From the NCBI GenBank assembly GCA_013036105.1, contig JAAXCX010000003.1:1-64000 (forward strand): 64,000 bases of DNA, read 5' to 3'. Source of the stretch: Vulcanimicrobiota bacterium (lineage in GTDB: Bacteria > Vulcanimicrobiota > Vulcanimicrobiia > Vulcanimicrobiales > Vulcanimicrobiaceae). Under the pieces are notes generated by a model. That model was not told where the DNA came from, made no database searches, and was given only the letters and a program-made list of their open reading frames with translations. Position 1 is the stretch's first letter. Each line of letters begins with the position of its first letter. Positions 1 through 64,000 of the stretch are shown here, piece after piece. The position numbers and the translations under genes were made by a program.

Positions 1-65
1 GCCTGCGGCACAAGGGCGAGGGCGAAAAGCGCAAAGAGAGCGAGTGACGGAATGCGTCGCAACAT
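1..65 (-). CDS. Partial secreted protein, N-terminus only
   Basis: Reading leftward from an ATG at 65 gives MLRRIPSLALFALFALALVP, two arginines followed by a hydrophobic run, which is a typical signal peptide or first membrane helix. The rest lies beyond the left edge, so the product cannot be named. The start is about 10 bp after the stop of the small membrane protein at 76-318 on the same strand, which suggests one transcript. The start region has only a weak ribosome binding site. Confidence 0.45.
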   Translation of the reverse strand, partial: MLRRIPSLALFALFALALVPQ

Positions 66-75
66 GAGCCGCGCT

Positions 76-318
76 TTAGTGCGTTGCGTGGGTTTTCCCT
101 ACGTGCTCGTAATACGGAACGTTCTTATTGTAGGCCCACCACTCGCTGAAAGCGATCATCCCGCACATGACTGCGAAAAACAGGACGACGGCGTACAACC
201 AACCGCGGCGGCTCACGAGGGCCCGTGTTCGGTTATTGTAAGGATTTGCTAGCAGGGGGGTCCTGCGCGAGAGGTTGAGGTCCCCTTCATCCGTATGAGA
301 GGGTATGCGTAAACTCAC
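76..318 (-). CDS. Small single-helix membrane protein, unknown function
   Basis: The 80-residue product has one hydrophobic segment near residues 41-59 (GWLYAVVLFFAVMCGMIAF) after a basic stretch, so it should be a small inner-membrane protein with a short outside tail. No family is recognised. The longest reading starts at a GTG at 318 and overlaps the divergent transglycosylase gene by 14 bp. A shorter GTG start just before the RRGW segment is possible and would remove that overlap. The next gene leftward also begins with a signal peptide. Confidence 0.4.
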   Translation of the reverse strand: MSLRIPSHTDEGDLNLSRRTPLLANPYNNRTRALVSRRGWLYAVVLFFAVMCGMIAFSEWWAYNKNVPYYEHVGKTHATH

Positions 319-958
319 CGCTTTTATAGCCGGGACAATTTTGGCATTGTGCCTCCTCGCGGTTGGAACCCAAACGGCCTCCGCCGCGACCGCAATGGTT
401 CCGGGAAATCCGGCCGCCGTGAGCGCCTACGCGCGCGTCCTGCGCAAGATCAATCCGCATCTTCCCGCCTGGCAGAGCTCGAATCTCGCCAAGCACGTGC
501 TGCAGAATTCGGTCCGCTGGCGCGTGGACGCAAATATTCTGGTCGCGCTGGTCAGCGTCGAATCGGCGTGGCGCACGCACGCTCGCTCGTACGCCGGCGC
601 GATCGGCCTGGGACAGCTCATGCCCGGCACCGCACGCACGCTGCACGTCAATCCGCACGACCCGTATCAGAACTTACAGGGCTCGGCACACTACCTGGGC
701 GGCTTCCTGGCAAAATATCAAAACAGCCCGCACCGGTATTCGCTGGCATTTGCGGCTTACAACGCCGGCCCGAAGGCCGTCTCGGATTTCGGCGGCATTC
801 CGCCGTATTACGAAACGCAACATTACGTGGTCAAAGTGATGTCTGCGTGGAAGCGCGTCAAGCATGATCTCCACGTGCAAACGGCGATGGCCGCTGCAAG
901 AGTTCAAGTGATCTACGGGTCGCCGGACGTGCAGTACTGGTCTGCGCCGCGGCGCTAG
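305..958 (+). CDS. Lytic transglycosylase (SLT domain)
   Basis: The 217-residue product has a signal peptide (residues 1-27, cleaved near TASAA) and one SLT/goose-lysozyme-like domain over roughly residues 60-185. The catalytic glutamate is Glu86 in VSVESAWR. The family motifs GLGQLMPGTA and AFAAYNAGP follow. Enzymes of this family cut the MurNAc-GlcNAc bond of peptidoglycan with formation of 1,6-anhydro-MurNAc in the periplasm. The ATG at 305 has a GAGAGGG upstream. The 3' end overlaps the convergent phosphatase gene by 4 bp. A second SLT protein lies at 36881-37564. Confidence 0.9.
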   Translation: MRKLTAFIAGTILALCLLAVGTQTASAATAMVPGNPAAVSAYARVLRKINPHLPAWQSSNLAKHVLQNSVRWRVDANILVALVSVESAWRTHARSYAGAIGLGQLMPGTARTLHVNPHDPYQNLQGSAHYLGGFLAKYQNSPHRYSLAFAAYNAGPKAVSDFGGIPPYYETQHYVVKVMSAWKRVKHDLHVQTAMAAARVQVIYGSPDVQYWSAPRR

Positions 959-1434
959 TTCAACTCCGCCAGAATCTCCTCAATGGCCTGAACCAGCGAA
1001 CGACTCGCGACGATCGCGATAGGTTGAGCGCCGGCATTGCGCGCCGCTTCTAAATCACTCGGCAAGTCACCAACCATAACGCAACACTCCGGATCCACGC
1101 CGAGCGCGCGCGCCGCATCCAAAATCAACTTCGGTTTGGGCTTGCGGCATTCGCACTCGTCGTTGGGCTGGTGCGGGCAGTAGAGCCATACGTCGAACGG
1201 GCCGAGCAGTTCTTCCACGCGCCGGTTCACCGACTCGGCCTGCTCGCGCGTAAAGTATCCGCGGCTGATGCCGCTCTGATTCGAAACCACGCCAAGCGGA
1301 ATCTTGAGCGCGCGAAGTTTCTCGAGCGCCTCCCGCGCGCCCGGAACCGGCCGGACTTCCTCCGGGTCGCCGTTGTACGGCACGTTTTCGATCAGCGTTC
1401 CGTCGCGATCGAAAATAACGGCGCAAGGTTTCAT
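955..1434 (-). CDS. gmhB: HAD phosphatase, D-glycero-D-manno-heptose-1,7-bisphosphate 7-phosphatase type (GmhB-like)
   Basis: The 159-residue length fits GmhB. The HAD nucleophile motif is FDRDGTL near residues 8-14. The second motif is VVSNQSG. The zinc loop of the GmhB/HisB-N group is present (CPHQPNDECECRKPKP), and the last acidic motif is MVGDLPSDLEAA. Known members remove the 7-phosphate in ADP-heptose synthesis or act on histidinol phosphate. It is the last gene of a run thiC > Nramp-like > this gene, separated from the Nramp-like stop by 1 bp. Because that run sits behind a TPP riboswitch, a role as a thiamine-related phosphatase is a speculative alternative; no other heptose genes are in the window. 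Confidence 0.82.
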   Translation of the reverse strand: MKPCAVIFDRDGTLIENVPYNGDPEEVRPVPGAREALEKLRALKIPLGVVSNQSGISRGYFTREQAESVNRRVEELLGPFDVWLYCPHQPNDECECRKPKPKLILDAARALGVDPECCVMVGDLPSDLEAARNAGAQPIAIVASRSLVQAIEEILAELN

Positions 1435-1435
1435 C

Positions 1436-4441
<3,006 letters not shown>

Positions 4442-4560
4442 TACGACTACCCGATGCATCGGGAGATTCCCGCCAACACTTGGGGACTTGACGCCTCAAC
4501 CAAATCCGCGCCGCGATGATCGCGAAAGGCAACGCGCAAGCCAACCCGTAACGGGCCCAC

Positions 4561-5469
4561 GTGCGCCCGTATCTCACCCTCATCGTCGCGCAGATCGCGG
4601 TCGGGTCGGCGGCGATCTTTGCGCGCTTTGCGCTGACGGGGGCGGGGCCGCTCGCGGTGTCAGCGTCGCGGCTAACGATCGCGGCGCTCGCGCTGCTGGC
4701 GCTCGCCGCCATTCGCCGTCCGCGTGAACGTGCCGCCCTCTCGCGCCGCGATGGGGTGATCTTCGCCATCGCCGGACTCGCGCTCGCGTTCCATTTCGCG
4801 GCGTGGATTTGGTCGCTCCAATACACGAGTGTCGCGATCTCGACGCTGCTGGTTGCGACGACTCCGATCTGGACCGCGGCTTACGACGCGCTTGCGCGCG
4901 GCTTGCGGCTTTCGGCGCTCGCCCTTTTCAGCTTCGCTGCCGGCGCGGCGGGCCTCGTATTGGTTGTCGGTTTTAGCATCGCACCGTCGCCGGTTCGGGG
5001 TCACGAGGTGTTGGGAGCTTCGCTGGCGGTCGCGGGGGCGATCGGGATCGCGGCCTACTTCATTTTAATACGCGAGATCCGCGCGTCGTTCGGAACACGT
5101 GCCATCGTGACGCAAACGTACACGTGGGCCGCGGTCGTCCTGGTTGCGGCCGCGGTCGCCGCGCATCAGCCCCCGCCGCCATTGAGCGACGCCGCTGCTT
5201 GGGGCGGCATCCTCGCAATGGCGCTGATCTCGCAGCTCTTGGGCCACACCGCCATGAACTCGGCACTGCGGTGGTTCAGCGCGAGCGCCGTTGCGTTCAC
5301 GACGCTAGTCGAACCGATCGTCGCGGCGTTGCTCGCGCTTGCGATCTTCAGCGAACGGCTGAGCGCGATCGCCGTCGCCGGAGGCTTGCTCGTTTTGGTG
5401 GCCATCGCCATTTTCATCCGCGAGGAGCGGCGGGGAGAGGCCCGCTACGAGGTGAAGGCGGCTCTATGA
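4561..5469 (+). CDS. EamA/DMT-family permease
   Basis: A 302-residue protein with ten predicted membrane helices made of two EamA repeats (about 5-135 and 150-290). Typical family segments are ARFALTGAGPLAVSASRL and the C-terminal FTTLVEPIVAALLALAIFSE. Members export or exchange small metabolites such as amino acids or nucleosides; the substrate cannot be inferred here. Translation starts at a GTG at 4561. The stop overlaps the aceE start codon by 4 bp (ATGA), so it is probably co-translated with the pyruvate dehydrogenase genes. Confidence 0.88.
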   Translation: MRPYLTLIVAQIAVGSAAIFARFALTGAGPLAVSASRLTIAALALLALAAIRRPRERAALSRRDGVIFAIAGLALAFHFAAWIWSLQYTSVAISTLLVATTPIWTAAYDALARGLRLSALALFSFAAGAAGLVLVVGFSIAPSPVRGHEVLGASLAVAGAIGIAAYFILIREIRASFGTRAIVTQTYTWAAVVLVAAAVAAHQPPPPLSDAAAWGGILAMALISQLLGHTAMNSALRWFSASAVAFTTLVEPIVAALLALAIFSERLSAIAVAGGLLVLVAIAIFIREERRGEARYEVKAAL

Positions 5470-8168
5470 GCACAACGGCGGAGGATCAGGCCGCTCCGGC
5501 AGCTTCATCCGCGCAACCCGATTCCGAAGAAACGCGTGAATGGGTCGACGCAATCGAAGGCGTGATCGAACATGAGGGACCGGCTCGCGCGCAAGAACTG
5601 ATCGGCGCGATCGTCGAGGCTGCGCAACGCGGCGGCGCACATGTCTCGCTCGGGCTTTCAACGCCTTACATCAATACGATTCCGACATCGGAGCAAGAAC
5701 CGATGCCGGGCAACGACGAGCTCGAGACGCGCATCCGTCACTACGTGCGCTGGAACGCGATGGCGATGGTCGCGCGCGCCAACAAAGAGTCCTCGGAGTT
5801 GGGAGGCCACGTTGCGAGCTTCGCTTCCGCGGCCACGCTCTACGATGTCGGCTTCAATTACTTCTTCCGCGCGCCGTCCAGCCAGACCGGTGGCGATCTC
5901 GTGTTCTTCCAGGGACACTCCGCCCCAGGATTTTACGCGCGCGCATTTATGGAAGGGCGTATCACCGCCGAGCAGCTCGAAAACTTCCGGCGCGAAGTCG
6001 ACGGCAAGGGCCTGTCGTCGTATCCGCATCCGTGGCTCATGCCGGACTTCTGGCAATTTCCCACGGTGTCGATGGGGCTAGGGCCGATCATGTCGATCTA
6101 TCAGGCGCGCTTCATGCGCTATATGCACGATCGCGGCATCATCGACGCCGGCGATCGCAAAGTGTGGGCTTTCCTTGGTGACGGTGAGATGGACGAGCCC
6201 GAATCGATGGGTGCGATCGCCGTCGCATCGCGGGAAAAGCTCGATAACCTGATCTGGGTCGTCAATTGCAATCTCCAGCGGCTCGACGGGCCGGTTCGCG
6301 GCAATGGCAAGATCATTCAAGAGCTCGAAACCGACTTTAAGGGCGCGGGCTGGAATGTGATCAAAGTGATCTGGGGCAGCAATTGGGATCCGCTGCTCGA
6401 GCGTGACGACACCGGCAAACTTATCCAGGTGATGACCGAGTGCGTCGACGGAGATTACCAAACGTTCAAGGCCAACAACGGGCGTTACGTCCGCGAGAAA
6501 TTCTTCGCCCGCTATCCCGAAACGGCCGATCTCGTCGCCCATATGAGCGACGACGATATCTGGGCGCTGCAGCGGGGCGGTCACGATCCGCGCAAGGTCT
6601 ACGCCGCGTACGCGGCGGCCGTTAAACACAAGGGCCAGCCGACCGTCATCCTCGCCAAAACGATCAAAGGGTACGGCATGGGCGAGTCCGGCGAGGCGCA
6701 GAATATCGCACACCAGGCCAAGAAAATGAAAGTGGAGTCGATGCGCGCCTTCCGCGACCGCTTTCACCTGCCCATCCCCGACGATCAAGTCGAGCACCTG
6801 CCGTTTTTCCGTCCGGCCGAAAATACGCCGGAGATGAAGTATCTGCGCGATCTCGTGAAACGGCGCGGATACATTCCGTCGCGGCGCACGAAGGCCGAAG
6901 CACTCGACGTCCCGCCGCTCTCCGCGTTTGACGCGCAGCTCAAGAGCACCGGCGACCGCGAAATATCGACGACGATGGCGTTCGTGCGCATTTTGAGCAC
7001 GCTGATCAAAGATAAGAAACTCGGGCCGCGGCTCGTTCCGATAGTCGCCGACGAATCGCGCACCTTCGGCATGGAAGGCATGTTCCGCCAGCTCGGCATC
7101 TACTCGTCGGTCGGACAGCTCTACCATCCGCAAGACGCCGACCAGCTCATGTGGTACCGCGAAGACAAACAGGGGCAGATTTTACAGGAAGGCATCAACG
7201 AGGCGGGCGCGATCTCGTCGTGGATTGCGGCCGGCACGTCGTACTCGACGTACGGCGTGCAGATGATTCCGTTCTACATTTTCTATTCGATGTTCGGGTT
7301 TCAGCGCGTCGGCGATCTGGCATGGGCGGCTGCGGACTCGCGCACGCGCGGCTTCCTCATCGGCGGAACGTCCGGACGGACCACGCTCAACGGCGAGGGC
7401 CTGCAGCACGAAGACGGGCACAGCCAAGTCTTTGCATCGTTCATTCCCAACTGCGTTTCGTACGATCCCACGTACGGATACGAATTAGCGGTGATCATCC
7501 AAGACGGTTTGCGCCGGATGCTGCACGACCAGGAAGACGTATATTACTACATCACCGTCATGAACGAGAATTGTCATCACCCCGAAATGCCCAAGGGCGT
7601 CGAAGACGGCATCCTGCGCGGCATGTATCTCTTGCGGAAAGGGGCGGCTGCTAAGAACGGGCGCGTGCAATTGTTAGGCTCTGGCGCCATTCTGCGCGAA
7701 GTCGAAGCGGCCGCGGAGCTGCTTTCAGCCGACTTTGGCGTTGCAGCCGATGTTTGGAGCGTCACCAGCTTCAATCAGTTGCGCCGCGACGGCATCGACG
7801 CCGAGCGATGGAACCTCGTTCACCCCGAAGAACCGCCGCGCCAATCCTACGTCGCGCAGTGTTTAAGTGGACAGGAAGGGCCCGTCATCGCATCTACGGA
7901 CTACATCCGCACCTTCGCCGATCATATCCGGCCCTACGTCGCAAGCCCGCAACAAAACCGGCGTTACGTCACCCTGGGGACCGATGGCTTCGGGCGGAGC
8001 GATCTGCGAAGCAAGCTTCGCGAGTTCTTCGAAGTGAACCGGTATTACGTCGCGGTAGCGGCGCTGAAAGCGCTGGCCGACGACGGCAAGGTCAAGCCAT
8101 CAGTTGTTACCGCCGCGATCAAGAAGTATGGGCTCAATCCCGAAAAACCCAACCCGGTGACGGTGTGA
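5466..8168 (+). CDS. aceE: Pyruvate dehydrogenase E1 component, homodimeric AceE type
   Basis: E1 decarboxylates pyruvate with thiamine diphosphate and passes the acetyl group to the lipoyl arm of E2. The 900-residue product from the ATG at 5466 matches the single-chain AceE type: substrate motif GGHVASFASAATLYDVGFNY, ThDP/Mg site GDGEMDEPES, and second-domain motifs GTSGRTTLNGEGLQHEDGHS and YYYITVMNENCHHPEMP. The open frame extends further upstream, but the ATGA overlap with the EamA gene and the GAGGTGAAGGCGG upstream decide the start. aceF follows with a GTGA overlap. No E3 (lpd) gene is in the window. Confidence 0.98.
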   Translation: MSTTAEDQAAPAASSAQPDSEETREWVDAIEGVIEHEGPARAQELIGAIVEAAQRGGAHVSLGLSTPYINTIPTSEQEPMPGNDELETRIRHYVRWNAMAMVARANKESSELGGHVASFASAATLYDVGFNYFFRAPSSQTGGDLVFFQGHSAPGFYARAFMEGRITAEQLENFRREVDGKGLSSYPHPWLMPDFWQFPTVSMGLGPIMSIYQARFMRYMHDRGIIDAGDRKVWAFLGDGEMDEPESMGAIAVASREKLDNLIWVVNCNLQRLDGPVRGNGKIIQELETDFKGAGWNVIKVIWGSNWDPLLERDDTGKLIQVMTECVDGDYQTFKANNGRYVREKFFARYPETADLVAHMSDDDIWALQRGGHDPRKVYAAYAAAVKHKGQPTVILAKTIKGYGMGESGEAQNIAHQAKKMKVESMRAFRDRFHLPIPDDQVEHLPFFRPAENTPEMKYLRDLVKRRGYIPSRRTKAEALDVPPLSAFDAQLKSTGDREISTTMAFVRILSTLIKDKKLGPRLVPIVADESRTFGMEGMFRQLGIYSSVGQLYHPQDADQLMWYREDKQGQILQEGINEAGAISSWIAAGTSYSTYGVQMIPFYIFYSMFGFQRVGDLAWAAADSRTRGFLIGGTSGRTTLNGEGLQHEDGHSQVFASFIPNCVSYDPTYGYELAVIIQDGLRRMLHDQEDVYYYITVMNENCHHPEMPKGVEDGILRGMYLLRKGAAAKNGRVQLLGSGAILREVEAAAELLSADFGVAADVWSVTSFNQLRRDGIDAERWNLVHPEEPPRQSYVAQCLSGQEGPVIASTDYIRTFADHIRPYVASPQQNRRYVTLGTDGFGRSDLRSKLREFFEVNRYYVAVAALKALADDGKVKPSVVTAAIKKYGLNPEKPNPVTV

Positions 8169-9502
8169 TTGAGATTACCGTCCCCGACATCGGCGACTTC
8201 AAAGATATTCCCGTCATCGAAGTCTTGGTCAAACCGGGCGACTCCGTCAAAAAGAACGACTCGCTGATCACGCTCGAATCGGAAAAAGCGGCGATGGAAG
8301 TACCGGCGTCGGTTGACGGCGTGCTCAAGGACGTGCGCGTCAAAGTCGGTGACAAGGTTTCAAAAGGCTCGATCATCGCAACGATGGAGTCGTTCACGGT
8401 GGAGAAACCGCCGATCCCCGCGCCCAACACGGCTTCGGAAAAAAGCACCGAACCGGTTCGCGCGCAAGAACCAGCGCGTTCCGGCAACGGGCATCCCAAG
8501 CCGACGCCCGCCCCGGCCCCCAAGCCCAGCCCGGTTGCGGCCGAGCCGGCGCCGATCCGCACCGAAGTCGAAAACGGCGTGGCCCATGCCAGCCCGTCGA
8601 TCCGCCGCTTTGCACGCGAGCTGGGCGTCGACTTGCACGCGGTCGAACCCAGCGGGCCAAACGGCCGCGTGACCCGCGAAGACGTGCAGAGCTTCGTGAA
8701 GAGCGTCGTCCGCGGCCCTTCGACGAAGCCTGTCCTGAGCGAAGTCGAAGGGCTCAGGACAAGCTCAGGTTTTACTGTCGCGCCGATGCCCAAGATCGAC
8801 TTCGCGCAATTCGGTCCGGTCGAACGCAAGCCGCTCTCGCGCATCAAGAAAATTTCCGGGCCCAACTTGCACCGCAACTGGGTAACGATTCCGCACGTCA
8901 CGCAAGACGAGGACGCAGACGTTACCGATCTCGAGGAGTTCCGCAAAGAACTCAACGCCGAGCTCGACAAACGCGGCATCAAAGTGACCATGCTCGCCTT
9001 CCTGATCAAAGCCGCGGTCGCCGCTCTTAAGAAGTTTCCCGATTTCAACAGCTCGCTCGACGGCGACGAACTGATCTACAAGAAGTACTACAACATCGGA
9101 TTTGCGGCCGATACTGCGGGCGGCCTCATGGTGCCGGTCATCAAGGAAGCGGACCGCAAGGGTATCGCAGACTTAGCGAAAGAGACGTCGGAACTCGCTT
9201 CAAAAGCGCGTGACGGCAAACTGGCGTTGGCCGAGATGCAGGGCGGCACGTTTACGATTTCCAGCCTCGGCAGCATCGGCGGAACTTACTTCACGCCGAT
9301 CATCAACGCGCCCGAGGTTGCGATCCTCGGCGCATGCCGCGCCGCGGTACGTCCGGTGTGGGACGGGGCCGCCTTCGTTCCGCGCTTGATTCAGCCGCTT
9401 TCGCTATCTTACGACCATCGCGTCATCGACGGTGCCTCCGCTGCGCGCTTTGCGGCTTATCTCGCTACGGTGCTGGCCGATCTGCGTCGGGCGCTCGTCT
9501 GA
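8165..9502 (+). CDS. aceF: Dihydrolipoyl acetyltransferase (PDH E2)
   Basis: The 445-residue product has one lipoyl domain (about residues 1-76, lipoyl Lys41 in ESEKAAME), a Pro/Ala-rich linker, a peripheral-subunit-binding domain (about 141-178, SPSIRRFARELGVDL), and a catalytic domain from about 210 to the end with the active-site histidine in SYDHRVIDG. It transfers acetyl groups to CoA. The GTG start at 8165 overlaps the aceE stop. Residues about 184-201 (STKPVLSEVEGLRTSSG) are encoded by a dispersed palindromic repeat inserted in frame in the flexible segment between binding and catalytic domains. The last 38 bp overlap the convergent membrane-protein gene. Confidence 0.97.
   Translation: MIEITVPDIGDFKDIPVIEVLVKPGDSVKKNDSLITLESEKAAMEVPASVDGVLKDVRVKVGDKVSKGSIIATMESFTVEKPPIPAPNTASEKSTEPVRAQEPARSGNGHPKPTPAPAPKPSPVAAEPAPIRTEVENGVAHASPSIRRFARELGVDLHAVEPSGPNGRVTREDVQSFVKSVVRGPSTKPVLSEVEGLRTSSGFTVAPMPKIDFAQFGPVERKPLSRIKKISGPNLHRNWVTIPHVTQDEDADVTDLEEFRKELNAELDKRGIKVTMLAFLIKAAVAALKKFPDFNSSLDGDELIYKKYYNIGFAADTAGGLMVPVIKEADRKGIADLAKETSELASKARDGKLALAEMQGGTFTISSLGSIGGTYFTPIINAPEVAILGACRAAVRPVWDGAAFVPRLIQPLSLSYDHRVIDGASAARFAAYLATVLADLRRALV
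8716..8760 (+). repeat. Family B palindromic repeat inside aceF
   Basis: CCCTTCGAC at 8716-8724 is complementary to GTCGAAGGG at 8744-8752, and GTCCTGAGC at 8732-8740 is complementary to GCTCAGGAC at 8752-8760, so two overlapping hairpins can form. Its CCTTCGAC and CTCAGGA edges are shared with copies near 20254, 21404, 47382 and 61523. The insert keeps the aceF frame and encodes PVLSEVEG within the linker before the catalytic domain. Confidence 0.8.
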
Positions 9503-10106
9503 ACCGGAAGAACAAACGTAGCGCTATCGCGTAAGCGATGATCACGTACCCGATATATTGTAGACCGTGCACGTGCATTCCGTAGCGCACCGTGACCCAG
9601 GCGACTGCTCCAAACGCAACCCCGACTCCACCGAGCATGAGCGCGGCGCGCAATCCGCCTTCCGCGATTTTCGCCGGCACGAGTTTCCTGCGGACGTTCC
9701 AGCCGTAGAAATACTGGACTGCTAGGAGCACGTACACGGCCGCGAGCGACCATTCGTAAAACGCAAAATCGATCTTCGTATGTCCTTGGTGGAGCATCAG
9801 CTGCACGCTGTACACAGCGAAACTCACCCCAGCCAGCGTGACGAAATTGAGGACAACCATCACCGGATTGGGCACGAAGTAGTGCGTGAAGAGACGATGG
9901 TGAGCCCACCACATCCCGCACACAAGGATAAACGTAATCGCGAACGCTACGAGCGGCTCGGGCTTTGCGAGCAGACCGGCCGCGCCGTTCTTGGGAATGG
10001 CCAAGCTCAGTGCGAGCTGCGCGAGGCTAAAACCGATGATGATGTCGGAAAATGCTTCCAGACGGTGGATGAGCCGCTGCTGAGTCTCTTCCCGCGAGTC
10101 GTTCAT
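9465..10106 (-). CDS. TMEM175/DUF1211-like membrane protein, copy 2
   Basis: A 213-residue protein with about six membrane helices. The first helix carries RLEAFSDIIIGFSLAQ, corresponding to the R-x-x-x-FSD signature of the TMEM175 (DUF1211) potassium-channel family, and MWWAHHRLF follows in helix 3. In the family this first helix lines the pore. Function as a channel is inferred from family only. It is the last gene of a five-gene chain and starts in a 4-bp overlap with its paralogue at 10103-10732. It ends 38 bp inside the convergent aceF gene. The pair could form a hetero-oligomer. Confidence 0.75.
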   Translation of the reverse strand: MNDSREETQQRLIHRLEAFSDIIIGFSLAQLALSLAIPKNGAAGLLAKPEPLVAFAITFILVCGMWWAHHRLFTHYFVPNPVMVVLNFVTLAGVSFAVYSVQLMLHQGHTKIDFAFYEWSLAAVYVLLAVQYFYGWNVRRKLVPAKIAEGGLRAALMLGGVGVAFGAVAWVTVRYGMHVHGLQYIGYVIIAYAIALRLFFRFRRAPDADRPAP

Positions 10107-10732
10107 GCCGTTCGCAGGCTCGCCTCCGCCGCATCAAAGCGTTTACGCAATATGCTCGAGACCGGGGCCGCCGCGATAAAACCGGCCGTAATGAGAAAAT
10201 AAAACGGCCCCGGCTCAAAAACCAAAATGATCACAAGCGCGAAAACAAACGGAGTCGTCCACAGCCCCATGAAGGCCGCGCCCCGCACCGCGCGCAAACG
10301 CGCTGCCGGGACCTGCCGCGCTGACGCATATTTGAGTGCAATGAGATACTGGACCGTCAGCAGTGCGTAGACCATGGCGTAGCACGCAAAGTAAAAACGC
10401 ATCGCCGTCAGCGTCCCGAGTTTGGTATACGTTTCGGCCGCAAACACGACCATGACCACCGAAGCGAGCCACACGAAATTGAGTACGACCGGCCACGTCT
10501 TGGGGATGAAGAGCTGCGAAAACAGCCGGTGGTGAAAAAACCAGGCCGAGCAAACGATTGCGAATGGAAAGAGAAAATTTAGCAGGCCTAAGGGCGTGAG
10601 AAAATCATGCAGCCCTTGTTGTGAAACGACCAGCGCGGCGCCCAGTTGAGCGAGGCTGAATCCGATGACAACGTCTGAGAAGGCCTCGAGCCGTCGTGTA
10701 AAGTGCTGTTCTGATTCGTTGCGCTCGATCAT
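10103..10732 (-). CDS. TMEM175/DUF1211-like membrane protein, copy 1
   Basis: A 209-residue, six-helix membrane protein related to its downstream neighbour. The first helix reads RRLEAFSDVVIGFSLAQLG and the third AWFFHHRLFSQLF, the same positions as RLEAFSD and WWAHHRLFTHYF in the second copy. The FSD motif places both in the TMEM175/DUF1211 family. The ATG at 10732 overlaps the acnA stop by 4 bp and its own stop overlaps the next start by 4 bp, so translation looks coupled from acnA onward. The connection to aconitase is unexplained. Confidence 0.75.
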   Translation of the reverse strand: MIERNESEQHFTRRLEAFSDVVIGFSLAQLGAALVVSQQGLHDFLTPLGLLNFLFPFAIVCSAWFFHHRLFSQLFIPKTWPVVLNFVWLASVVMVVFAAETYTKLGTLTAMRFYFACYAMVYALLTVQYLIALKYASARQVPAARLRAVRGAAFMGLWTTPFVFALVIILVFEPGPFYFLITAGFIAAAPVSSILRKRFDAAEASLRTA

Positions 10733-13548
10733 GCAGTCCGCTGCGCGCGGAGCTGGCGCAAGACGTACTGCAGCACGCCGCCGTGCCGAAAATATTCGGC
10801 TTCGTCGGGCGTGTCTATGCGCAGCAGCACTTCAAAATTCAGCGGCCGGTCGGCGCGTGCGGTCACGCGAATATTGAGATGCATTCCGGGTTTGACGCCG
10901 TCGGCGTAACCGGTAACGTCGTAGACTTCCTCACCCGTGAGGGCGTACGTCGAGCGATCCGCGCCGCCGATGAATTCGAGCGGCAGAATACCCATTCCGA
11001 TGAGATTGCTGCGATGGATGCGTTCGAACGATTCCGCAAGCACGGCCTTGACGCCAAGCAAATGCGGACCCTTCGCGGCCCAATCTCGCGACGAGCCCGA
11101 TCCGTACTCTTTGCCGGCTAGGACCAGAAGCGGAACGCCCTCGGCTTTATAGTGCACCGCCGCATCGTAGATCGGCATCTGCTCGCCTTGCGGCAGCAGC
11201 TGCGTGTAGCCGCCCTCGACGCCGGGCACGAGCAGATTGCGCAAGCGTACGTTCGCAAACGTGCCGCGCATCATCACTTCGTGGTTGCCGCGCCGCGCAC
11301 CGTACGAATTAAAATCGGACGGCTGAATCCCGTGCTCCATCAAATACTTCGCAGCCGGACTATTGCGCGCGATATTGCCCGCCGGCGAAATGTGATCGGT
11401 TGTAACGCTATCGCCGACCATGACCAGCACGCGCGCTCCACGCACGTCGGTCAGCGGCGGCGGTTCGGCGGGCATGTTTTCAAAATACGGCGGCCGCTTG
11501 ACGTACTCCGATTTTGGATCCCACGCATACCGTTCGCCCGCCGGCACGTCCAGTTGCGCCCAGTTCGCGTCGCCGGCAAAGACGTTGCTGTAGTTCGTCT
11601 TGAAGAGATCGCCGCTGATCGACTCGGCAACGACTTTTGAGATCTCCGAATCGTCGGGCCAAATGTCTTTCAGATAGACAGGCTTGCCGGATGAGTCGGC
11701 GCCCAACGGCTCGGACGTGAGATCGATGTCCATGCGGCCGGCAAGCGCATAGGCGACGACCAGCGGCGGCGAAGCCAAATAATTGGCGTGCACCTGCGGA
11801 TGAATGCGTCCCTCGAAGTTGCGGTTGCCGGAAAGCACCGCGGCGACGATCGAATCTTCTTCGGCGATCGCTTCAGCAATATCGGGTCGCAGCGGACCGC
11901 TGTTGCCGATGCACGTAGTGCAGCCGTAGCCGACCAAATAAAATCCGAGCCGATCCAAATACTGCGACAGGCCGGATTTCTTCAAGTACTCGGTGACGAC
12001 TTTGGAGCCTGGCGCAAGAGACGTTTTCACCCACGGTTTACTCTTGAGTCCGCGGGCAAGCGCGTTGCGCGCAAGCAAGCCCGCGCCGATAAGCACGTTC
12101 GGATTGCTCGTGTTCGTACAGCTTGTGATAGCCGCAATGACGACCGACCCGTCGGCGATCTCCGTTTTCGGCTCGACCGCGACGGCCGTTCCCATTCCGC
12201 CCTCGCTCTCCATGCGCGCGGCGTTGCTCGCGGGTTTTGCGTCGCGCGCCGCTTGCCATTCCGCAAGCGCGTCGTTGAACGTGCGCTTGACGTCGTGCAG
12301 CGGCACCCGGTCTTGCGGGCGCCGCGGCCCCGCCAAGCACGGTTCGACGGTGCCGAGATCGAGTTCGAGCGTATCGCTGAATAAAGGATCGGGCGTATCG
12401 TCGGTCCGGAACAAGCCTTGCGCTTTCGCATATGCTTCGACCAGCGCGATGTGTTCGGGTGCGCGGCCTGTCAACCGCAAGTAGTCCAGCGTCTGCGCAT
12501 CGATCGGAAAGATCGCGCACGTCGATCCGTACTCCGGCGACATATTTCCGATCGTCGTGCGATCGACGACGGCAAGATTTGAGAGCCCGCGGCCGTAGAA
12601 CTCCACGAACTTGCCGACGACGCCCTTCTTGCGCAGCATATGCGTGACGGTCAGCACCAAATCGGTCGCCGTTACCCCCGGCCGCAAGCTTCCGTTCAAC
12701 TTGAAACCGACGACGTCGGGAATGAGCATCGTAATGGGCTGCCCGAGCATCGCGGCTTCAGCTTCGATCCCGCCGACGCCCCACGCGAGCACGCCCAATC
12801 CGTTAACCATCGTTGTATGCGAATCCGTACCGACGACCGTATCCGGATACGCTAAGGCATCTTGCCCACTCTCCTTGGGATCGTTGGGGATGGGTCCGCC
12901 CGAACGATTAACCATGCCCTTAGTGAGGGCGGACTCATCCCTGACGGTCCCATCTCCCCCTCCGCCAAATACGACACGAGCTAAGAACTCGATGTTGACC
13001 TGGTGCACGATTCCAGTGTCGGGGGGAACGGCGCGGAAGTTGTGGAGCGCTTCCTGTCCCCACTTGAGAAAAGCATAACGCTCGCGGTTGCGTTCGAACT
13101 CGAGGCGCGCGTTTTCCGCGAACGCGCCGCTCGAACCAAACGCGTCGACTTGCACGGAGTGGTCGATAACCAACTCGACGGGCTGCAGCGGGTTGATCGC
13201 TTTGGGGTCACCACCCATCACTGCCATCGCATCGCGCATCGCTGCCAGATCGACGACGCACGGAACGCCGGTGAAATCTTGCAGCAGCACGCGCGCGGGG
13301 CGGAAGGCGATCTCGCGGTCGCTGCGCTTGGCCGGATGCCAGCGCGCTAGCGCTTCGACGTCGGCTCGCTCGACGGAGACGCCGTCTTCGAAACGCAGCA
13401 AGTTCTCCAGCAGAATCTTGAGCGAAAAGGGCAGCTGCGCGAGCTTCGCAACTCCGGCATCTTCCAGCGCGGCCAGGCGAACGTACGTATAACCGCGATC
13501 GCCGGCCTGGAAGCGAGCGAGGGCGTCGAAGCTTCCGGCGTATGTCAC
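10729..13548 (-). CDS. acnA: Aconitate hydratase AcnA, with in-frame palindromic insertion
   Basis: Aconitase interconverts citrate and isocitrate in the TCA cycle with a [4Fe-4S] cluster. The 939-residue product has the cluster cysteines in SCTNTSNP and YGCTTCIGNSGPL, plus YPDTVVGTDSHTTMVNGLGV and the C-terminal swivelling domain (VMVGDSVTTDHISPAG, GSGSSRDWAAKG). The GTG start at 13548 overlaps the rnd stop (GTGA). Between NIEFLARVVF and LAYPDTVVG there is an extra segment of about 25-30 residues (near 197-226, containing ALTKGMVNRSGG) encoded by a family A stem-loop element. The frame stays open, so the enzyme is probably functional with an extra surface loop. Confidence 0.96.
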   Translation of the reverse strand: MTYAGSFDALARFQAGDRGYTYVRLAALEDAGVAKLAQLPFSLKILLENLLRFEDGVSVERADVEALARWHPAKRSDREIAFRPARVLLQDFTGVPCVVDLAAMRDAMAVMGGDPKAINPLQPVELVIDHSVQVDAFGSSGAFAENARLEFERNRERYAFLKWGQEALHNFRAVPPDTGIVHQVNIEFLARVVFGGGGDGTVRDESALTKGMVNRSGGPIPNDPKESGQDALAYPDTVVGTDSHTTMVNGLGVLAWGVGGIEAEAAMLGQPITMLIPDVVGFKLNGSLRPGVTATDLVLTVTHMLRKKGVVGKFVEFYGRGLSNLAVVDRTTIGNMSPEYGSTCAIFPIDAQTLDYLRLTGRAPEHIALVEAYAKAQGLFRTDDTPDPLFSDTLELDLGTVEPCLAGPRRPQDRVPLHDVKRTFNDALAEWQAARDAKPASNAARMESEGGMGTAVAVEPKTEIADGSVVIAAITSCTNTSNPNVLIGAGLLARNALARGLKSKPWVKTSLAPGSKVVTEYLKKSGLSQYLDRLGFYLVGYGCTTCIGNSGPLRPDIAEAIAEEDSIVAAVLSGNRNFEGRIHPQVHANYLASPPLVVAYALAGRMDIDLTSEPLGADSSGKPVYLKDIWPDDSEISKVVAESISGDLFKTNYSNVFAGDANWAQLDVPAGERYAWDPKSEYVKRPPYFENMPAEPPPLTDVRGARVLVMVGDSVTTDHISPAGNIARNSPAAKYLMEHGIQPSDFNSYGARRGNHEVMMRGTFANVRLRNLLVPGVEGGYTQLLPQGEQMPIYDAAVHYKAEGVPLLVLAGKEYGSGSSRDWAAKGPHLLGVKAVLAESFERIHRSNLIGMGILPLEFIGGADRSTYALTGEEVYDVTGYADGVKPGMHLNIRVTARADRPLNFEVLLRIDTPDEAEYFRHGGVLQYVLRQLRAQRTA
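12887..12941. repeat. Family A stem-loop element inside acnA
   Basis: The arms 12887-12901 (GGGATGGGTCCGCCC) and 12927-12941 (GGGCGGACTCATCCC) pair over 15 bp with one G-T wobble. They enclose a 25-nt loop at 12902-12926 that begins GAACGATTAACCATGCC and ends AGTGA. The loop closely matches the loops of the copies at 19064-19088 and 19124-19148, while the stems differ. In the acnA frame it encodes ESALTKGMVNRSGG. Confidence 0.85.
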
Positions 13549-14720
13549 GATTGCAGCAAGATTCGCGGATCGCCGTCGGCATAGCCTTCGATGCGCATCG
13601 CCGCCTCGCCCGAAAGCAGCTGCCACAAACGCTCGCCGACCAGATACATGCGCCACGACGAGAGCGCGAGCGCTCCGGCAAAGGCGTCGCGATCGGCCGG
13701 CACGTCGCGCGCCACGCGTTCGAGCGACGCCCGAGGAGCCAGCAGGCTCGCGGGGATCTCGTTTTCACGCGCGATTTCGCCGACCACGACGCTCATTAAG
13801 GAGACCAGTGTTTCACGCGCATTGCCCAGCGGCCGGTTCACACGCGGCGGGAGTTCGCCTTCGGGCAGCGCTTCGGCGGTTTTCACGGCGTCCAGAATTG
13901 CTTGGCCTAGCGCACGCCGGCCGCCCGCATCGAAGCGGCGCAGCTGCGCGAGCTCTTCGAGACGGTGCGGTCGCAACGTCGCGAGCCCGGCAAGCACGTC
14001 GTCGGGCATGACGTATTTCAGCGGAACGTCGCGCTCGCGCGCGAGCCGGTCGCGCAACCGCGCTAATTCCGAAAGAACCGCTAGTTCGCGGCGGTTGAGT
14101 CTGTTCGCGCCCGGAATGCGCGCATACAATTTCCGGTCGTCGACGCGGTAACGCGCTGGGTCGGCGAGCTGAAGGCACTCCTCCCGGGCCCACTCGTAAC
14201 GATTCTTCTCCTGCAAACGCCGCGACAATTCCGTGTGCATCTCGAGGAGATGCGCGACGTCTTCGATCAAATACTCGAGCTGACCGGCGGAAAGCGGCCG
14301 CTTCGACCAGTCGCTGACGGTATGGAGTTTTTTCAAGCGTACGCCTTGGAGATCGCGCACCAAGTCGGCGAGCGAAATCGAAAGTCCGTATCCTAAAAAC
14401 GCCGCGGCAACCTGGCAATCGAAAACGTCGGGGGGCACGATGCCGAAGCGCTCGGCAAAAATCTTCAGATCGCTCCCGAGCGCGTGGCCGACGACTGTCG
14501 CTTTCGAGAGCGCCTGCACGAGCGGCGCCAAGTCCGGCAGCGCGATCGGGTCGACGATCGCAAAGCCATCTTCAAACGCAATCTGCACGACCATAAGGCG
14601 CGCCGTGTAACTTCGTTCGTTGTGAAATTCGGTATCGATTCCAACGCGCGACGAATTCGTAAGCCGCGCGCATAGCGCTTGCAACGCTTGCGGCGTATCG
14701 ACCGTTTGAACGTTGGTCAC
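13545..14720 (-). CDS. rnd: Ribonuclease D
   Basis: The 391-residue product has a DEDDy 3'-5' exonuclease domain (about 1-180) with VGIDTEF, VGHALGSDLKIF and YLIEDVAHL, followed by an HRDC domain (about 205-290, ELAVLSELARLRDRLARERDVP). RNase D trims the 3' ends of tRNA precursors and other structured RNAs. The GTG at 14720 overlaps the stop of the TVP38-like gene (GTGA); the open frame extends upstream but without family similarity. The stop overlaps the acnA start in the same way. Confidence 0.93.
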   Translation of the reverse strand: MTNVQTVDTPQALQALCARLTNSSRVGIDTEFHNERSYTARLMVVQIAFEDGFAIVDPIALPDLAPLVQALSKATVVGHALGSDLKIFAERFGIVPPDVFDCQVAAAFLGYGLSISLADLVRDLQGVRLKKLHTVSDWSKRPLSAGQLEYLIEDVAHLLEMHTELSRRLQEKNRYEWAREECLQLADPARYRVDDRKLYARIPGANRLNRRELAVLSELARLRDRLARERDVPLKYVMPDDVLAGLATLRPHRLEELAQLRRFDAGGRRALGQAILDAVKTAEALPEGELPPRVNRPLGNARETLVSLMSVVVGEIARENEIPASLLAPRASLERVARDVPADRDAFAGALALSSWRMYLVGERLWQLLSGEAAMRIEGYADGDPRILLQS

Positions 14721-15337
14721 TGCGTCGGCCCCGCCGGACCGTGCGGCAAGCGCCGGCGGAAATGCCAGTGCGGGCGGTGATGCAGGATGTACATATGCGC
14801 GCGCGCTTCCGCGCCGTGCACGAGCGTGGTCACCTGATCGCCGAAGAGCGTGAGTAAGACGCAGAGCGGGATCGCGACGGCCGACATCGTCAGCACGTGA
14901 ATCCACAGCGGCACGCGCATTGCCGCCGCCGTCGCGGTTGCTACGGTTCCTCCAAATCCGGGAATAACGCGCACCACGATGAGAAACATCGGCGAACCGA
15001 CGCGGAATCTTTTCACCCAGGCCGGCAGCTTCTCGAGGGCCTTGTGCAGATCGAGCAGATGCGTGGCATGCCGGTTGACCCAGTAGCCGATCATGGCGGC
15101 GCAGACGATGCCGACGACGTCGATAACCGATCCCCAAAACCGCCCGAAGACGACGCCGTTCATGATTGCCAGCGCGTCGGTGACCGAGAACGGTGCCGAC
15201 GCGACCAGCGCAAAAAGGATGGTCGCCAAGGGTATCGCGACTTTTGGGCCGATAGGTCTGAGGATATGATGCTCGACGTATGGCTGATAGCGGATGACCA
15301 GCGCCGCGAGAGCAAACGAGGCCAGCAGCAGCCCCAA
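14717..15337 (-). CDS. TVP38/TMEM64-family (VTT domain) membrane protein
   Basis: A roughly 206-residue protein with several hydrophobic segments and the VTT-domain pattern FLIVVRVIPGFGG (F-x-x-R-x-x-P-G). Proteins of this family are linked to lipid scrambling or membrane homeostasis. The start is uncertain. The first regular start is a TTG at 15337, but an AAGGAG at 15391-15386 sits 6 nt before an ATT at 15379, which would add RNRLAKLARRFAG, a natural basic N-terminus. It heads the chain to rnd, acnA and the TMEM175-like pair, with a 4-bp overlap to rnd. Confidence 0.8.
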   Translation of the reverse strand: MGLLLASFALAALVIRYQPYVEHHILRPIGPKVAIPLATILFALVASAPFSVTDALAIMNGVVFGRFWGSVIDVVGIVCAAMIGYWVNRHATHLLDLHKALEKLPAWVKRFRVGSPMFLIVVRVIPGFGGTVATATAAAMRVPLWIHVLTMSAVAIPLCVLLTLFGDQVTTLVHGAEARAHMYILHHRPHWHFRRRLPHGPAGPTQ

Positions 15338-15379
15338 GCCCGCGAAGCGGCGGGCTAGCTTGGCAAGCCGGTTTCGAAT

Positions 15380-15763
15380 ATGATGCTCCTTCGGGCCATT
15401 GTCTCGCTTCTATGCGCCGTGGGGTTTTACGCTTCCGTTTTCATGCTCCGCAAGAGCATTCGCGCCAAGCACGGCGAGGTCAAGGGGCCAAGCGTCGTCA
15501 AGTCGCCGCGCGCCCGGCTCTTCGCAGGGCTGCCAAACGCGCTCTTCGGTGCGATCTACTATGTCGCGGTGGTCGCGGTTACGTGGCTCGCCCATGCACG
15601 AATCTTTTTTATCCTGGCCGAGCTCGCCACGCTGCTGGCCGCCGGCACGTCGGTCTATCTGGCTTACAGCCTCCTGTACGTTACGAAGAAAGAGTGTCCG
15701 TATTGTTGGACCTCGCATGCCGTCAACTGGTCGCTTGCTCTCGTTCTGCCATGGCTTGTCTAG
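15380..15763 (+). CDS. VKOR-family protein lacking the loop cysteine pair
   Basis: The 127-residue product has four membrane helices. The redox motif of vitamin K epoxide reductase homologues is in the last helix: C106-P-Y-C109-WTSHAVNWS. The loop between helices 1 and 2 keeps the VKOR pattern (SVVKSPRARLFAGLPNALFGAIYY) but has no cysteines where the shuttle pair is normally found. VKOR homologues reoxidise a DsbA- or Trx-like partner with quinone. Without the loop cysteines, electrons would have to pass directly from a partner to the CxxC. No partner gene is adjacent. The start lies back to back with the divergent TVP38-like gene. Confidence 0.78.
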   Translation: MMLLRAIVSLLCAVGFYASVFMLRKSIRAKHGEVKGPSVVKSPRARLFAGLPNALFGAIYYVAVVAVTWLAHARIFFILAELATLLAAGTSVYLAYSLLYVTKKECPYCWTSHAVNWSLALVLPWLV

Positions 15764-15783
15764 CGCGCCTGGCACTGATATAA
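15757..15783 (+). promoter_or_regulatory. Predicted sigma70-type promoter with extended -10
   Basis: TTGTCT (about 15757-15762, overlapping the VKOR stop) and a perfect TATAAT (15778-15783) are separated by a spacer of about 17 nt, and TGA directly precedes the TATAAT as in an extended -10. The next gene on the same strand begins only at 17482, beyond a strong terminator, so the promoter would make a short transcript. Confidence 0.5.
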
Positions 15784-15789
15784 TCGCGC

Positions 15790-15887
15790 TTGTCTCGAGA
15801 GTAATACGGGATTCTATACCGGAGTCCGGGAGCTGAGTCTACCGCCGGTGCTACAAAAAAAGCCACGCGCAGCGTGGCTTTTTTTTT
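15790..15887 (+). ncRNA. Candidate small RNA, about 95-100 nt
   Basis: The interval between a consensus-like promoter (15757-15783) and a strong intrinsic terminator (15855-15887) contains no plausible reading frame. The sequence has self-complementary parts, for example ACCGG near 15820 with CCGGT near 15845. No known RNA family is recognised. The region could equally be the 3' untranslated region of the VKOR gene, with the terminator serving mainly the opposite-strand gene. Confidence 0.35.
15855..15887. terminator. Bidirectional intrinsic terminator
   Basis: A GC-rich stem (GCCACGC / GCGTGGC) with a very short loop is flanked by a run of A on the left and nine T on the right. It can therefore stop transcription on both strands: for the gene at 15901-16512 (stop 13 bp away) and for plus-strand transcripts from the VKOR side. 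Confidence 0.9.
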
Positions 15888-15900
15888 GTGCTGCCGCGTC

Positions 15901-16512
15901 TTACAGCATGTACGCGGCTTTGAGGTCGTGCATAGCCGTGGCGAGAATCGCATGATAGTCGGCATCCTTTGCGATGCCGTACTTTGCGTCGATGTCTTTC
16001 ATGACTTGCACGTGCACCGGATGCGAGACTGCGCGATCGAGCATAACCTCGACGCTCCACCCTCCTGGAATCACGCCGGCGTTCCAAAGCGCGGCGGCCA
16101 GAGCTTTACCGTTGGCCGGATCGGGCGAAGGCTTGGAAGGAAGTTTTACCTTCGCGGCGGTGACGATTTTGAGCGAATCCGCAACGACAAAATTGAAGAC
16201 GGTGATAAAATTACCGACCTTTGCTTTGCCGTATTGCTTAGTGAGTTTGCCGGCTTCGGCAGTGAAGTTTTTTCCGGCGAGCACTTTAAGCAGCGTCACA
16301 GTATCGAAATGCTGCGGCCCTCCTCCGGCGACGATCATCGAGAGCGTGACCGGAAGCGCCGGCGGACCGGTGTATACTCCTGGCCCCGAGAAGCGTGACG
16401 GTTGCGTGGTGATCATTGCGTTCGCGGAGGCCATGCCCGAAGCGGCGGCCACCGCAGGTGCCGCAAGCGCGCAGAGCGCGGCGGCAGCCATGATATGACG
16501 AATAGTAAGCAC
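15901..16512 (-). CDS. Secreted protein of unknown function
   Basis: The 203-residue product starts at a GTG at 16512 preceded by AAAGGAG. It has a signal peptide (about residues 1-27, MAAAALCALAAPAVAAASG). The mature part is about 175 residues, soluble and alanine/valine-rich, with no cysteine and no recognised domain. The frame is open upstream of the start, but that part looks non-coding. It is followed by the strong terminator at 15855-15887, so it is probably monocistronic. Confidence 0.7.
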   Translation of the reverse strand: MLTIRHIMAAAALCALAAPAVAAASGMASANAMITTQPSRFSGPGVYTGPPALPVTLSMIVAGGGPQHFDTVTLLKVLAGKNFTAEAGKLTKQYGKAKVGNFITVFNFVVADSLKIVTAAKVKLPSKPSPDPANGKALAAALWNAGVIPGGWSVEVMLDRAVSHPVHVQVMKDIDAKYGIAKDADYHAILATAMHDLKAAYML

Positions 16513-16568
16513 GTGAAGCTCCTTTCGCCCACAAGAACGGGCGGGAGCCGCCTTTGGATTGACCCGGT

Positions 16569-16994
16569 CTACGTTTGGGCGATCATCGCGCGATATTTGG
16601 GATCGCTCGTCGGCGTCGTGGCAAACCACGCATCCAGTATCGCCTTCACTTCGGTGGCGGGCGTTGCGCGCAGGCTCAGCGCAAGCACGTTGGCGTCGTT
16701 CCACTCCCGCGCGAGCGACGCCGTCTCGCTGTCGCCGCAGAGAGCCGCGCGCGCGCCCGGAACTTTGTTCGCCGCGATGCTCACGCCGGTTCCCGACCAG
16801 CAGCAGACGACGCCGTACACGCATTCATTCGACGCAACGCTTTCAGCGACGCGGCGCCCGACGGCAGGCCACGCGTCGTCTTCACCCGGCGCGAGCGCTC
16901 CCAGCAACAGCAAGTCATGGCCGCGCGCGCGCAGATCGCTCTGCAGGGCGGCCGTCAGTTCGGTGGCTTGATCACTTCCCAGTGCGATCCGCAT
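16569..16994 (-). CDS. RpiB/LacAB-family sugar-phosphate isomerase homologue with altered active site
   Basis: The 141-residue length and core motifs (GSGTG-type CCWSGTGVSIAANKVPG and NDANVLALSLR) place it in the RpiB/LacA/LacB family, which isomerises ribose-5-phosphate/ribulose-5-phosphate or related sugars. The catalytic cysteine position is kept (Cys64/65). Two usual histidines are changed: the N-terminal GSDHAG is GSDQAT (Gln9), and the ring-opening histidine of the HND motif is Trp98. The enzyme may use a different substrate or not be an isomerase. It sits alone between two secreted-protein genes. Confidence 0.82.
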   Translation of the reverse strand: MRIALGSDQATELTAALQSDLRARGHDLLLLGALAPGEDDAWPAVGRRVAESVASNECVYGVVCCWSGTGVSIAANKVPGARAALCGDSETASLAREWNDANVLALSLRATPATEVKAILDAWFATTPTSDPKYRAMIAQT

Positions 16995-17019
16995 GAGAAG
17001 AGAGTTTGGAGGCGAGCTG

Positions 17020-17445
17020 CTAGTGGCCCTGTACGACGATCATATCGGCGTTGAGCGAGCCGTCCGATTGCGGGCGGCCGCGCACGTCGACGGTGTCACC
17101 ATCGTGGATCGAGTACCCGCGCGGATTGATGACCGTGCCGCGGTGCAAATGAATGGCGCGGTAACGGTTGAGCTGCAGCTTCAACTGCATGTCGTAGCCG
17201 CGATAGTAGGTAACGGTTCCGAGTGATTCGGTGTCGTTCCAACCATATGCGGCTTTCACAATCCCGCCGAGCGCGTTAATGGCGTCATTGACGATGCCGC
17301 CCGGCAGGGTCGGCAGCGGATTGGGCGCCGGAGCGGTCGGCGCGGGCGTCGGCGTCGCGCTTTGCGACGCGCCGGCGAAAGCAAACGTACTGCAGCCAAG
17401 CGCTAAAAGGGCGGCGGCAAGCCCGGAAACAAGTCGCGTGTTCAT
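17020..17445 (-). CDS. Secreted protein of unknown function
   Basis: The 141-residue product has a signal peptide ending near residues 24-26 (STFAFAGAS), a Pro/Thr/Ala-rich linker (PTPAPTAPAPNPLPTLPGG), and a C-terminal part of about 85 residues with beta-like segments (MQLKLQLNRYRAIHLHRGTVINPRG). The C-terminal piece could be an OB-like or similar small beta domain, but no family is recognised. It is separated by 25 bp from the RpiB-like gene, which lies downstream on the same strand, so the two may be co-transcribed. Confidence 0.65.
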   Translation of the reverse strand: MNTRLVSGLAAALLALGCSTFAFAGASQSATPTPAPTAPAPNPLPTLPGGIVNDAINALGGIVKAAYGWNDTESLGTVTYYRGYDMQLKLQLNRYRAIHLHRGTVINPRGYSIHDGDTVDVRGRPQSDGSLNADMIVVQGH

Positions 17446-17481
17446 ATACTTGAAACGACCTCCTTACCAACAGGGTTCCCA

Positions 17482-18231
17482 TTGCGGCTAGCGGCGACGG
17501 TCATGCTCGCCCGCCCGGCAAGCGCACGCTTCGAGGTCTTCATGCTGCGCAGAAGCGAGCGCAGCCACTTCGTGCCCGACGCTTACGTCTTTCCCGGCGG
17601 CACTCTCTCGGAGCTCGACCTAAGCGAGCGCGCGCTCGCGCGTACACGCTTTGCGCCGAACGAAAGGGGACTCCGCGATCGGATCAGTGCCTCGACGGCC
17701 GGCGTTCCGCTCGCCTCGGATCGCGAGCTGGCCGCGCTTTTCTTCGCAGCGCTGCGTGAGCTTTACGAAGAAGCCGGCGTCCTCTTATCTTGCGACGCGC
17801 GCGGGAACGCGGTGAAAGCCGGCGCCGACGCTTCGCGCGTGGATTTTCTGGAATCGCTCGAACGCGAAGATCTGTATGCCGACGCGCGGCAGCTCGCGCT
17901 TTTTTCGCAATGGCTTACGCCGCCGCAGTTTTCCAAACGGTACAATACGCATTTCTTTCTCGCGCGCGCGCCGGACGGCGCTGCTGCCGCGGCCGACGAG
18001 CACGAGACGCACGACGGCCTCTGGATCGCTCCGACCGACGCGCTCGCGCGCAACGAAGCTGGCGATCTGCATCTCGTCTATCCGACCGTAAAGCACTTGG
18101 AAAGACTTACGCGGTTCGCCACGCTGGACGGACTCTTGGAATTCGCTCGTACGAAACGGGTTCTGGCGCTCTCGCCGTATACAGAGAACGATACCTTCGC
18201 TTTGCCGCCGGCATTGGAAAATGCGTGGTAG
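17482..18231 (+). CDS. Nudix hydrolase (NUDT19-like)
   Basis: A 249-residue protein with a long Nudix domain: YVFPGG near residue 36, then the Nudix box AALRELYEEAGVLL near residues 90-103. The spacing and the C-terminal extension (TVKHLERLTRF) resemble the NUDT19/CoA-diphosphatase-like branch. Nudix enzymes hydrolyse nucleoside-diphosphate-X compounds; the substrate is not determinable. The start is a TTG at 17482, with an ATG seven codons later as alternative. The stop overlaps the following metallo-beta-lactamase gene by 7 bp, a pair also seen in other bacteria. Confidence 0.87.
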   Translation: MRLAATVMLARPASARFEVFMLRRSERSHFVPDAYVFPGGTLSELDLSERALARTRFAPNERGLRDRISASTAGVPLASDRELAALFFAALRELYEEAGVLLSCDARGNAVKAGADASRVDFLESLEREDLYADARQLALFSQWLTPPQFSKRYNTHFFLARAPDGAAAAADEHETHDGLWIAPTDALARNEAGDLHLVYPTVKHLERLTRFATLDGLLEFARTKRVLALSPYTENDTFALPPALENAW

Positions 18232-19034
18232 AGTCGCGCATCGCCCTCATTCGCGCGCCCAATCCGTCGCCGCTGACGCTGACCGGAACCAACTCCTACA
18301 TTATCGACTGCGGCAACGGCGAAGCGATCTGCATCGATCCGGGGCCGCCGATCGAATCGCACGTTGAAGCTCTTCTCGCACACTGCGAACGGATCCGATG
18401 CACAATCATCTGGATCGCCTTGACTCACGGGCATCCCGACCACGCGCCGGCCGCAGCACTACTGCGTGAACGGACAAGCGCGCACATCGCCGCGCACGAA
18501 AAGAGCGGCGTTACGCACGACCGCAGTTTGCGCGATGGCGACACGGTCGGTGCCGGCGACGTTGCGCTGCAAGCGGTCGCGGCGCCCGGTCACTCCGCCG
18601 ACCACGTCGTCTTTTACGAACCGCGCGAGCGCGCGCTCTTTACCGGCGATACCGTCTTGGGTGAGGGATACGTGCTGATCACACCGCCGGATGGCGACAT
18701 GCGCGCCTACATGCAAACCTTATCGCGTCTCTCGCGCGAGTTCGCAGAAACACGCACGATTTTCGGCGGACACGGCGAGCCGGTCCGCGAGCCCGCCGTG
18801 AAGTTGGAAGAGTACCTTGAGCACCGCCGCGCGCGCGAGCGCCAGATCATCGACGCTTTGAGCGGCGGCAGCAAAACGGTTTCCGATCTCGTCGCATCGA
18901 TCTACGCGCAAACCGACCGCGCGCTCTGGCCGGCCGCGGCTCAGCAAGTGCTGGCGTACCTCGACGCGCTCGAACGCGAAGGCCGCATCCGTTCGGATCG
19001 GGCGCAAGCACCGCCTGTCTACACCCTGTCGTGA
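18225..19034 (+). CDS. Metallo-beta-lactamase-fold hydrolase (LACTB2-like)
   Basis: The 269-residue product from the GTG at 18225 contains the metal-binding set THGHPDH (from His68), the second histidine in GHSADHV, FTGDTVLG, and GGHGEPV. After the MBL fold comes a helical C-terminal part (DALSGGSKTVSDLVASIYAQ...) like the winged-helix tail of LACTB2-type proteins. Such proteins act as thioesterases or endoribonucleases; the substrate here is not known. It overlaps the Nudix gene and is followed by two family A stem-loops. Confidence 0.87.
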   Translation: MVESRIALIRAPNPSPLTLTGTNSYIIDCGNGEAICIDPGPPIESHVEALLAHCERIRCTIIWIALTHGHPDHAPAAALLRERTSAHIAAHEKSGVTHDRSLRDGDTVGAGDVALQAVAAPGHSADHVVFYEPRERALFTGDTVLGEGYVLITPPDGDMRAYMQTLSRLSREFAETRTIFGGHGEPVREPAVKLEEYLEHRRARERQIIDALSGGSKTVSDLVASIYAQTDRALWPAAAQQVLAYLDALEREGRIRSDRAQAPPVYTLS

Positions 19035-19042
19035 ATTCCGAC

Positions 19043-19109
19043 TAAGGGCATCCCATGCGGTTCGAGCGATTAACCATGCCTAAAGCGAGAACCGCATGGG
19101 GTGCCCTTA
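19043..19109. repeat. Family A stem-loop element, long-stem copy
   Basis: Arms 19043-19063 and 19089-19109 pair over 21 bp with one wobble (TAAGGGCA...GCGGTTC against GAACCGC...TGCCCTTA). They enclose a 25-nt loop at 19064-19088 beginning GAGCGATTAACCATGCC and ending AGCGA. It lies between the stops of the metallo-beta-lactamase gene and the convergent oxidoreductase gene. It could act as a terminator-like stem but lacks a T-run. Confidence 0.85.
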
Positions 19110-19116
19110 TCACCGC

Positions 19117-19155
19117 GTTGTCCGAGCGATTAAACATCGCCAAAGCGAGGACAAC
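19117..19155. repeat. Family A stem-loop element, short-stem copy
   Basis: Arms GTTGTCC (19117-19123) and GGACAAC (19149-19155) enclose a 25-nt loop at 19124-19148 beginning GAGCGATTAAACATCGCC and ending AGCGA. The loop has the same length and near-identical sequence as the tandem copy 7 bp upstream, but the stem is unrelated. Confidence 0.8.
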
Positions 19156-19170
19156 ATGAGCCGCCCTCGA

Positions 19171-20160
19171 TTATGAAGGAACGCGCAGAACGATCTTGCC
19201 GAATTGGAGCGCATCATCCATCCTTTGCATCGCGCTTTCGATCTCGGCAAGTTCGTAGACGCGGTCGATCACAGGTTTGATGCGGTGCTTGGAGACGAAG
19301 TCGAGCATCGCAGCGAAGTCGCCCGGACTTCCCATCGACGTTCCGTAGATCGAAAGCTGATGCCAGAAGATCGGGAACATCTTGATGGTCGCGTCGCCGG
19401 TTGTGCCGCCGTACGTCACGGCGCGTCCGCCGGGCTTTACGACGGAAAGCGCTTTCGCAAACGAATCGCCGCCCGCGGAGTCGATCGCTAAGTCGACGGC
19501 CCCGACCGCCGCGCGCACCGCCTTGTGCCAGTCGGGCGTGGTCGCATAGTTGATCGCCACGTCCGCGCCGAGCGCCTTCGCGCGTTCGAGTTTTCCATCG
19601 CGGCTCGACGTGACGACCGTGCGCGCGCCGATCGCCTTGGCATAAAGCAGCGCGAACGTTTGCACGCCGCCGCCGACGCCGGTAATCAACACAGTTTGGC
19701 CGGCTTGCAAACCGCCGCAGACGAACGCGGCGCGATATGCAGTGACGCCACCGAGCGGCAACGCGGCGGCTTCTTCAACAGAAAGATGCTCGGGCTTTGC
19801 GTGAACGTTTTCATTCGGAACCGCGACGTTTTGCGCGAACGTGCCGTCGGCAGGCATGCCAAGGATCGACGCCTCCGGGCTCCAGACACGTTCGTCGGAG
19901 CCCCAGCCAATGGTAGGGTCGACGACCACCTCGCGCCCGCCGGCCTCCCCGCAGCAATCCGATCCGAGGATCGCCGGCAAGACGATGTTCGGATAGAGCC
20001 CGCGCGTGATGAAGACGTCGCGGTGGTTGAGCGCCGCGGCTCGCACGCGCACGACCGTCTGACCCTCCGCCGCCTCGGGAAGCGGCACGTCCTCGATGCG
20101 AAGCCCCGGACCGCCCTTTTCATATAAACGCGCTGCGCGCATTGCGGTGGCTTGCGCCAC
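19171..20160 (-). CDS. Zinc-type alcohol dehydrogenase/quinone oxidoreductase family protein
   Basis: A 329-residue medium-chain dehydrogenase/reductase. The N-terminal catalytic domain has AAALNHRDVFITRGLYP and LGSDCCGE. The nucleotide-binding motif is VLITGVGGGVQTFALLYAKAIGA, which fits NAD(P)H. The four-cysteine structural zinc lobe of true alcohol dehydrogenases is not visible, so quinone-oxidoreductase-like activity is more likely. The start is a GTG at 20160 (AAGGGGGG upstream) or an ATG at 20142. The gene is divergent from a CGNR regulator, and an operator-like 28-bp repeat (20190-20217) sits in its promoter region. Confidence 0.88.
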   Translation of the reverse strand: MAQATAMRAARLYEKGGPGLRIEDVPLPEAAEGQTVVRVRAAALNHRDVFITRGLYPNIVLPAILGSDCCGEAGGREVVVDPTIGWGSDERVWSPEASILGMPADGTFAQNVAVPNENVHAKPEHLSVEEAAALPLGGVTAYRAAFVCGGLQAGQTVLITGVGGGVQTFALLYAKAIGARTVVTSSRDGKLERAKALGADVAINYATTPDWHKAVRAAVGAVDLAIDSAGGDSFAKALSVVKPGGRAVTYGGTTGDATIKMFPIFWHQLSIYGTSMGSPGDFAAMLDFVSKHRIKPVIDRVYELAEIESAMQRMDDALQFGKIVLRVPS

Positions 20161-20189
20161 CCGCCGGCACCCCCCTTTACCGAAGCAAA

Positions 20190-20217
20190 TCCATGGCTAT
20201 CTCTATTTTGCCATGGA
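20190..20217. promoter_or_regulatory. Operator-like inverted repeat 1 (oxidoreductase promoter side)
   Basis: TCCATGGC (20190-20197) and GCCATGGA (20210-20217) are perfect inverted arms around a 12-bp AT-rich spacer. An almost identical arrangement of the same total length occurs at 20308-20335. It is 30 bp upstream of the oxidoreductase start, so it is a likely site for the divergently encoded CGNR regulator. Confidence 0.6.
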
Positions 20218-20253
20218 TGAGGCGTCGCCAAGCTTGGCCGACCCTCGACCTTC

Positions 20254-20299
20254 GTCCTTCGACTATGAGGTCGCTGCGCGACCTCCACGCAGGATGACA
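20254..20299 (+). repeat. Family B palindromic repeat between two operators
   Basis: The copy has the edges GTCCTTCGAC (left) and CAGGATGACA (right) around an inner hairpin GAGGTCGC / GCGACCTC. It lies between the two operator-like repeats of the divergent promoter region and so increases their distance. Confidence 0.75.
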
Positions 20300-20307
20300 A
20301 TGTTGAA

Positions 20308-20335
20308 TCCATGGCAAACTACATTTAGACATGGA
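20308..20335. promoter_or_regulatory. Operator-like inverted repeat 2 (overlaps CGNR gene start)
   Basis: TCCATGGC (20308-20315), a 12-bp AT-rich spacer, and GACATGGA (20328-20335) repeat the arrangement of 20190-20217 with one mismatch in the right arm. The right arm contains the ATG start (20331) of the CGNR gene. A TACATT at 20320-20325 could be a -10 of a leaderless transcript, in which case a bound protein would block it. Autoregulation is inferred. Confidence 0.6.
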
Positions 20336-20855
20336 GCAAGTGCACGCGCACGGACTGGCGATCGCCTTCTTGAACACACAGGGCGCTTTTGAGGATCCCG
20401 TCTCCGCCGCACGCTGGTGGGCCGCGGCTCAGGACGGCATGCCGGGGACGCTCGTTCTCGACCCCGAGGTCTCCAAGCCCCGGTTCGACGCCGGGCTCGC
20501 CGCCGAGATGCGGTCGCTCCAGGAGGCAGCACTCGAAGCCATCGTTTGCCGGGACGCTCCCGGCGCCTCTGCCATGGCTGTCTTGAGCGCGGGTCTCGCG
20601 CGCGGGTCGCTCCGGCTCAAAGGCGTTCCGCCGGCACTCGTCTTCAGTGCCTCCGACGGTCCCGGCGCCGTTCTCTTTCCGCTGGCTCACGCTATCGCGT
20701 CGCTGCTGGGCGCCGGCGGCCAACGGCTCCGGCGCTGTGCCGGCGAGACGTGCGCGGCCTTTTTCTGGGACGGCACGAAAAACGGCTCGCGGCGGTGGTG
20801 CCGCCTGAGCTGCATGGAACGGGCGCGCGCGCCGCGGCGGCGACTTCAGCGATAG
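20331..20855 (+). CDS. CGNR zinc-finger protein, putative transcription regulator
   Basis: The 174-residue product has an N-terminal ABATE-like helical part (GLAIAFLNT... WWAAAQDG) and a C-terminal zinc finger: RRCAGETCAAFFWDGTKNGSRRWCRLSCMER. The spacing C-x4-C ... C-x3-C matches the CGNR finger, although the CGNR tetrad itself reads CRLS. CGNR proteins are probable ligand-responsive DNA-binding regulators. Two matching operator-like repeats flank it on the promoter side, one overlapping its start codon, and the divergent gene encodes an oxidoreductase. Self-regulation and control of that gene are inferred. Confidence 0.82.
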   Translation: MEQVHAHGLAIAFLNTQGAFEDPVSAARWWAAAQDGMPGTLVLDPEVSKPRFDAGLAAEMRSLQEAALEAIVCRDAPGASAMAVLSAGLARGSLRLKGVPPALVFSASDGPGAVLFPLAHAIASLLGAGGQRLRRCAGETCAAFFWDGTKNGSRRWCRLSCMERARAPRRRLQR

Positions 20856-20890
20856 GCCCTTGGCGGAAATCACCGTAGTATAAGGACTCC

Positions 20891-21130
20891 GTGACACAGA
20901 AGAAATTTTTCAAGAACGTCTCGCGCGTTACGCGCACGTTCCGGATCGAAGCCGGCCCGTTTCGCGCGCAAGGCGCACCGGCCGTTTTAGTGGCGCTCAG
21001 TGGCGTCTTCGTGGCCGCCGCAATCGCGCGAGCGATCATCACCAGTTCGGATCGTCTGCCCGAAACGCTGCGCGAAGCGCGCGCTCTCGCGCAATCCATG
21101 CGCCGCGATGCGCCACGGCTGCAGCCGTGA
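20891..21130 (+). CDS. Small membrane protein of unknown function
   Basis: The 79-residue product begins at a GTG and has one hydrophobic segment near residues 31-50 (VLVALSGVFVAAAIARAII) between basic ends. No family is recognised. The stop overlaps the BolA-like start by 4 bp (GTGA), which supports a real, co-translated gene. The N-terminal MTQKKFFKNVSRVTRTFRIE is strongly basic, suggesting cytoplasmic orientation. Confidence 0.55.
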   Translation: MTQKKFFKNVSRVTRTFRIEAGPFRAQGAPAVLVALSGVFVAAAIARAIITSSDRLPETLREARALAQSMRRDAPRLQP

Positions 21131-21366
21131 TCGACAACGCTGCGCTGACCGCATTAATTCAGACCCAGCTGCCGGACGCGCGCGTCGAGATCGTCGACCG
21201 TACGGGCACCATGGATCACTTCAACGTGACGGTCAAATCGGGCGCATTTGCCGGCAAGACGCTGATCGAACAGCACCAAATCGTCTACGGCGCGCTGAAG
21301 CCCGCGTTGAAAGACGGCCGCGTTCATGCCGTCGAACTCAAAACGCTTCTGCCCGACTCGAGGTAA
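21127..21366 (+). CDS. bolA: BolA-family protein
   Basis: The 79-residue product spans the BolA fold (ALIQTQLPDARVEIVDRTGTMDHFNVTVKSGAF, then IEQHQIVYGALK with the conserved histidine). BolA-type proteins bind monothiol glutaredoxins and share a [2Fe-2S] cluster, in iron signalling or cluster delivery. A monothiol-type glutaredoxin gene follows after a short insert, so the pair probably works together. The GTG start at 21127 overlaps the previous stop. Confidence 0.9.
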   Translation: MIDNAALTALIQTQLPDARVEIVDRTGTMDHFNVTVKSGAFAGKTLIEQHQIVYGALKPALKDGRVHAVELKTLLPDSR

Positions 21367-21370
21367 CACT

Positions 21371-21457
21371 ATGACCGATAACATACGAGAGCAAATTGAC
21401 GGCGATCCTTCGACACGCGCATCCTACGATGCGCTACTCAGGATGACAATGAAATGA
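21371..21457 (+). CDS. Very short reading frame before the glutaredoxin gene, partly repeat-derived
   Basis: An ATG at 21371 opens 28 codons (MTDNIREQIDGDPSTRASYD...) that end in a TGA overlapping the glutaredoxin ATG (ATGA). The first ten codons look like the amphipathic start of a glutaredoxin; the rest is encoded by a family B repeat (21404-21449). It may be a leader peptide for coupled translation or the remnant of an older N-terminus displaced by the repeat. Whether it is translated cannot be told from sequence. Confidence 0.3.
   Translation: MTDNIREQIDGDPSTRASYDALLRMTMK
21404..21449 (+). repeat. Family B palindromic repeat before the glutaredoxin gene
   Basis: Left edge GATCCTTCGAC and right edge CTCAGGATGACAATGA surround an inner hairpin GCGCATC / GATGCGC with a 4-nt loop. 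The outer TCCT and AGGA can also pair. It fills most of the space between bolA and the glutaredoxin gene. Confidence 0.78.
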
Positions 21458-21801
21458 TGCGAGAAGATATCGAGCGCGAGATCGCTCAGAATAAGATCCT
21501 CGTCTATGGCAAAGGCACCAAGACGGTGCCGCGTTGCGGATTCACGCTGGAGACGATTCAGTTTTTCGACCGGCTCGGCTACCCGTTCGAGGTCGTCGAC
21601 GTGCTCGAGGATATGCGCAAGCGAGAAGAGCTTTCCGAGATAACCAACTGGCCTACACTGCCGAAAATTTTCATCAACGGCAAGTTCTACGGCGATACCG
21701 ACATCTTAGGCCCGATGGCCGAGAGCGGCGAGCTGCAGAAGATATTGGAAGAAACTTTCGGCGAAGCCGTCCAGCCCAAGACGACGATCAACCTCCACTA
21801 G
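21454..21801 (+). CDS. Monothiol glutaredoxin (Grx4/GrxD type) with CGFT
   Basis: The 115-residue product has the monothiol glutaredoxin pattern GKGTKTVPRCGFT, WPTLPKIFINGKFYGDTDIL and a C-terminal helix. The usual CGFS motif is CGFT here, a conservative change at the fourth position. These proteins carry a labile [2Fe-2S] cluster with glutathione and pass it to target proteins, often together with BolA, whose gene lies just upstream. Two adjacent ATG codons (21454 and 21457) could serve as start. The stop overlaps the sulfurtransferase start by one base. Confidence 0.92.
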   Translation: MMREDIEREIAQNKILVYGKGTKTVPRCGFTLETIQFFDRLGYPFEVVDVLEDMRKREELSEITNWPTLPKIFINGKFYGDTDILGPMAESGELQKILEETFGEAVQPKTTINLH

Positions 21802-22640
21802 TGTATCGCACGCTCGTTTCGGTTGACGAACTGGCGGAGCATCTCAAGGATCCGGAATGGGTCGTCGTCGACTGCAGACACTCGCTGCAAGATCTGCAAT
21901 CCGGCCGGCGCGCTTACGCACAAGGCCATATCCCGGGCGCATTTTTTGCCGGCGTTGAAGACGATCTCGCCGGAACGAAAACCGGAAAGAACGGGCGTCA
22001 TCCCATGCCCGACCCGGCGCATTTCGCAGCGTTCCTGGGCGAGTTAGGCGTCACCGCCCAGACCCAGATCGTGGCCTACGACGCGGGTGCGGACATGTTT
22101 GCCGCGCGCATGTGGTTTCTGTGCCGCCACGCCGGACACGAGGCGGCGGCCGTTCTCGACGGCGGAATGACCGCGTGGATCGCCGCCGGAAAACCGGTCA
22201 GTGCTGAAGAACCGGCGCGGCCGGGCACGGGAACCTTCCAGCCCCATCCGCGCCGCGAATTGACGGTCGACGCCGAAGCGGTGCTCGCATCGCTGGAAGA
22301 TAATGCGTTCTGCGTGCTCGATGCGCGCGCCGCAGATCGCTTCGCCGGTCAAAACGAAACGATCGATCCCGTCGCCGGGCACATTCCGGGCGCGCTCAAC
22401 CGTCCGTTCAAAAACAACTTCGATGAGCGCGGCCTGTTCAAACCGCCCGCGCAGCTCCGCGATGAATTTACGCAACTCGGCGTGCATCCGAAACGGCTCG
22501 TCCATCAGTGCGGTTCGGGCGTATCCGCCGCGGTCAATTACTTAGCGATGGAACATGCGGGCGTCGAAGGCTCGCGGCTCTATCCGGGATCGTGGAGCGA
22601 ATGGATCGCCGACCCCGCGCGCCCGGTCGCGACCGGCTAA
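21801..22640 (+). CDS. sseA: Two-domain rhodanese, 3-mercaptopyruvate sulfurtransferase type
   Basis: The 279-residue product (GTG at 21801) has two rhodanese domains. The second carries the active cysteine Cys237 in HQCGSGVSAA, close to the CG[ST]GVTA loop of 3-mercaptopyruvate sulfurtransferases rather than the CRxGx[RT] of thiosulfate enzymes. The first domain has AYDAGADMFAARMW, with aspartate in place of cysteine, as normal for the inactive domain. It moves sulfur from mercaptopyruvate to acceptors. Its position behind bolA and glutaredoxin suggests a shared link to sulfur or Fe-S chemistry. Confidence 0.88.
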   Translation: MYRTLVSVDELAEHLKDPEWVVVDCRHSLQDLQSGRRAYAQGHIPGAFFAGVEDDLAGTKTGKNGRHPMPDPAHFAAFLGELGVTAQTQIVAYDAGADMFAARMWFLCRHAGHEAAAVLDGGMTAWIAAGKPVSAEEPARPGTGTFQPHPRRELTVDAEAVLASLEDNAFCVLDARAADRFAGQNETIDPVAGHIPGALNRPFKNNFDERGLFKPPAQLRDEFTQLGVHPKRLVHQCGSGVSAAVNYLAMEHAGVEGSRLYPGSWSEWIADPARPVATG

Positions 22641-23131
22641 CTTCGGCGGGCGGGAGGCGGGACCGCAAACGGCTTGGCGATCTTTCCGGCCGGCGACGCA
22701 TTCAAGCGCTCCAGATCTTCCGCGCTCGGTTCTTGCGAAAAGTCGCGCACCGCGCTAACGATACAGTAAAATCCGAACGGCTCGTTCCCGCGGTTCACGA
22801 ATTGGTGCACTTCGAGCGGCGCGACGTAGATCACGTCGTTGGGTCCGATCTCGCTGACGTCTTGCTCGATGACGGCGTAACCTTGACCGCGCTTCACGAT
22901 AACGTAGTGCTCGTGCTCGTGCTTTTCTAGCCGCGAGACTGCGCCCGGCTGCAATTCGAAGTAGCGCACTTCGGTGCCGGGCCCGGGCTCCTCTGGCGAC
23001 GTTTTGCGGCCGCCGACAATCGTGTGGCGTTCAACCCCGGTGGCCGCACCCGGGCGGTATCCCTCGATCTCCACGCCGTCCCAGCCGCGCTCGTTCGCGC
23101 GCGTCACGCGTTTTTGTGCCGTTTCGTCCAC
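22637..23131 (-). CDS. Cupin-domain protein
   Basis: A 164-residue protein with a single cupin barrel over about residues 50-135. The metal-binding motif is KHEHEHYVIVKRGQGY and the second motif includes APLEVHQFVNRGNEPFGFYCIV. Three histidines and a glutamate are available for a divalent metal. The C-terminal extension (SAEDLERLNASPAGKIAKPF) is not recognised. Small cupins include isomerases, dioxygenases and binding proteins; no specific role is supported. It is divergent from the EVE-domain gene and its 3' end overlaps the sulfurtransferase end by 4 bp. Confidence 0.83.
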   Translation of the reverse strand: MDETAQKRVTRANERGWDGVEIEGYRPGAATGVERHTIVGGRKTSPEEPGPGTEVRYFELQPGAVSRLEKHEHEHYVIVKRGQGYAVIEQDVSEIGPNDVIYVAPLEVHQFVNRGNEPFGFYCIVSAVRDFSQEPSAEDLERLNASPAGKIAKPFAVPPPARRS

Positions 23132-23171
23132 CGCGTGGGTTTTCGAAGCACGGGCACCGTACTCTTCCGGC

Positions 23172-23633
23172 GTGCCCCGCTACTGGCTCTTCAAGACGGA
23201 ACCGCACGCGTTCAGTTTCGAGCGCCTGAAGCAAGACGGCACGACTCCCTGGAGCGGCGTCCGCAACTTCCAAGCCCGCAACAACATGATCGAAATGCGC
23301 TTGGGCGATCTCGGCCTGTTCTACCACTCAAGCATCGCCGAGCCGGCCGCGATGGGGATTTGCAAAGTCGTGAAAGAGGCGTATCCCGACTTTACCGCCT
23401 TCGAGAAAGGCGGCGAATATTACGATCCGCGCAGCACGCCCGATAAACCCATGTGGAAGATGGTCGACGTCGGATTCGTCGAGGAGTTCGCGCATCCCGT
23501 GACGCTCGCGCGCATGCGCGCGGAACCGCGTCTGCTCGGCATGGACCTCCTGAAGCGAGGCTACCGGCTTTCCGTGCAACCCGTCATGCCGCACGAGTGG
23601 AACGTCGTGTTGGAATTGGCCAGGACGGCATGA
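23172..23633 (+). CDS. EVE-domain protein
   Basis: The 153-residue product (GTG at 23172) is a single EVE domain: YWLFKTEPHAFSFERL, WSGVRNFQARNNM, GDLGLFYHSS, and the C-terminal RLSVQPVMPHEWNVVL. EVE domains have a PUA-like fold and bind modified bases in DNA or RNA; human THYN1 is the best known relative. The role in this bacterium is unknown. A bidirectional terminator starts at its stop codon. Confidence 0.93.
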   Translation: MPRYWLFKTEPHAFSFERLKQDGTTPWSGVRNFQARNNMIEMRLGDLGLFYHSSIAEPAAMGICKVVKEAYPDFTAFEKGGEYYDPRSTPDKPMWKMVDVGFVEEFAHPVTLARMRAEPRLLGMDLLKRGYRLSVQPVMPHEWNVVLELARTA

Positions 23634-23663
23634 AAAGGGCCCGCCGAAACGGCGGGCCCTTTT
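23633..23663. terminator. Bidirectional intrinsic terminator
   Basis: A 10-bp stem (GGGCCCGCCG / CGGCGGGCCC) with a 3-nt loop is flanked by AAAA and TTTT. It lies between the stops of the convergent EVE-domain and TonB-receptor genes and can serve both. Confidence 0.92.
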
Positions 23664-23682
23664 CTTTACGCTCGCGTGAACG

Positions 23683-26600
23683 TTACGGGTTGGTGTTTCC
23701 TCCGAAACGCTTGACCAGTTGGAACTGCCAGCGCGACGGCCCGAGTACCTGGCCCCACATTGCCGTGTACGGCGTCGTGAGCCCAGCCGTTTGCGCGGCC
23801 GGAGTGAGGCCGGCGATCGGAGCGGGGATGCCGCCGCCGAACGAAGGCCAAACGCCCGAGTACTGATTGGTGATGTTCGATCCGTTGACTTGCAGCGCCA
23901 AGCCGTTGTGGAGTTGGATGGTCGTTCCGGCGCTATACTGCCAGAAGGCCGGAACTCTCAACGAGTTGTTGTTGCCTAAGAGCGTTCCTCCGACATAGAC
24001 CGAGCTTCCGCCGGCGAAACGGTAGTTGAGTTCAGCGTACCCTTGCGAGTACGGGATCGAGTGGTTGCTGAACCCGTTGCATCCGCAGCCGTTGCCGCTG
24101 ATGCCGTTGCCGGTGAAGTTTTGCCCCGGGATGATCGCGAGGTTCGTGTTGAACTGCGTGCAGTCCAGCTGATGCGTCGTCGCGCTGATGACCGTGCTGT
24201 AGAAGCAGGCGGGCAACGCGTACGCATAGCCGCGCTGTACCGCGCCTTGAACCGTGTAGCCGAGCCCGACGGCGGGCCGGCGCTTGACGGAGAATTCGAC
24301 TCCTTCGAAGCGCGCATCGGCGAGGTTCCGGTTGGACGTATAGAACAGCTCGGCTCCGTTGGTGAAACATGGGCCCGTATTGGCGCCGCTCACCGGATCG
24401 AACTGCGGGCACTGCTGACCGCTGTCGTAGGTGTAGGTCAAGAAGTGGTTCTGCAGGTTGGTCAGGTAGACGTCGCCGGAGAGCGTCGTAATGCCGTCGC
24501 GGAAACGATAGTCGCCGCCGACGTCATAGCCGAAAGCCGTTTCCGGTTTCAGGCCACCCGTGTTGATACGCTGCGTCGCCGTGTTCGTTGCCGAAGCGTA
24601 CGAGATGGTGCCGGCTAAGCCGGAGAGAAGCTGCAGATACGGTGGCGCGATCGCACTGCCCGCCGAAGCGCGCAACGCGAGGTTGGCGTTCGGGCGGTAC
24701 TCGAACGCGGCGCGTTCGTCCCAATGGTTGCTGATCGAGCTCGAGAATACGCAGTTGTTTCCGTTAAAGTTACAGCCGTTCGCGCCGAAGCCGCCGTTGA
24801 CGGACTGCGTCGGATACGTGCTGTTGTAGATGTTGTAGTAGCCTGCGAGGCTCGCGTTCCATTTCGGGCTCAGCTGCCATTGCAGACGCGCCATCGCGGT
24901 GCTGAAGAGCTGCGTCGAACCTTTCGGCAGAGTGACGCTCGCGAAGACCGGTGAGTTGAACGTCGAGATGTTGATGTTGGCGTTAGCCGACGTACCCGCC
25001 GAGCCGATGCTATAGCTGACCGTCGACGAACTGGTTTGGTCGACCGCGACCGTCAGCGAATTGTTCGCGCTGAACGGATGGTTCCACTCCATGGACCAGC
25101 CATGCAGCACGTCGTCTTCGGCTTGGTTGAAGTAGTTGAAGAACGCCACCGGAACGGTTTGTCCATTAAAGACTTGGCCCGTTGACGTGTCATTACCAAA
25201 GAGCGCAAGGTTCAGGATCTCCGGAACGTTCGGGCTATCCGAACCTTCAAACAGCAAGCGATGGATACCGGCGGCGTAATAACGCGCGAGCAGCGTATCG
25301 TTGCCCATCGAGGTGCGGATGTCGCCCATGATAATCGGCTCGTTCTGAACCTCGCGTTGGCGTCCGGGCCGTGCGAAGATCACTTGCTGTGGAGTGTTGT
25401 TGGGAATCGGGCCGGTGTACGATGCGTTTGTGCAGTTAATCGTTGCGGACGATCCCGTACCCGTAACGGTGCCGGGCGAGCAGAATTGCGATCCCGGCGG
25501 GACGTCGCCGGTGTTCGCATCCTGGTTCGCATAGCTTTGCGCGCCGAAGTAGGTAAAGGTCACCGAAGTTGCGGGTGACGCTTTGTAACGCAGCTTCAAC
25601 AATGCCGACTTGTTTTGGTAGAGATCCTGGATCGGCTCGCAACATGCGATGAGATTGAAGCTGTTGAACGTGGTCGAGATCGTTCCCGGAATAACAAAGG
25701 GCGTCGACCCGCCGTAGAACGTGGCGTCGTTGAATGCCACCGAGCGTCCCGTAGTGCCGTTCCAATTCAGAATACCGGTCGTACCCTGTGACGGCGAGAT
25801 AAGGGCTTGATAGTTATTCAGGCCCGACGAGATGTTGTCGTTGGCATAGGCAAAGACATATCCTAAGCGGCCGGTCGTTCCGGTGAAGTCGAAGTGGATC
25901 AGCGTTCCGCCGCGGTTGTCCGCGCCCAGGCCGATGAAGCCTTGGGGCGTGTACGTCGGATCCTTGGTGGCGTAGTTCACCGTGCCGCCGATGGCATAGT
26001 TCACGTTTGGTGCCTCGACGCCGGGGCCTTTGACGACTTCGATGTTGCCAAGCATGAACGCCGGGATAAACGTCGAGACGTAGTCGCCGAACGAACCGAC
26101 CGAAACCGGGTGTCCGTCGACCAGCGCAGCCGTTTCAAACGACAGTGCGCCGCGAATGTCCGGGAACGTGATCGCGCCCGGCGCCGCGCCGTTGGCGCTC
26201 GACGACGGATAGCTGGCAACGATGCCCGGGGTTTGGTTGAGCACGTTCATGACCTGCGCTTGACCCTGCTCCTGGATCGTTTGCGCGGTCACGACGTTGA
26301 CCGATGCCGGCGTGACGTTGAACGTGCCGCGGCCCGTCGAACGCACCGACGCAATCGTGCGCAGCGTGGTAAAGGTAATTGGTTGCATCTGACCGCTGAT
26401 GTTCGGAGCGCCGCCCGCCAAAATAACGAGCGTGTTCTCGGTCAGTGGGTTGTACCCGGTCTTAGTGATCGCCACGGTATAGACGCCGGGGGTGATGGTG
26501 TTGATTTGGAAGTTGCCGGAAGCGTCCGTCGTAGTTGTGTACGTCGACGGTCCCTTCAGCGTAACTGTTGCATTGACCACCGGGCCGCCGGTCGAAGAAT

Positions 26601-26739
26601 CGGTGATTCTGCCGGTAACCGAGGCGGACTGTACCTGAGCGATGAGCGTCGTGTTGCCGGTCACAGTCGCCGCGCTTACGGGTCCGACGGTGACAACGGC
26701 GAGAGCCAAAACGCACAGGATGCGGATATATTTGCTCAC
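23683..26739 (-). CDS. TonB-dependent receptor with N-terminal carboxypeptidase-regulatory-like domain
   Basis: The 1018-residue outer-membrane protein starts at a GTG at 26739 directly behind AGGAGG. It has a signal peptide (residues 1-25), a CarboxypepD_reg-like beta sandwich (about 38-115, VTGRITDSSTGGPVVNATVTL), a plug domain (VNVVTAQTIQEQGQAQVMNVL ... IEVVKGPG) and a beta-barrel ending LVKRFGG. Such receptors import siderophores, cobalamin or oligosaccharides with energy from TonB; no TonB/ExbB genes are in the window, so the substrate is open. Extra cysteines occur in the barrel loops (NGCGCNGF). The upstream region has a short palindrome. Confidence 0.93.
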   Translation of the reverse strand: MSKYIRILCVLALAVVTVGPVSAATVTGNTTLIAQVQSASVTGRITDSSTGGPVVNATVTLKGPSTYTTTTDASGNFQINTITPGVYTVAITKTGYNPLTENTLVILAGGAPNISGQMQPITFTTLRTIASVRSTGRGTFNVTPASVNVVTAQTIQEQGQAQVMNVLNQTPGIVASYPSSSANGAAPGAITFPDIRGALSFETAALVDGHPVSVGSFGDYVSTFIPAFMLGNIEVVKGPGVEAPNVNYAIGGTVNYATKDPTYTPQGFIGLGADNRGGTLIHFDFTGTTGRLGYVFAYANDNISSGLNNYQALISPSQGTTGILNWNGTTGRSVAFNDATFYGGSTPFVIPGTISTTFNSFNLIACCEPIQDLYQNKSALLKLRYKASPATSVTFTYFGAQSYANQDANTGDVPPGSQFCSPGTVTGTGSSATINCTNASYTGPIPNNTPQQVIFARPGRQREVQNEPIIMGDIRTSMGNDTLLARYYAAGIHRLLFEGSDSPNVPEILNLALFGNDTSTGQVFNGQTVPVAFFNYFNQAEDDVLHGWSMEWNHPFSANNSLTVAVDQTSSSTVSYSIGSAGTSANANINISTFNSPVFASVTLPKGSTQLFSTAMARLQWQLSPKWNASLAGYYNIYNSTYPTQSVNGGFGANGCNFNGNNCVFSSSISNHWDERAAFEYRPNANLALRASAGSAIAPPYLQLLSGLAGTISYASATNTATQRINTGGLKPETAFGYDVGGDYRFRDGITTLSGDVYLTNLQNHFLTYTYDSGQQCPQFDPVSGANTGPCFTNGAELFYTSNRNLADARFEGVEFSVKRRPAVGLGYTVQGAVQRGYAYALPACFYSTVISATTHQLDCTQFNTNLAIIPGQNFTGNGISGNGCGCNGFSNHSIPYSQGYAELNYRFAGGSSVYVGGTLLGNNNSLRVPAFWQYSAGTTIQLHNGLALQVNGSNITNQYSGVWPSFGGGIPAPIAGLTPAAQTAGLTTPYTAMWGQVLGPSRWQFQLVKRFGGNTNP

Positions 26740-26813
26740 GCGTCCTCCTATATGGAAGAGTGGCCGCGACGATACCGCCGCAGCTTTGCGTCGGCTAAAC
26801 CATTTCATAATGT

Positions 26814-26828
26814 TCCATTAAGAATGGA
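26814..26828. promoter_or_regulatory. Short palindrome upstream of the TonB receptor
   Basis: TCCATT and AATGGA form 6-bp inverted arms around a 3-bp centre, about 75 bp upstream of the receptor start. It could be a regulator site, but the arms are short and no second copy was found. The gap 26740-26853 holds nothing else recognisable. Confidence 0.3.
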
Positions 26829-26853
26829 TTAGACGACGGGAGACCCTTCGACC

Positions 26854-28959
26854 TTAGAGGGCTCGGGCCTGCCCCAAAAAGACCTGCTGAGCGTCGACCG
26901 GCGCGTCCGCTTGGGCTTGCAACCTTCGGTAGGAGCCGTCCGCTTGCAGTTCGCGACTCTTCACGTTATCCGCGAAGAGCACGGCCAGTATTCTTCCATA
27001 AATCTTCTCTGCCAAGAACGGATCCAGAACCGGCACGATCGTTTCTACGCGCCGGTCGAGATTGCGCCCCATCCAATCGGCGGATCCGATGAACGTCGCG
27101 CGATCGCCGGCGTTTTCAAAAACGAAGAGCCGCGAGTGTTCCAAAAATCTGCCGACGATGCTGCGCACGCGGATCGAATCGCTGACGCCGGGAACGCCCG
27201 GACGCACCACGCACATGCCACGCACCAGCAAGTCTATCGGAACGCCGGCTTGCGAAGCGCGGTAGAGCGCGCGCGTCAGACCGCCGTCGGTAATCGCGTT
27301 GAGTTTCGCGCGAATGCCGGACGGCCGCCCCGCCCGGGCGTGCTCGGCTTCGCGATCGATGAGGGCCGTCAGCTCGCGTCGCATGTTGACGGGCGCCACC
27401 AGGAGATCCTCGTAGTCGGTGACCTTCGAGAAGCCGGTCAGCGCGTTGAAGAGTTCGGTTGTATCCGTGCCCAACTCGGCACGGCACGTGAACAGGCTCA
27501 TGTCGGTATAGAAGCGCGCCGTTTTCTCGTTATAGTTGCCCGTTCCGAAGTGCATGTAGCGGCGAATGCCGTCGTCATCTTGCCGAACGGCGAGCGTGAC
27601 CTTCGCGTGCGTCTTGAGTCCGGCGAAACCGTAAACGACGTGGACGCCGGCGCGCTCGAGCCGGCGTGCCCACTCGATGTTGTTCTCTTCATCGAAGCGC
27701 GCTTTCAGTTCGATCAGCACCGCGACTTGTTTGCCGTTTTCGGCGGCGTCGAGAAGCGCACGCACGATCGGCGAGTCCTTGCCCGAGGTCCGGTAGAGCG
27801 TCATCTTGATCGCAAGAATGCTCGGATCCTCGGCGGCCTGCCGTACGAACTGAAGCACCGGATCGAATGATTCGTACGGGTGATGAAGCAGAATGTCGCT
27901 CTCGCGAATGGCGGCAAAGAGATCCGCGGCGCCGACGAGCCGCTTGGGAATCGCGGGCGTAAACGGTGCATCGTGTAGCTGTGCGTGACCGGGTAAGTTC
28001 ACGAGCGCGAGCAGATCGCCCAAACCGATGACGCCTTCGACTTCATAACAGTCGCTCGCGGAGAGCTCGAGCGCCTCGAGGAGCAGATCGCGAACGTACT
28101 CCGGCATGCCGCGTTCTATTTCCAGACGCACGGCTTCACCGAAGCGGCGCCGCTGCAGTTCGGATTCGATCGCCGCCAGCAAATCGTCGGCCTCGTCTTC
28201 TTGAACGTCGAGATCGGCGTCGCGCGTCACGCGGAACAGATACGACTCGCGCACCTGCATACCGGGAAACAGCGCCGGCAGGTGCTGCGCGATCAGATCC
28301 TCGAGCAGCACGAAATGCTGCGCGCCTTCCGGCGAGTCGACCGGCACGAAACGCGTCAGCGTCTGCGGAATCTTCACGCGCGCGAAGTGCATCTCGACGC
28401 CTTCGGCCGTCACTTCTTCCAGTTCGACCGCCAGCGAGAGCGAAAGATTCGAGATATATGGAAATGGATGTCCCGCGTCCACGGCCAGCGGGGTGAGCAC
28501 GGGAAATACGCGTTCGTCGAAAATACGATCCACCTGGGCGCGGCGATCTTCGTCGAGTTCGCTGACGCGCAGAATGCGAATACCCTGCGCGTCGATCGCG
28601 GGCAGCAGCGTTTCGTTGAGCAGCCGCATCTGGCGCGCGAGTGAAATCCGCAGCCGTTCGGAGATCGCCAGCAGATGCTCGGTGGGCAACCGGCCGTCTT
28701 CGGAACGCTTATGCACTTGCGCTTCGATCTGCTGTTTGATTGCCGCGATGCGGATCATGAAAAATTCGTCGAGATTGGTGCCGTAGATCGAAACGAAACG
28801 CAGCCGTTCGAGGAGTGGCGTTCCTTCGTCGAGCGCTTCCTCGAGCACGCGTTCGTTGAATGCCAGCCACGAGAGTTCGCGGCTGAAATAGAGCGACGGA
28901 TCGTCGAGGGGCCGGACGGCGGTCTCGGCCGCCGGCAGCGGTCTAGGGTGCGAAAGCAT
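26854..28959 (-). CDS. ppk: Polyphosphate kinase 1
   Basis: PPK1 reversibly builds polyphosphate from ATP. The 701-residue product has the usual four domains: N-terminal SRELSWLAFNERVLEEA, head domain, and two catalytic domains. The autophosphorylated histidine is in GFAGLKTHAKVTL (near residue 450), with LYRTSGKDSPIVRAL and FIGSADWMGRNLDRRVE completing the active site. Length is normal. It is divergent from the ABC transporter operon with only 46 bp between the start codons, so both promoters share that space. Confidence 0.97.
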   Translation of the reverse strand: MLSHPRPLPAAETAVRPLDDPSLYFSRELSWLAFNERVLEEALDEGTPLLERLRFVSIYGTNLDEFFMIRIAAIKQQIEAQVHKRSEDGRLPTEHLLAISERLRISLARQMRLLNETLLPAIDAQGIRILRVSELDEDRRAQVDRIFDERVFPVLTPLAVDAGHPFPYISNLSLSLAVELEEVTAEGVEMHFARVKIPQTLTRFVPVDSPEGAQHFVLLEDLIAQHLPALFPGMQVRESYLFRVTRDADLDVQEDEADDLLAAIESELQRRRFGEAVRLEIERGMPEYVRDLLLEALELSASDCYEVEGVIGLGDLLALVNLPGHAQLHDAPFTPAIPKRLVGAADLFAAIRESDILLHHPYESFDPVLQFVRQAAEDPSILAIKMTLYRTSGKDSPIVRALLDAAENGKQVAVLIELKARFDEENNIEWARRLERAGVHVVYGFAGLKTHAKVTLAVRQDDDGIRRYMHFGTGNYNEKTARFYTDMSLFTCRAELGTDTTELFNALTGFSKVTDYEDLLVAPVNMRRELTALIDREAEHARAGRPSGIRAKLNAITDGGLTRALYRASQAGVPIDLLVRGMCVVRPGVPGVSDSIRVRSIVGRFLEHSRLFVFENAGDRATFIGSADWMGRNLDRRVETIVPVLDPFLAEKIYGRILAVLFADNVKSRELQADGSYRRLQAQADAPVDAQQVFLGQARAL

Positions 28960-29005
28960 CGGAAGACCTGGGTTTCGCCGCGCGGCGCGGAATCACTCGG
29001 AGGCG

Positions 29006-29608
29006 ATGAACTGGCCCGATTTCTGGCAGCATGTAGCCACCTACCTCGAGCTGGCCGCGGCCGCGCTCGCAGGAGGCATCGTCGCCGGCATTCCTTTGGG
29101 CATCTTGGCGTCTCATCTGAATTTCGCGCGTTCCCCGATTTTGCTAGCCGCCAACCTCGGACGCGTCATCCCGAGTTTGGCCGTGCTTACATTCATGCTT
29201 CCCCTATTCGGCGTCGGACTTGCGCCCGCGGTGGCGGCGCTCGGGCTGCTGGCCATCCCGCCGATTGTGATCAACGCCGATCTCGGTTTTCGCGCGGTTC
29301 CCGCCACAGCCGTCGACGCGGCACGCGGACTGGGCATGACCAACGCGCAGATTTTTCGCCAAGTGGAATGGCCGCTCGCGTTTCCGATTCTTTTTACCGG
29401 CGTACGCACCGCAGCGATCGAAGTGATCGCGAGCGCCGTACTCGCCGCATTCATCGGCGCGGGCGGGCTCGGCGAATACATTACGGAAGGCTTGCAAGCC
29501 AACATACCGCGCCTGCTCTTTCTGGGTGCGGGAACGATCGCCGCAATCGCGCTGGCCGCCGAATTCGGGTTCGGTTTCGCGCAGCGCCGCTTGGAGGTAA
29601 AGACATGA
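29006..29608 (+). CDS. Osmoprotectant-type ABC transporter permease 1
   Basis: A 200-residue BPD_transp_1 permease with five to six helices. The EAA-type loop is AARGLGMTNAQIFRQVEWPLAFP and the C-terminal part GAGGLGEYITEGLQ is typical of OpuBB/YehY-like permeases for glycine betaine, choline or carnitine. It precedes the substrate-binding protein with a 4-bp overlap. The order permease, binding protein, ATPase, permease resembles the four-gene YehZYXW/OpuB layout. Confidence 0.9.
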   Translation: MNWPDFWQHVATYLELAAAALAGGIVAGIPLGILASHLNFARSPILLAANLGRVIPSLAVLTFMLPLFGVGLAPAVAALGLLAIPPIVINADLGFRAVPATAVDAARGLGMTNAQIFRQVEWPLAFPILFTGVRTAAIEVIASAVLAAFIGAGGLGEYITEGLQANIPRLLFLGAGTIAAIALAAEFGFGFAQRRLEVKT

Positions 29609-30474
29609 AACTTTCTCGCGCGCGCGCGATCGCGCTGGTCGGCTCCGCGATCGTTTTGCCGCAATGCGCAAAATCCGACGCGATCCGCATCGGCTCCAAG
29701 AATTTTAGCGAAAACATCACCGTCGCCGAGATCTACGCCGCCGGACTCGAGCAGCGCGGATTTCGGGTCGACCGTCACATGAACTTGGGCAGCGTGCAGA
29801 TCGCGATGGCTGCAATTCAGCGCGGCGACATCCAGGTCTATCCGGAGTATACGGGCACGGCGTTGATCGACGTCTTACATTTGCCGCCGATGCGCAATCC
29901 GAAAGCCGTTTTTTCGGTCGTGAAGAGCGAGTTTCAAAAACGTTTCGGGCTAACCGTTCTCCAGCCGTCTCCCGGCAACGACTCCCAAGGTTTGGCGGTC
30001 ACGGGCGCTGTTGCAAAAAAGTACAACGTGCGTACGCTCTCGCAGTGCGCGCACGCCGCGCCGCAACTCCGGCTGGCGACCGTCCCGGAATTCGTCGCGC
30101 GCGCGGATGCTTTGCCTGGACTGCAAAAGTTTTACGGAGGTTTCACGTTCAAAAGCGTACGGACGTTCGACATCGGCCTGCAGTACGAGGCGCTCGCGCG
30201 CGGTGACGCCGACGTTGCCACTGTCTTTACGACCGACGCGCAAATCGACGTGAAGCACTTGGTCGTTCTCGAAGACGACCGCCATTTCTGGCCGCCGTAC
30301 AACGTCGTAGCGATCGTCCGGCCCGAAGTCGTGAGTCTAAAGAGGGGCGCAGTCGTGAGTACGATCGACCGGCTCACCGGCAGGCTAACCGATACCGCTT
30401 TGCGGCGTCTGAACTTCGAAGTCGATATCAACAAACGCGATCCCGCCGATGTGGCGTCGGAGTTTGTCCATTAG
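29605..30474 (+). CDS. Osmoprotectant-type substrate-binding protein (OpuAC/OpuC family)
   Basis: The 289-residue product (ATG at 29605) has a short hydrophobic N-terminus followed by IRIGSKNFSENITVAEIYA, the hallmark of QAT-family binding proteins, then YPEYTGTALIDV and the C-terminal LNFEVDINKRDPADVASEFV. A cysteine follows the hydrophobic run (VLPQC), but the lipobox is not canonical, so lipid anchoring is uncertain. It should capture glycine betaine, choline or a similar quaternary amine. The next gene starts inside its 3' end. Confidence 0.9.
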   Translation: MKLSRARAIALVGSAIVLPQCAKSDAIRIGSKNFSENITVAEIYAAGLEQRGFRVDRHMNLGSVQIAMAAIQRGDIQVYPEYTGTALIDVLHLPPMRNPKAVFSVVKSEFQKRFGLTVLQPSPGNDSQGLAVTGAVAKKYNVRTLSQCAHAAPQLRLATVPEFVARADALPGLQKFYGGFTFKSVRTFDIGLQYEALARGDADVATVFTTDAQIDVKHLVVLEDDRHFWPPYNVVAIVRPEVVSLKRGAVVSTIDRLTGRLTDTALRRLNFEVDINKRDPADVASEFVH

Positions 30475-31255
30475 CGTAAGCGTCGGCTTCGATTCGGTCG
30501 TCGCGCGCTACCCGCAAGCCGATCGCAATGCGGTGGACGGGGTCTCGTTCGAAATACCTGCGGGAAGTTTTACGGTGCTGCTTGGTCCATCGGGATGCGG
30601 AAAAAGCACGCTGCTGCGCACCGTTAACCGTTTGGTGACGCCAACGAGCGGAACTGTTACTGTCGGCGGCAGAGACATCGCCTCGATCGAGCCGACCGCG
30701 CTGCGGCGCGCCACCGGCTACGTGATCCAAGCCGTGGGACTCTTCGCGCACATGACCGTGGCGCAGAACATTGCCGTCGTTCCGCAGCTCTTACATTGGG
30801 ATCGCGAGCGCATCGAAAAGCGAACGGACGAGCTGCTCGACCTCGTCGGGCTCGACCCGCAGCGCTACCGTTTGCGCTTTCCGCGCGAGCTTTCCGGCGG
30901 CGAGCAGCAGCGCGTCGGCGTCGCGCGCGCGATCGCAGCCGAGCCGCAGGTGCTGCTCATGGACGAGCCGTTCGGCGCGGTGGACGCGATCGCGCGCAGA
31001 TCGCTGCAAGACGAGATGCTTCGGATCGTGCGCGCCTTGCAAACGACGATTCTCTTTGTAACGCACGATGTTGAAGAAGCACTTCATCTGGCGGATCGCA
31101 TCGCGGTCATGCGAGACGGAAAACTCCTGCAGTATGCCGCCCCGGAAGAAATGCTGCGCGCGCCCGCGAGCCCGTACATCGCCCAACTCTTCGCCGTAAA
31201 CGACGACCTGCGGCGGTACGATGAGCTGCGAAACGCTCTGAGCCGGCGCGCATGA
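30449..31255 (+). CDS. Osmoprotectant-type ABC transporter ATP-binding protein
   Basis: The 268-residue ATPase has Walker A GPSGCGKST, Q-loop GYVIQAVGLF, signature LSGGEQQR and Walker B VLLMDEPFG. It resembles OpuBA/YehX but lacks the C-terminal CBS domains that sense ionic strength in OpuA-type proteins, so activation by osmotic stress may differ. The ATG at 30449 overlaps the binding-protein gene by 26 bp; a TTG at 30464 is an alternative start. The stop overlaps the second permease start by 4 bp. Confidence 0.93.
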   Translation: MWRRSLSISVSVGFDSVVARYPQADRNAVDGVSFEIPAGSFTVLLGPSGCGKSTLLRTVNRLVTPTSGTVTVGGRDIASIEPTALRRATGYVIQAVGLFAHMTVAQNIAVVPQLLHWDRERIEKRTDELLDLVGLDPQRYRLRFPRELSGGEQQRVGVARAIAAEPQVLLMDEPFGAVDAIARRSLQDEMLRIVRALQTTILFVTHDVEEALHLADRIAVMRDGKLLQYAAPEEMLRAPASPYIAQLFAVNDDLRRYDELRNALSRRA

Positions 31256-31875
31256 CCTATCTCTTCTCGCACTGGCGGCTCATCGGCGTGCTGACGCTGC
31301 AGCATCTGGGGCTCGTCTTCGCTGCGCTCGGCATCGCGCTGGCGATCGCGCTTCCGCTGGGCGTCTTTGCGGCGCGCGTGCCGCGCGCTTCGGGACTCCT
31401 CTTAGGTGCGCTCGGCGCGCTCTATGCCATTCCCTCACTTGCCCTGCTCGCGGTGCTCGTGCGGTCCTTCGGATTAGGCGCGGCGCCGGTCATCGTCGTG
31501 CTCGCAACGTATGCGCAGTTCATCCTCGTGCGCAACATTGCCGCGGCACTGCGCGCCGTACCGCGCGCGCAGCTCGACGCGGCGCGCGGCATCGGCATGT
31601 CGAGCCGGCAGCAGTTTTGGCGCGTCGAACTGCCGCTCGCGTCGCCGGTGATGATTGGCGGGCTGCGGCTGGCGACGGTCGCGTTGATCGCGATTGCAAC
31701 GCTCGGCGGATACGTCGGCGCCGGCGGTCTAGGGAGCGAAATATTTTTTGGATTGCAGCGCCGCTATCTGGAACAAACGCTCGCTGGAAGCATTCCCGCC
31801 GCGCTGCTCGCGATTGCCGCAGACGCTGCCTTTCGCGGACTGGAACGGATGGCGACCCGCCGCACGACCGGATAG
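31252..31875 (+). CDS. Osmoprotectant-type ABC transporter permease 2
   Basis: A 207-residue permease related to that at 29006-29608, with DAARGIGMSSRQQFWRVELPLASP as the ATPase-docking loop and GYVGAGGLGSEIFFGLQRRY near the end. Two separate permease genes imply a heterodimeric channel. It is the last gene of the transporter operon and begins in a 4-bp overlap (ATGA) with the ATPase gene. Confidence 0.9.
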   Translation: MTYLFSHWRLIGVLTLQHLGLVFAALGIALAIALPLGVFAARVPRASGLLLGALGALYAIPSLALLAVLVRSFGLGAAPVIVVLATYAQFILVRNIAAALRAVPRAQLDAARGIGMSSRQQFWRVELPLASPVMIGGLRLATVALIAIATLGGYVGAGGLGSEIFFGLQRRYLEQTLAGSIPAALLAIAADAAFRGLERMATRRTTG

Positions 31876-31946
31876 GCCGCGCCAGAGCGGGGCGCGAAAG
31901 CGCTCTATACCTACACGTCCTTATCTTATAAAGGAAGCTCTTTATC

Positions 31947-32537
31947 GTGACAGAGCACTCACATTTCGATCTTTTGACCGCGCGCATCGACCGCTTGGAA
32001 CGGCAGTCGAAAGTTCTCAAGCGTCTTCTGCTCGGTTCGTTTGCCGCCGTTTTGGCGCTGCTTGCGGGCGGCGCAACGCTGGCCCAGCAGAAACAGATCG
32101 TCTTCTCAAATGTCAACGGAAGCATTCGGGTCGGGAGTTCTGGATTCGGTCTCTACGACACATCGGGAAAACGCAGACTCATGTTGGGCTGGAACAGCGC
32201 AAACCAACCGGGGATTTACTTGATCGACGGAAGCGGCACGTACCGGATGGGGCTCTTCCTATCCACTACTGCCAAACCGGTGATTCGTCTCTACGACAGC
32301 GGCGGTACCGAACGGGCCTCGTTCACCGAGAATGCCGAAGGCACGAACATGATCGAATTCTTCGACTCCAATCACGTCCAGCGCGCCTATTTTGGGCAGT
32401 CCACGGCGGACGAGCCGATGGCCGAGTTCTTCGATACTTCACATACACTGCGCGCCTACATCGGCCAGTACACCGGCGGCAACTTCGGCGCGTACGTCAA
32501 CGATTCGGCCGGCACGACGACTTGGCAGACGCCCTGA
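31947..32537 (+). CDS. Membrane-anchored protein with beta-type tandem repeats, unknown
   Basis: The 196-residue product begins with a helical, charged N-terminus (DLLTARIDRLERQSKVLKRLL), then one membrane helix (about 29-47). The outside part has at least four imperfect repeats of about 20-26 residues built on a D-[ST]-x-G/H-x3-R-x2-[FLI] pattern: LYDTSGKRRLMLG, LIDGSGTYRMGLF, LYDSGGTERASF, FFDSNHVQRAYFG, FFDTSHTLRAYIG. This suggests a beta-solenoid or phage-fibre-like fold. No family is recognised. It starts at a GTG with AAGGA upstream. Confidence 0.65.
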   Translation: MTEHSHFDLLTARIDRLERQSKVLKRLLLGSFAAVLALLAGGATLAQQKQIVFSNVNGSIRVGSSGFGLYDTSGKRRLMLGWNSANQPGIYLIDGSGTYRMGLFLSTTAKPVIRLYDSGGTERASFTENAEGTNMIEFFDSNHVQRAYFGQSTADEPMAEFFDTSHTLRAYIGQYTGGNFGAYVNDSAGTTTWQTP

Positions 32538-32545
32538 AGCGGATC

Positions 32546-34615
32546 CTACGGGCGCAAGTAGCGTGCGAACCACTGCGCCAGAACGTGCAGCCGTTCGACG
32601 CGGTGGATCGGCGAGCCGATACGCGAGAGATCGTGGTTTTCTCCGGGAAAAACCACGTATTCGATCGCGCGCCCCAAGATTTTGGCCGCGTTGAACCACT
32701 GCAGCGTCTGATCGATCGGAGTACGCGTATCTTCCTCTGAATGGAGAATTAGCAGCGGCGTCACGGCGTTGGCGACATATGAGATCGGTGACTGCTGGAG
32801 ATAAAGGTTGCCGGTCTGCCACGGGAGTCCCCACGAATAGCGACCGCCGAGCGCGTTGTCCGATGCGAGATCGGCTGCAAGCTGCTCGGTCGCCAAGTTG
32901 CTCACGACGCGTTCAGCTATGGCCGCTTTATAGCGGCGCGTGTGACCGACAACCCATAGCGTCGCATAACCGCCGTAACTTCCGCCCGACACGCCGAGCC
33001 GGTTGGGATCGACGTCCGCGCGCTTAACGGCGGCATCCATGACGCGCTGCACGTCGTCGAACATCGCCGCGCCCCAGTGTTTGGCAAGCGCTTCTTCAAA
33101 AGGATAACCGAAGCCGACGCTTCCCCGCGGATCGCTGAAGACGACGTTATATCCCTGCCCCGCCCAGAATTGCAGCTCGTGAAAGAACGTCTCCCCGAAC
33201 TGCGTCTCGGGACCGCCATGGATATCGAGAATCGTCGCTCTGCGAGTGCCGGATTTTGCACCGATGGCCGGCATGAACCACGCGTGCACGGTAAAGCCGG
33301 CATCGTCCACCACAGTGAACGGCTGCGGCGTCGAGAGCTGAAGCTGCGCGATCAGAGCATCGTTCATGCTCGTAATGCGCCGGCTCTCTCCAGTGGAAAG
33401 GTCCATGACGTAGACTTCACGCGGATGTGTGAAGTCCGAGAGCGTGTACGCCGCAAAGCGTCCGTTCGCGTCCATCGAACAATCCGAAGCTTCGCCCGCC
33501 GCCGTAAGCTTTTGGATTGCTCCCGTCCGCGGATCGAGCTTCACGAGTGCGCTGTATCCCGGTGCCTCGACGTTGGCGAACACAAAAGCTTCGCGCGGCG
33601 CGAAGAACGGTCCGCATAGACCGCCGGGCTCGCCCATGTCGGCCAGCACTGAATCGCCGAAATTCATGGTATTGAGCGGAACAATCGTCGTACGGCCGGA
33701 ACCGTCGGGCCGCGATTTCACCAATGCCGGAAACTCCGCCGGATCGCGCACGCCGCCGCTAAAGTACCACAGGTCGCCTGCCGGATCGAAATCCGCCAAG
33801 TTATTTGACGGGTGATTCGAGGGAAGTTTGTGCATCGCGCCGCCGGTTGCGGAAATCGTATAGACGTCGTTGGGACCTAAGCTGGGCGAGTTGTAGCGCA
33901 AAGAATCGAACGCGATCGTCCTATCGTCGGGCGACCAGCGGGGATTGCCTTCAGCCCATATTCCGCTCGTCAGGACACGCGCGCCGCTGCCATCGGCGTT
34001 CATGACCCAAATATGCGGGTGGCGGTCGTAGGTATATCCCGCCCCGTTCGCTTCGAAATGCATCTGATCGATAACGCGCACGTCGCTCTTGGCTTGATTT
34101 TTTTTCGGTGTGAAGCCCGCGGCGGCAAAATTGATCCGCGCCGCGGGCGCCGGATCGACGGAGACAACGCGAAACGCGATATGCTTTCCGTCGTGCGAAA
34201 ACACGGGGCCGCTCGCCCCCTGCTTCAGGTGCGTGAGCTGACGAACGTTGCCGGTGGCGACGTCGTATGCAAAGAGTTGGCCGCGCTGGCCTTTTTTCGC
34301 GGGACCGCGCGTAAACACGATAGTGCGGCTGTCTGGCGACCAGACCGGCCCGCCGTCGCGCCCGGTCGTTCCGAGCGCTTTGGGCGCGCCGCCCGCCACC
34401 GGAATGAGATACAGAATACCGTCATAGGTTTCTTTGGGTCCGTTGAGCCGCGTCGCCGCAAAAACGACGCGCGTGCCGTCGGGCGATATCTGCGGACCGG
34501 TGATGAACGTGAATTTAAAAAGATCCTCGGGCTGCACGGGTCTGGGCGCAGCCATTGCGGGAGCAGAAAGCGAAAACGCGAGTGCGAGGCCGAACGCCGT
34601 GATGCGCGCGATCAC
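32546..34615 (-). CDS. S9-family peptidase (acylaminoacyl peptidase/prolyl oligopeptidase type), exported
   Basis: The 689-residue protein has a signal peptide (about 1-22, ending AMAA), a WD40-like beta-propeller (about 30-400, repeats such as SPDGTRVVFAA and SPDSRTIVFTR) and a C-terminal alpha/beta-hydrolase domain. The catalytic serine is in GVSGGSYGGY (near 543), aspartate in SEEDTRTP (near 627) and histidine in GENHDLSR (near 658). The propeller restricts access to short peptides. The protein probably acts in the periplasm. The start overlaps the egtD stop by 4 bp, though a functional tie is not obvious. Confidence 0.93.
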   Translation of the reverse strand: MIARITAFGLALAFSLSAPAMAAPRPVQPEDLFKFTFITGPQISPDGTRVVFAATRLNGPKETYDGILYLIPVAGGAPKALGTTGRDGGPVWSPDSRTIVFTRGPAKKGQRGQLFAYDVATGNVRQLTHLKQGASGPVFSHDGKHIAFRVVSVDPAPAARINFAAAGFTPKKNQAKSDVRVIDQMHFEANGAGYTYDRHPHIWVMNADGSGARVLTSGIWAEGNPRWSPDDRTIAFDSLRYNSPSLGPNDVYTISATGGAMHKLPSNHPSNNLADFDPAGDLWYFSGGVRDPAEFPALVKSRPDGSGRTTIVPLNTMNFGDSVLADMGEPGGLCGPFFAPREAFVFANVEAPGYSALVKLDPRTGAIQKLTAAGEASDCSMDANGRFAAYTLSDFTHPREVYVMDLSTGESRRITSMNDALIAQLQLSTPQPFTVVDDAGFTVHAWFMPAIGAKSGTRRATILDIHGGPETQFGETFFHELQFWAGQGYNVVFSDPRGSVGFGYPFEEALAKHWGAAMFDDVQRVMDAAVKRADVDPNRLGVSGGSYGGYATLWVVGHTRRYKAAIAERVVSNLATEQLAADLASDNALGGRYSWGLPWQTGNLYLQQSPISYVANAVTPLLILHSEEDTRTPIDQTLQWFNAAKILGRAIEYVVFPGENHDLSRIGSPIHRVERLHVLAQWFARYLRP

Positions 34616-35619
34616 GACGCGAGCACCAAAAGGTTGACGCTAAAACGGTGGGCGTCGTCCTGCCACGTGCGCGCCACGCTCATGCCCGACGTGCGCGCCA
34701 TCTCGCCGATTCCTTCGAGCGAATATTTGTAAGCCGATTCGGTGTGGATGCGTTCACCTTTCTCAAAGTGCGCGCGCACGCCGGCCGACCCGAGGGTTAC
34801 GTCCTCAACGCGATCCGCTTGCAAGTACGAATGCAGACCGCCCGAGGGCTCGTCGTACTCAACGACGTGGCCGAAGTTGCGAACCGTGAAATCCGCGTCG
34901 AGCTCGCGGTTGATGCGCACCAGCAAGTTTTTATTGAAGGCGGCAGTCACGCCGGCCGCATCATTGTAGGCGAGCATAAGATCGCGTTCGTCTTTCTTGA
35001 GATCGGCACCGAGCAGCAGCCCGTCTCCGGGCTTGAGCTGCGCCGAAATGCGGCGAAGCAGCGCGGCCGCTTCTTGCGGTTCGTAGTTTCCGATATTCGA
35101 GCCCATGAACATAAAGAGTACTTTCTGATCGCTGCGCCGCAAGTGCGGCGTGTCGAGAATGGAAAGATAATCGGCGGCGTAACCGCGGACGCGCAGCCCG
35201 GGATAGCTTTCAACGAGGGAACCGGCCGACGCGCGCAGCGCATCCGCGGAGATGTCGATCGGCGAATAGCGCAGCGAGCGCTGAACGCGCAATGCTTCTT
35301 CAATGAGAATGCGCGTCTTAGCGGCGCTGCCGCTGCCCAACTCGACGAACTCGACGGGACTGCCCAACGCGCGCACGATCTCCCAGCCCCACTCGCGCAA
35401 GATGTCCGTTTCCGCGCGCGTGAGATAATACTCCGGCAGCTGGGTGATCGCGTCGAACAGCGCCGAACCGACCGCGTCGTAAAAGTACTTGGAGTTCAGC
35501 CGCTTCGGGCTGGCGCCCAAACCGGCTGCGACGTCCTCGGCAAAGCTCGGCAGCCGCGCGGTCTGAGGCACGGTGACGATCTGAAGCCGGTCCATAGGAG
35601 CCGTTGTAGCCGCGGGCAT
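34612..35619 (-). CDS. egtD: L-histidine N-alpha-methyltransferase EgtD
   Basis: EgtD trimethylates histidine with SAM to hercynine, the first step of ergothioneine synthesis. The 335-residue length and motifs fit: LNSKYFYDAVGSALFDAITQLPEYYLTR, the SAM loop ELGSGSAAKTRIL, FMGSNIGNYEP and YNDAAGVTAAFNKNLL with the histidine-binding residues. No egtB sulfoxide synthase is adjacent. A TTG-less ATG start at 35619 is used. The stop overlaps the S9 peptidase start. Confidence 0.94.
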   Translation of the reverse strand: MPAATTAPMDRLQIVTVPQTARLPSFAEDVAAGLGASPKRLNSKYFYDAVGSALFDAITQLPEYYLTRAETDILREWGWEIVRALGSPVEFVELGSGSAAKTRILIEEALRVQRSLRYSPIDISADALRASAGSLVESYPGLRVRGYAADYLSILDTPHLRRSDQKVLFMFMGSNIGNYEPQEAAALLRRISAQLKPGDGLLLGADLKKDERDLMLAYNDAAGVTAAFNKNLLVRINRELDADFTVRNFGHVVEYDEPSGGLHSYLQADRVEDVTLGSAGVRAHFEKGERIHTESAYKYSLEGIGEMARTSGMSVARTWQDDAHRFSVNLLVLAS

Positions 35620-35650
35620 AAGTGAAAGCCTCCCGGGGAAGAGGAGAGCG

Positions 35651-36427
35651 ATGATAAGTCAGGCTGTGAATATTTCTGTCGACGGGTCGCAGATGGATTC
35701 CTATCTTGCGCGGCCTCCGTCCGGTTCCGGACCGCATCCCGCGGTGATCGTCCTGCAAGAGGTCTTCGGCGTGAACGCCGAGATGCGGCGCGTGACCGAC
35801 ATGCTGGCCGCCGCCGGCTACGTAGGACTTGCGATCAACTACTATCACCGGACCCATCCGAACTTGGATCTCGCTTACGAAGAATCATCGATGCAAACGG
35901 CGATGGCAGCGCGCAAAAGCGTGGCGCGCGCCACCCTCTACGCCGATCTCAACGCAGCTATCGGGTGGTTGAAGCATCAAGACTTCGTGCGCGACGGCAA
36001 GATCGCGACGTGGGGATTTTGTATGGGCGGTTCGGTCGCGTTCTTGAGCGCAACGCTTCCGGATGTGCGCGGGGCTATTTGCTTCTACGGCGGGGCGATC
36101 GCCAACCCGTTCGGCAGCGGCGAACCCGGCGCGCTGAAAGAGATCGACAAGATCCGCGCGCCGCTGCTCTTATGTTTTGGCGCCGAAGATCCGGGAATTT
36201 CGCGCGAGCATATCGATCGGATCCGCCAAGAGCTCGACCAGCACGCGGTTTCGTACCGGCTCGAAGTTTATCCAGGCGTGGGACATGCGTTCTTCCGTCA
36301 AGGCACGCCGCGCGCGGTAGCCGGTCAAGAACAGTTCTCCGACGAGGCAATCGCAAATGCGGTGGCCGACTCGTGGAATCTCGTGCAGGCTTTCTTAGCG
36401 GACTGCTTCGAACGCGTCAGCTCTTAG
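35651..36427 (+). CDS. Dienelactone hydrolase-family protein
   Basis: A 258-residue alpha/beta hydrolase. The nucleophile is Cys124 in WGFCMGG, which is typical of dienelactone hydrolases; the aspartate is in FGAEDPGI and the histidine in VGHAFF. Classical members open dienelactones in chloroaromatic degradation, but most genomic copies are of unknown specificity, and no aromatic pathway genes are near. A strong GGGGAAGAGGAG precedes the ATG. The 3' end overlaps the convergent lipoprotein gene by 11 bp. Confidence 0.9.
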   Translation: MISQAVNISVDGSQMDSYLARPPSGSGPHPAVIVLQEVFGVNAEMRRVTDMLAAAGYVGLAINYYHRTHPNLDLAYEESSMQTAMAARKSVARATLYADLNAAIGWLKHQDFVRDGKIATWGFCMGGSVAFLSATLPDVRGAICFYGGAIANPFGSGEPGALKEIDKIRAPLLLCFGAEDPGISREHIDRIRQELDQHAVSYRLEVYPGVGHAFFRQGTPRAVAGQEQFSDEAIANAVADSWNLVQAFLADCFERVSS

Positions 36428-36884
36428 CGGCGCAAAGAGAACGAATGGCCGTTTCGGCGGCCGGATCGGCGGGATCGGATACCGGGCGAAGGTACATGCT
36501 CACGAAACCGTCCTGACCGACGGTTGCGGAAACCATCTCGAGCACTTGTTTTTCGCCGCTGTGGCCGGTTCCGATTCCGCTCACGAATTGCGCTTTCTGG
36601 TTTCCGCAAATAGTAATTGTCGTTTGCTTTGCCATCGAAATCGAGCCGAGGCCGGCCTGCGGAATATTTCTGATGTCGACGTTCGTGTTCGATCCGCGAA
36701 CCAAGAAGACCATCTCGTCCTGTTTGTTGTCGCGGGCCTTCTTCATCCACGCTTGAATGCGTCCGAGAATTGACGGTGTGGCCGTCCAACCCGCCGGCGG
36801 CTTAAAATCGATGCCGGCCGTGACGCTGCCGCAACCGGCGAGCGCCGTAGATGCCAGAACAACCGCTGCCATAGCACGTTTCAT
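36417..36884 (-). CDS. Lipoprotein of unknown function
   Basis: A 155-residue protein with a lipoprotein signal peptide (TALAGC, Cys at residue 18). The mature part begins GSVTAGIDFKPPAGW, a start seen in small secreted proteins that carry one alpha/beta domain, and contains a further cysteine pair. No family is recognised. The start overlaps the stop of the upstream lytic transglycosylase gene by 4 bp, so the two are co-translated and may act together in the envelope. Confidence 0.72.
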   Translation of the reverse strand: MKRAMAAVVLASTALAGCGSVTAGIDFKPPAGWTATPSILGRIQAWMKKARDNKQDEMVFLVRGSNTNVDIRNIPQAGLGSISMAKQTTITICGNQKAQFVSGIGTGHSGEKQVLEMVSATVGQDGFVSMYLRPVSDPADPAAETAIRSLCAAKS

Positions 36885-37564
36885 GGGCGCTGTATTGGCG
36901 TTTCATACCCGGTAATCTTTGCCCACCGGTCGACGACGTCGTTGATATATTCGCGCGTCTCCGCATACGGCGGGACGCCATGGTAGGAGCTTACCGCTCC
37001 CGGCCCGGCGTTGTACGCGGCCAGCGCCGCGGCGAACGGATTGGCGTAGATCGAATCGTAAGCGCGTTCGTAGGATCCGAGCAGCGCCGCCGCGCCAGCG
37101 ATCGCAGCGTACGGATCGCGCGGATCGATTCCCGCATCCGCAGCCGTTTCGGGCATGAACTGCGCGATACCGATCGCGCCGGCGGCAGAAAGCGCGCGCG
37201 GATCGAATGCCGATTCTTGCAGCAGCGTTGCGGCGAGAAATTCCGGCGGCAGACCTTGCGCGCGGGCGACGCGTACGACCCACCCCGATAACAGCAGCGC
37301 ATCGACCGGCGCGATCTTCGTATTCGTGTGCAAAACGGCGCGGGCGATCGCAAGCGTTGCGCTATGCGTCCGCGGACCGTCTTGCAGAGGGCGCAGCCCG
37401 TACAAGATGTTCGCGTAAACGGGAGCGTGCCACGACATCGCAGCCTCGCGGACGCTGGGTATGAAGACTTTGGTGTTCGCAGTCGTGGTGGGCGCAGGCC
37501 CGGCGCATGCGCAGATCGCCAAGCAAATTCCCGCGGCAACGCGAAGGCGGATCCTCAATGGCAT
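36881..37564 (-). CDS. Lytic transglycosylase (SLT domain), possible lipoprotein
   Basis: A 227-residue protein with an N-terminal hydrophobic stretch containing two cysteines (AICACAGP) that may be a lipoprotein signal. The SLT domain spans about 95-215: catalytic glutamate in LLQESAFDPRALS, GIGIAQFMPETA-type motif GAIGIAQFMPETA, AALAAYNAGPGAV and AETREYINDV. It cleaves peptidoglycan glycan strands. The ATG at 37564 lies inside the start region of the divergent gene at 37558; a TTG at 37558 with AGGA upstream is an alternative. Confidence 0.9.
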   Translation of the reverse strand: MPLRIRLRVAAGICLAICACAGPAPTTTANTKVFIPSVREAAMSWHAPVYANILYGLRPLQDGPRTHSATLAIARAVLHTNTKIAPVDALLLSGWVVRVARAQGLPPEFLAATLLQESAFDPRALSAAGAIGIAQFMPETAADAGIDPRDPYAAIAGAAALLGSYERAYDSIYANPFAAALAAYNAGPGAVSSYHGVPPYAETREYINDVVDRWAKITGYETPIQRP

Positions 37565-38061
37565 TCCTGGCAGCGCTCGCAGTCCTCGTAGCCGGTGATT
37601 TTGGATCGACCTTCTTCTACCACGTGCCGCAGCACCTATGGTTCCAGCTCCACTTGCGCACGCACCACGATCGCCGGCGCTCGTATTTGGATCATGCGGT
37701 GCTTTCGACCGATCCCGCGGTACTGATCGATGGATTTCTCGGCGCGCTGCCCTATCTGGCCGCGGCCGCGCTGCTGTGGCGAGTTTCCTGGATGGGAGCG
37801 CTGGCAGGCCTTGCGCTCGGCCAGTTGCATGTCTGGTGGAGGCATACCGGCGAACTCGGCTGGCGCACGCCGTCCCTCGTGCGAGCGGCCCTCGGCCCGC
37901 TTGGAATCGTCCTTCCCGAGGACCACGACGGCCATCACCGAAATCCAGCTACGGAGTTCGGCGACATTTTTCGCTTTTATGACGCCCCTGCGCGGGCGCT
38001 TTTGGCCGCACTCGCTCCCACCCGACGGCGCCGCGCCGCGCCCCCAGGAGTCAAAGCTTGA
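37558..38061 (+). CDS. Histidine-rich membrane protein, fatty-acid-hydroxylase-like
   Basis: The 167-residue product has about three hydrophobic segments and histidine clusters HLRTHHDRR, HVWWRHTGE and DHDGHHRNP. Such spacing resembles the metal-binding boxes of the sterol-desaturase/fatty-acid-hydroxylase superfamily, which uses two irons to hydroxylate lipids. The protein is shorter than most members. The ATG at 37558 follows GAAGGCGGA and overlaps the divergent transglycosylase start by 7 bp. It overlaps the next gene, a lipid glycosyltransferase, by 4 bp (TTGA), which supports a role in lipid modification. Confidence 0.68.
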   Translation: MAFLAALAVLVAGDFGSTFFYHVPQHLWFQLHLRTHHDRRRSYLDHAVLSTDPAVLIDGFLGALPYLAAAALLWRVSWMGALAGLALGQLHVWWRHTGELGWRTPSLVRAALGPLGIVLPEDHDGHHRNPATEFGDIFRFYDAPARALLAALAPTRRRRAAPPGVKA

Positions 38062-39245
38062 CCGAACGCGCCCTCTTTTTGATCTCGGATACCGGAGGCG
38101 GCCATCGCAGCGCCGCCAACGCGATTACGGTCGCGCTCGACGAACTCCGCCATCCGGAATTCGAGCACCGTATCGAGGACGTCGCCGCGCATTGCTCCTT
38201 CCCGCTCACGCAACTCGGCTGGGGATACTCGGCGGCGCTGCGGTATGCGCCTCCGGTCTACGGCGCTCTTTATTACGCGACCAACGGCCGCCGGCGCTAC
38301 AAAGCTCTCGTGCGTTTTTGCGAGCCCCTCTACCGCGAACGGCTGCGTGACCTTTTCTTGGATTACAAACCCAACGTCATCGTTTCGATCCACCCGCTGC
38401 TCAATCACGCGGCCCTGCGTGCGCGCGCCGACGCAGACATGCAGCACATTCCCATCGTCACAGTTATTACCGATCTCGGAAAAGTGCACGAGTCGTGGCT
38501 GACGCCCGAAGCCGACGCCATCGTTGTTCCGGCGCGCGAAGTCTACGAGCGCGCGCTCTCGCGCGGCGTCGACCCGAGCCATCTGCGCATGCTGGGCCAA
38601 CCAATCCATCCGAAATTCGACGACGTCACCGGCGCCAAAACGCAACTGCGCGCGCAGCTCGGCCTTCCGCAGGACGCATTCATCACACTGCTGATGGCGG
38701 GCGGCGAAGGCGGCGGAAAGCTCTTGCAGGCCGCACTGAGGTTGGCGAAGGCGCGCATGCCCATGCATTTGGTCGTCGTTTGCGGGCGCAACGAGACCAT
38801 GCGCGCGAAGATCGAAGAGGTGTCGCGTAAGCTGCCGACGCCGATGACCGTCTTAGGATTTACCGATAAAATTCCCGAATTGATGCGCGCCGCCGACCTG
38901 CTTGTAACGAAGGCCGGACCGGGAACTCTGGCCGAAGCGAATGCCGCGCAGCTGCCGGTCGTCGTTTACGACTACGTTCCGGGGCAAGAGCGCGGCAACG
39001 TGGACTTCGTGCGCCACAACGGGATAGGCGTCGTCGCCATCAACAGCATTGGGGAGATCGTGCGCGCGGTCGACGGCTTGGTGCGCAACCCGCGCCGTTT
39101 GGAAGCGATGCAGCGCAATCAAGAACTGATCGCTCCCAAACGCAGTTCGCGGCGCATCGCCGCGCTCATCGCGCAAGTGGCTTTGCGCGGCACGATCCCA
39201 TCCGACGACGAGTACGTGCCGCTGCGCGAAGCCGTCTCAGTCTAG
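38058..39245 (+). CDS. MGDG-synthase-like glycosyltransferase (GT28, diacylglycerol glycosyltransferase)
   Basis: The 395-residue product has the N-terminal MGDG-synthase domain (FLISDTGGGHRSAANAI) and the C-terminal GT28 domain (LLMAGGEGGGKLL, VCGRNE, LVTKAGPGTLAEANAAQLPVVVYDYVPGQERGN). Family members add galactose or glucose from UDP-sugars to diacylglycerol, giving membrane glycolipids. A TTG start at 38058 follows an AGGAG and overlaps the preceding stop. The acceptor and sugar are not certain; MurG-like activity is unlikely given the N-terminal domain. Confidence 0.9.
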   Translation: MTERALFLISDTGGGHRSAANAITVALDELRHPEFEHRIEDVAAHCSFPLTQLGWGYSAALRYAPPVYGALYYATNGRRRYKALVRFCEPLYRERLRDLFLDYKPNVIVSIHPLLNHAALRARADADMQHIPIVTVITDLGKVHESWLTPEADAIVVPAREVYERALSRGVDPSHLRMLGQPIHPKFDDVTGAKTQLRAQLGLPQDAFITLLMAGGEGGGKLLQAALRLAKARMPMHLVVVCGRNETMRAKIEEVSRKLPTPMTVLGFTDKIPELMRAADLLVTKAGPGTLAEANAAQLPVVVYDYVPGQERGNVDFVRHNGIGVVAINSIGEIVRAVDGLVRNPRRLEAMQRNQELIAPKRSSRRIAALIAQVALRGTIPSDDEYVPLREAVSV

Positions 39246-39246
39246 A

Positions 39247-39753
39247 CTACATCAGGTACGGCGGGCGTTTGCCCGACGAGTTCCCGCAGAACGTCATGTG
39301 CGCGCTATGCGGAATGTACCATGCGTGAATGTCGTAGTGCGGAATCGTGTAGCCCGGATGACCATGAGTTTCGTACCAAATGTCGACGTGATCGATCTTG
39401 TATCCCGGCAGCGGTTGAAGAATGTTGTCCCAATTGCCGCCTTTGTCGAACTGTTTCTTGTCGATCATCACTTCGGTGAAAATCGCTTTCCCGTTGTAGT
39501 ACCCATAGAGCGGGCCGGCCGGGAAATTTCCGTGCTTGGCATAGTGATAACCCATCGTCGGAATACATCCCGAAACGGGCACGGTACCCGCCGGCATCGC
39601 CGCCGGATGGCCTTTCGGCAGGGTCATCATCATTTTTATGATCGCGGGAGTTAGTCCGGGCGGGAGCTTCTGCGCCGGCGCTGCGGGCGTTGCCCCAAGT
39701 AAGCTTGCAGCGGCCGCGAGCGTCAGACATGTGGAAATGAAACGTTTTATCAC
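39247..39753 (-). CDS. Secreted His/Cys-containing protein, paralogue 1
   Basis: A 168-residue secreted protein (signal peptide about 1-26). The mature part has conserved blocks shared with the neighbour at 39811-40269: CIPTMGYHYA, LYGYYNGKAIFTEVMI, LPGYKIDHVDIWYE, and HYDIHAWYIPH, ending FCGNSSGKRPPYLM. The several histidines suggest metal binding, and two cysteines could form a disulfide. It resembles the poorly known TTHB210-like/DUF5602 group, but that match is tentative. No function is assigned. Confidence 0.68.
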   Translation of the reverse strand: MIKRFISTCLTLAAAASLLGATPAAPAQKLPPGLTPAIIKMMMTLPKGHPAAMPAGTVPVSGCIPTMGYHYAKHGNFPAGPLYGYYNGKAIFTEVMIDKKQFDKGGNWDNILQPLPGYKIDHVDIWYETHGHPGYTIPHYDIHAWYIPHSAHMTFCGNSSGKRPPYLM

Positions 39754-39810
39754 GTGTGTGCAACCTCCATTGCGAGCGACTGATTCGTCAGGTGACCTTG
39801 GCGGCGCCTC

Positions 39811-40269
39811 TTACAAATAGGGCGGACGCTTTCCCGAAACGTTCCCGCAGAACTTCATGTGCACGCTGTGCGGCACGTACCACGCGTGCAGATCGTAATG
39901 CGGAATGCGGTAACCCGGATGGCCGAACGGCTCGAACCAGATATCTATGTGATCGATCGCGTAACCCGGGAGCGGCTTGAGCAATTCGTTCCAGTTGCCG
40001 CCCCGCGCGAAGGCTTTCTTTTCGATCATCACCTCGGTGAATACGGCTGTTCCGTTGTAGTAGCCGTAGAACGGGCCGAACGGAACGTCTTGGGGCCGGG
40101 CGTAGTGATAACCCATGGCCGGGACGCAGCCTTCGAACGGAACGGTATTGGCGGGCATCGCCGCCGGATGGCCTTTCAGCGGCGTCATGATTATCTTGAT
40201 CGCCTCGGGCGTCAGCCCGAACGGCAACTTTATTGCGAGCGCTATCGCGACCGCGTGCCAGACGTTCAA
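39811..40269 (-). CDS. Secreted His/Cys-containing protein, paralogue 2
   Basis: A 152-residue protein very similar to the product of 39247-39753 (CVPAMGYHYA, FYGYYNGTAVFTEVMI, LPGYAIDHIDIWFE, HYDLHAWYVPH, FCGNVSGKRPPYL). Its N-terminus is shorter (MNVWHAVAIALAIKL), a weak signal or anchor. The TTG start at 40269 overlaps the ROK kinase stop by 4 bp. The gap 39754-39810 separates the two paralogues, which probably arose by tandem duplication. Confidence 0.68.
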   Translation of the reverse strand: MNVWHAVAIALAIKLPFGLTPEAIKIIMTPLKGHPAAMPANTVPFEGCVPAMGYHYARPQDVPFGPFYGYYNGTAVFTEVMIEKKAFARGGNWNELLKPLPGYAIDHIDIWFEPFGHPGYRIPHYDLHAWYVPHSVHMKFCGNVSGKRPPYL

Positions 40270-41228
40270 CTCGGCGTGAGGCCGCCCTGAAACGCCATCG
40301 TCGCCGCCCCGACTTGTCCGGCGTCGTTGCCGAGCTTGGCGATGACGATCTGCGTGGTGCCGCGCGGCACCATCGTCGTCAATTCGTCAACGCGATCGCG
40401 CACCGACTCCAGCATGAAGTCGCCCGCGGTACTGACGCCGCCCCCGAGCGCGATCATCTCCGGATTGACGAAGGCGACGATGTTCGATAAACCGAGCGCG
40501 AGATCCGACGCGAAATTCTTCCATGCCGCCAACCCGTGCCCGTCGCCGGCTTGCGCCGCGCGTCGAATCATCTTCGACCCGAGCTTGTCGCGTTCGCGAT
40601 CGAGCAGTTTGCTGCGCGGAAACGACGGCGCCACCGCAAATGCGTGGCGTATGAGCCCGGTCCCCGAGGCTTGCGCTTCGAAGCAGCCGCGTTTGCCGCA
40701 GCCGCAGATGAAACCGTCGGTCGGCCGGATCTGATGATGGCCGATTTCGCCGGCGCCCGCGCGGTTGCCGATGAGCAGCCGGCCGCCCGAAACGATTCCG
40801 CCGCCAATCCCTGTGCCAATCGTCAACAGGACGAAATTCTGCGTGCCCGCTCCAATGCCGAAGGTGTGCTCGCCGAGCGTCGCGCAGCGCGCGTCGTTGG
40901 CCACGAAGATCGGGAGACTGTACAGCTTGCGCAGGCGATCGCCCAGCGGTACGCCGGTCCACAGGAAGTTGGGCGAGTAGAGAACCGCGCCGCTGCGCGG
41001 CTCGATGTTTCCCGGTGCCCCGATGCCGATCGCGACCGCGTCTTTCGCCGTGCCGTCTTTGAGCGCGCTATCGACCACGTTCTTGACCGCGGCCAGCACC
41101 GCGTCGAAGGACCGGTCCTCGATGTCCTGCTCGTATTGGCCCAGGATCGAGCCGTCGTCACCGACGATCCCCGCCGTGACGTGCGAGCCTCCGAGGTCGA
41201 CGCCGATTGCTGTACGCACTGCTCTCAT
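40266..41228 (-). CDS. ROK-family sugar kinase (glucokinase-like)
   Basis: A 320-residue ROK protein. The ATP/phosphate motif is GVDLGGSHVTAGIV, the catalytic region IGTGIGGGIVSGG, the sugar-binding GEIGHHQI, and the ROK zinc site CGCGKRGCFE. No DNA-binding domain is present, so it is a kinase rather than a repressor. Glucokinase (glucose to glucose-6-phosphate) is most likely; mannose or N-acetyl sugars are alternatives. It is divergent from the YkgJ-like gene with 49 bp between starts. Confidence 0.92.
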   Translation of the reverse strand: MRAVRTAIGVDLGGSHVTAGIVGDDGSILGQYEQDIEDRSFDAVLAAVKNVVDSALKDGTAKDAVAIGIGAPGNIEPRSGAVLYSPNFLWTGVPLGDRLRKLYSLPIFVANDARCATLGEHTFGIGAGTQNFVLLTIGTGIGGGIVSGGRLLIGNRAGAGEIGHHQIRPTDGFICGCGKRGCFEAQASGTGLIRHAFAVAPSFPRSKLLDRERDKLGSKMIRRAAQAGDGHGLAAWKNFASDLALGLSNIVAFVNPEMIALGGGVSTAGDFMLESVRDRVDELTTMVPRGTTQIVIAKLGNDAGQVGAATMAFQGGLTPS

Positions 41229-41277
41229 GCTTCTCTCGCCGGGGCCTTAAAAAACCTCCGTCGAATAACGCGCCGCT

Positions 41278-41952
41278 ATGACCACTATCGATTTAACCGC
41301 CCTGCGCAAATTCACGCTCGACACCGGGCAGCCCACGCACCCCGAGATGCTCGACACGGTCCCGATGGAGCACGTCCAAGACATCGAGATCGATCAAGAA
41401 CACATTACGATCACGTACAATCAGACCATCAATCACTACTACAACACCAGCGAAAACATCGAACGCGAATGGATTTACAAATATAACGAAGATCCTGAAT
41501 TCGTCGCAGCGGTGGCCAAGGTTATCGATTTGGCGCGCAAGCATCTGCACGATCTCCCTGAGAACATCGCGTGCCCGCCGGGCTGCGCCGAGTGCTGCAG
41601 CGGCTACGAACCTTTCGTCAGCCGCGGCGATGTGGAACGCATCGCCACGCATCTGCACCTGACGCCGCAGGAAGTTCTCGACGAATACATCGTCCAGCGC
41701 AACTCGGCCGACGGGTATCATCTCGGGTACATCAGAAAGGTTACCGACGACATCGCCGACCAGTGCGTCTTTTTGAAAGAGTCGCGTCCGGGAAGGTTCT
41801 ATTGCGGTATCTACGAGGGGCGTCCGGCGGATTGCCGCGACTTCTCCCCGATCGGCTGCGATGACGTAAACAAGGATCTTCCGCGCGACAAAGCCCTGAA
41901 AATCGGCGCACCCTTCCAGCCAAAGCAACGCAAGAACTCCCGCCGCAGATGA
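41278..41952 (+). CDS. YkgJ-family cysteine cluster protein
   Basis: A 224-residue protein with an eight-cysteine-type cluster in the second half: CPPGCAECCSGYEPF (near 100-115), DQCVFLKE, FYCGIYEGRPADCRDFSPIGC. This pattern defines the YkgJ/UPF0153 family, thought to bind zinc or an Fe-S cluster. The first 95 residues are acidic and unlike the core family. The stop overlaps the start of the exported propeller protein by 4 bp (ATGA), so they are translated together, although their link is unknown. Confidence 0.88.
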   Translation: MTTIDLTALRKFTLDTGQPTHPEMLDTVPMEHVQDIEIDQEHITITYNQTINHYYNTSENIEREWIYKYNEDPEFVAAVAKVIDLARKHLHDLPENIACPPGCAECCSGYEPFVSRGDVERIATHLHLTPQEVLDEYIVQRNSADGYHLGYIRKVTDDIADQCVFLKESRPGRFYCGIYEGRPADCRDFSPIGCDDVNKDLPRDKALKIGAPFQPKQRKNSRRR

Positions 41953-44891
41953 TCCGGAGCGTCCTGTTGACCGCGGCGTTAGCGGTCGGAGCCGCCGCCT
42001 CCGCGTTCGCGCAAACAATTCCGGCGCAGTACTACAACGCGATGCACTGGCGGATGATCGGACCATTCCGCGGCGGGCGGACCGTTGCGGTTTCGGGCGT
42101 TCCGTCGCAGCGCGGCGTCTACTACATGGCCGCAACCGATGGCGGCATTTGGAAGAGCACCGATTACGGTAGGACCTGGGATCCGATATTCGATGGGCAG
42201 GACACGGGTTCGATCGGCGCGCTGGCCGTTGCGCCGAGCGATCCCAACGTCCTCTATGCGGGATCGGGCGAGGGTTTACGCCGCCCCGACCTTTCCGTCG
42301 GCGACGGCATCTACAAATCGACCGACGCCGGCGCGTCGTGGACGCACCTCGGCTTGCGCGACGGAATGCAGATCGGCGAGATCGCGATCGATCCGCGCAA
42401 TCCCGATCGCGTCTTTGCGGCGGTGCTGGGGCATCCATACGGAGCCAACGAGGAACGCGGACTTTACCGGAGCACCGACGGCGGAGAGTCGTGGCAAAAA
42501 GTTTTGGGCAAAGACGAAAACACCGGGGCGGAAACCGTTCTGATCGATCCGCGCAATCCGAATATCGTCTACGCAGCGCTGTGGGCTTCCCGCAATCCAC
42601 CGTGGCGGCTGCGCGACATCTTGCAGATCTTCGCAAGCGGTGGCCTCTATAAATCGATCGACGGGGGCACGACATGGACGCAACTGCGCGGCGGGCTTCC
42701 TTTAAATATCGGACGCATTGGCCTGGCGATGGCTCCGGGCGACTCGCAAAGACTCTACGCGTGGGTGAACGACGATAAGGCCTGCGGCATCTACCGTTCG
42801 AGCGACGCCGGCGAAACCTGGATCGAGGCCAACACCGAATCGCGCGTCTGCAGTCGCGGCGACGATTTCTCGGGAATCGCGGTAGACCCGTCGAATCGCG
42901 ATGTGGTCTATGCCGCCAACACGCAAACGTACCGTTCGACGGACGCCGGCAAGACGTGGACGGGACTCAAGGGCGCGCCGGGCGGTGACGATTATCACAG
43001 CATCTGGATCGACCCGGGCGATCGCAAGGTCATTTTGCTAGGGAGCGATCAGGGTACGACGCTTTCGGTCAATTACGGACGCACGTGGAGTTCGTGGTAC
43101 AACCAGCCGACCGGGCAGTTTTATCATGTCATCACGGACGACCGTTTTCCGTACCGCGTCTTCGGCGGACAACAGGAAAGCGGCAGCGCCGAAGTTCCGA
43201 GCCGCAACGACGACGGTTCGATTTGGATTCGCTACTGGCATCCGGTCGGCGCGTCAGAGTACGGTTACGTCGCTCCGGACCCGCTGCACCCCACGATCAT
43301 TTACGGCGCGGGCGGCGGCACTGTCTCGCGTTACGACGAGACGCTGCAGCAAACGCAAGACGTTTCGCCGAATTACGAGCGCGGCAAGTACCGTTTCAAC
43401 CGCACCAATCCGCTCGTTTTCAGCCGCGCCGACAACCGCACGCTCTATTTCGGCTCGAACGTCGTCTTCGCAACGACCGACGGCGGCCACCGTTGGCGGA
43501 TCATCAGCCCCGATCTCACGCGCGCCAATCCGGGCATCCCCGCAAATCTCGGGCCGTTCGCGCAGACTCCGCTGGCGCAGGGCGTGCATCGCGGCGTCGT
43601 TTACAGCTTAGCGCCGTCGTACATCGATCGCAATCTGCTGTGGGCGGGAACCGACGACGGTTTGATCTGGCTTACGCGCGACGCCGGCAAGCATTGGAAC
43701 AATGTCTCGCCGCCGGGCTTGGCCGCCGCCGCGGGATCGTGGTCGAAAATCTCGCAGATCGATTCGTCGCATTTCGATCGGGGAACCGCCTATGTAGCCG
43801 TCACGCGGCTTCGCCTGGACGACATGCATCCGTATATTTACCGGACGCACGACTTCGGCGCGCACTGGCAATTGCTGAACGCGGGTCTGCCCGGCGATGC
43901 ACCGGTCGATACGGTGCGCGAAGACCCCAAGCAGCGCGGCCTCCTTTTCGCAGGAACCGAAAACACGGTCTACTTTTCCGGCGACGACGGAACGAACTGG
44001 CAATCATTGCAGCTGAACTTGCCGTCCACGTCGATCCGCGATCTCGTGGTCCATGGCGACGACCTCGTAGTGGGAACGCATGGCCGTTCGTTCTGGATAC
44101 TCGACGGCATTACGCCCCTTCGCGCGCTCGCCGCGCGTCAAGCGCCGGCGTGTCCGTGTTTGTTCGTTCAACCCGTCGCGTACAGAGTTCGGCGCGACAC
44201 GTGGACGGATACGCCGCTGCCTCCTGAAGAGCCGGCCGGCGCGAATCCGCCCGACGGCGCGATCATCGACTACACTCTTCCGAGCGATGCAAAGGGCCCG
44301 GTCTCGCTTTCGGTTTACGACTCCGGGGGCAGGCTCGTCAGACGTTGGTCGAGCTCGGATGCACCCAAGCCGATCGATCCGCAGATTCGCGTTCCCACGT
44401 ACTGGGTTCGGCCGCCGCAGATTCCGCCGGCAAGCGCCGGCGCGCATCGCCTCGCATGGGATTACCGTTACGAAACGCCGCTCTCGGTTTCATCCGACTA
44501 TCCGATTTCGGCTATAGTGCGCAACACGCCGTTGTCGCCGCAAGGCGTCCTCGCCTTGCCCGGCACCTACACCGTCGAGCTGGACGCGGACGGCAAACCG
44601 GTGACACAAAAGTTTCAATTGAAGATGGACCCGCGCGTTACCATCGGCATGCCTGCGCTGCGGACGCAATTCGAGCTAGCGAGGCGTATAACGGCTCTCA
44701 TGAGCGCGAGCTACGCAAAGATGCAAGAGGCGGCAGCACGCAAAGACACCGCCGCCGCCCAGCGATACAGCGGCGACAACTCGCAGCTCTCGTCGTTACT
44801 GGACGTCGTCGAATCGGCAGATGCATCTCCGACGCCGCAAACCGTTGCGGCAGTCAATGCGGTCGCGCGCGATCTCAGTGCCCCGCGGTAA
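41949..44891 (+). CDS. Exported BNR/sortilin-like beta-propeller protein
   Basis: The 980-residue protein has a signal peptide (about 1-21, ASAFAQ) and two large beta-propellers built from BNR/Asp-box repeats: IWKSTDYGRTWDP, IYKSTDAGASWT, LYRSTDGGESWQK, LYKSIDGGTTWT, IYRSSDAGETW. A C-terminal beta domain (VSLSVYDSGGRLVRRW) and helical tail follow. Such proteins are often labelled glycosyl hydrolase or VPS10-like, but no catalytic residues can be assigned, and substrate binding is the safest reading. Confidence 0.88.
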   Translation: MIRSVLLTAALAVGAAASAFAQTIPAQYYNAMHWRMIGPFRGGRTVAVSGVPSQRGVYYMAATDGGIWKSTDYGRTWDPIFDGQDTGSIGALAVAPSDPNVLYAGSGEGLRRPDLSVGDGIYKSTDAGASWTHLGLRDGMQIGEIAIDPRNPDRVFAAVLGHPYGANEERGLYRSTDGGESWQKVLGKDENTGAETVLIDPRNPNIVYAALWASRNPPWRLRDILQIFASGGLYKSIDGGTTWTQLRGGLPLNIGRIGLAMAPGDSQRLYAWVNDDKACGIYRSSDAGETWIEANTESRVCSRGDDFSGIAVDPSNRDVVYAANTQTYRSTDAGKTWTGLKGAPGGDDYHSIWIDPGDRKVILLGSDQGTTLSVNYGRTWSSWYNQPTGQFYHVITDDRFPYRVFGGQQESGSAEVPSRNDDGSIWIRYWHPVGASEYGYVAPDPLHPTIIYGAGGGTVSRYDETLQQTQDVSPNYERGKYRFNRTNPLVFSRADNRTLYFGSNVVFATTDGGHRWRIISPDLTRANPGIPANLGPFAQTPLAQGVHRGVVYSLAPSYIDRNLLWAGTDDGLIWLTRDAGKHWNNVSPPGLAAAAGSWSKISQIDSSHFDRGTAYVAVTRLRLDDMHPYIYRTHDFGAHWQLLNAGLPGDAPVDTVREDPKQRGLLFAGTENTVYFSGDDGTNWQSLQLNLPSTSIRDLVVHGDDLVVGTHGRSFWILDGITPLRALAARQAPACPCLFVQPVAYRVRRDTWTDTPLPPEEPAGANPPDGAIIDYTLPSDAKGPVSLSVYDSGGRLVRRWSSSDAPKPIDPQIRVPTYWVRPPQIPPASAGAHRLAWDYRYETPLSVSSDYPISAIVRNTPLSPQGVLALPGTYTVELDADGKPVTQKFQLKMDPRVTIGMPALRTQFELARRITALMSASYAKMQEAAARKDTAAAQRYSGDNSQLSSLLDVVESADASPTPQTVAAVNAVARDLSAPR

Positions 44892-45450
44892 CGAGGTCTC
44901 CCGCTTCGGCGAACCACCGGAGAGCGATCTGCCCGCCGACATCGCGGAAATCTACGCAAAGAACCGCGAGAAACTCGCCTTCGTCCCAAACGTCTTTCGC
45001 GCGTACGCGCGGCGCCCCGAACACTTCCGCGCTTTTATGAATTACCACGACGTATTAATGAAGGGGCCGGGAAATCTCAGCCGTGTCGAACGGGAAGCGA
45101 TCGTCGTTGCCGTCTCATCTGAAAACCGCTGTCAGTATTGCATGGTCGCGCATGGAGCGGCACTGCGCATCTTAAGCAAAGATCCGATTCTAGCCGACCA
45201 GATCGCGAACAACTGGCGCACCGCGAACCTTCCTCCGAGAATGCGCCCGATGCTGGAATTCGCTTCGCGTGTGAACGAGCCGGGATTCGCGGCGTCCGAT
45301 CGAGAGATCGACGAAATGCGCGCGGCCGGCTTCAGCGACGACGACATTTGGGACATAGCCGCCATTGCCGCGTTTTTCGGTTTCTCCAATCGCATGGCCG
45401 GCCTGATGGACATGCGCCCGAACGACGAGTTTTACTCGATGGGCCGCTAA
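44878..45450 (+). CDS. Carboxymuconolactone-decarboxylase/AhpD-like peroxidase-related protein
   Basis: The 190-residue product (GTG at 44878) has the CMD redox motif SENRCQYCMVAHGAAL with both cysteines and the histidine of AhpD-type proteins, and the C-terminal GFSDDDIWDIAAIAAFFGFSNRMA of the peroxidase-related group. It likely acts as a thiol-dependent peroxidase or oxidoreductase as an all-helical oligomer. The start overlaps the propeller gene by 14 bp; other in-frame starts further upstream look non-coding. Confidence 0.9.
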   Translation: MPRGNEVSRFGEPPESDLPADIAEIYAKNREKLAFVPNVFRAYARRPEHFRAFMNYHDVLMKGPGNLSRVEREAIVVAVSSENRCQYCMVAHGAALRILSKDPILADQIANNWRTANLPPRMRPMLEFASRVNEPGFAASDREIDEMRAAGFSDDDIWDIAAIAAFFGFSNRMAGLMDMRPNDEFYSMGR

Positions 45451-45455
45451 GCGCT

Positions 45456-45655
45456 ATGTTATGGTGAGCGGGCGCCACTAGTGTGTCATGGTGAGCCGCG
45501 TTCGCCCAAAGGGCGAACGCGTTGTCGAACCACACCCGAGCGAGCGAAGCGAGTCGAGGGCCGCGAGCAACGTCGATAATCATGCGGGTCTCGTCTTAGC
45601 GCGCTTCGCGCGCCGCTCAGCATGAGACACCTCGCGCGCCGCTCACCATGACAAA
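45456..45655. repeat. Cluster of family B-type palindromic repeats
   Basis: The gap between two genes is almost filled by repeat pieces. The best copy has the edge TGTCATGGTGAGC (45484-45496), an 11-bp perfect hairpin CGCGTTCGCCC / GGGCGAACGCG with an AAA loop (45497-45521), and the edge TTGTCGAACCACA (45522-45534). Partial copies follow at about 45600-45625 (CCGCTCAGCATGAGAC) and 45636-45654 (CCGCTCACCATGACA), and one precedes at 45463-45477 (ATGGTGAGC). No gene is seen here. Confidence 0.78.
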
Positions 45656-45661
45656 AGGACG

Positions 45662-46624
45662 TTACGAAGTAAGTTCTGAGAATCTCGCGGCGTCGACGTT
45701 CCCGCCGCTCAGGATAACGCCGGTGCGTTTGCCGGCCGCCGGAATCTTACCAAGCATGACCGCTGCGAGTGCCGCGGCGCCGCTAGGCTCGATCACGATC
45801 TTCATGCGCCCGAATGCAAAACGCATCGCGTCGCGCAGTTCGTCGTCGGTCACGGTCACGATCGCGCGCACGTGCTCGCGCACGATCGGAAACGTGAGTT
45901 CGCCCGGCGCTTGCGTTTGCAGACCATCGGCAATCGTGACGGGCACCGGAGTCTGCACGATCTCTCCGCGCTCGAGCGACTGCTGAAAGTCGTTTCCCGC
46001 TTCGGGCTCGACGCCGTACAACTCGATCGCGAGATTTAGCCCGTGCGCAGCTAGGGCCGTGCCGGAAAGCAATCCGCCGCCGCCGACGGGCGTGGCAATG
46101 ACCTCGAGGTCGGGAACGTCCTCGAGCAGCTCGAGCGCGGCCGTTCCGGCGCCCGCGATGATCTCGGGATCGTCGAACGGCGGAATAAGCGTTGCCTTGC
46201 GCTCCTCGCACAACTCTTGCGCGATTTCGGCGCGGTGCGATTTGTGCCGATCATAGAAGATTATCTCAGCGCCATACTCTCGCGTGGCAGCGATCTTGGA
46301 AGCGGGCGCATCGGAAGGCATGACGATGACGGCCGGCGCGCCGAGCAGTTTGCTCGCCAGTGCGACGCCCTGCGCGTGATTGCCGCTCGAAAAGGCGACA
46401 ACGCCGCGCGCACGCGCTTCATCGTCTAGCTGTACGATGCGGTTGTAGGCGCCTCGAAATTTGAAGGCGCCCATGCGCTGCAGATTCTCGCACTTGAGAA
46501 ATACGGAACCGCCGGCGATTCCGTCGAGTGTGCGCGAAGTGAGAACGGGCGTCCGGTGCGCGACGCCGCGCAGGCGTTCGGCGGCGGCCCGAACCGAGTT
46601 AAACGACGGCGGCTGCACCGGCAA
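45662..46624 (-). CDS. PLP-dependent threonine/serine dehydratase family protein
   Basis: A 320-residue fold-type II PLP enzyme. The Schiff-base lysine is in MGAFKFRGAYNR, the phosphate loop is PVGGGGLLSG, and SSGNHAQGVALA completes the substrate site. It lacks the C-terminal ACT-like regulatory domain of biosynthetic IlvA, so it resembles catabolic threonine dehydratase or serine racemase. It would deaminate threonine or serine. Its start lies 26 bp inside the 3' end of prfC, which suggests co-transcription. Confidence 0.92.
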   Translation of the reverse strand: MPVQPPSFNSVRAAAERLRGVAHRTPVLTSRTLDGIAGGSVFLKCENLQRMGAFKFRGAYNRIVQLDDEARARGVVAFSSGNHAQGVALASKLLGAPAVIVMPSDAPASKIAATREYGAEIIFYDRHKSHRAEIAQELCEERKATLIPPFDDPEIIAGAGTAALELLEDVPDLEVIATPVGGGGLLSGTALAAHGLNLAIELYGVEPEAGNDFQQSLERGEIVQTPVPVTIADGLQTQAPGELTFPIVREHVRAIVTVTDDELRDAMRFAFGRMKIVIEPSGAAALAAVMLGKIPAAGKRTGVILSGGNVDAARFSELTS

Positions 46625-48293
46625 ACTCCGAGAAGCGCAGCTGCGGATTCCATTCTTCGGCTAGCCGGACGCTCCAATCCGATTCGAAGAGCGCGACGGG
46701 CGCGCCGTCCCAGTCTTCGAGCAATTTCGCGCTCGACGGCAACTGCGGGCTCTGAAGCGCTTCGCTCGAGCCTTCGACGCGCCGCGCGACCGAAAACGGC
46801 AGCGTCGTAAAGATGGTCTTCACATTGTACTCCGATTCGAGGCGGTGCTTCACGACTTCGAACTGCAGCTGTCCGACGGCGGCCAGCACGGGTTCCGTGC
46901 GCATCGATCCCCGCGGATACATCACTTGTATCGCGCCCTCTTCTCGCAATTGGGCGATCCCTTTGCCGAACGATTTATAGCCGGCCGTATCTACGCTTCG
47001 CACTTGCGCGAAGTGTTCGGGCGCAAAAGCCGGAAACCGTTCAAACTGCACCGCAGCACCTTCGCTCAGCGAATCGCCGATCGCGAAGACGCCCGGATTG
47101 GCGAGGCCGACGACGTCGCCGGCATAGGCCGCCTCGACCGATTCGCGCTCGCTTGCGAAGAGCTTCATCGCGCGCGAAAGCCTAACGTCTTTTCCGCTGC
47201 GTGCATTGCGCACCGTCATGTCGCGCTCGAAGCGTCCCGAGCAGATCCGCACGAATGCAACGCGATCGCGATGCCGCGGATCCATGTTCGCCTGAATCTT
47301 AAAAACGAACCCGGTGAAGCGATCGCTCGTAGGATCGATCGTGCGGGCCTCGTCAGCGGCGCTTTCAGCGCCTGCTCGGCCGTCCTTCGACTGGCCCGCT
47401 TCCGCGGGCCGCTCAGGATGACAATTTATTTCCGAACCATTAGCCATTATGCGGCGGGGAGTGGGGGATGGCGCCAGCTTCAGAAAGTCGTCTAAAAATA
47501 ATTGTACGCCGAAATTGGTGACGGCGCTGCCGAAGAACACCGGCGAGACGTCGCCGCGCAGCATCGCATCGCGATCGAACTGCGACCCCGCGCCTTCCAG
47601 CAGTTCGAGCTCGTCGAGGAATTGTTTGTACGAACGCCCGTCGAGCAGTTCGCGAATCTGCGGATCGTCGACGCCCGTGAGTTCGACGTTCGCGCGCTTC
47701 GCGCCGTGGACAACGCGCTCGAAGAGATTCACGCTCCGCGTCGCGCGGTCGAAGACGCCTTTAAACGATGGACCGTTCCCAAGCGGCCAGTTCATCGGAA
47801 AAACGCCGATTCCTAAAACGCTTTCCAATTCGTCGAGCAGCTCGAGCGGATCGCGGCTCGGACGATCCATCTTATTGATGAAGGTGAAGAGCGGGATGCG
47901 CCGCGCGCGGCAGATCGCGAAGAGTTTTTTGGTCTGCGGCTCAACGCCCTTGGCCGCGTCGATCAGCATGACGGCGCTGTCCGCCGCGAGCAGCGTGCGG
48001 TACGTGTCCTCGCCGAAGTCTTGGTGTCCGGGCGTGTCGAGCAGATTGACGGTGCAGCCGCCGTACTCGAACTGCAGCACCGTCGACGTTATGGAAATCC
48101 CGCGCTGTTTCTCGAGCTCCATCCAATCGCTGGTTGCTGCGCGCTGTGCGCGGCGCGCCGAGACTTGACCGGCGGTCTGAATCGCGCCGCCGTAGAGCAG
48201 CAACTTTTCGGTCAGCGTCGTTTTGCCGGCGTCGGGGTGAGAAATGATCGCGAAAGTGCGCCGCTTGCGCACTTCGCTTGCCAGATCGGACAT
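46599..48293 (-). CDS. prfC: Peptide chain release factor 3, with in-frame repeat insertion
   Basis: RF3 is a GTPase that recycles RF1/RF2 from the ribosome. The 564-residue product has G1 SHPDAGKTTL, G3 DTPGHQDF and G4 NKMDR, and the RF3-specific C-terminal region (VGQLQFEVVKHRLESEYNV). At about residues 286-310, in the linker between the G domain and domain II, an extra segment CHPERPAEAGQSKDG is encoded by a family B repeat (47382-47422). The frame is intact. The gene is probably functional. Its start is immediately next to the stop of the small membrane-protein gene upstream. Confidence 0.96.
   Translation of the reverse strand: MSDLASEVRKRRTFAIISHPDAGKTTLTEKLLLYGGAIQTAGQVSARRAQRAATSDWMELEKQRGISITSTVLQFEYGGCTVNLLDTPGHQDFGEDTYRTLLAADSAVMLIDAAKGVEPQTKKLFAICRARRIPLFTFINKMDRPSRDPLELLDELESVLGIGVFPMNWPLGNGPSFKGVFDRATRSVNLFERVVHGAKRANVELTGVDDPQIRELLDGRSYKQFLDELELLEGAGSQFDRDAMLRGDVSPVFFGSAVTNFGVQLFLDDFLKLAPSPTPRRIMANGSEINCHPERPAEAGQSKDGRAGAESAADEARTIDPTSDRFTGFVFKIQANMDPRHRDRVAFVRICSGRFERDMTVRNARSGKDVRLSRAMKLFASERESVEAAYAGDVVGLANPGVFAIGDSLSEGAAVQFERFPAFAPEHFAQVRSVDTAGYKSFGKGIAQLREEGAIQVMYPRGSMRTEPVLAAVGQLQFEVVKHRLESEYNVKTIFTTLPFSVARRVEGSSEALQSPQLPSSAKLLEDWDGAPVALFESDWSVRLAEEWNPQLRFSEFAGAAAVV
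47382..47422 (-). repeat. Family B palindromic repeat inside prfC
   Basis: On the plus strand the copy reads GTCCTTCGAC, an inner hairpin GGCCCGC / GCGGGCC with a 4-nt loop, then CGCTCAGGATGACA. In the prfC frame it encodes CHPERPAEAGQSKDG. The edges match the copies at 20254, 21404 and 61523; the inner hairpin is unrelated. Confidence 0.82.
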
Positions 48294-48799
48294 TACAGTC
48301 CCGGCGGCGCCGGTTCGTAAATGCGCAAGATCGCGCGCTTGCGAGACTCGTAGATCAGTGCAAGCGACGATCCTCTTTTGAAGAGCTTAGCGAGACTTGG
48401 TATATAAAATTTATCTCTGCGGCGACGAACGAAAATGTCTCTCTCGCGGGTAATCACGATGCAATCGTTGTAGCGAAGCCGCGTGCCTGAAAGTTGGCGT
48501 TCGTAGCCTGCGGGCAATCGTGCCGCTACATATGCGCTCGTGCCCGACGCTTCGAACGTCTGGCTCAAACATTCGGGAAGAGCGGACAACACCCAAGGGG
48601 CCACGATCCACAGATCTCGCGTGTTGCTAGGCTCGGGCGCGTTCCCTGGCGCGGCTTTTGGCGGAACGGATGCGTAGACCGAAGCGATCTTCAGCTTCAG
48701 GCGATCGCGATTGACATATCCGGCGACGATCACCGCAGCTGTGAGAACGATAACAGCGGAGATCGCATAAAACCTAAGCAGCGCTTTCGGCCGGCTCAC
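48293..48799 (-). CDS. Single-helix membrane protein of unknown function
   Basis: The 168-residue product from a GTG at 48799 has a basic N-terminus, one membrane helix (about 10-30, AISAVIVLTAAVIVAGYV) and an outside domain of about 135 residues with two cysteines and many arginines (ERDIFVRRRRDKFYIPSL). No family is recognised. A longer reading to 48865 is open but overlaps the GH130-like gene further. The stop shares its last base region with the prfC start, so it may be co-transcribed with prfC. Confidence 0.55.
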   Translation of the reverse strand: MSRPKALLRFYAISAVIVLTAAVIVAGYVNRDRLKLKIASVYASVPPKAAPGNAPEPSNTRDLWIVAPWVLSALPECLSQTFEASGTSAYVAARLPAGYERQLSGTRLRYNDCIVITRERDIFVRRRRDKFYIPSLAKLFKRGSSLALIYESRKRAILRIYEPAPPGL

Positions 48800-49874
48800 G
48801 CTGAGTGCCCGACCCTCCCCCGAGCGTAAGACGGGCCGCTCCAATCGACCAGTCCGCCATTCCATAGTAAAAATCGAAAATGCGCTCGCCGAGATCGGGG
48901 CGCGGATCGATGCCGGTCGGAAAGACGACGTTGTCGACGATGCCGTGCAGCTCCGATTCGTTTTCGGGAGTGATGATCGGCTCCGGCGAGCGATAGACGA
49001 TCTTCCGCAGATCTTGCGCGTCGTGAATCACCAAACCGGCACTGTAGCGCATCTTCGGCTTTGTCTCGTCGGAAATGACGTCGACGCCGTGAAAGATCGA
49101 CAGCCAGCCTTCATCGATACGCACCGGCGGCGTTCCGCACCCGACTTTGAGCGAACCCCAGCGACCATCGGGCGCAAGCACGAGCTCGCTTTCGCAGACG
49201 TCGAGCAGTTTTTTGCGATCCTTGAGCGCGGGCTCAAGCGGGATGAATCCGACGCGGATCGATTCGCGATCGCGATAGGGCATGCGCTCGATGATCGGGA
49301 TCGACGCGCGACCGTCGACTGCGGAGAGATGTAGCATCGGACGATGATAAAATGCGAGCGAGGTGACGCCGCTTGGCGACGTTACCGGCTCGGGGAAAAA
49401 AGCCGCATCTTTGTCGTCGCCGATGTGCATCCCAGGTTTATCGAAGACCAGTTTCCCGACGCGCTCCCAAGTGAGGCCGTCTTCGGAGATCGCGACCGCG
49501 ATGCGCGGACCTTGCGGACCGAATGCGGTGTACGACATCACGTACGCGTCGAGCGCGGCAATGAATGTTACCCGCGGATCTTCGCAGCCGTATCCGGGAG
49601 AGGGCCGCAGTTCGTAGACGGCGCTCGGTTCGAGCACGAAGCCGTCTCGCTGGAACGAAAAACGATCGCCGTTTGCGACCGCTTTAGCGCGTCCGACTCG
49701 CGAAATATTTCCGTGAGCGACGTCGCGCGGATAGAGCAGCAGCTCTTTCTCGCGCGTGCGCGCGCATGCCGGATTCAGCGTACCTTCGGCCTCGGTCGGA
49801 TCGCCGTTGGGCTCGAGCGCCAGTCCGAGCCGCTGAACTTGAACGTCGAGTTCGTCCGAAGCGCGTGCCTGCAT
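48774..49874 (-). CDS. GH130-type glycoside phosphorylase family protein
   Basis: The 366-residue product starts at an ATG at 49874 that shares one base with the alr stop (TGATG). It is a five-bladed propeller of the GH130 type: GYGCEDPRVTFIAALDAYVMSYTAF with the key Glu-Asp-Pro-Arg, KDAAFFPEP, and WLSIFHGVD. GH130 enzymes phosphorolyse beta-1,4- or beta-1,2-mannosides. The exact substrate is not predictable. The open frame extends upstream without family similarity. Confidence 0.88.
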   Translation of the reverse strand: MQARASDELDVQVQRLGLALEPNGDPTEAEGTLNPACARTREKELLLYPRDVAHGNISRVGRAKAVANGDRFSFQRDGFVLEPSAVYELRPSPGYGCEDPRVTFIAALDAYVMSYTAFGPQGPRIAVAISEDGLTWERVGKLVFDKPGMHIGDDKDAAFFPEPVTSPSGVTSLAFYHRPMLHLSAVDGRASIPIIERMPYRDRESIRVGFIPLEPALKDRKKLLDVCESELVLAPDGRWGSLKVGCGTPPVRIDEGWLSIFHGVDVISDETKPKMRYSAGLVIHDAQDLRKIVYRSPEPIITPENESELHGIVDNVVFPTGIDPRPDLGERIFDFYYGMADWSIGAARLTLGGGSGTQREPAESAA

Positions 49875-51004
49875 CACACCGTTTCTTCTAACAGAGCCGC
49901 CCGGGCACAGCTTCCGAGCTCGGTGACGATCTCGTGAACGGGCCGTCCGGCGGCCCGAGCAAACTCGTCGATGTTGGATCGGCGATCCAGCCAAACGTAT
50001 TCGCGCGCATCCGGAGCAAGCGCATCGGCGCGCACGGCCGAGTACTGCATGCCGGCCATCAGCACGCCGCTCTTGCCCTCGATGCTCGCGGGTAACCCGT
50101 CGCCGAAACCACACCGGAGCATTGCGACCGTGCAATCCATCCCGAGCATGGTACCCCCGTAGCCTATCCGTGTCCCCGCCGAATGTCGCTCGATACGAAG
50201 AACCGGAGCGCTGAATCGTAGCGCACACGCAACACCGGGAACCGCGGGTCCGCCGGTTGCTCCGAACAGCCCAACTCCGATCCGGACCGAAGAACCCCGC
50301 CGGATTCCGCGCGCCAGCGGAAAGGTGCTGCAGATGTCCGTATCTGCGACGCGCACGCCCGCGCGCGACAGCTCGGCCAGTGCATTTTCGAAAACACTCA
50401 ATTGCCGGTCGGCGTCGTCCACATCGGTGATATGCGTCCACGCCTCCACCTCCGCCGACGCCGCCCGCAGCTCGGCGGCGAAGCGGGTGACATCTTGAGG
50501 GTCCAGACCGCTCCACGCGGCCGCCATCCTGACGCCGACGCGAACCCGAAGCGATTTGGAATGCGCGTGAAACCACCGTGCCGCAGCCGCCAGCTCTTGC
50601 GCGTTGGAAACCGAAGGTTGGCCGCCGGCGTCGAGCACTTCGCCGAAACGCGCGGCCGGTACGCTTCCAAAGACAATTGCCGGCGCATCGGTGTACGCGC
50701 GCAACGCGCGCAATTCATCCGCATCGGCGACGCAGTAACTCTGCACCGTCCCTTCGAGCCCGCGCACCAACGTCTCCTGACCCCAGGCGTAGCCGTCACA
50801 TTTCACGACCGCGCGAACGGGCACGCCCGCAAACGCCCGCCATGCTTGCGCGTTGGCGGCGAGGACGTTCGTATCTAAGGAAAGCGTTGGATGCAGTGTG
50901 CTTGCCTTGCTTAAGGCAGTTCCATGGACGTGATCGGTTCGCCGGCCGGCGTAACCACTTCGACCCGGACGCCGCGCCGGTACGCGGAGTTCGGTACGAT
51001 CCAC
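49874..51004 (-). CDS. alr: Alanine racemase
   Basis: The PLP enzyme that makes D-alanine for peptidoglycan. The PLP lysine is in VVKCDGYAWG (normally VKADAYGHG). The C-terminal domain has GYGGTMLG and the catalytic tyrosine region MLRCGFGDGLP. The start is uncertain. The only ordinary start codon is the GTG at 51004, which adds about 35 residues unlike the family and overlaps the upstream lipoprotein gene by 94 bp; a CTG at 50896 (AAGG upstream) would give 340 residues beginning at the usual position. Divergent active-site details mean specificity for another amino acid is possible. Confidence 0.82.
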   Translation of the reverse strand: MDRTELRVPARRPGRSGYAGRRTDHVHGTALSKASTLHPTLSLDTNVLAANAQAWRAFAGVPVRAVVKCDGYAWGQETLVRGLEGTVQSYCVADADELRALRAYTDAPAIVFGSVPAARFGEVLDAGGQPSVSNAQELAAAARWFHAHSKSLRVRVGVRMAAAWSGLDPQDVTRFAAELRAASAEVEAWTHITDVDDADRQLSVFENALAELSRAGVRVADTDICSTFPLARGIRRGSSVRIGVGLFGATGGPAVPGVACALRFSAPVLRIERHSAGTRIGYGGTMLGMDCTVAMLRCGFGDGLPASIEGKSGVLMAGMQYSAVRADALAPDAREYVWLDRRSNIDEFARAAGRPVHEIVTELGSCARAALLEETV

Positions 51005-51342
51005 AATGTAAAGGTTCGGTATCGGCCCGAAGGCTGACCGCCGTCGGCGGGCGGAGCTTCGAAGGCCACGACGCGGAAACGATCGGCGCGCGAACGGATC
51101 GACTCGATGATCTGCTTATAGCCCGAGCGATCGTGCGGCCCCATGAGCAAGACCACGCCGAACTCGGCCCGGAAGCGCACGGGCGCGCGAATTCCTAGGC
51201 GTTCGAGCGACGGCGCGTCGCGCACGACAACCAGTTCGTTCCCACCAAGTACCGCGGTCTGGCCCTGTCGAAGGGTCTGGACTCGCACGTCCCGGCAGCC
51301 GGCCAAGACCAGAAGAGCGGCCAAAGCCCAGAGGCGCTTCAC
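50911..51342 (-). CDS. Lipoprotein of unknown function
   Basis: A 143-residue protein with a clear lipobox (LVLAGC, Cys16). The mature domain contains ELVVVRDAPSLERLG and FGVVLLMGPHDRSGYKQIIESI, a pattern reminiscent of PrcB-like secreted domains, but that match is weak. It would be anchored to a membrane facing the periplasm. It lies directly upstream of alr and overlaps its longest reading. The start sits at one arm of a 9-bp inverted repeat. Confidence 0.7.
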   Translation of the reverse strand: MKRLWALAALLVLAGCRDVRVQTLRQGQTAVLGGNELVVVRDAPSLERLGIRAPVRFRAEFGVVLLMGPHDRSGYKQIIESIRSRADRFRVVAFEAPPADGGQPSGRYRTFTLWIVPNSAYRRGVRVEVVTPAGEPITSMELP

Positions 51343-51343
51343 G

Positions 51344-51381
51344 CGCAGGGCGTTCGAGGTATTGTCACGCGGCGCCCTGCG
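51344..51381. promoter_or_regulatory. 9-bp inverted repeat in a divergent promoter region
   Basis: CGCAGGGCG (51344-51352) and CGCCCTGCG (51373-51381) are perfect inverted arms with a 20-bp spacer, located between two divergent genes (starts 51342 and 51412). It may be a regulator site or an mRNA hairpin. No second copy was noticed. Confidence 0.35.
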
Positions 51382-51411
51382 GGTGCATTCTTATGAGGAG
51401 AGAGGTTACAG

Positions 51412-52203
51412 ATGCTGTACAGACTCGCTGTCATCGCCGCTTCCGCCGCGCTGCTGAGCCCCGGCGCGAGTTTCGCCGCCGCTCCGCCGGTTATCGCGGC
51501 TTCGCCCGCTCCGGCGCTCAAAGTTATCGCCAACGTCCGCTCGACGTCGCGCTGCGCGGAGATCGTCACGCACGCGAATAGCGCCATCGGCAGCGCGCTA
51601 AACAACGACGTGCAATTGCAGCAACTGATCACGCGTCTGCGCGCGGTCAACCTCGACGACGGAAATCCCATTCACCGCCGCAACGGACTCGACGCGCTCG
51701 GCGAATTCGCCAAAAACGTCACCAAGCAGTCGCGTTCGGCCGATGACGAAGTGAAGCGTTTGCGCGCCCTCGCGGAAAAGTCGAACGATCCCCAAGAGAA
51801 GAAAGAACTTAAAGCATTTGCCGACGCGCTCGGCGGCGCGCTGTGGCGCCAGCAGAAAGTCGCGCGCGATCTCAACGGCTATCTTGCCGCGGTCGATTTC
51901 CAAGACATGGCAACGTTCACCGAAAGCCAAAAAGAAGCGAACCGCATCGTGTTCGGCGTGCCGGATCCTTACCTCGCCAGCGTTGCGGACGCTCGCGCCA
52001 CGAACGGAATCGATCGCAACCGCGTCCCCAACGATCCTTCAACCGGAATGCGCCCGCCGCCGCTCGGACACGATCCCAACCAGCCGACCGCCACTCAGGA
52101 GGCAACGGCCGCCGCCCGGGACTTCGAATCGCGCCTGCCCGACATCACGACGGATGAAAACGGCGCCGCGCAACACGTGAACGCCGCCTTAGCCCGCTGC
52201 TGA
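51412..52203 (+). CDS. Secreted helical protein of unknown function
   Basis: The 263-residue product has a signal peptide (about 1-22, GASFAAAPP). The mature part is mostly helical, with a repeated charged segment (TKQSRSADDEVKRLRALAEKSNDPQEKKELKAFADALGG) and a Pro-rich, disordered-looking tail (PSTGMRPPPLGHDPNQPTATQ). A cysteine near each end could form a disulfide. No family is recognised. GAGGAGAGAGG precedes the start. The 59-bp gap to ctaA contains only a weak GC hairpin. Confidence 0.65.
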   Translation: MLYRLAVIAASAALLSPGASFAAAPPVIAASPAPALKVIANVRSTSRCAEIVTHANSAIGSALNNDVQLQQLITRLRAVNLDDGNPIHRRNGLDALGEFAKNVTKQSRSADDEVKRLRALAEKSNDPQEKKELKAFADALGGALWRQQKVARDLNGYLAAVDFQDMATFTESQKEANRIVFGVPDPYLASVADARATNGIDRNRVPNDPSTGMRPPPLGHDPNQPTATQEATAAARDFESRLPDITTDENGAAQHVNAALARC

Positions 52204-52262
52204 TACACCGCCGACACTGGTCGTTGTAGGGTCCCCGCTCCCGGGGATAAACTGAAGGCCTT

Positions 52263-53162
52263 GTGACAAGCTTGGCGCGACTGAGCTGGTGCGCGGTCGC
52301 GGTCGCCTTCGGCGAAGTGCTGCTCGGAAGTTGGACGCGCATAAACGGCGCGGGAATGACGTGTCCGGATTATCCGCTGTGCCGCGGCCGGATCGTGCCC
52401 GCATTCGACGGCGGCGTGATCTGGGAATGGGCGCACCGCTTCACGGCGCTGGCACTCGCGGTGCTAGTCTTGGTAACGCTCGTGCGCGCGTTTTACGGGC
52501 GTAACCCCGCGCCCGGCGTGCGCGCCGCCGCAAGCGTCGTGGGGGCACTCTTCCTTCTTCAAGTTTTTCTCGGCGCCGCTACGGTGAAGCTCTCCAATAC
52601 GCCGATCTCGGTTGTTTGGCACTGGGGCACCGCAATGGCGCTGATAGCGTCGCTCGCCGCGCTCGCCAACTTTGCCGGAGCAGGATGTTCGCAGCGTCCC
52701 GCCGGGGGTACCTGGGCGATGGCCGCGGTCCTCGCGGTTGCCGCATGCGTCGCTTTCATTACGATGTGCATCGGCGCGTACGTCAGCTCCAGCGGGGCCG
52801 GCTTGGCGTGCGTAACGATTCCGGGCTGCGCGGGCAACGTCGTCGTCTTCGGCATCGGCCAATATGTGCAAATGCTGCACCGTGTAGCCGCGGCTGCTTC
52901 GCTCTTAGCGGCGGTCGCCGCATTTGCGTTCGCGTGGATGCAGGGCGCGAGCGCGCGAGTACGCATATGGACGAGCGCCGCGCTGGCTTTGGTCTTCGTC
53001 CAAATCGTGCTGGGCCTGCTCAACGTGGCATTACGCCTGCCGATCGATTTGCGTGAAGCGCATGCGGCGAATGCCGCGCTGATCTTTCTCGCGTTCGCAT
53101 GCGCAACGACGCTCGCCGTCGTCGACGCCATACCCGCTCGCCAACCGGCGCAAGCGCTATGA
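52263..53162 (+). CDS. ctaA: Haem A synthase CtaA (COX15)
   Basis: CtaA oxidises haem O to haem A for aa3-type oxidases. The 299-residue protein has eight helices and the haem-ligand histidines in EWAHRFTA, VVWHWGT, MLHRVAAA and REAHAANA. Both extracellular cysteine pairs of CtaA are present (TCPDYPLC and ACVTIPGC). Start GTG at 52263. The stop overlaps ctaB by 4 bp. Together they supply haem A to the cox genes encoded on the opposite strand. Confidence 0.95.
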   Translation: MTSLARLSWCAVAVAFGEVLLGSWTRINGAGMTCPDYPLCRGRIVPAFDGGVIWEWAHRFTALALAVLVLVTLVRAFYGRNPAPGVRAAASVVGALFLLQVFLGAATVKLSNTPISVVWHWGTAMALIASLAALANFAGAGCSQRPAGGTWAMAAVLAVAACVAFITMCIGAYVSSSGAGLACVTIPGCAGNVVVFGIGQYVQMLHRVAAAASLLAAVAAFAFAWMQGASARVRIWTSAALALVFVQIVLGLLNVALRLPIDLREAHAANAALIFLAFACATTLAVVDAIPARQPAQAL

Positions 53163-54070
53163 GCATTTCGGTCCGCGCCGAGCGCATCGCGCAATCGCGC
53201 ATCGCCGCATTCGCGTCGCGCCTGGCCGACTATTACGACCTCGGAAAACCGCGGATCATGTATCTGCTGCTGATCACGACTGCGGCAGCGATGCTCATGG
53301 CCGCAAAAGGGATGCCGCAGCTCGCGCTCTTCGGCTGGACCATGCTCGGCGGCGCGCTGGCGGCAATGTCAGCCGGAACGCTCAACTGCGTTTACGACGC
53401 GGACATCGACCGGCTCATGCGCCGCACGCAGTCGCGGCCGATCCCGGCGCAACGCATCTCCATTCTAGCAGCGACGACGCACGCCGCCGTGATGGGCGTG
53501 CTCTCGTTCAGCATCTTTTATTTTCGCGTCAATCCGCTCGCCGCGTGGCTTTCGCTGGCGGGCAACGTGTACTACGTCGTCATCTACACGATGTGGCTTA
53601 AACGCCGCACGCCGCAAAACATCGTGATCGGCGGAGCTGCGGGCGCCATCCCGCCGCTGGTCGGATGGGCTGCGGTCGCGCATACCATCGGCGGACCCGC
53701 GGTCGGACTCTTCGCGATCATCTTCTTGTGGACGCCGCCGCACTTTTGGGCGCTGGCGCTCAACAGCGAAAACGATTACGCCAAGGCTGCGATTCCGATG
53801 CTTCCCAACGTGGTAGGCGAACGCCGCACGAAACGCGCCATCGTTCGGTATACGTGGACGCTCGCCGCAGTCACGCTCGCGCTGTTTCCTCTCCACGTCA
53901 TGGGCGCGATCTATTTCGCGGGCGCGGCAGTGCTGGGCGCCGCATTTATCGCGTACGCGGTGCGGTTGCAGCGCGACGGCGAAGCCGCCGCACGCGCGCT
54001 CTTCCGTTTCTCGCTGCTCTATCTCGCGCTAATCTGCGCCTTCATGGTGATCGACCGGATCGTTTTGTGA
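53159..54070 (+). CDS. ctaB: Protohaem IX farnesyltransferase CtaB
   Basis: CtaB attaches a farnesyl group to haem B to give haem O, the precursor for CtaA. The 303-residue UbiA-family protein has the first Asp-rich motif [19 protein letters not shown] and the second region [21 protein letters not shown]. About nine membrane helices are predicted. The ATG at 53159 overlaps ctaA (ATGA), and the stop overlaps the MFS gene start (GTGA). Confidence 0.96.
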
Positions 54071-55419
54071 ATCCGGACCTGCGCAACGAGCCGGATCTGC
54101 GCGCCGCGCTTCCGCTGCTGCTCACCTTAGGGTTAGGCGTTTTTCTCGGCGCGCTCGACCTCAGCGTGCTCGCCCCGGCGCTGCCGGCGCTCGGGCACGA
54201 ATTCGATGCGGCTAACGGCGATTTGTCGTGGGTCTTCACCCTTTATCTGCTGATGAACGTCGTTAGCATCACGGTCATGAGCACGCTCGCCGATCGCTAC
54301 GGACGCAAGCCGATCTACATTCTGTGCATCCTCATCTTTCTGGCGGGCAGCGCACTTGCGATCGTCGCCCAGGATTACACCGCATTCTTGATCGCGCGCG
54401 CGATTCAAGCACTTGGCGCGGGCGGGATCTTTCCGGTAGCGACTGCAGCCGTCGGCGACCGCGTGCCGCGCGCGCGGCGCGGCGCAGCGCTCGGATTGAT
54501 CGCGGCCACCTGGGGCTTGGCAGCGATTATCGGCCCGCTCTACGGCGGCATGATCACGCACTTCGTTTCGTGGCGCTGGATCTTCGTGCCGAACTTTGCA
54601 ATCGGCGGCGCGGTGATCGTCTTCGCGCTGCGCGAACTCGCATCCGAGGCGCCCCCCAAGCGCAAGGGTCCGCTCGACGTTTTGGGACTGCTGCTCTTAG
54701 CGACCGGACTGCTCTTCCTCATGTACGGGATCACCGGCACGCATGCCGTTCCAATCATCATCGGCGGATTGTTGTTGGCGGGTTTCTGGCTGCGCCAGCG
54801 CGCGATCGAGTTTCCGATTCTGCCGCCCGGACTGCTGCGCAATCCTCAGCTGATGAAAACCTATTTCCTCGAGCTGATCATCGGCATGCTCGAAGGATCG
54901 CTCTTCTTCGTTCCCGTCGTACTGGTAGGCGCCGAACATCTCTCTTACGCTGCCGCGGGCGCTATCGCGGCGGTCGGCGCGCTCGCATTTGTCGTCGTCA
55001 TTCCGCTTTCGGGACGGGCCCTCGATCGGATCGGCAGCCGCAACGTGCTGCTCGCGGGAACGTTGCTCACTGAGCTCGGCTTGGCGATCTTCGCGCTGGG
55101 CTTTCATTCGCTGGCGCTCGCGGTGCTCGCGATGATCGTTGCCGGCGTCGGCTTCGGCGCGCTGCTGGGCGCGCCGACGCGCTATATCGTGACGAACGAA
55201 GCGCCGGCCGGGTCACGCGCGACCGCGCTCGGGTTGCTCAGCCAATTCCTCATCGTCGGCCAAATACTCGGCGGCTCGATTGCCGGCGGGATCATGACCG
55301 CGGCCGTGTCGGACGATTCGTCTTACCGCTGGACCTATCTCACGTTCGCGGCGCTCGCGCTGTTGGCGCTGGTTCTGTCGCTCTTTCTTCAGCCCCGGCG
55401 AGCCGAACTCGGCGCATGA
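54067..55419 (+). CDS. MFS transporter, DHA2-like
   Basis: The 450-residue product (GTG at 54067) has 12-14 membrane helices and the MFS motif [12 protein letters not shown] after helix 2, with motif C-like GPLYGG in helix 5 ([12 protein letters not shown]). It resembles drug-exporter-type DHA2 proteins. The substrate is unknown. It is co-translated with ctaB through a 4-bp overlap and with the next membrane protein in the same way; a role in oxidase biogenesis, for example metal or haem handling, is possible but unproven. Confidence 0.88.
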
Positions 55420-55988
55420 ATGCCGGCGTCAGGCTCGGGCGGCATTTGGCCGGAAGGGCATGGACAGAACGCGAGCGCGAGATCGTTTGGCGCGGACTGA
55501 CCGGCCGATTCGCGATCGCGATCGAACCGCTGCTCGGCACCGTGTTCTTTGCGCTTATGACGTGGGGAATCGTCTGGCGCGCGCGCGTGGCAAAGCCGCA
55601 CGACCTGTGGATCCTCGCTCCGGTCTTTGCGATCATGGCGCTCGGCTTTGCAATCTATCTGGTCGCCCTGCTCGTCGCGCCGTTCATCGCCTACGCCCAA
55701 ACGTTTAAACCGATCTACATCCTCGACGGCTACGTCCGCTATCTCGTCCCCGACGACTTCTCCGAACCGCAGGCTTCGGGTTACGTGGCCGTGCTGTTTG
55801 AAGATTCGCAACTGTGCTGCGAATGGGAATGCTTCGGCAAGCATCGCATTCCCAATGCAACGATACCGGCGCACGTCGAATTCTCGGAGTACGGCGGCAT
55901 TCACAAAGTGGACGGTAAGTCTACAGGCGTTTTGCCGGACGAACTTCCACCGCTCGCGATCGGCATCTCACAGCGAATGCGCCGCTAG
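55416..55988 (+). CDS. Two-helix membrane protein of unknown function
   Basis: A 190-residue protein with two membrane helices (about 35-55 and 68-92) and a soluble C-terminal domain of about 95 residues ([15 protein letters not shown]...[18 protein letters not shown]). The C-terminal part has a Cys-Cys and a further Cys. No family is recognised. It ends the ctaA-ctaB-MFS chain (ATGA overlap at the start) and converges on the cox operon end with a 4-bp overlap of the stops. Confidence 0.6.
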
Positions 55989-56254
55989 CGCGTTTTCGGA
56001 TGCGCCGGGCGCGCCTGGCGAGGCGGACTCGGAATTCTCACCGGGGCGTGCGTGTCGAGAATTTTATCGTTCGGAGCACTGAGCGGAATGCGCATGGCTT
56101 TCTGATCAGGCCACCAGTGGCCATAGCCCGCGAGCATAATGACCGAACCGCCGACTCCGAAGATGCAGAGAATCCCGATGATGGTCGCGATGCGGACAAC
56201 CATCGGCATGCCGCGGCTTGTCGGCACGCCCCGTTCATCTAACGGATCGTACAT
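55985..56254 (-). CDS. Small single-helix membrane protein at the end of the cox operon
   Basis: An 89-residue protein with one membrane helix (about 20-42, VVRIATIIGILCIFGVGGSVIML) and a Pro/Arg-rich outside tail with HWWPDQKAMRIPLSAPND. It is the last cox-operon gene; the start shares a base with the previous stop (TAATG). Location and size suggest a minor oxidase subunit or assembly protein. No family is recognised. Confidence 0.55.
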   Translation of the reverse strand: MYDPLDERGVPTSRGMPMVVRIATIIGILCIFGVGGSVIMLAGYGHWWPDQKAMRIPLSAPNDKILDTHAPVRIPSPPRQARPAHPKTR

Positions 56255-56466
56255 TACGCGACTCCCTTTCCGATAAGCACGCCAAGCGCCGCGAGGATGC
56301 CCAGAATCGCGCCGAGCGCGAGCAGGCCGAGCATAATTTTGAAGACCTGGTTCTCGATGCCTTGGCTCTTCCAGTCGTTTCGCAGCGCGATCGCGGCGAC
56401 GAAAAAGACGACGATGCCGAAGACAATCGCTAAGATGCGTTCGACGTGTGCGACGGTAGCTTCCAT
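56254..56466 (-). CDS. Small two-helix membrane protein in the cox operon
   Basis: A 70-residue protein with two hydrophobic segments (LAIVFGIVVFFVAAIAL and IMLGLLALGAILGILAALGVLIG). It is 7 bp downstream of coxC and just before another small gene. In other oxidases this position often holds subunit IV (CoxD/CtaF), but the sequence does not clearly match that family. Role unproven. Confidence 0.55.
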   Translation of the reverse strand: MEATVAHVERILAIVFGIVVFFVAAIALRNDWKSQGIENQVFKIMLGLLALGAILGILAALGVLIGKGVA

Positions 56467-56473
56467 CAGCGCC

Positions 56474-57085
56474 TCACAGGAGATAGAAAATCGAGAACAG
56501 CACGACCCAGATGACGTCGACGAAATGCCAATAGAGCGTTCCGAGCGTCAAGCCGGTGTACTTAGTGAATGTATACTTGCCTTGCGCCGCCTGCAACAAT
56601 AGCACCGTGAGATAGATGATGCCGGCGAAGACGTGCAGGCCGTGCATGCCGGTCAGCGTGTAAAACGACGCGCCGAAGATCCCGCTGCTCCAGCGGGCGC
56701 CGATGTGGATATATTCGAGCACCTGGCCGCTCAAGAAGCCCGCGCCCAAGATGATCGTCATCACGATCCAGTTTGCGAACTTCGTGAAGTTCCGGTGCTT
56801 CCAATTTTCAAGCGCGAAATGCATCGTCGCGCCCGACCCGAAAAGGACTATCGAGTTGACAGCGGCCAACGCGATATCGAGCTTCGGTCCGCCTGCCGGC
56901 CAGCCTTGGCCGCTGTTGCGCAGGTACAGGTAAGCAAAAATGAACGACGAGAAGAGCACCAAGTCGCTGACCATGAAAAGCAGGAAGCCTTGGATGCGCA
57001 GCTCGCGCGTCTCAACGTAAAGCTGATCCGGCTCCTCGCTCATCACGCCGGCGTACGCGCCGTGGGTAACGCTTGCAACGGCCAT
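56474..57085 (-). CDS. coxC: Cytochrome c oxidase subunit III
   Basis: The 203-residue protein has five to seven helices and the subunit III pattern: GFLLFMVSDLVLFSSFIFAYLYLR, NSIVLFGSGATMHFAL, TGMHGLHVFAGIIYL and the C-terminal YWHFVDVIWVVLFSIFYL. The ATG at 57085 shares one base with the coxA stop (TGATG). Subunit III stabilises proton pumping by the catalytic core. Confidence 0.94.
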   Translation of the reverse strand: MAVASVTHGAYAGVMSEEPDQLYVETRELRIQGFLLFMVSDLVLFSSFIFAYLYLRNSGQGWPAGGPKLDIALAAVNSIVLFGSGATMHFALENWKHRNFTKFANWIVMTIILGAGFLSGQVLEYIHIGARWSSGIFGASFYTLTGMHGLHVFAGIIYLTVLLLQAAQGKYTFTKYTGLTLGTLYWHFVDVIWVVLFSIFYLL

Positions 57086-58740
57086 CAGGTGAGTTCTTCT
57101 TCCAAACCGCGGTACGGCAGCGGTTCGGCGAAGTCGTAAGGCGCGGCAAAGACCGAAGGCACGTGTTTGAAGTTGTAGTACGGCATCGGCGATGGAATCT
57201 GCCACTCGAGCGTGCGCGCGTTCCACGGATTGGGACCGGAGCGCTTGCCGTTACGCATCGACCATAGCGCGTTGAACAACACCAAGATCAGCGCCGCGGT
57301 CATGACGAACGAGAACCACGATGCGACTTGGTTCCAAGCTTGAAACTGCGGATCGTACACCGCGACGCGGCGCGGCTGACCCCACATGCCCAGCCAGTGC
57401 ATCGGCAAGAACGTGCCGTTGAAGCCGATGAAGAAGAGCCAGAACGCCCACTTGCCGAGCTTCTCGTTCATCAGACGGCCGCTCATCTTGGGATACCAGT
57501 AGAAGAGTCCGGCGAGAATGCCCATCAAACTGCCGCCGACCAGGACGTAATGCAAGTGCGCGACGATGAAGTACGTGCCGTGCGCGTGCAGATCGAACGG
57601 TACCGCCGCCAAGAAGACGCCGGTGATGCCGCCGAGCGTGAACGTCGCGAGAAACCCAATGGCAAAGAGCATCGCGGTCGTCATGTGAATGACACCGCCC
57701 CAGAGCGTTGTGACCCACGAGAAGATTTTGACGCCGGTCGGAATCGCGATCAGCATCGTGAGTACCATGAACGGCAGCTGCAGCGCGGGCGCCAAGCCCG
57801 ACGTGAACATGTGGTGCGCCCACACCATGAATCCCAGAATCGCGATCGCGCAGGATGAGAACGCGATCATCTTATACCCGAAGATCGGCTTGCGCGAAAA
57901 CGTCGGGAGAATCTCGGAGATCATGCCGAAGGCCGGCAGGATCATAATGTAGACCGCGGGATGGCTGTAGAACCAGAACATGTGCTGCCAGAGCAGCGGG
58001 CTGCCGCCGCGCGTCGGATCGAAGAACGCGACGCCGAACTGGCGCTGCACGAAGAGGGCGGCAAGCGCCGCGCCTAATGCGGTCGTGGCGATCATCAACA
58101 GCGGTGCGGTGACGAACTGTCCCCAAACGAAGAGCGGCATACGCGTAAAGGTCATGCCGGGCGCGCGCATCTTCAGAATCGTGACCAAGAAGTTGATGCC
58201 GGTCATCGTCGAGCTGACGCCTATCAAAAAGATCGCCGCAGCCCACATCGAGGTCCCGTCATGAGCGCCATAGGCGTTTAGCGACATCGGCGGATACTCG
58301 GTCCAACCGGCGGTGGGAGCGCCCATCAGGAACGACGCGTACAGCATCAAGCCGGCCGGCGGGAAGAGCCAGAAGCTCAGCATGTTCAGCCACGGGAAGG
58401 CGACGTCGCGCGCGCCGATCTGCACCGGGAAGATCAAGTTGCCGAATCCGCCGGTGAGGAGCGGAATGATCACCAGCCACACCATCGTCGAGCCGTGCAC
58501 CGAATAGACTTCGTTGTAGGTCTCGGGCGTCATTAGCCCGCCACTGGCCTTCATCAATTGAACGCGGATCAGTTCGGCCAGCATTCCGCCCAAGATCATA
58601 AACAGGAACGCCGTGATCATGTACTGGATTCCGATGATCTTATGATCGATCGAAAAGACGTACTTCCGGATGAACCCTTGTGGCTCCGGATGAATGTGGT
58701 CGGCTAGTCCTCCGCCTGCGTGCGCTGCTACAGCTGTCAT
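57085..58740 (-). CDS. coxA: Cytochrome c oxidase subunit I, A2-type
   Basis: The 551-residue catalytic subunit has the low-spin haem a ligand in YSVHGSTMVWLV, the CuB/active-site region Y258-S-H-P-A-V-Y264, the pair WAHHMFTSG and VAHLHYVLVGGS with the remaining ligands. The canonical GHPEVY is YSHPAVY here: the D-channel glutamate is absent and Tyr-Ser takes its place, as in A2-type oxidases such as the caa3 of Rhodothermus. It reduces oxygen to water and pumps protons. coxB lies 11 bp upstream. Confidence 0.97.
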   Translation of the reverse strand: MTAVAAHAGGGLADHIHPEPQGFIRKYVFSIDHKIIGIQYMITAFLFMILGGMLAELIRVQLMKASGGLMTPETYNEVYSVHGSTMVWLVIIPLLTGGFGNLIFPVQIGARDVAFPWLNMLSFWLFPPAGLMLYASFLMGAPTAGWTEYPPMSLNAYGAHDGTSMWAAAIFLIGVSSTMTGINFLVTILKMRAPGMTFTRMPLFVWGQFVTAPLLMIATTALGAALAALFVQRQFGVAFFDPTRGGSPLLWQHMFWFYSHPAVYIMILPAFGMISEILPTFSRKPIFGYKMIAFSSCAIAILGFMVWAHHMFTSGLAPALQLPFMVLTMLIAIPTGVKIFSWVTTLWGGVIHMTTAMLFAIGFLATFTLGGITGVFLAAVPFDLHAHGTYFIVAHLHYVLVGGSLMGILAGLFYWYPKMSGRLMNEKLGKWAFWLFFIGFNGTFLPMHWLGMWGQPRRVAVYDPQFQAWNQVASWFSFVMTAALILVLFNALWSMRNGKRSGPNPWNARTLEWQIPSPMPYYNFKHVPSVFAAPYDFAEPLPYRGLEEELT

Positions 58741-58751
58741 CTTGCTCCGAG

Positions 58752-59879
58752 TTACTTCAGTGTTTTCAGGTAAGCGACGAGGTTCACGATGTCTTTGTTG
58801 CTGAGCCCGTTGGCTGCCTGATTGGGCATCTGTCCCATACTGCCCTTAAATCCATTCTGCAAAATCTTCGCGACGTTTTCGGGCGTCGCTTTGTCACCGT
58901 CCACAAGGTTCGGATGGGCCGGATCATCCAAGACTCCCCGCAGGCCTGGACCGACAATTTTCTGATCGAAGGGGCCGGCCGCGTGACATGCCGAGCACTT
59001 GGCGGCGAAGAGTTTCGCGCCGTCTCTGGGCTCGCCGCCGTTGAGCTTCAATTCGCTCGTGCTCGCCGCCTCAATCGCGTTGCTCGCATGAATCTGCTCG
59101 CGCTCGGTGCGCGCGTACCATGACGCGTAACGCGCCGGCGGATCGATATAGACGTACGCCGGATTTACCGTGGTGCCGCTGTGCATCAAGCCGTGATTCA
59201 GGCCGCAAAACTCCGTGCAAATGATCTCGTATCGTCCCTGCCGCGTCGGCGTGAACTCGAACGTGTTGATCAAACCGGGAACCATGTCGGCTTTTAGCCG
59301 CATCGCGGGAATCCAAAACGAGTGGATGACGTCGCTCGAGGTCACGTGCAGTGTAACGGCCTGCCCCAGCGGCAGGTGCATCTCTTTCACTTCGCCGTTT
59401 ACGTTGGGGTAGCGGAACGTGTAATACCACTGATGGCCGATCGCTTCGACGACAAGCGTATTGCTCGGCGCAACTTCGATGCCGTACCAAATGCGCAAAC
59501 TGAAAATCGCCATGATGACGACGAAAACCGTCGGGGCGAGCGTCCACCAAAACTCGAGTTTGTTGTTGTCGTGAATTTGAATGCCGACGGCGTTTTCGGG
59601 CGTGCCGGCGTGCCGGCGGAACGCCAGCGAAAAGTACAAAATATAGCCGCAGATAAAAATGAAGAGCGCGGTGCCGGACGCCGCCAGGAAGCGGAACAGC
59701 GCGTCGATCTGCTGTGCCTTGTCAACCGCTTCGGGCATGATGCTCGTGATCGGCGCCCAGACCCACCAGAAGATCGAAATGAGCGCCAGCACACCGAGAA
59801 CGGCCGTGACGATCCAGAACTGGCGGTCGAGATGGACTACCGGGTCCCTATTTTCTGGCAAAAGTGTGCGAATCTCCAA
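58752..59879 (-). CDS. coxB: Cytochrome c oxidase subunit II with fused cytochrome c (caa3-type)
   Basis: The 375-residue protein has two N-terminal membrane helices, the CuA domain (HQWYYTFRYPN; CTEFCGLNHGLMH with both Cys, Glu, His and Met ligands) and a C-terminal cytochrome c domain with haem-binding C295-S-A-C298-H299 and a methionine ligand in MGQMPNQA. It accepts electrons directly from a donor and passes them to subunit I. The fused haem domain defines a caa3 oxidase. It heads the operon coxB > coxA > coxC > two small genes. Confidence 0.96.
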   Translation of the reverse strand: MEIRTLLPENRDPVVHLDRQFWIVTAVLGVLALISIFWWVWAPITSIMPEAVDKAQQIDALFRFLAASGTALFIFICGYILYFSLAFRRHAGTPENAVGIQIHDNNKLEFWWTLAPTVFVVIMAIFSLRIWYGIEVAPSNTLVVEAIGHQWYYTFRYPNVNGEVKEMHLPLGQAVTLHVTSSDVIHSFWIPAMRLKADMVPGLINTFEFTPTRQGRYEIICTEFCGLNHGLMHSGTTVNPAYVYIDPPARYASWYARTEREQIHASNAIEAASTSELKLNGGEPRDGAKLFAAKCSACHAAGPFDQKIVGPGLRGVLDDPAHPNLVDGDKATPENVAKILQNGFKGSMGQMPNQAANGLSNKDIVNLVAYLKTLK

Positions 59880-59920
59880 AGCAGCCGGATAGGCGTATTA
59901 GTAGTATAGGAAAGCGCGTC

Positions 59921-60616
59921 CTACGCGGGCGACGACCTTTGAAGGGCTGCGGCGTATTCCCGGGTCAGCCACTCTACATTGGTAATGGCAGTCCCGACTA
60001 CAATAGCGGCGGCGCCGGCCTGGAGGGCGGCGGCTCCCTGGGCGGGCGAATGGATTCCGCCCTCGCAGATCACGAAGGCGTCCAATTCGGCGAAGGCGCG
60101 CACGAGGTCGAGCGCCGGAAGCGCGCAACCGGCCGTCTCCTTCGTATATCCGCACAAGGTGGTCGCGACGATATCCGCTCCGGCGGTCTGCGCGGCGACT
60201 CCGTCGGCGGCCTCGGCGCAGTCAGCCATCGCCAGCGCACCGCCGCTCTGAATCTCGCCGACGATCTGCGGCACGGCGGCTTCGCCGGGACGCGGGCGGC
60301 CGGTCGCGTCGAACGCGACAATCTCCACACCAAGGTTCAGTAGCTCGCGAACCTCGCGCAACGTCGCCGTGATGTACGCTTCGAATCCGGGATACTCGCG
60401 TTTTACGATGCCGATCACGGGAAGATCGACGCGTTTGCGAACGGCTTCGATATTTTTTCCGCCGGCGAGGCGAAGGCCGGCCGCGCCCGCGGCTTTCGCG
60501 GCAGCGGCCATCGCACATAAGACGAGCGGATCGTCGAGTGCCGACCCCGGCGCGGCTTGCACCGAGACGATCAAGCGGCCGCGCAGGCGTTCCAACAGCT
60601 CGTGCTTGCCGCTCAT
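59921..60616 (-). CDS. nanE: N-acetylmannosamine-6-phosphate 2-epimerase
   Basis: The 231-residue TIM-barrel product from the ATG at 60616 has the NanE pattern: GRLIVSVQAAPGSALDDP, GLRLAGGKNIEAVRKRVDLPVIGIVKREY, VAFDATGRPRP and VICEGGIHSPAQGAAALQAGAAAIVVGTAIT. It converts ManNAc-6-P to GlcNAc-6-P. The upstream gene encodes an amino-sugar kinase and overlaps it by 4 bp. No nanA or nanK is adjacent, so the source of ManNAc is unclear. Confidence 0.93.
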   Translation of the reverse strand: MSGKHELLERLRGRLIVSVQAAPGSALDDPLVLCAMAAAAKAAGAAGLRLAGGKNIEAVRKRVDLPVIGIVKREYPGFEAYITATLREVRELLNLGVEIVAFDATGRPRPGEAAVPQIVGEIQSGGALAMADCAEAADGVAAQTAGADIVATTLCGYTKETAGCALPALDLVRAFAELDAFVICEGGIHSPAQGAAALQAGAAAIVVGTAITNVEWLTREYAAALQRSSPA

Positions 60617-61503
60617 GGCTTTCGTGCCAAAAACAGCGCGCCGGAAACAGCGTCGCCCGCGGGTTCGATGAGCTTGGCTTCCGGTGCAGATTCTTCCACA
60701 GCGCTCGCGATCGCGGATTTCATGACCGCGCTCTTCGTCATGCCGCCCAAAAATGCGAGCGGCCCGGCATGCAATCCGATGCGCGCCATCGTGCGCACGG
60801 CCAAATCGGCGAGGGCTTGTGCGCACTGCTGCACGTATCGCTCGCCGGCGGGATCCGATCCGGACCGTTCGATCGTCGCCTGCGCGAACTCGGCTAGCGC
60901 CGTTCGCGAGATCTCGCCCGCATAAAACGAGCGCACGAGCTCGTGCAGCGACGATCTGCCGAAATGATGCAGCAGCGTCTGCGCAAACGGATTCTTCTTG
61001 CCGGCATCTTCGTCTCGAATAGCGTCTTCGATCGCGCGGCGCGCGAACCAGAACGCGCTTCCCTCATCGCCGAACAGATAGCCCCAGCCGCCGACCGTCA
61101 CCGTTTCGCCGCGCTCGTTTGCACCGTACGAAACCGAACCCGTTCCGGCGATAACGACGACCCCAGGCCCGCCTTCAAACGCTCCGGCGTGCGCGATCAC
61201 CGCGTCATGCACGAAGACCAACTCACGGGACGGCAATTCAGGCGCCCGTCCATAAACGCGTCCCTCGTATCCGCTGATGCCGGCGACGACTCGCTGGCAC
61301 CGCGCGTCCGCCGGCAATTTTGCCGCGGCGGCCGCTTTGTCGTAAGCCGAGCGCAAGGCGTCGCGTAAACGCGTCGAGTTCGCGTCTTGTCCGATCTCGT
61401 CGGCGGGACCGGCTTCGCCGCGCCCAAGTTCGCGTCCCGATTCATCCGCGATCGTGGCGACAGTACGGCTTTGCCCCGCGTCAATTCCGCCGTATAATTT
61501 CAC
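60613..61503 (-). CDS. BadF/BadG-type ATPase, probable N-acetylglucosamine/muramic acid kinase
   Basis: A 296-residue ASKHA kinase with GIDAGQSRTVATIAD as phosphate-1, VIAGTGSVSYG as phosphate-2, and VGGWGYLFGDEGSAFWFARRA, all typical of the BadF/BadG/BcrA/BcrD group that includes GlcNAc kinases and MurK. It likely phosphorylates an amino sugar from cell-wall turnover, feeding NanE downstream (4-bp overlap). Two lytic transglycosylases elsewhere in the window could supply such sugars. Confidence 0.85.
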   Translation of the reverse strand: MKLYGGIDAGQSRTVATIADESGRELGRGEAGPADEIGQDANSTRLRDALRSAYDKAAAAAKLPADARCQRVVAGISGYEGRVYGRAPELPSRELVFVHDAVIAHAGAFEGGPGVVVIAGTGSVSYGANERGETVTVGGWGYLFGDEGSAFWFARRAIEDAIRDEDAGKKNPFAQTLLHHFGRSSLHELVRSFYAGEISRTALAEFAQATIERSGSDPAGERYVQQCAQALADLAVRTMARIGLHAGPLAFLGGMTKSAVMKSAIASAVEESAPEAKLIEPAGDAVSGALFLARKP

Positions 61504-61504
61504 G

Positions 61505-61810
61505 CTATGTTATCCTGTGCAGCCTGTCCTGAGCAGCGTTTCGCGCATGCGAAACGCTAGTCGAAGGGAAGGACGAAGCTGCCTCTTCGCGCGCGCCGCG
61601 ATCGGCGATAATGGGAATGTCGCCGCAATGCTCCATGTGGTGGTAGAGCTCGTGCGCAATGGCGCGCTTCACAAAAGCCGCGCGTTCTTCGGGCGGAAGC
61701 TTGTCGGCGACGCGCGAGTTAATGCGAATAACGGGACCATTCGGATCGTATTCGGATACCAACTCGGTCTCCTGACCCCAGTCGCCGAGATCGGAAAACT
61801 CGATCTTCAT
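61505..61810 (-). CDS. Small HExxH-type metalloprotease-like protein with repeat-derived tail
   Basis: The 101-residue product has VKRAIAHELYHHMEHCGD, an HExxH-type zinc site, in a short domain resembling the ImmA/IrrE or related minimal gluzincin pattern, but no further match can be made. The last 24 residues (SSFPSTSVSHARNAAQDRLH...) are encoded by a family B repeat (61523-61574), so the natural C-terminus was probably replaced. The gene starts in a 4-bp overlap with the FAD oxidoreductase stop and ends 1 bp before the sugar-kinase start. Confidence 0.68.
   Translation of the reverse strand: MKIEFSDLGDWGQETELVSEYDPNGPVIRINSRVADKLPPEERAAFVKRAIAHELYHHMEHCGDIPIIADRGAREEAASSFPSTSVSHARNAAQDRLHRIT
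61523..61574 (-). repeat. Family B palindromic repeat at the end of the HExxH gene
   Basis: On the plus strand it reads CCTGTCCTGAGC, a perfect inner hairpin AGCGTTTCGC / GCGAAACGCT with a short loop, then AGTCGAAGGGAAGGAC. The edges are the reverse complement of the 20254 and 21404 copies. The gene's stop codon lies 18 bp beyond the repeat. Confidence 0.82.
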
Positions 61811-63144
61811 AAGATCACACCATCTGCCTTTAGCGCGGCGCGGAGCTTCGCCGTGTCCACATCGCGCACGCTAACTTTTTCATCGCGCGCGAGCGCGGCA
61901 GCCGTGCCGGCCGCTTGACCCAGCGTCATGACCGTCGGCGTCAGTCGCGTGGAAGCCAACGCTTCGTGCGTAGTGGATATGCAGCGCCCCGCGACGAGCA
62001 GCCGGTCCACTTTTGCAGGGACCAAGCAGCGGTAAGGAATTTCGTAACTCTCGCCCGCTCGCAGCCGGTGCGTCTGCGTGCCCGTGCCCGACGGGTTGTG
62101 AATGTCGATCGGATACGCGCTACGCGCAACCGCGTCGTCGAAGTGTTTGCCTTGAAGCACGTCGTCGCGCGTCAGCGTGTATTCGCCAACGATGCGGCGC
62201 GATTCGCGAATGCCGATTTGCGTCGCGGTCGCAGCGATTCGGCAGTTTTCGAACCCCGGCACGCGCTTGCGGAAAAAGTCGAAGAGCTGCATCGCTTGGG
62301 CGCGCGCCTCAACTTCCGCGCGAGTCAGGTCGTCGGGGTCGAGCGGATCGATGTCGACGACGCGCGTCATATTCACCGTAACTTCGTCCGGATACGGCGA
62401 AATGAAAAACGAGACGACCTCGCGGGGAATGGTGACGTCGCCTTTGGCTTGGGCCTCGTGCCACAATTCGTAGAGTCCAGCGACCGCCGTCAACGCCGGC
62501 GCGGTGCGCTCGTGCGTTTTTAGCGACGTGCGCATTTGATCGGGATGCATGCGAACGTATGCGGCGGTTTTCGCGAGGTCGACATGACTCAAGCGAAAGA
62601 TCAGCGTTGCGGGCTGCACCCGGCCGCGCTCGTCGCCTTGCTGCGTCTCGACGCCCGCTGAAGCGGCGACATACGCGTCCGCCGTCGCGTCGATCGTAAT
62701 GCGCGCGCGGTATTCCCGTTCACCCGCAACGGTCGCAAAAACCGTGCCGGCGACGGCTTCACCATCCATCACGGCACGCAGGAAGTACGCGTGGACCAGC
62801 AGATGCACCCCGGCCTCTCGCATCATCTCAAAGAGCAGCGCTTTATGTATCTCGGGATCGAAGGGCGTGATGGTCGGAACGTAATCGGAAGAGTCGTGCA
62901 AGTGTCCGGGTGATCCGCCCATCGCCTGCAGCCGCGTGACGATCTCTTGCGCAATGCCGCCGACGATGCGCTTCTGCCCTGAGTGAAACGTCATCCAGGG
63001 TCCAACCATGGCTGCGGTCGCCGTCCCGCCCAAGAAACCGTAGCGCTCGACGAGCATCGTGCTCGCGCCACGTCGCGCCGCCGCAATCGCGGCGGCGCAG
63101 CCCGCATTTCCGCCGCCGACGACCAGGACGTCGTACTCTTTCAC
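61807..63144 (-). CDS. FAD-dependent oxidoreductase (FAD_oxidored type)
   Basis: The 445-residue product (GTG at 63144) has the FAD dinucleotide-binding motif YDVLVVGGGNAGCAAAIAAARRGA near residue 3, then GFLGGTATAAMVGPW, and the C-terminal LLVAGRCISTTHEALASTRLTPTVMTLGQAAGTAAAL typical of PF12831 flavoproteins. These are thought to oxidise sugar-like or cyclic substrates. A longer reading to 63228 adds a cysteine-rich stretch without FAD features. It is translationally coupled to the HExxH gene and upstream of amino-sugar genes. Confidence 0.86.
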   Translation of the reverse strand: MKEYDVLVVGGGNAGCAAAIAAARRGASTMLVERYGFLGGTATAAMVGPWMTFHSGQKRIVGGIAQEIVTRLQAMGGSPGHLHDSSDYVPTITPFDPEIHKALLFEMMREAGVHLLVHAYFLRAVMDGEAVAGTVFATVAGEREYRARITIDATADAYVAASAGVETQQGDERGRVQPATLIFRLSHVDLAKTAAYVRMHPDQMRTSLKTHERTAPALTAVAGLYELWHEAQAKGDVTIPREVVSFFISPYPDEVTVNMTRVVDIDPLDPDDLTRAEVEARAQAMQLFDFFRKRVPGFENCRIAATATQIGIRESRRIVGEYTLTRDDVLQGKHFDDAVARSAYPIDIHNPSGTGTQTHRLRAGESYEIPYRCLVPAKVDRLLVAGRCISTTHEALASTRLTPTVMTLGQAAGTAAALARDEKVSVRDVDTAKLRAALKADGVIL

Positions 63145-63218
63145 TCGCCGCGGCCTTCGACGCGAAAGCGCTGCCTCCGGCGACAGGGAGTAGCAAGGCA
63201 AGGGGTAAACGGCTCCGC

Positions 63219-64000
63219 ATGCTATCACGCGTAAAGCCTCTCGCGACCATTCTTGCCGAGGGCGCCGACCACGAACACGGTCTTAAACGCTCGCTCGGCC
63301 CTTGGGCGCTCACGGCAATGGGTATCGGCGCAATCATCGGCACCGGCATCTTCGTACTCACGGGAGTCGCCTCGGCGACACGTGCCGGCCCGTCCCTTAC
63401 GATTTCGTTCATCGTCGCCGGCATTGTCAGTGCATTGGCAGCGCTCTGTTACGCCGAAGTGTCAAGCAAAATTCCGATCTCGGGAAGCGCCTACACGTAC
63501 ACGTACGCAACATTTGGAGAACTGTTGGCGTGGATTGTCGGATGGGGCTTGATCCTCGAGTACGCCGTCGGTGCGGCGACAGTAAGTGTCGGATGGTCGG
63601 GTTACTTCACCAACATCCTGCATCAGTTCGGCCTCATTATTCCGCAAGCGTGGCAGCATAGCCACTGGGATCCTACGCCGGGCATCGCAAATTTGCCGGC
63701 GGCCGGAATCATATTGTTGATCACCGCGCTACTGGTACGTGGCACAAAAGAATCTGGAACCGTCAACGCTTGGATCGTCAGCTTCAAAGTGCTCGTCGTG
63801 CTCTTCTTTATTGCATTGGGCGTGGGCCACATCAACACCGCGAATTTCCATCTTCCGGCGGGACCGACGACGGGCGCGGGCGGCTTCTTCCCATTCGGAT
63901 GGGGCGGCATGTTGGGCGGTGCGGCGTTCATCTTCTTCGCCTACATCGGCTTTGACGCTGTCTCGACCAGCGCCGAAGAAGCGAAAAACCCCGCCAAAGA
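63219..64000 (+). CDS. APC-family amino-acid permease, 3'-truncated by the window
   Basis: The visible 260 residues start at an ATG at 63219 and show the APC pattern: SLGPWALTAMGIGAIIGTGIFVLTGVA in helix 1, SALAALCYAEVSSKIPISGSAYTYTY in helices 2-3, and GFDAVSTSAEEAKNP near the visible end. It resembles cationic amino-acid transporters (YfnA/CAT type). Substrate is uncertain. It is divergent from the FAD oxidoreductase gene. Confidence 0.93.
   Translation, partial: MLSRVKPLATILAEGADHEHGLKRSLGPWALTAMGIGAIIGTGIFVLTGVASATRAGPSLTISFIVAGIVSALAALCYAEVSSKIPISGSAYTYTYATFGELLAWIVGWGLILEYAVGAATVSVGWSGYFTNILHQFGLIIPQAWQHSHWDPTPGIANLPAAGIILLITALLVRGTKESGTVNAWIVSFKVLVVLFFIALGVGHINTANFHLPAGPTTGAGGFFPFGWGGMLGGAAFIFFAYIGFDAVSTSAEEAKNPAK

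Follow-up and report, generated by a model that had tools for sequence, protein, structure and literature searches.

Results

The locus and its three hairpins

The window, by which we mean the whole stretch of 64,000 nucleotides analysed here, contains three hairpins with a shared loop, one inside a gene and two in the gap between a pair of convergent genes. The relevant features are listed below; gene boundaries are those of a simple codon-usage caller and exact starts are uncertain.

10729 to 13548, minus strand: aconitate hydratase AcnA gene (NCBIfam AcnA, Pfam Aconitase, protein alignment), host of copy 1
12876 to 12952, plus strand: copy 1, complete hairpin of 26 pairs, four being G.T (sequence and pairing)
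16995 to 17019, no strand: empty site B, a 25-nt gap between genes in this genome, without a stem; the congeners G002 and G004 carry a copy there
18225 to 19034, plus strand: metallo-beta-lactamase-fold gene (gene call; Pfam Lactamase_B and BLACT_WH)
19043 to 19109, plus strand: copy 2, hairpin of 21 pairs including one G.T, between two convergent genes
19117 to 19155, plus strand: copy 3, hairpin of 7 perfect pairs with a ragged outer stem
19171 to 20142, minus strand: zinc-binding quinone/alcohol dehydrogenase-like gene (gene call and domain/family matches)

The metallo-beta-lactamase-fold gene stops 8 nt ahead of copy 2, and the stop codon of the dehydrogenase-like gene on the opposite strand lies 22 nt past the core of copy 3. 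This last copy occupies the site of a near-perfect 23-pair copy (L113) in the congener G006. Copy 1 is an in-frame insertion in the aconitase gene, of 31 amino acids relative to G006 in a protein alignment, with the motif on the antisense strand of that gene. The window also holds a TPP riboswitch (4347-4445, minus strand, above the gathering score).

The first-pass annotation had described these three hairpins with loops of exactly 25 nt, and this is what we find: the core loops span 12902-12926 (GAACGATTAACCATGCCCTTAGTGA), 19064-19088 (GAGCGATTAACCATGCCTAAAGCGA) and 19124-19148 (GAGCGATTAAACATCGCCAAAGCGA). Its stem lengths of 21 and 7 bp for copies 2 and 3 stand, whereas the 15 bp given for copy 1 fall short of the 26 pairs, four of them G.T, that close this hairpin. 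The peptide pattern [LA]xM[VF]NRS that it read on the complementary strand is present, but only copy 1 of the three lies within a gene. RNA folding of the plus strand against dinucleotide shuffles gave z-scores of -7.1, -8.6 and -3.1 for copies 1, 2 and 3. Stems of 13 or more pairs with loops of at most 40 nt number 11 in the window against 6-11 in shuffled sequence, and what rises above chance in the window hairpins is the shared loop, not long stems alone.

A dispersed family in two genera

A search by loop pattern, which the first-pass annotation had proposed, turned up further copies in this genome (10 matches with at most one mismatch, against 1 for a reversed control pattern) and in relatives, the exact pattern being present in six of six congeners and in one genome of a second genus. 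A covariance model trained on 34 copies matched copy 1 at 12882-12946 (67 bits, E 1.1e-15), copy 2 (75.7 bits, E 4.8e-18) and copy 3 at 19114-19158 (47.5 bits, E 2.3e-10). With this model we count at least 12 copies in this genome (G000; E 1.8e-16 to 3.6e-6), at least 3-15 in each of the six congeners (G001-G006) and at least 2 in G015, and a separate search of a second genus of the same family gave at least 19 in G048 and again at least 2 in G015; these numbers are lower bounds, a limited number of candidates per genome having been scored. Among the candidates scored, the model found none in the other relatives searched. The three window hairpins thus belong to a family dispersed through the genus and a second genus of the same family, and their stems differ between copies while the loop is kept, as the first-pass annotation had expected.

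In a pattern scan of about 85,000 species, matches fell only in Candidatus Eremiobacterota and on one contig of the cyanobacterium Lyngbya; the latter lacks a stem and was set aside as chance. The hosts are a small group of uncultured soil bacteria (Candidatus Eremiobacterota). A phage origin was considered and dropped, since viral contigs contained no exact core. The hairpin had no Rfam match at the gathering score, and weak matches below threshold, mainly to microRNA precursor models, were taken as chance. We found no description of this family in the literature on Eremiobacterota palindromes.

Anatomy of the unit

The loop has the length that was first reported (25-26 nt across the family) but is not open, because its two ends, GARCGA and AGYGA, face each other and close. 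Of 80 cores, 69 have G-C and 7 have A-T at the R-Y pair within these ends, none shows an A-C or G-T crossing, and the pair is proven by covariation. The steps below this pair, 5'-GA/3'-AG, are tandem G.A pairs, so that the core holds a tandem G.A motif plus two pairs and leaves an apical loop of about 17 nt, GATTAAMCATGnnnAA. The tandem step is repeated at the foot, where pairs 15-16 commonly carry the non-canonical letters A.G and G.A and are followed by C-G and G-C at 17-18. The unit, with a 5' foot of GCGA(GC), measures about 64 nt overall. In the first genus it reads GCGA, 14 pairs, GA-GC, apical loop, GC-GA, 14 pairs, GAGC, and in the second AGCGAGC, 13 pairs, core, 13 pairs, CGAGC.

The stems were first called unrelated, and the three window copies do look so. 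Across the family, however, the inner 14 nt of the stems are related, with a mean identity of 0.465 within a genome against 0.345 for shuffled arms; the stems share ancestry and are distant relatives of one another.

Covariation and the strand that folds

Double changes occur in 20 of 22 pairs; the covariation score is 0.728, whereas shuffles give 0.222 and slid partners 0.13-0.19. Among 68 well-paired copies, the motif strand shows 840 Watson-Crick, 70 G.T and 2 A.C pairs over the inner 14 positions of the stem (p ~1e-18), whereas at positions 21-28, beyond pair 20, G.T and A.C are nearly equally common (58 and 60) and the asymmetry is gone. The great excess of G.T over A.C on the motif strand means that the folded molecule is this strand and not its complement; the tolerance of G.T does not discriminate RNA from DNA. 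At orthologous sites, 20 pairs yielded 93 double changes from one pair to another; of the single changes, 55 exchanged Watson-Crick and G.U, 6 exchanged Watson-Crick and A.C, and 37 led to other mismatches, all counted over non-independent species pairs. The aconitase copy shows no change that disrupts pairing in three comparisons. After insertion, then, the stem drifts in sequence yet stays paired on the motif strand.

The copied unit is the whole hairpin

The units of G048 are about 63 nt long, have constant ends and are 75-93% identical between unrelated loci. Two of its copies, L277 and L278, share 93% identity over 72 nt with unrelated flanks, and the G015 site beside the same gene as L277 is empty. 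These comparisons show that what is copied is the whole hairpin and not the loop alone, which is best seen in this second genus. Most copies of the first genus are old and common to several species, and recent copying is shown mainly in G048. At L277 (1503-1647) there are also in-place tandem copies with one stem sequence: another core has the same right arm, and a third right arm stands alone.

Loop and stem follow different rules. For 52 copies at sites occupied in several species, stems differ by 4.21 when compared by site against 7.36, and they are not alike by genome (7.35, p 0.46), while loops resemble each other within a genome (4.27, p 0.0002) as much as at a site (4.52). In G004, for example, loops are A-rich even where the orthologous copies of other genomes have loops that are not. 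Such clustering is consistent with a trans-acting reader changing from lineage to lineage, or with homogenisation of loops, and part of it may stem from the shared ancestry of a genome's copies.

Presence, absence and inversion at orthologous sites

The aconitase copy is an in-frame insertion of 24-31 amino acids in G000, G003 and G004, and its site is empty in G001, G002, G005, G006 and nine outgroups. Another copy is inserted in frame in an M56 peptidase gene of G000, G001, G003 and G004. Of the other sites, site A is filled in G000, G002, G003 and G004 and empty in G001, G005 and G006; site B has a copy in G002 and G004 but none in this genome or in G006; at site C six genomes carry one and G006 does not. 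The species tree pairs G002 with G005 and G001 with G004, and both sister pairs differ at site A; for the shared sites, recurrent loss explains the pattern no less well than recurrent gain. The G001 aconitase looks like a deletion scar, and it is the species tree that makes this more likely. The idea that the outer left arm in aconitase was native sequence copied into the right arm (from the element-free G001 sequence GGGATCGACGG) was therefore discarded as support for stem capture.

At sites A and C the orientation of the element is flipped, and the stems can still be aligned in the motif orientation; the inversion therefore occurred in place. No stem matching that of the element was present at the empty orthologous sites compared, which were aconitase in four congeners and sites A, B, C and F; nor was a target-site duplication seen. 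In its behaviour the family resembles a mobile hairpin substrate, as was first suggested. Two local arrangements deserve mention. At site A of G005, past the amidase stop (L247), a bare palindrome, TTGCGATTGAATCGCAA, stands in place of the element and looks like the initial part of the core fused to an inverted copy of itself. At L120 (2930-3130) and L135 (2890-3120), a complete element seems to lie within what is left of an older copy that occupied this site.

Position relative to genes

Copies are located in gene gaps or within genes. In about 25 of them a gene on the opposite strand ends close by, with its stop codon 16-26 nt past the core, and within 12 nt of a gene's 3' end the motif is strongly biased towards the opposite orientation (29 opposite, 5 same). 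We attribute this closeness to 3' ends to tolerance in tight operons, not to a demonstrated target rule. For 39 of the 65 intergenic copies, the gene upstream is encoded on the other strand. By local GC skew, replication-strand orientation is 27 to 52, a bias that is not interpretable because the motif is mostly antisense to genes. The neighbours in this genome are housekeeping genes, including those for aconitase, MnmE, RuvB, SpoIID, an amidase and an ABC permease, and domain and family matches of the neighbour genes revealed no adjoining transposase.

At site C (L256, L257, L258, L259 and L260) the queA frame seems to start at the ATG of the element's central CATG, in frame in both orientations of the copy (starts MVNRS, MFNRS, or MQKSE/MRLSE); the empty site C of G006 is without a corresponding queA ATG. 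A second short repeat, about CCGAAGTCCTGAGCGAAGTCGAAGGGG, sits within the core loop at four loci of four genomes:

L087: 2954-3038
L123: 2992-3076
L112: 2947-3030
L141: 2406-2490

Searches for an enzyme

The first-pass annotation had pointed to a Y1-type transposase, or more generally to a linked transposase, recombinase or reverse transcriptase. The Y1 transposase profile (PF01797) gave 0 matches in the seven genomes of the genus (G000-G006) and in G015, five control genomes being positive. Reverse transcriptase (PF00078) gave 0 matches in G000-G006 and one in G015. For integron integrase (TIGR02249), nothing in 26 genomes exceeded the cut-off, and there was only general tyrosine-recombinase similarity. 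These absences hold within the limits of incomplete genomes. Neither the genes beside copies nor the Y1, reverse transcriptase and integrase profile searches tied a transposase, recombinase or other enzyme to the family.

Discussion

Our results lead us to propose that these hairpins are probably a new family of short, non-autonomous, palindromic elements derived from mobile DNA, in which the folded strand is read in trans by a putative factor. The roughly 64-nt hairpin is copied as a whole unit and sits in gene gaps and, in frame, inside genes; after insertion its stem drifts while staying paired on the motif strand, and its loop follows the genome as much as the site. The putative trans-acting factor would read the folded motif strand by its shape and by the loop sequence. 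We think its substrate more likely to be single-stranded DNA than RNA, because many copies are antisense to the flanking transcription unit, because orientation flips without loss of the fold, and because such single-stranded DNA hairpin substrates are known, namely REPs with their transposase and attC with IntI. The same factor, or an enzyme borrowed from another element, could copy or move the hairpin. A more specific form of the idea, possible but rather doubtful, is a transposition or homing system whose single-stranded DNA hairpin substrate is recognised by its loop, which would co-evolve with the putative enzyme, and by its shape, in which 13-14 pairs separate two tandem G.A steps. The stem sequence would be free, strand-specific selection would act on the antisense strand within protein-coding genes, and each copy could flip in place.

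The upkeep of pairing at old sites exceeds what a purely selfish relic would need and could mean a function for the host. It is conceivable, though on balance unlikely, that the family is a structured element of benefit to the host, either an RNA motif or a binding site in the form of a cruciform or DNA hairpin, which makes up a small regulon and persists because the host needs its copies at those genes. Pairing kept at the same site across speciation would follow from such a role, loops that follow the genome are expected from co-adaptation with a trans factor, and the stop codon of an opposite-strand gene 16-26 nt past the core in about 25 copies is in its favour; yet copies differ between sister species and flip orientation, two of the insertions are in-frame within aconitase and the M56 peptidase, and the neighbours in this genome have no evident common function. 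As an RNA, moreover, the motif strand would not be transcribed from the upstream gene in the majority of intergenic copies, where that gene is on the opposite strand, and the Rfam result also speaks against it. Nor is it probable that mutation alone maintains the palindromes, with template switching between the arms keeping them perfect and inverting loops in the absence of selection. Template switching has been reported to create and repair hairpins and to flip their loops (PMC8794818), in-place inversions are seen in this family and L277 has tandem copies of arm and loop, but by itself this process leaves unexplained the G.T to A.C asymmetry (70 to 2, and 55 to 6 at orthologous sites), the conserved loop and the tandem G.A foot. 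It may supply the inversions and some of the compensatory changes, yet it does not predict the asymmetry.

That the 25-nt core moves alone and captures, or inserts into, existing inverted repeats was one suggestion of the first-pass annotation. We consider it highly improbable: loops are more alike within a genome than stems are, and nested copies lie within an older stem at L120 and L135, but the empty sites compared are without matching stems, the stems share ancestry and the units duplicated in G048 (L277 and L278) are whole hairpins. Ordinary intrinsic terminators with a conserved loop have next to no chance of accounting for the family. Many copies do sit just past a stop codon; however, with the two strands counted separately, the stem is followed by four consecutive T in 1 and 2 of 79 copies, copies occur within genes as well, and the window has ordinary terminator-like hairpins with T-runs elsewhere (for example 15852-15888 and 23630-23666).

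If a non-autonomous family read in trans is the correct description, which factor reads the hairpin can be tested by matching gene presence to element presence. In-place inversions and differences in presence can be seen among closely related species, and the loop varies by genome. Because shape, strand and loop are retained but the stem can vary in sequence, what is read can be told apart from what merely pairs; strand-specific pairing persists within a core metabolic gene, on its antisense strand.

Bacteria commonly carry short palindromic repeats, whose stems as a rule have a fixed sequence. The hairpins described here are a new family within this known kind, short palindromic repeats derived from mobile elements, and are unusual in joining a free stem to a fixed loop. 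The systems nearest to them in behaviour are the Rickettsia palindromic elements (RPE) and similar protein-coding palindromes, which we compared by description, and the REPs. RPE are short palindromes inserted in-frame within unrelated metabolic genes of Rickettsia (PMC10969869). Both they and our family are scattered in one bacterial group and lie in-frame within unrelated metabolic genes, but our unit is about 64 nt long against about 150 nt, its hosts belong to a different phylum (the scan of about 85,000 species for the core pattern gave no Rickettsiales match), and it has a constant loop with a covarying stem, one strand kept foldable and in-place inversion.

REPs of the GTAG and CGTC families are short repeated hairpins, often after genes and sometimes within them, with G.T pairs in the stem (PMC3733652), and all of this holds for our family too. 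In one survey REP stems were 5-13 bp and loops 2-20 (PMC3733652), whereas the hairpins here have stems of 13-14 or more pairs and loops of about 25 nt. REPs have a tag, a more fixed stem and, in the GTAG case, a transposase, although CGTC REPs lack a dedicated one as well (PMC3733652). The genus studied here is without Y1/RAYT, the foot is GCGA...GAGC with no GTAG or CGTC tetranucleotide found, and the stem sequence is not fixed (0.465 within-genome identity); the early judgement that the family is unlike REPs was sound.

The resemblance to the attC sites of integrons is one of working only. In attC, too, one strand folds, it is antisense to the preceding gene near its stop codon and the letters of the stem vary; the family differs in having no integron integrase above the cut-off and no cassettes, and in occurring as single copies at housekeeping genes. 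Hairpins produced by template switching share with it inverted loops and perfect stems with compensatory changes (PMC8794818), and differ from it in that ours form a dispersed family with a conserved loop and a strand-specific rule of pairing.
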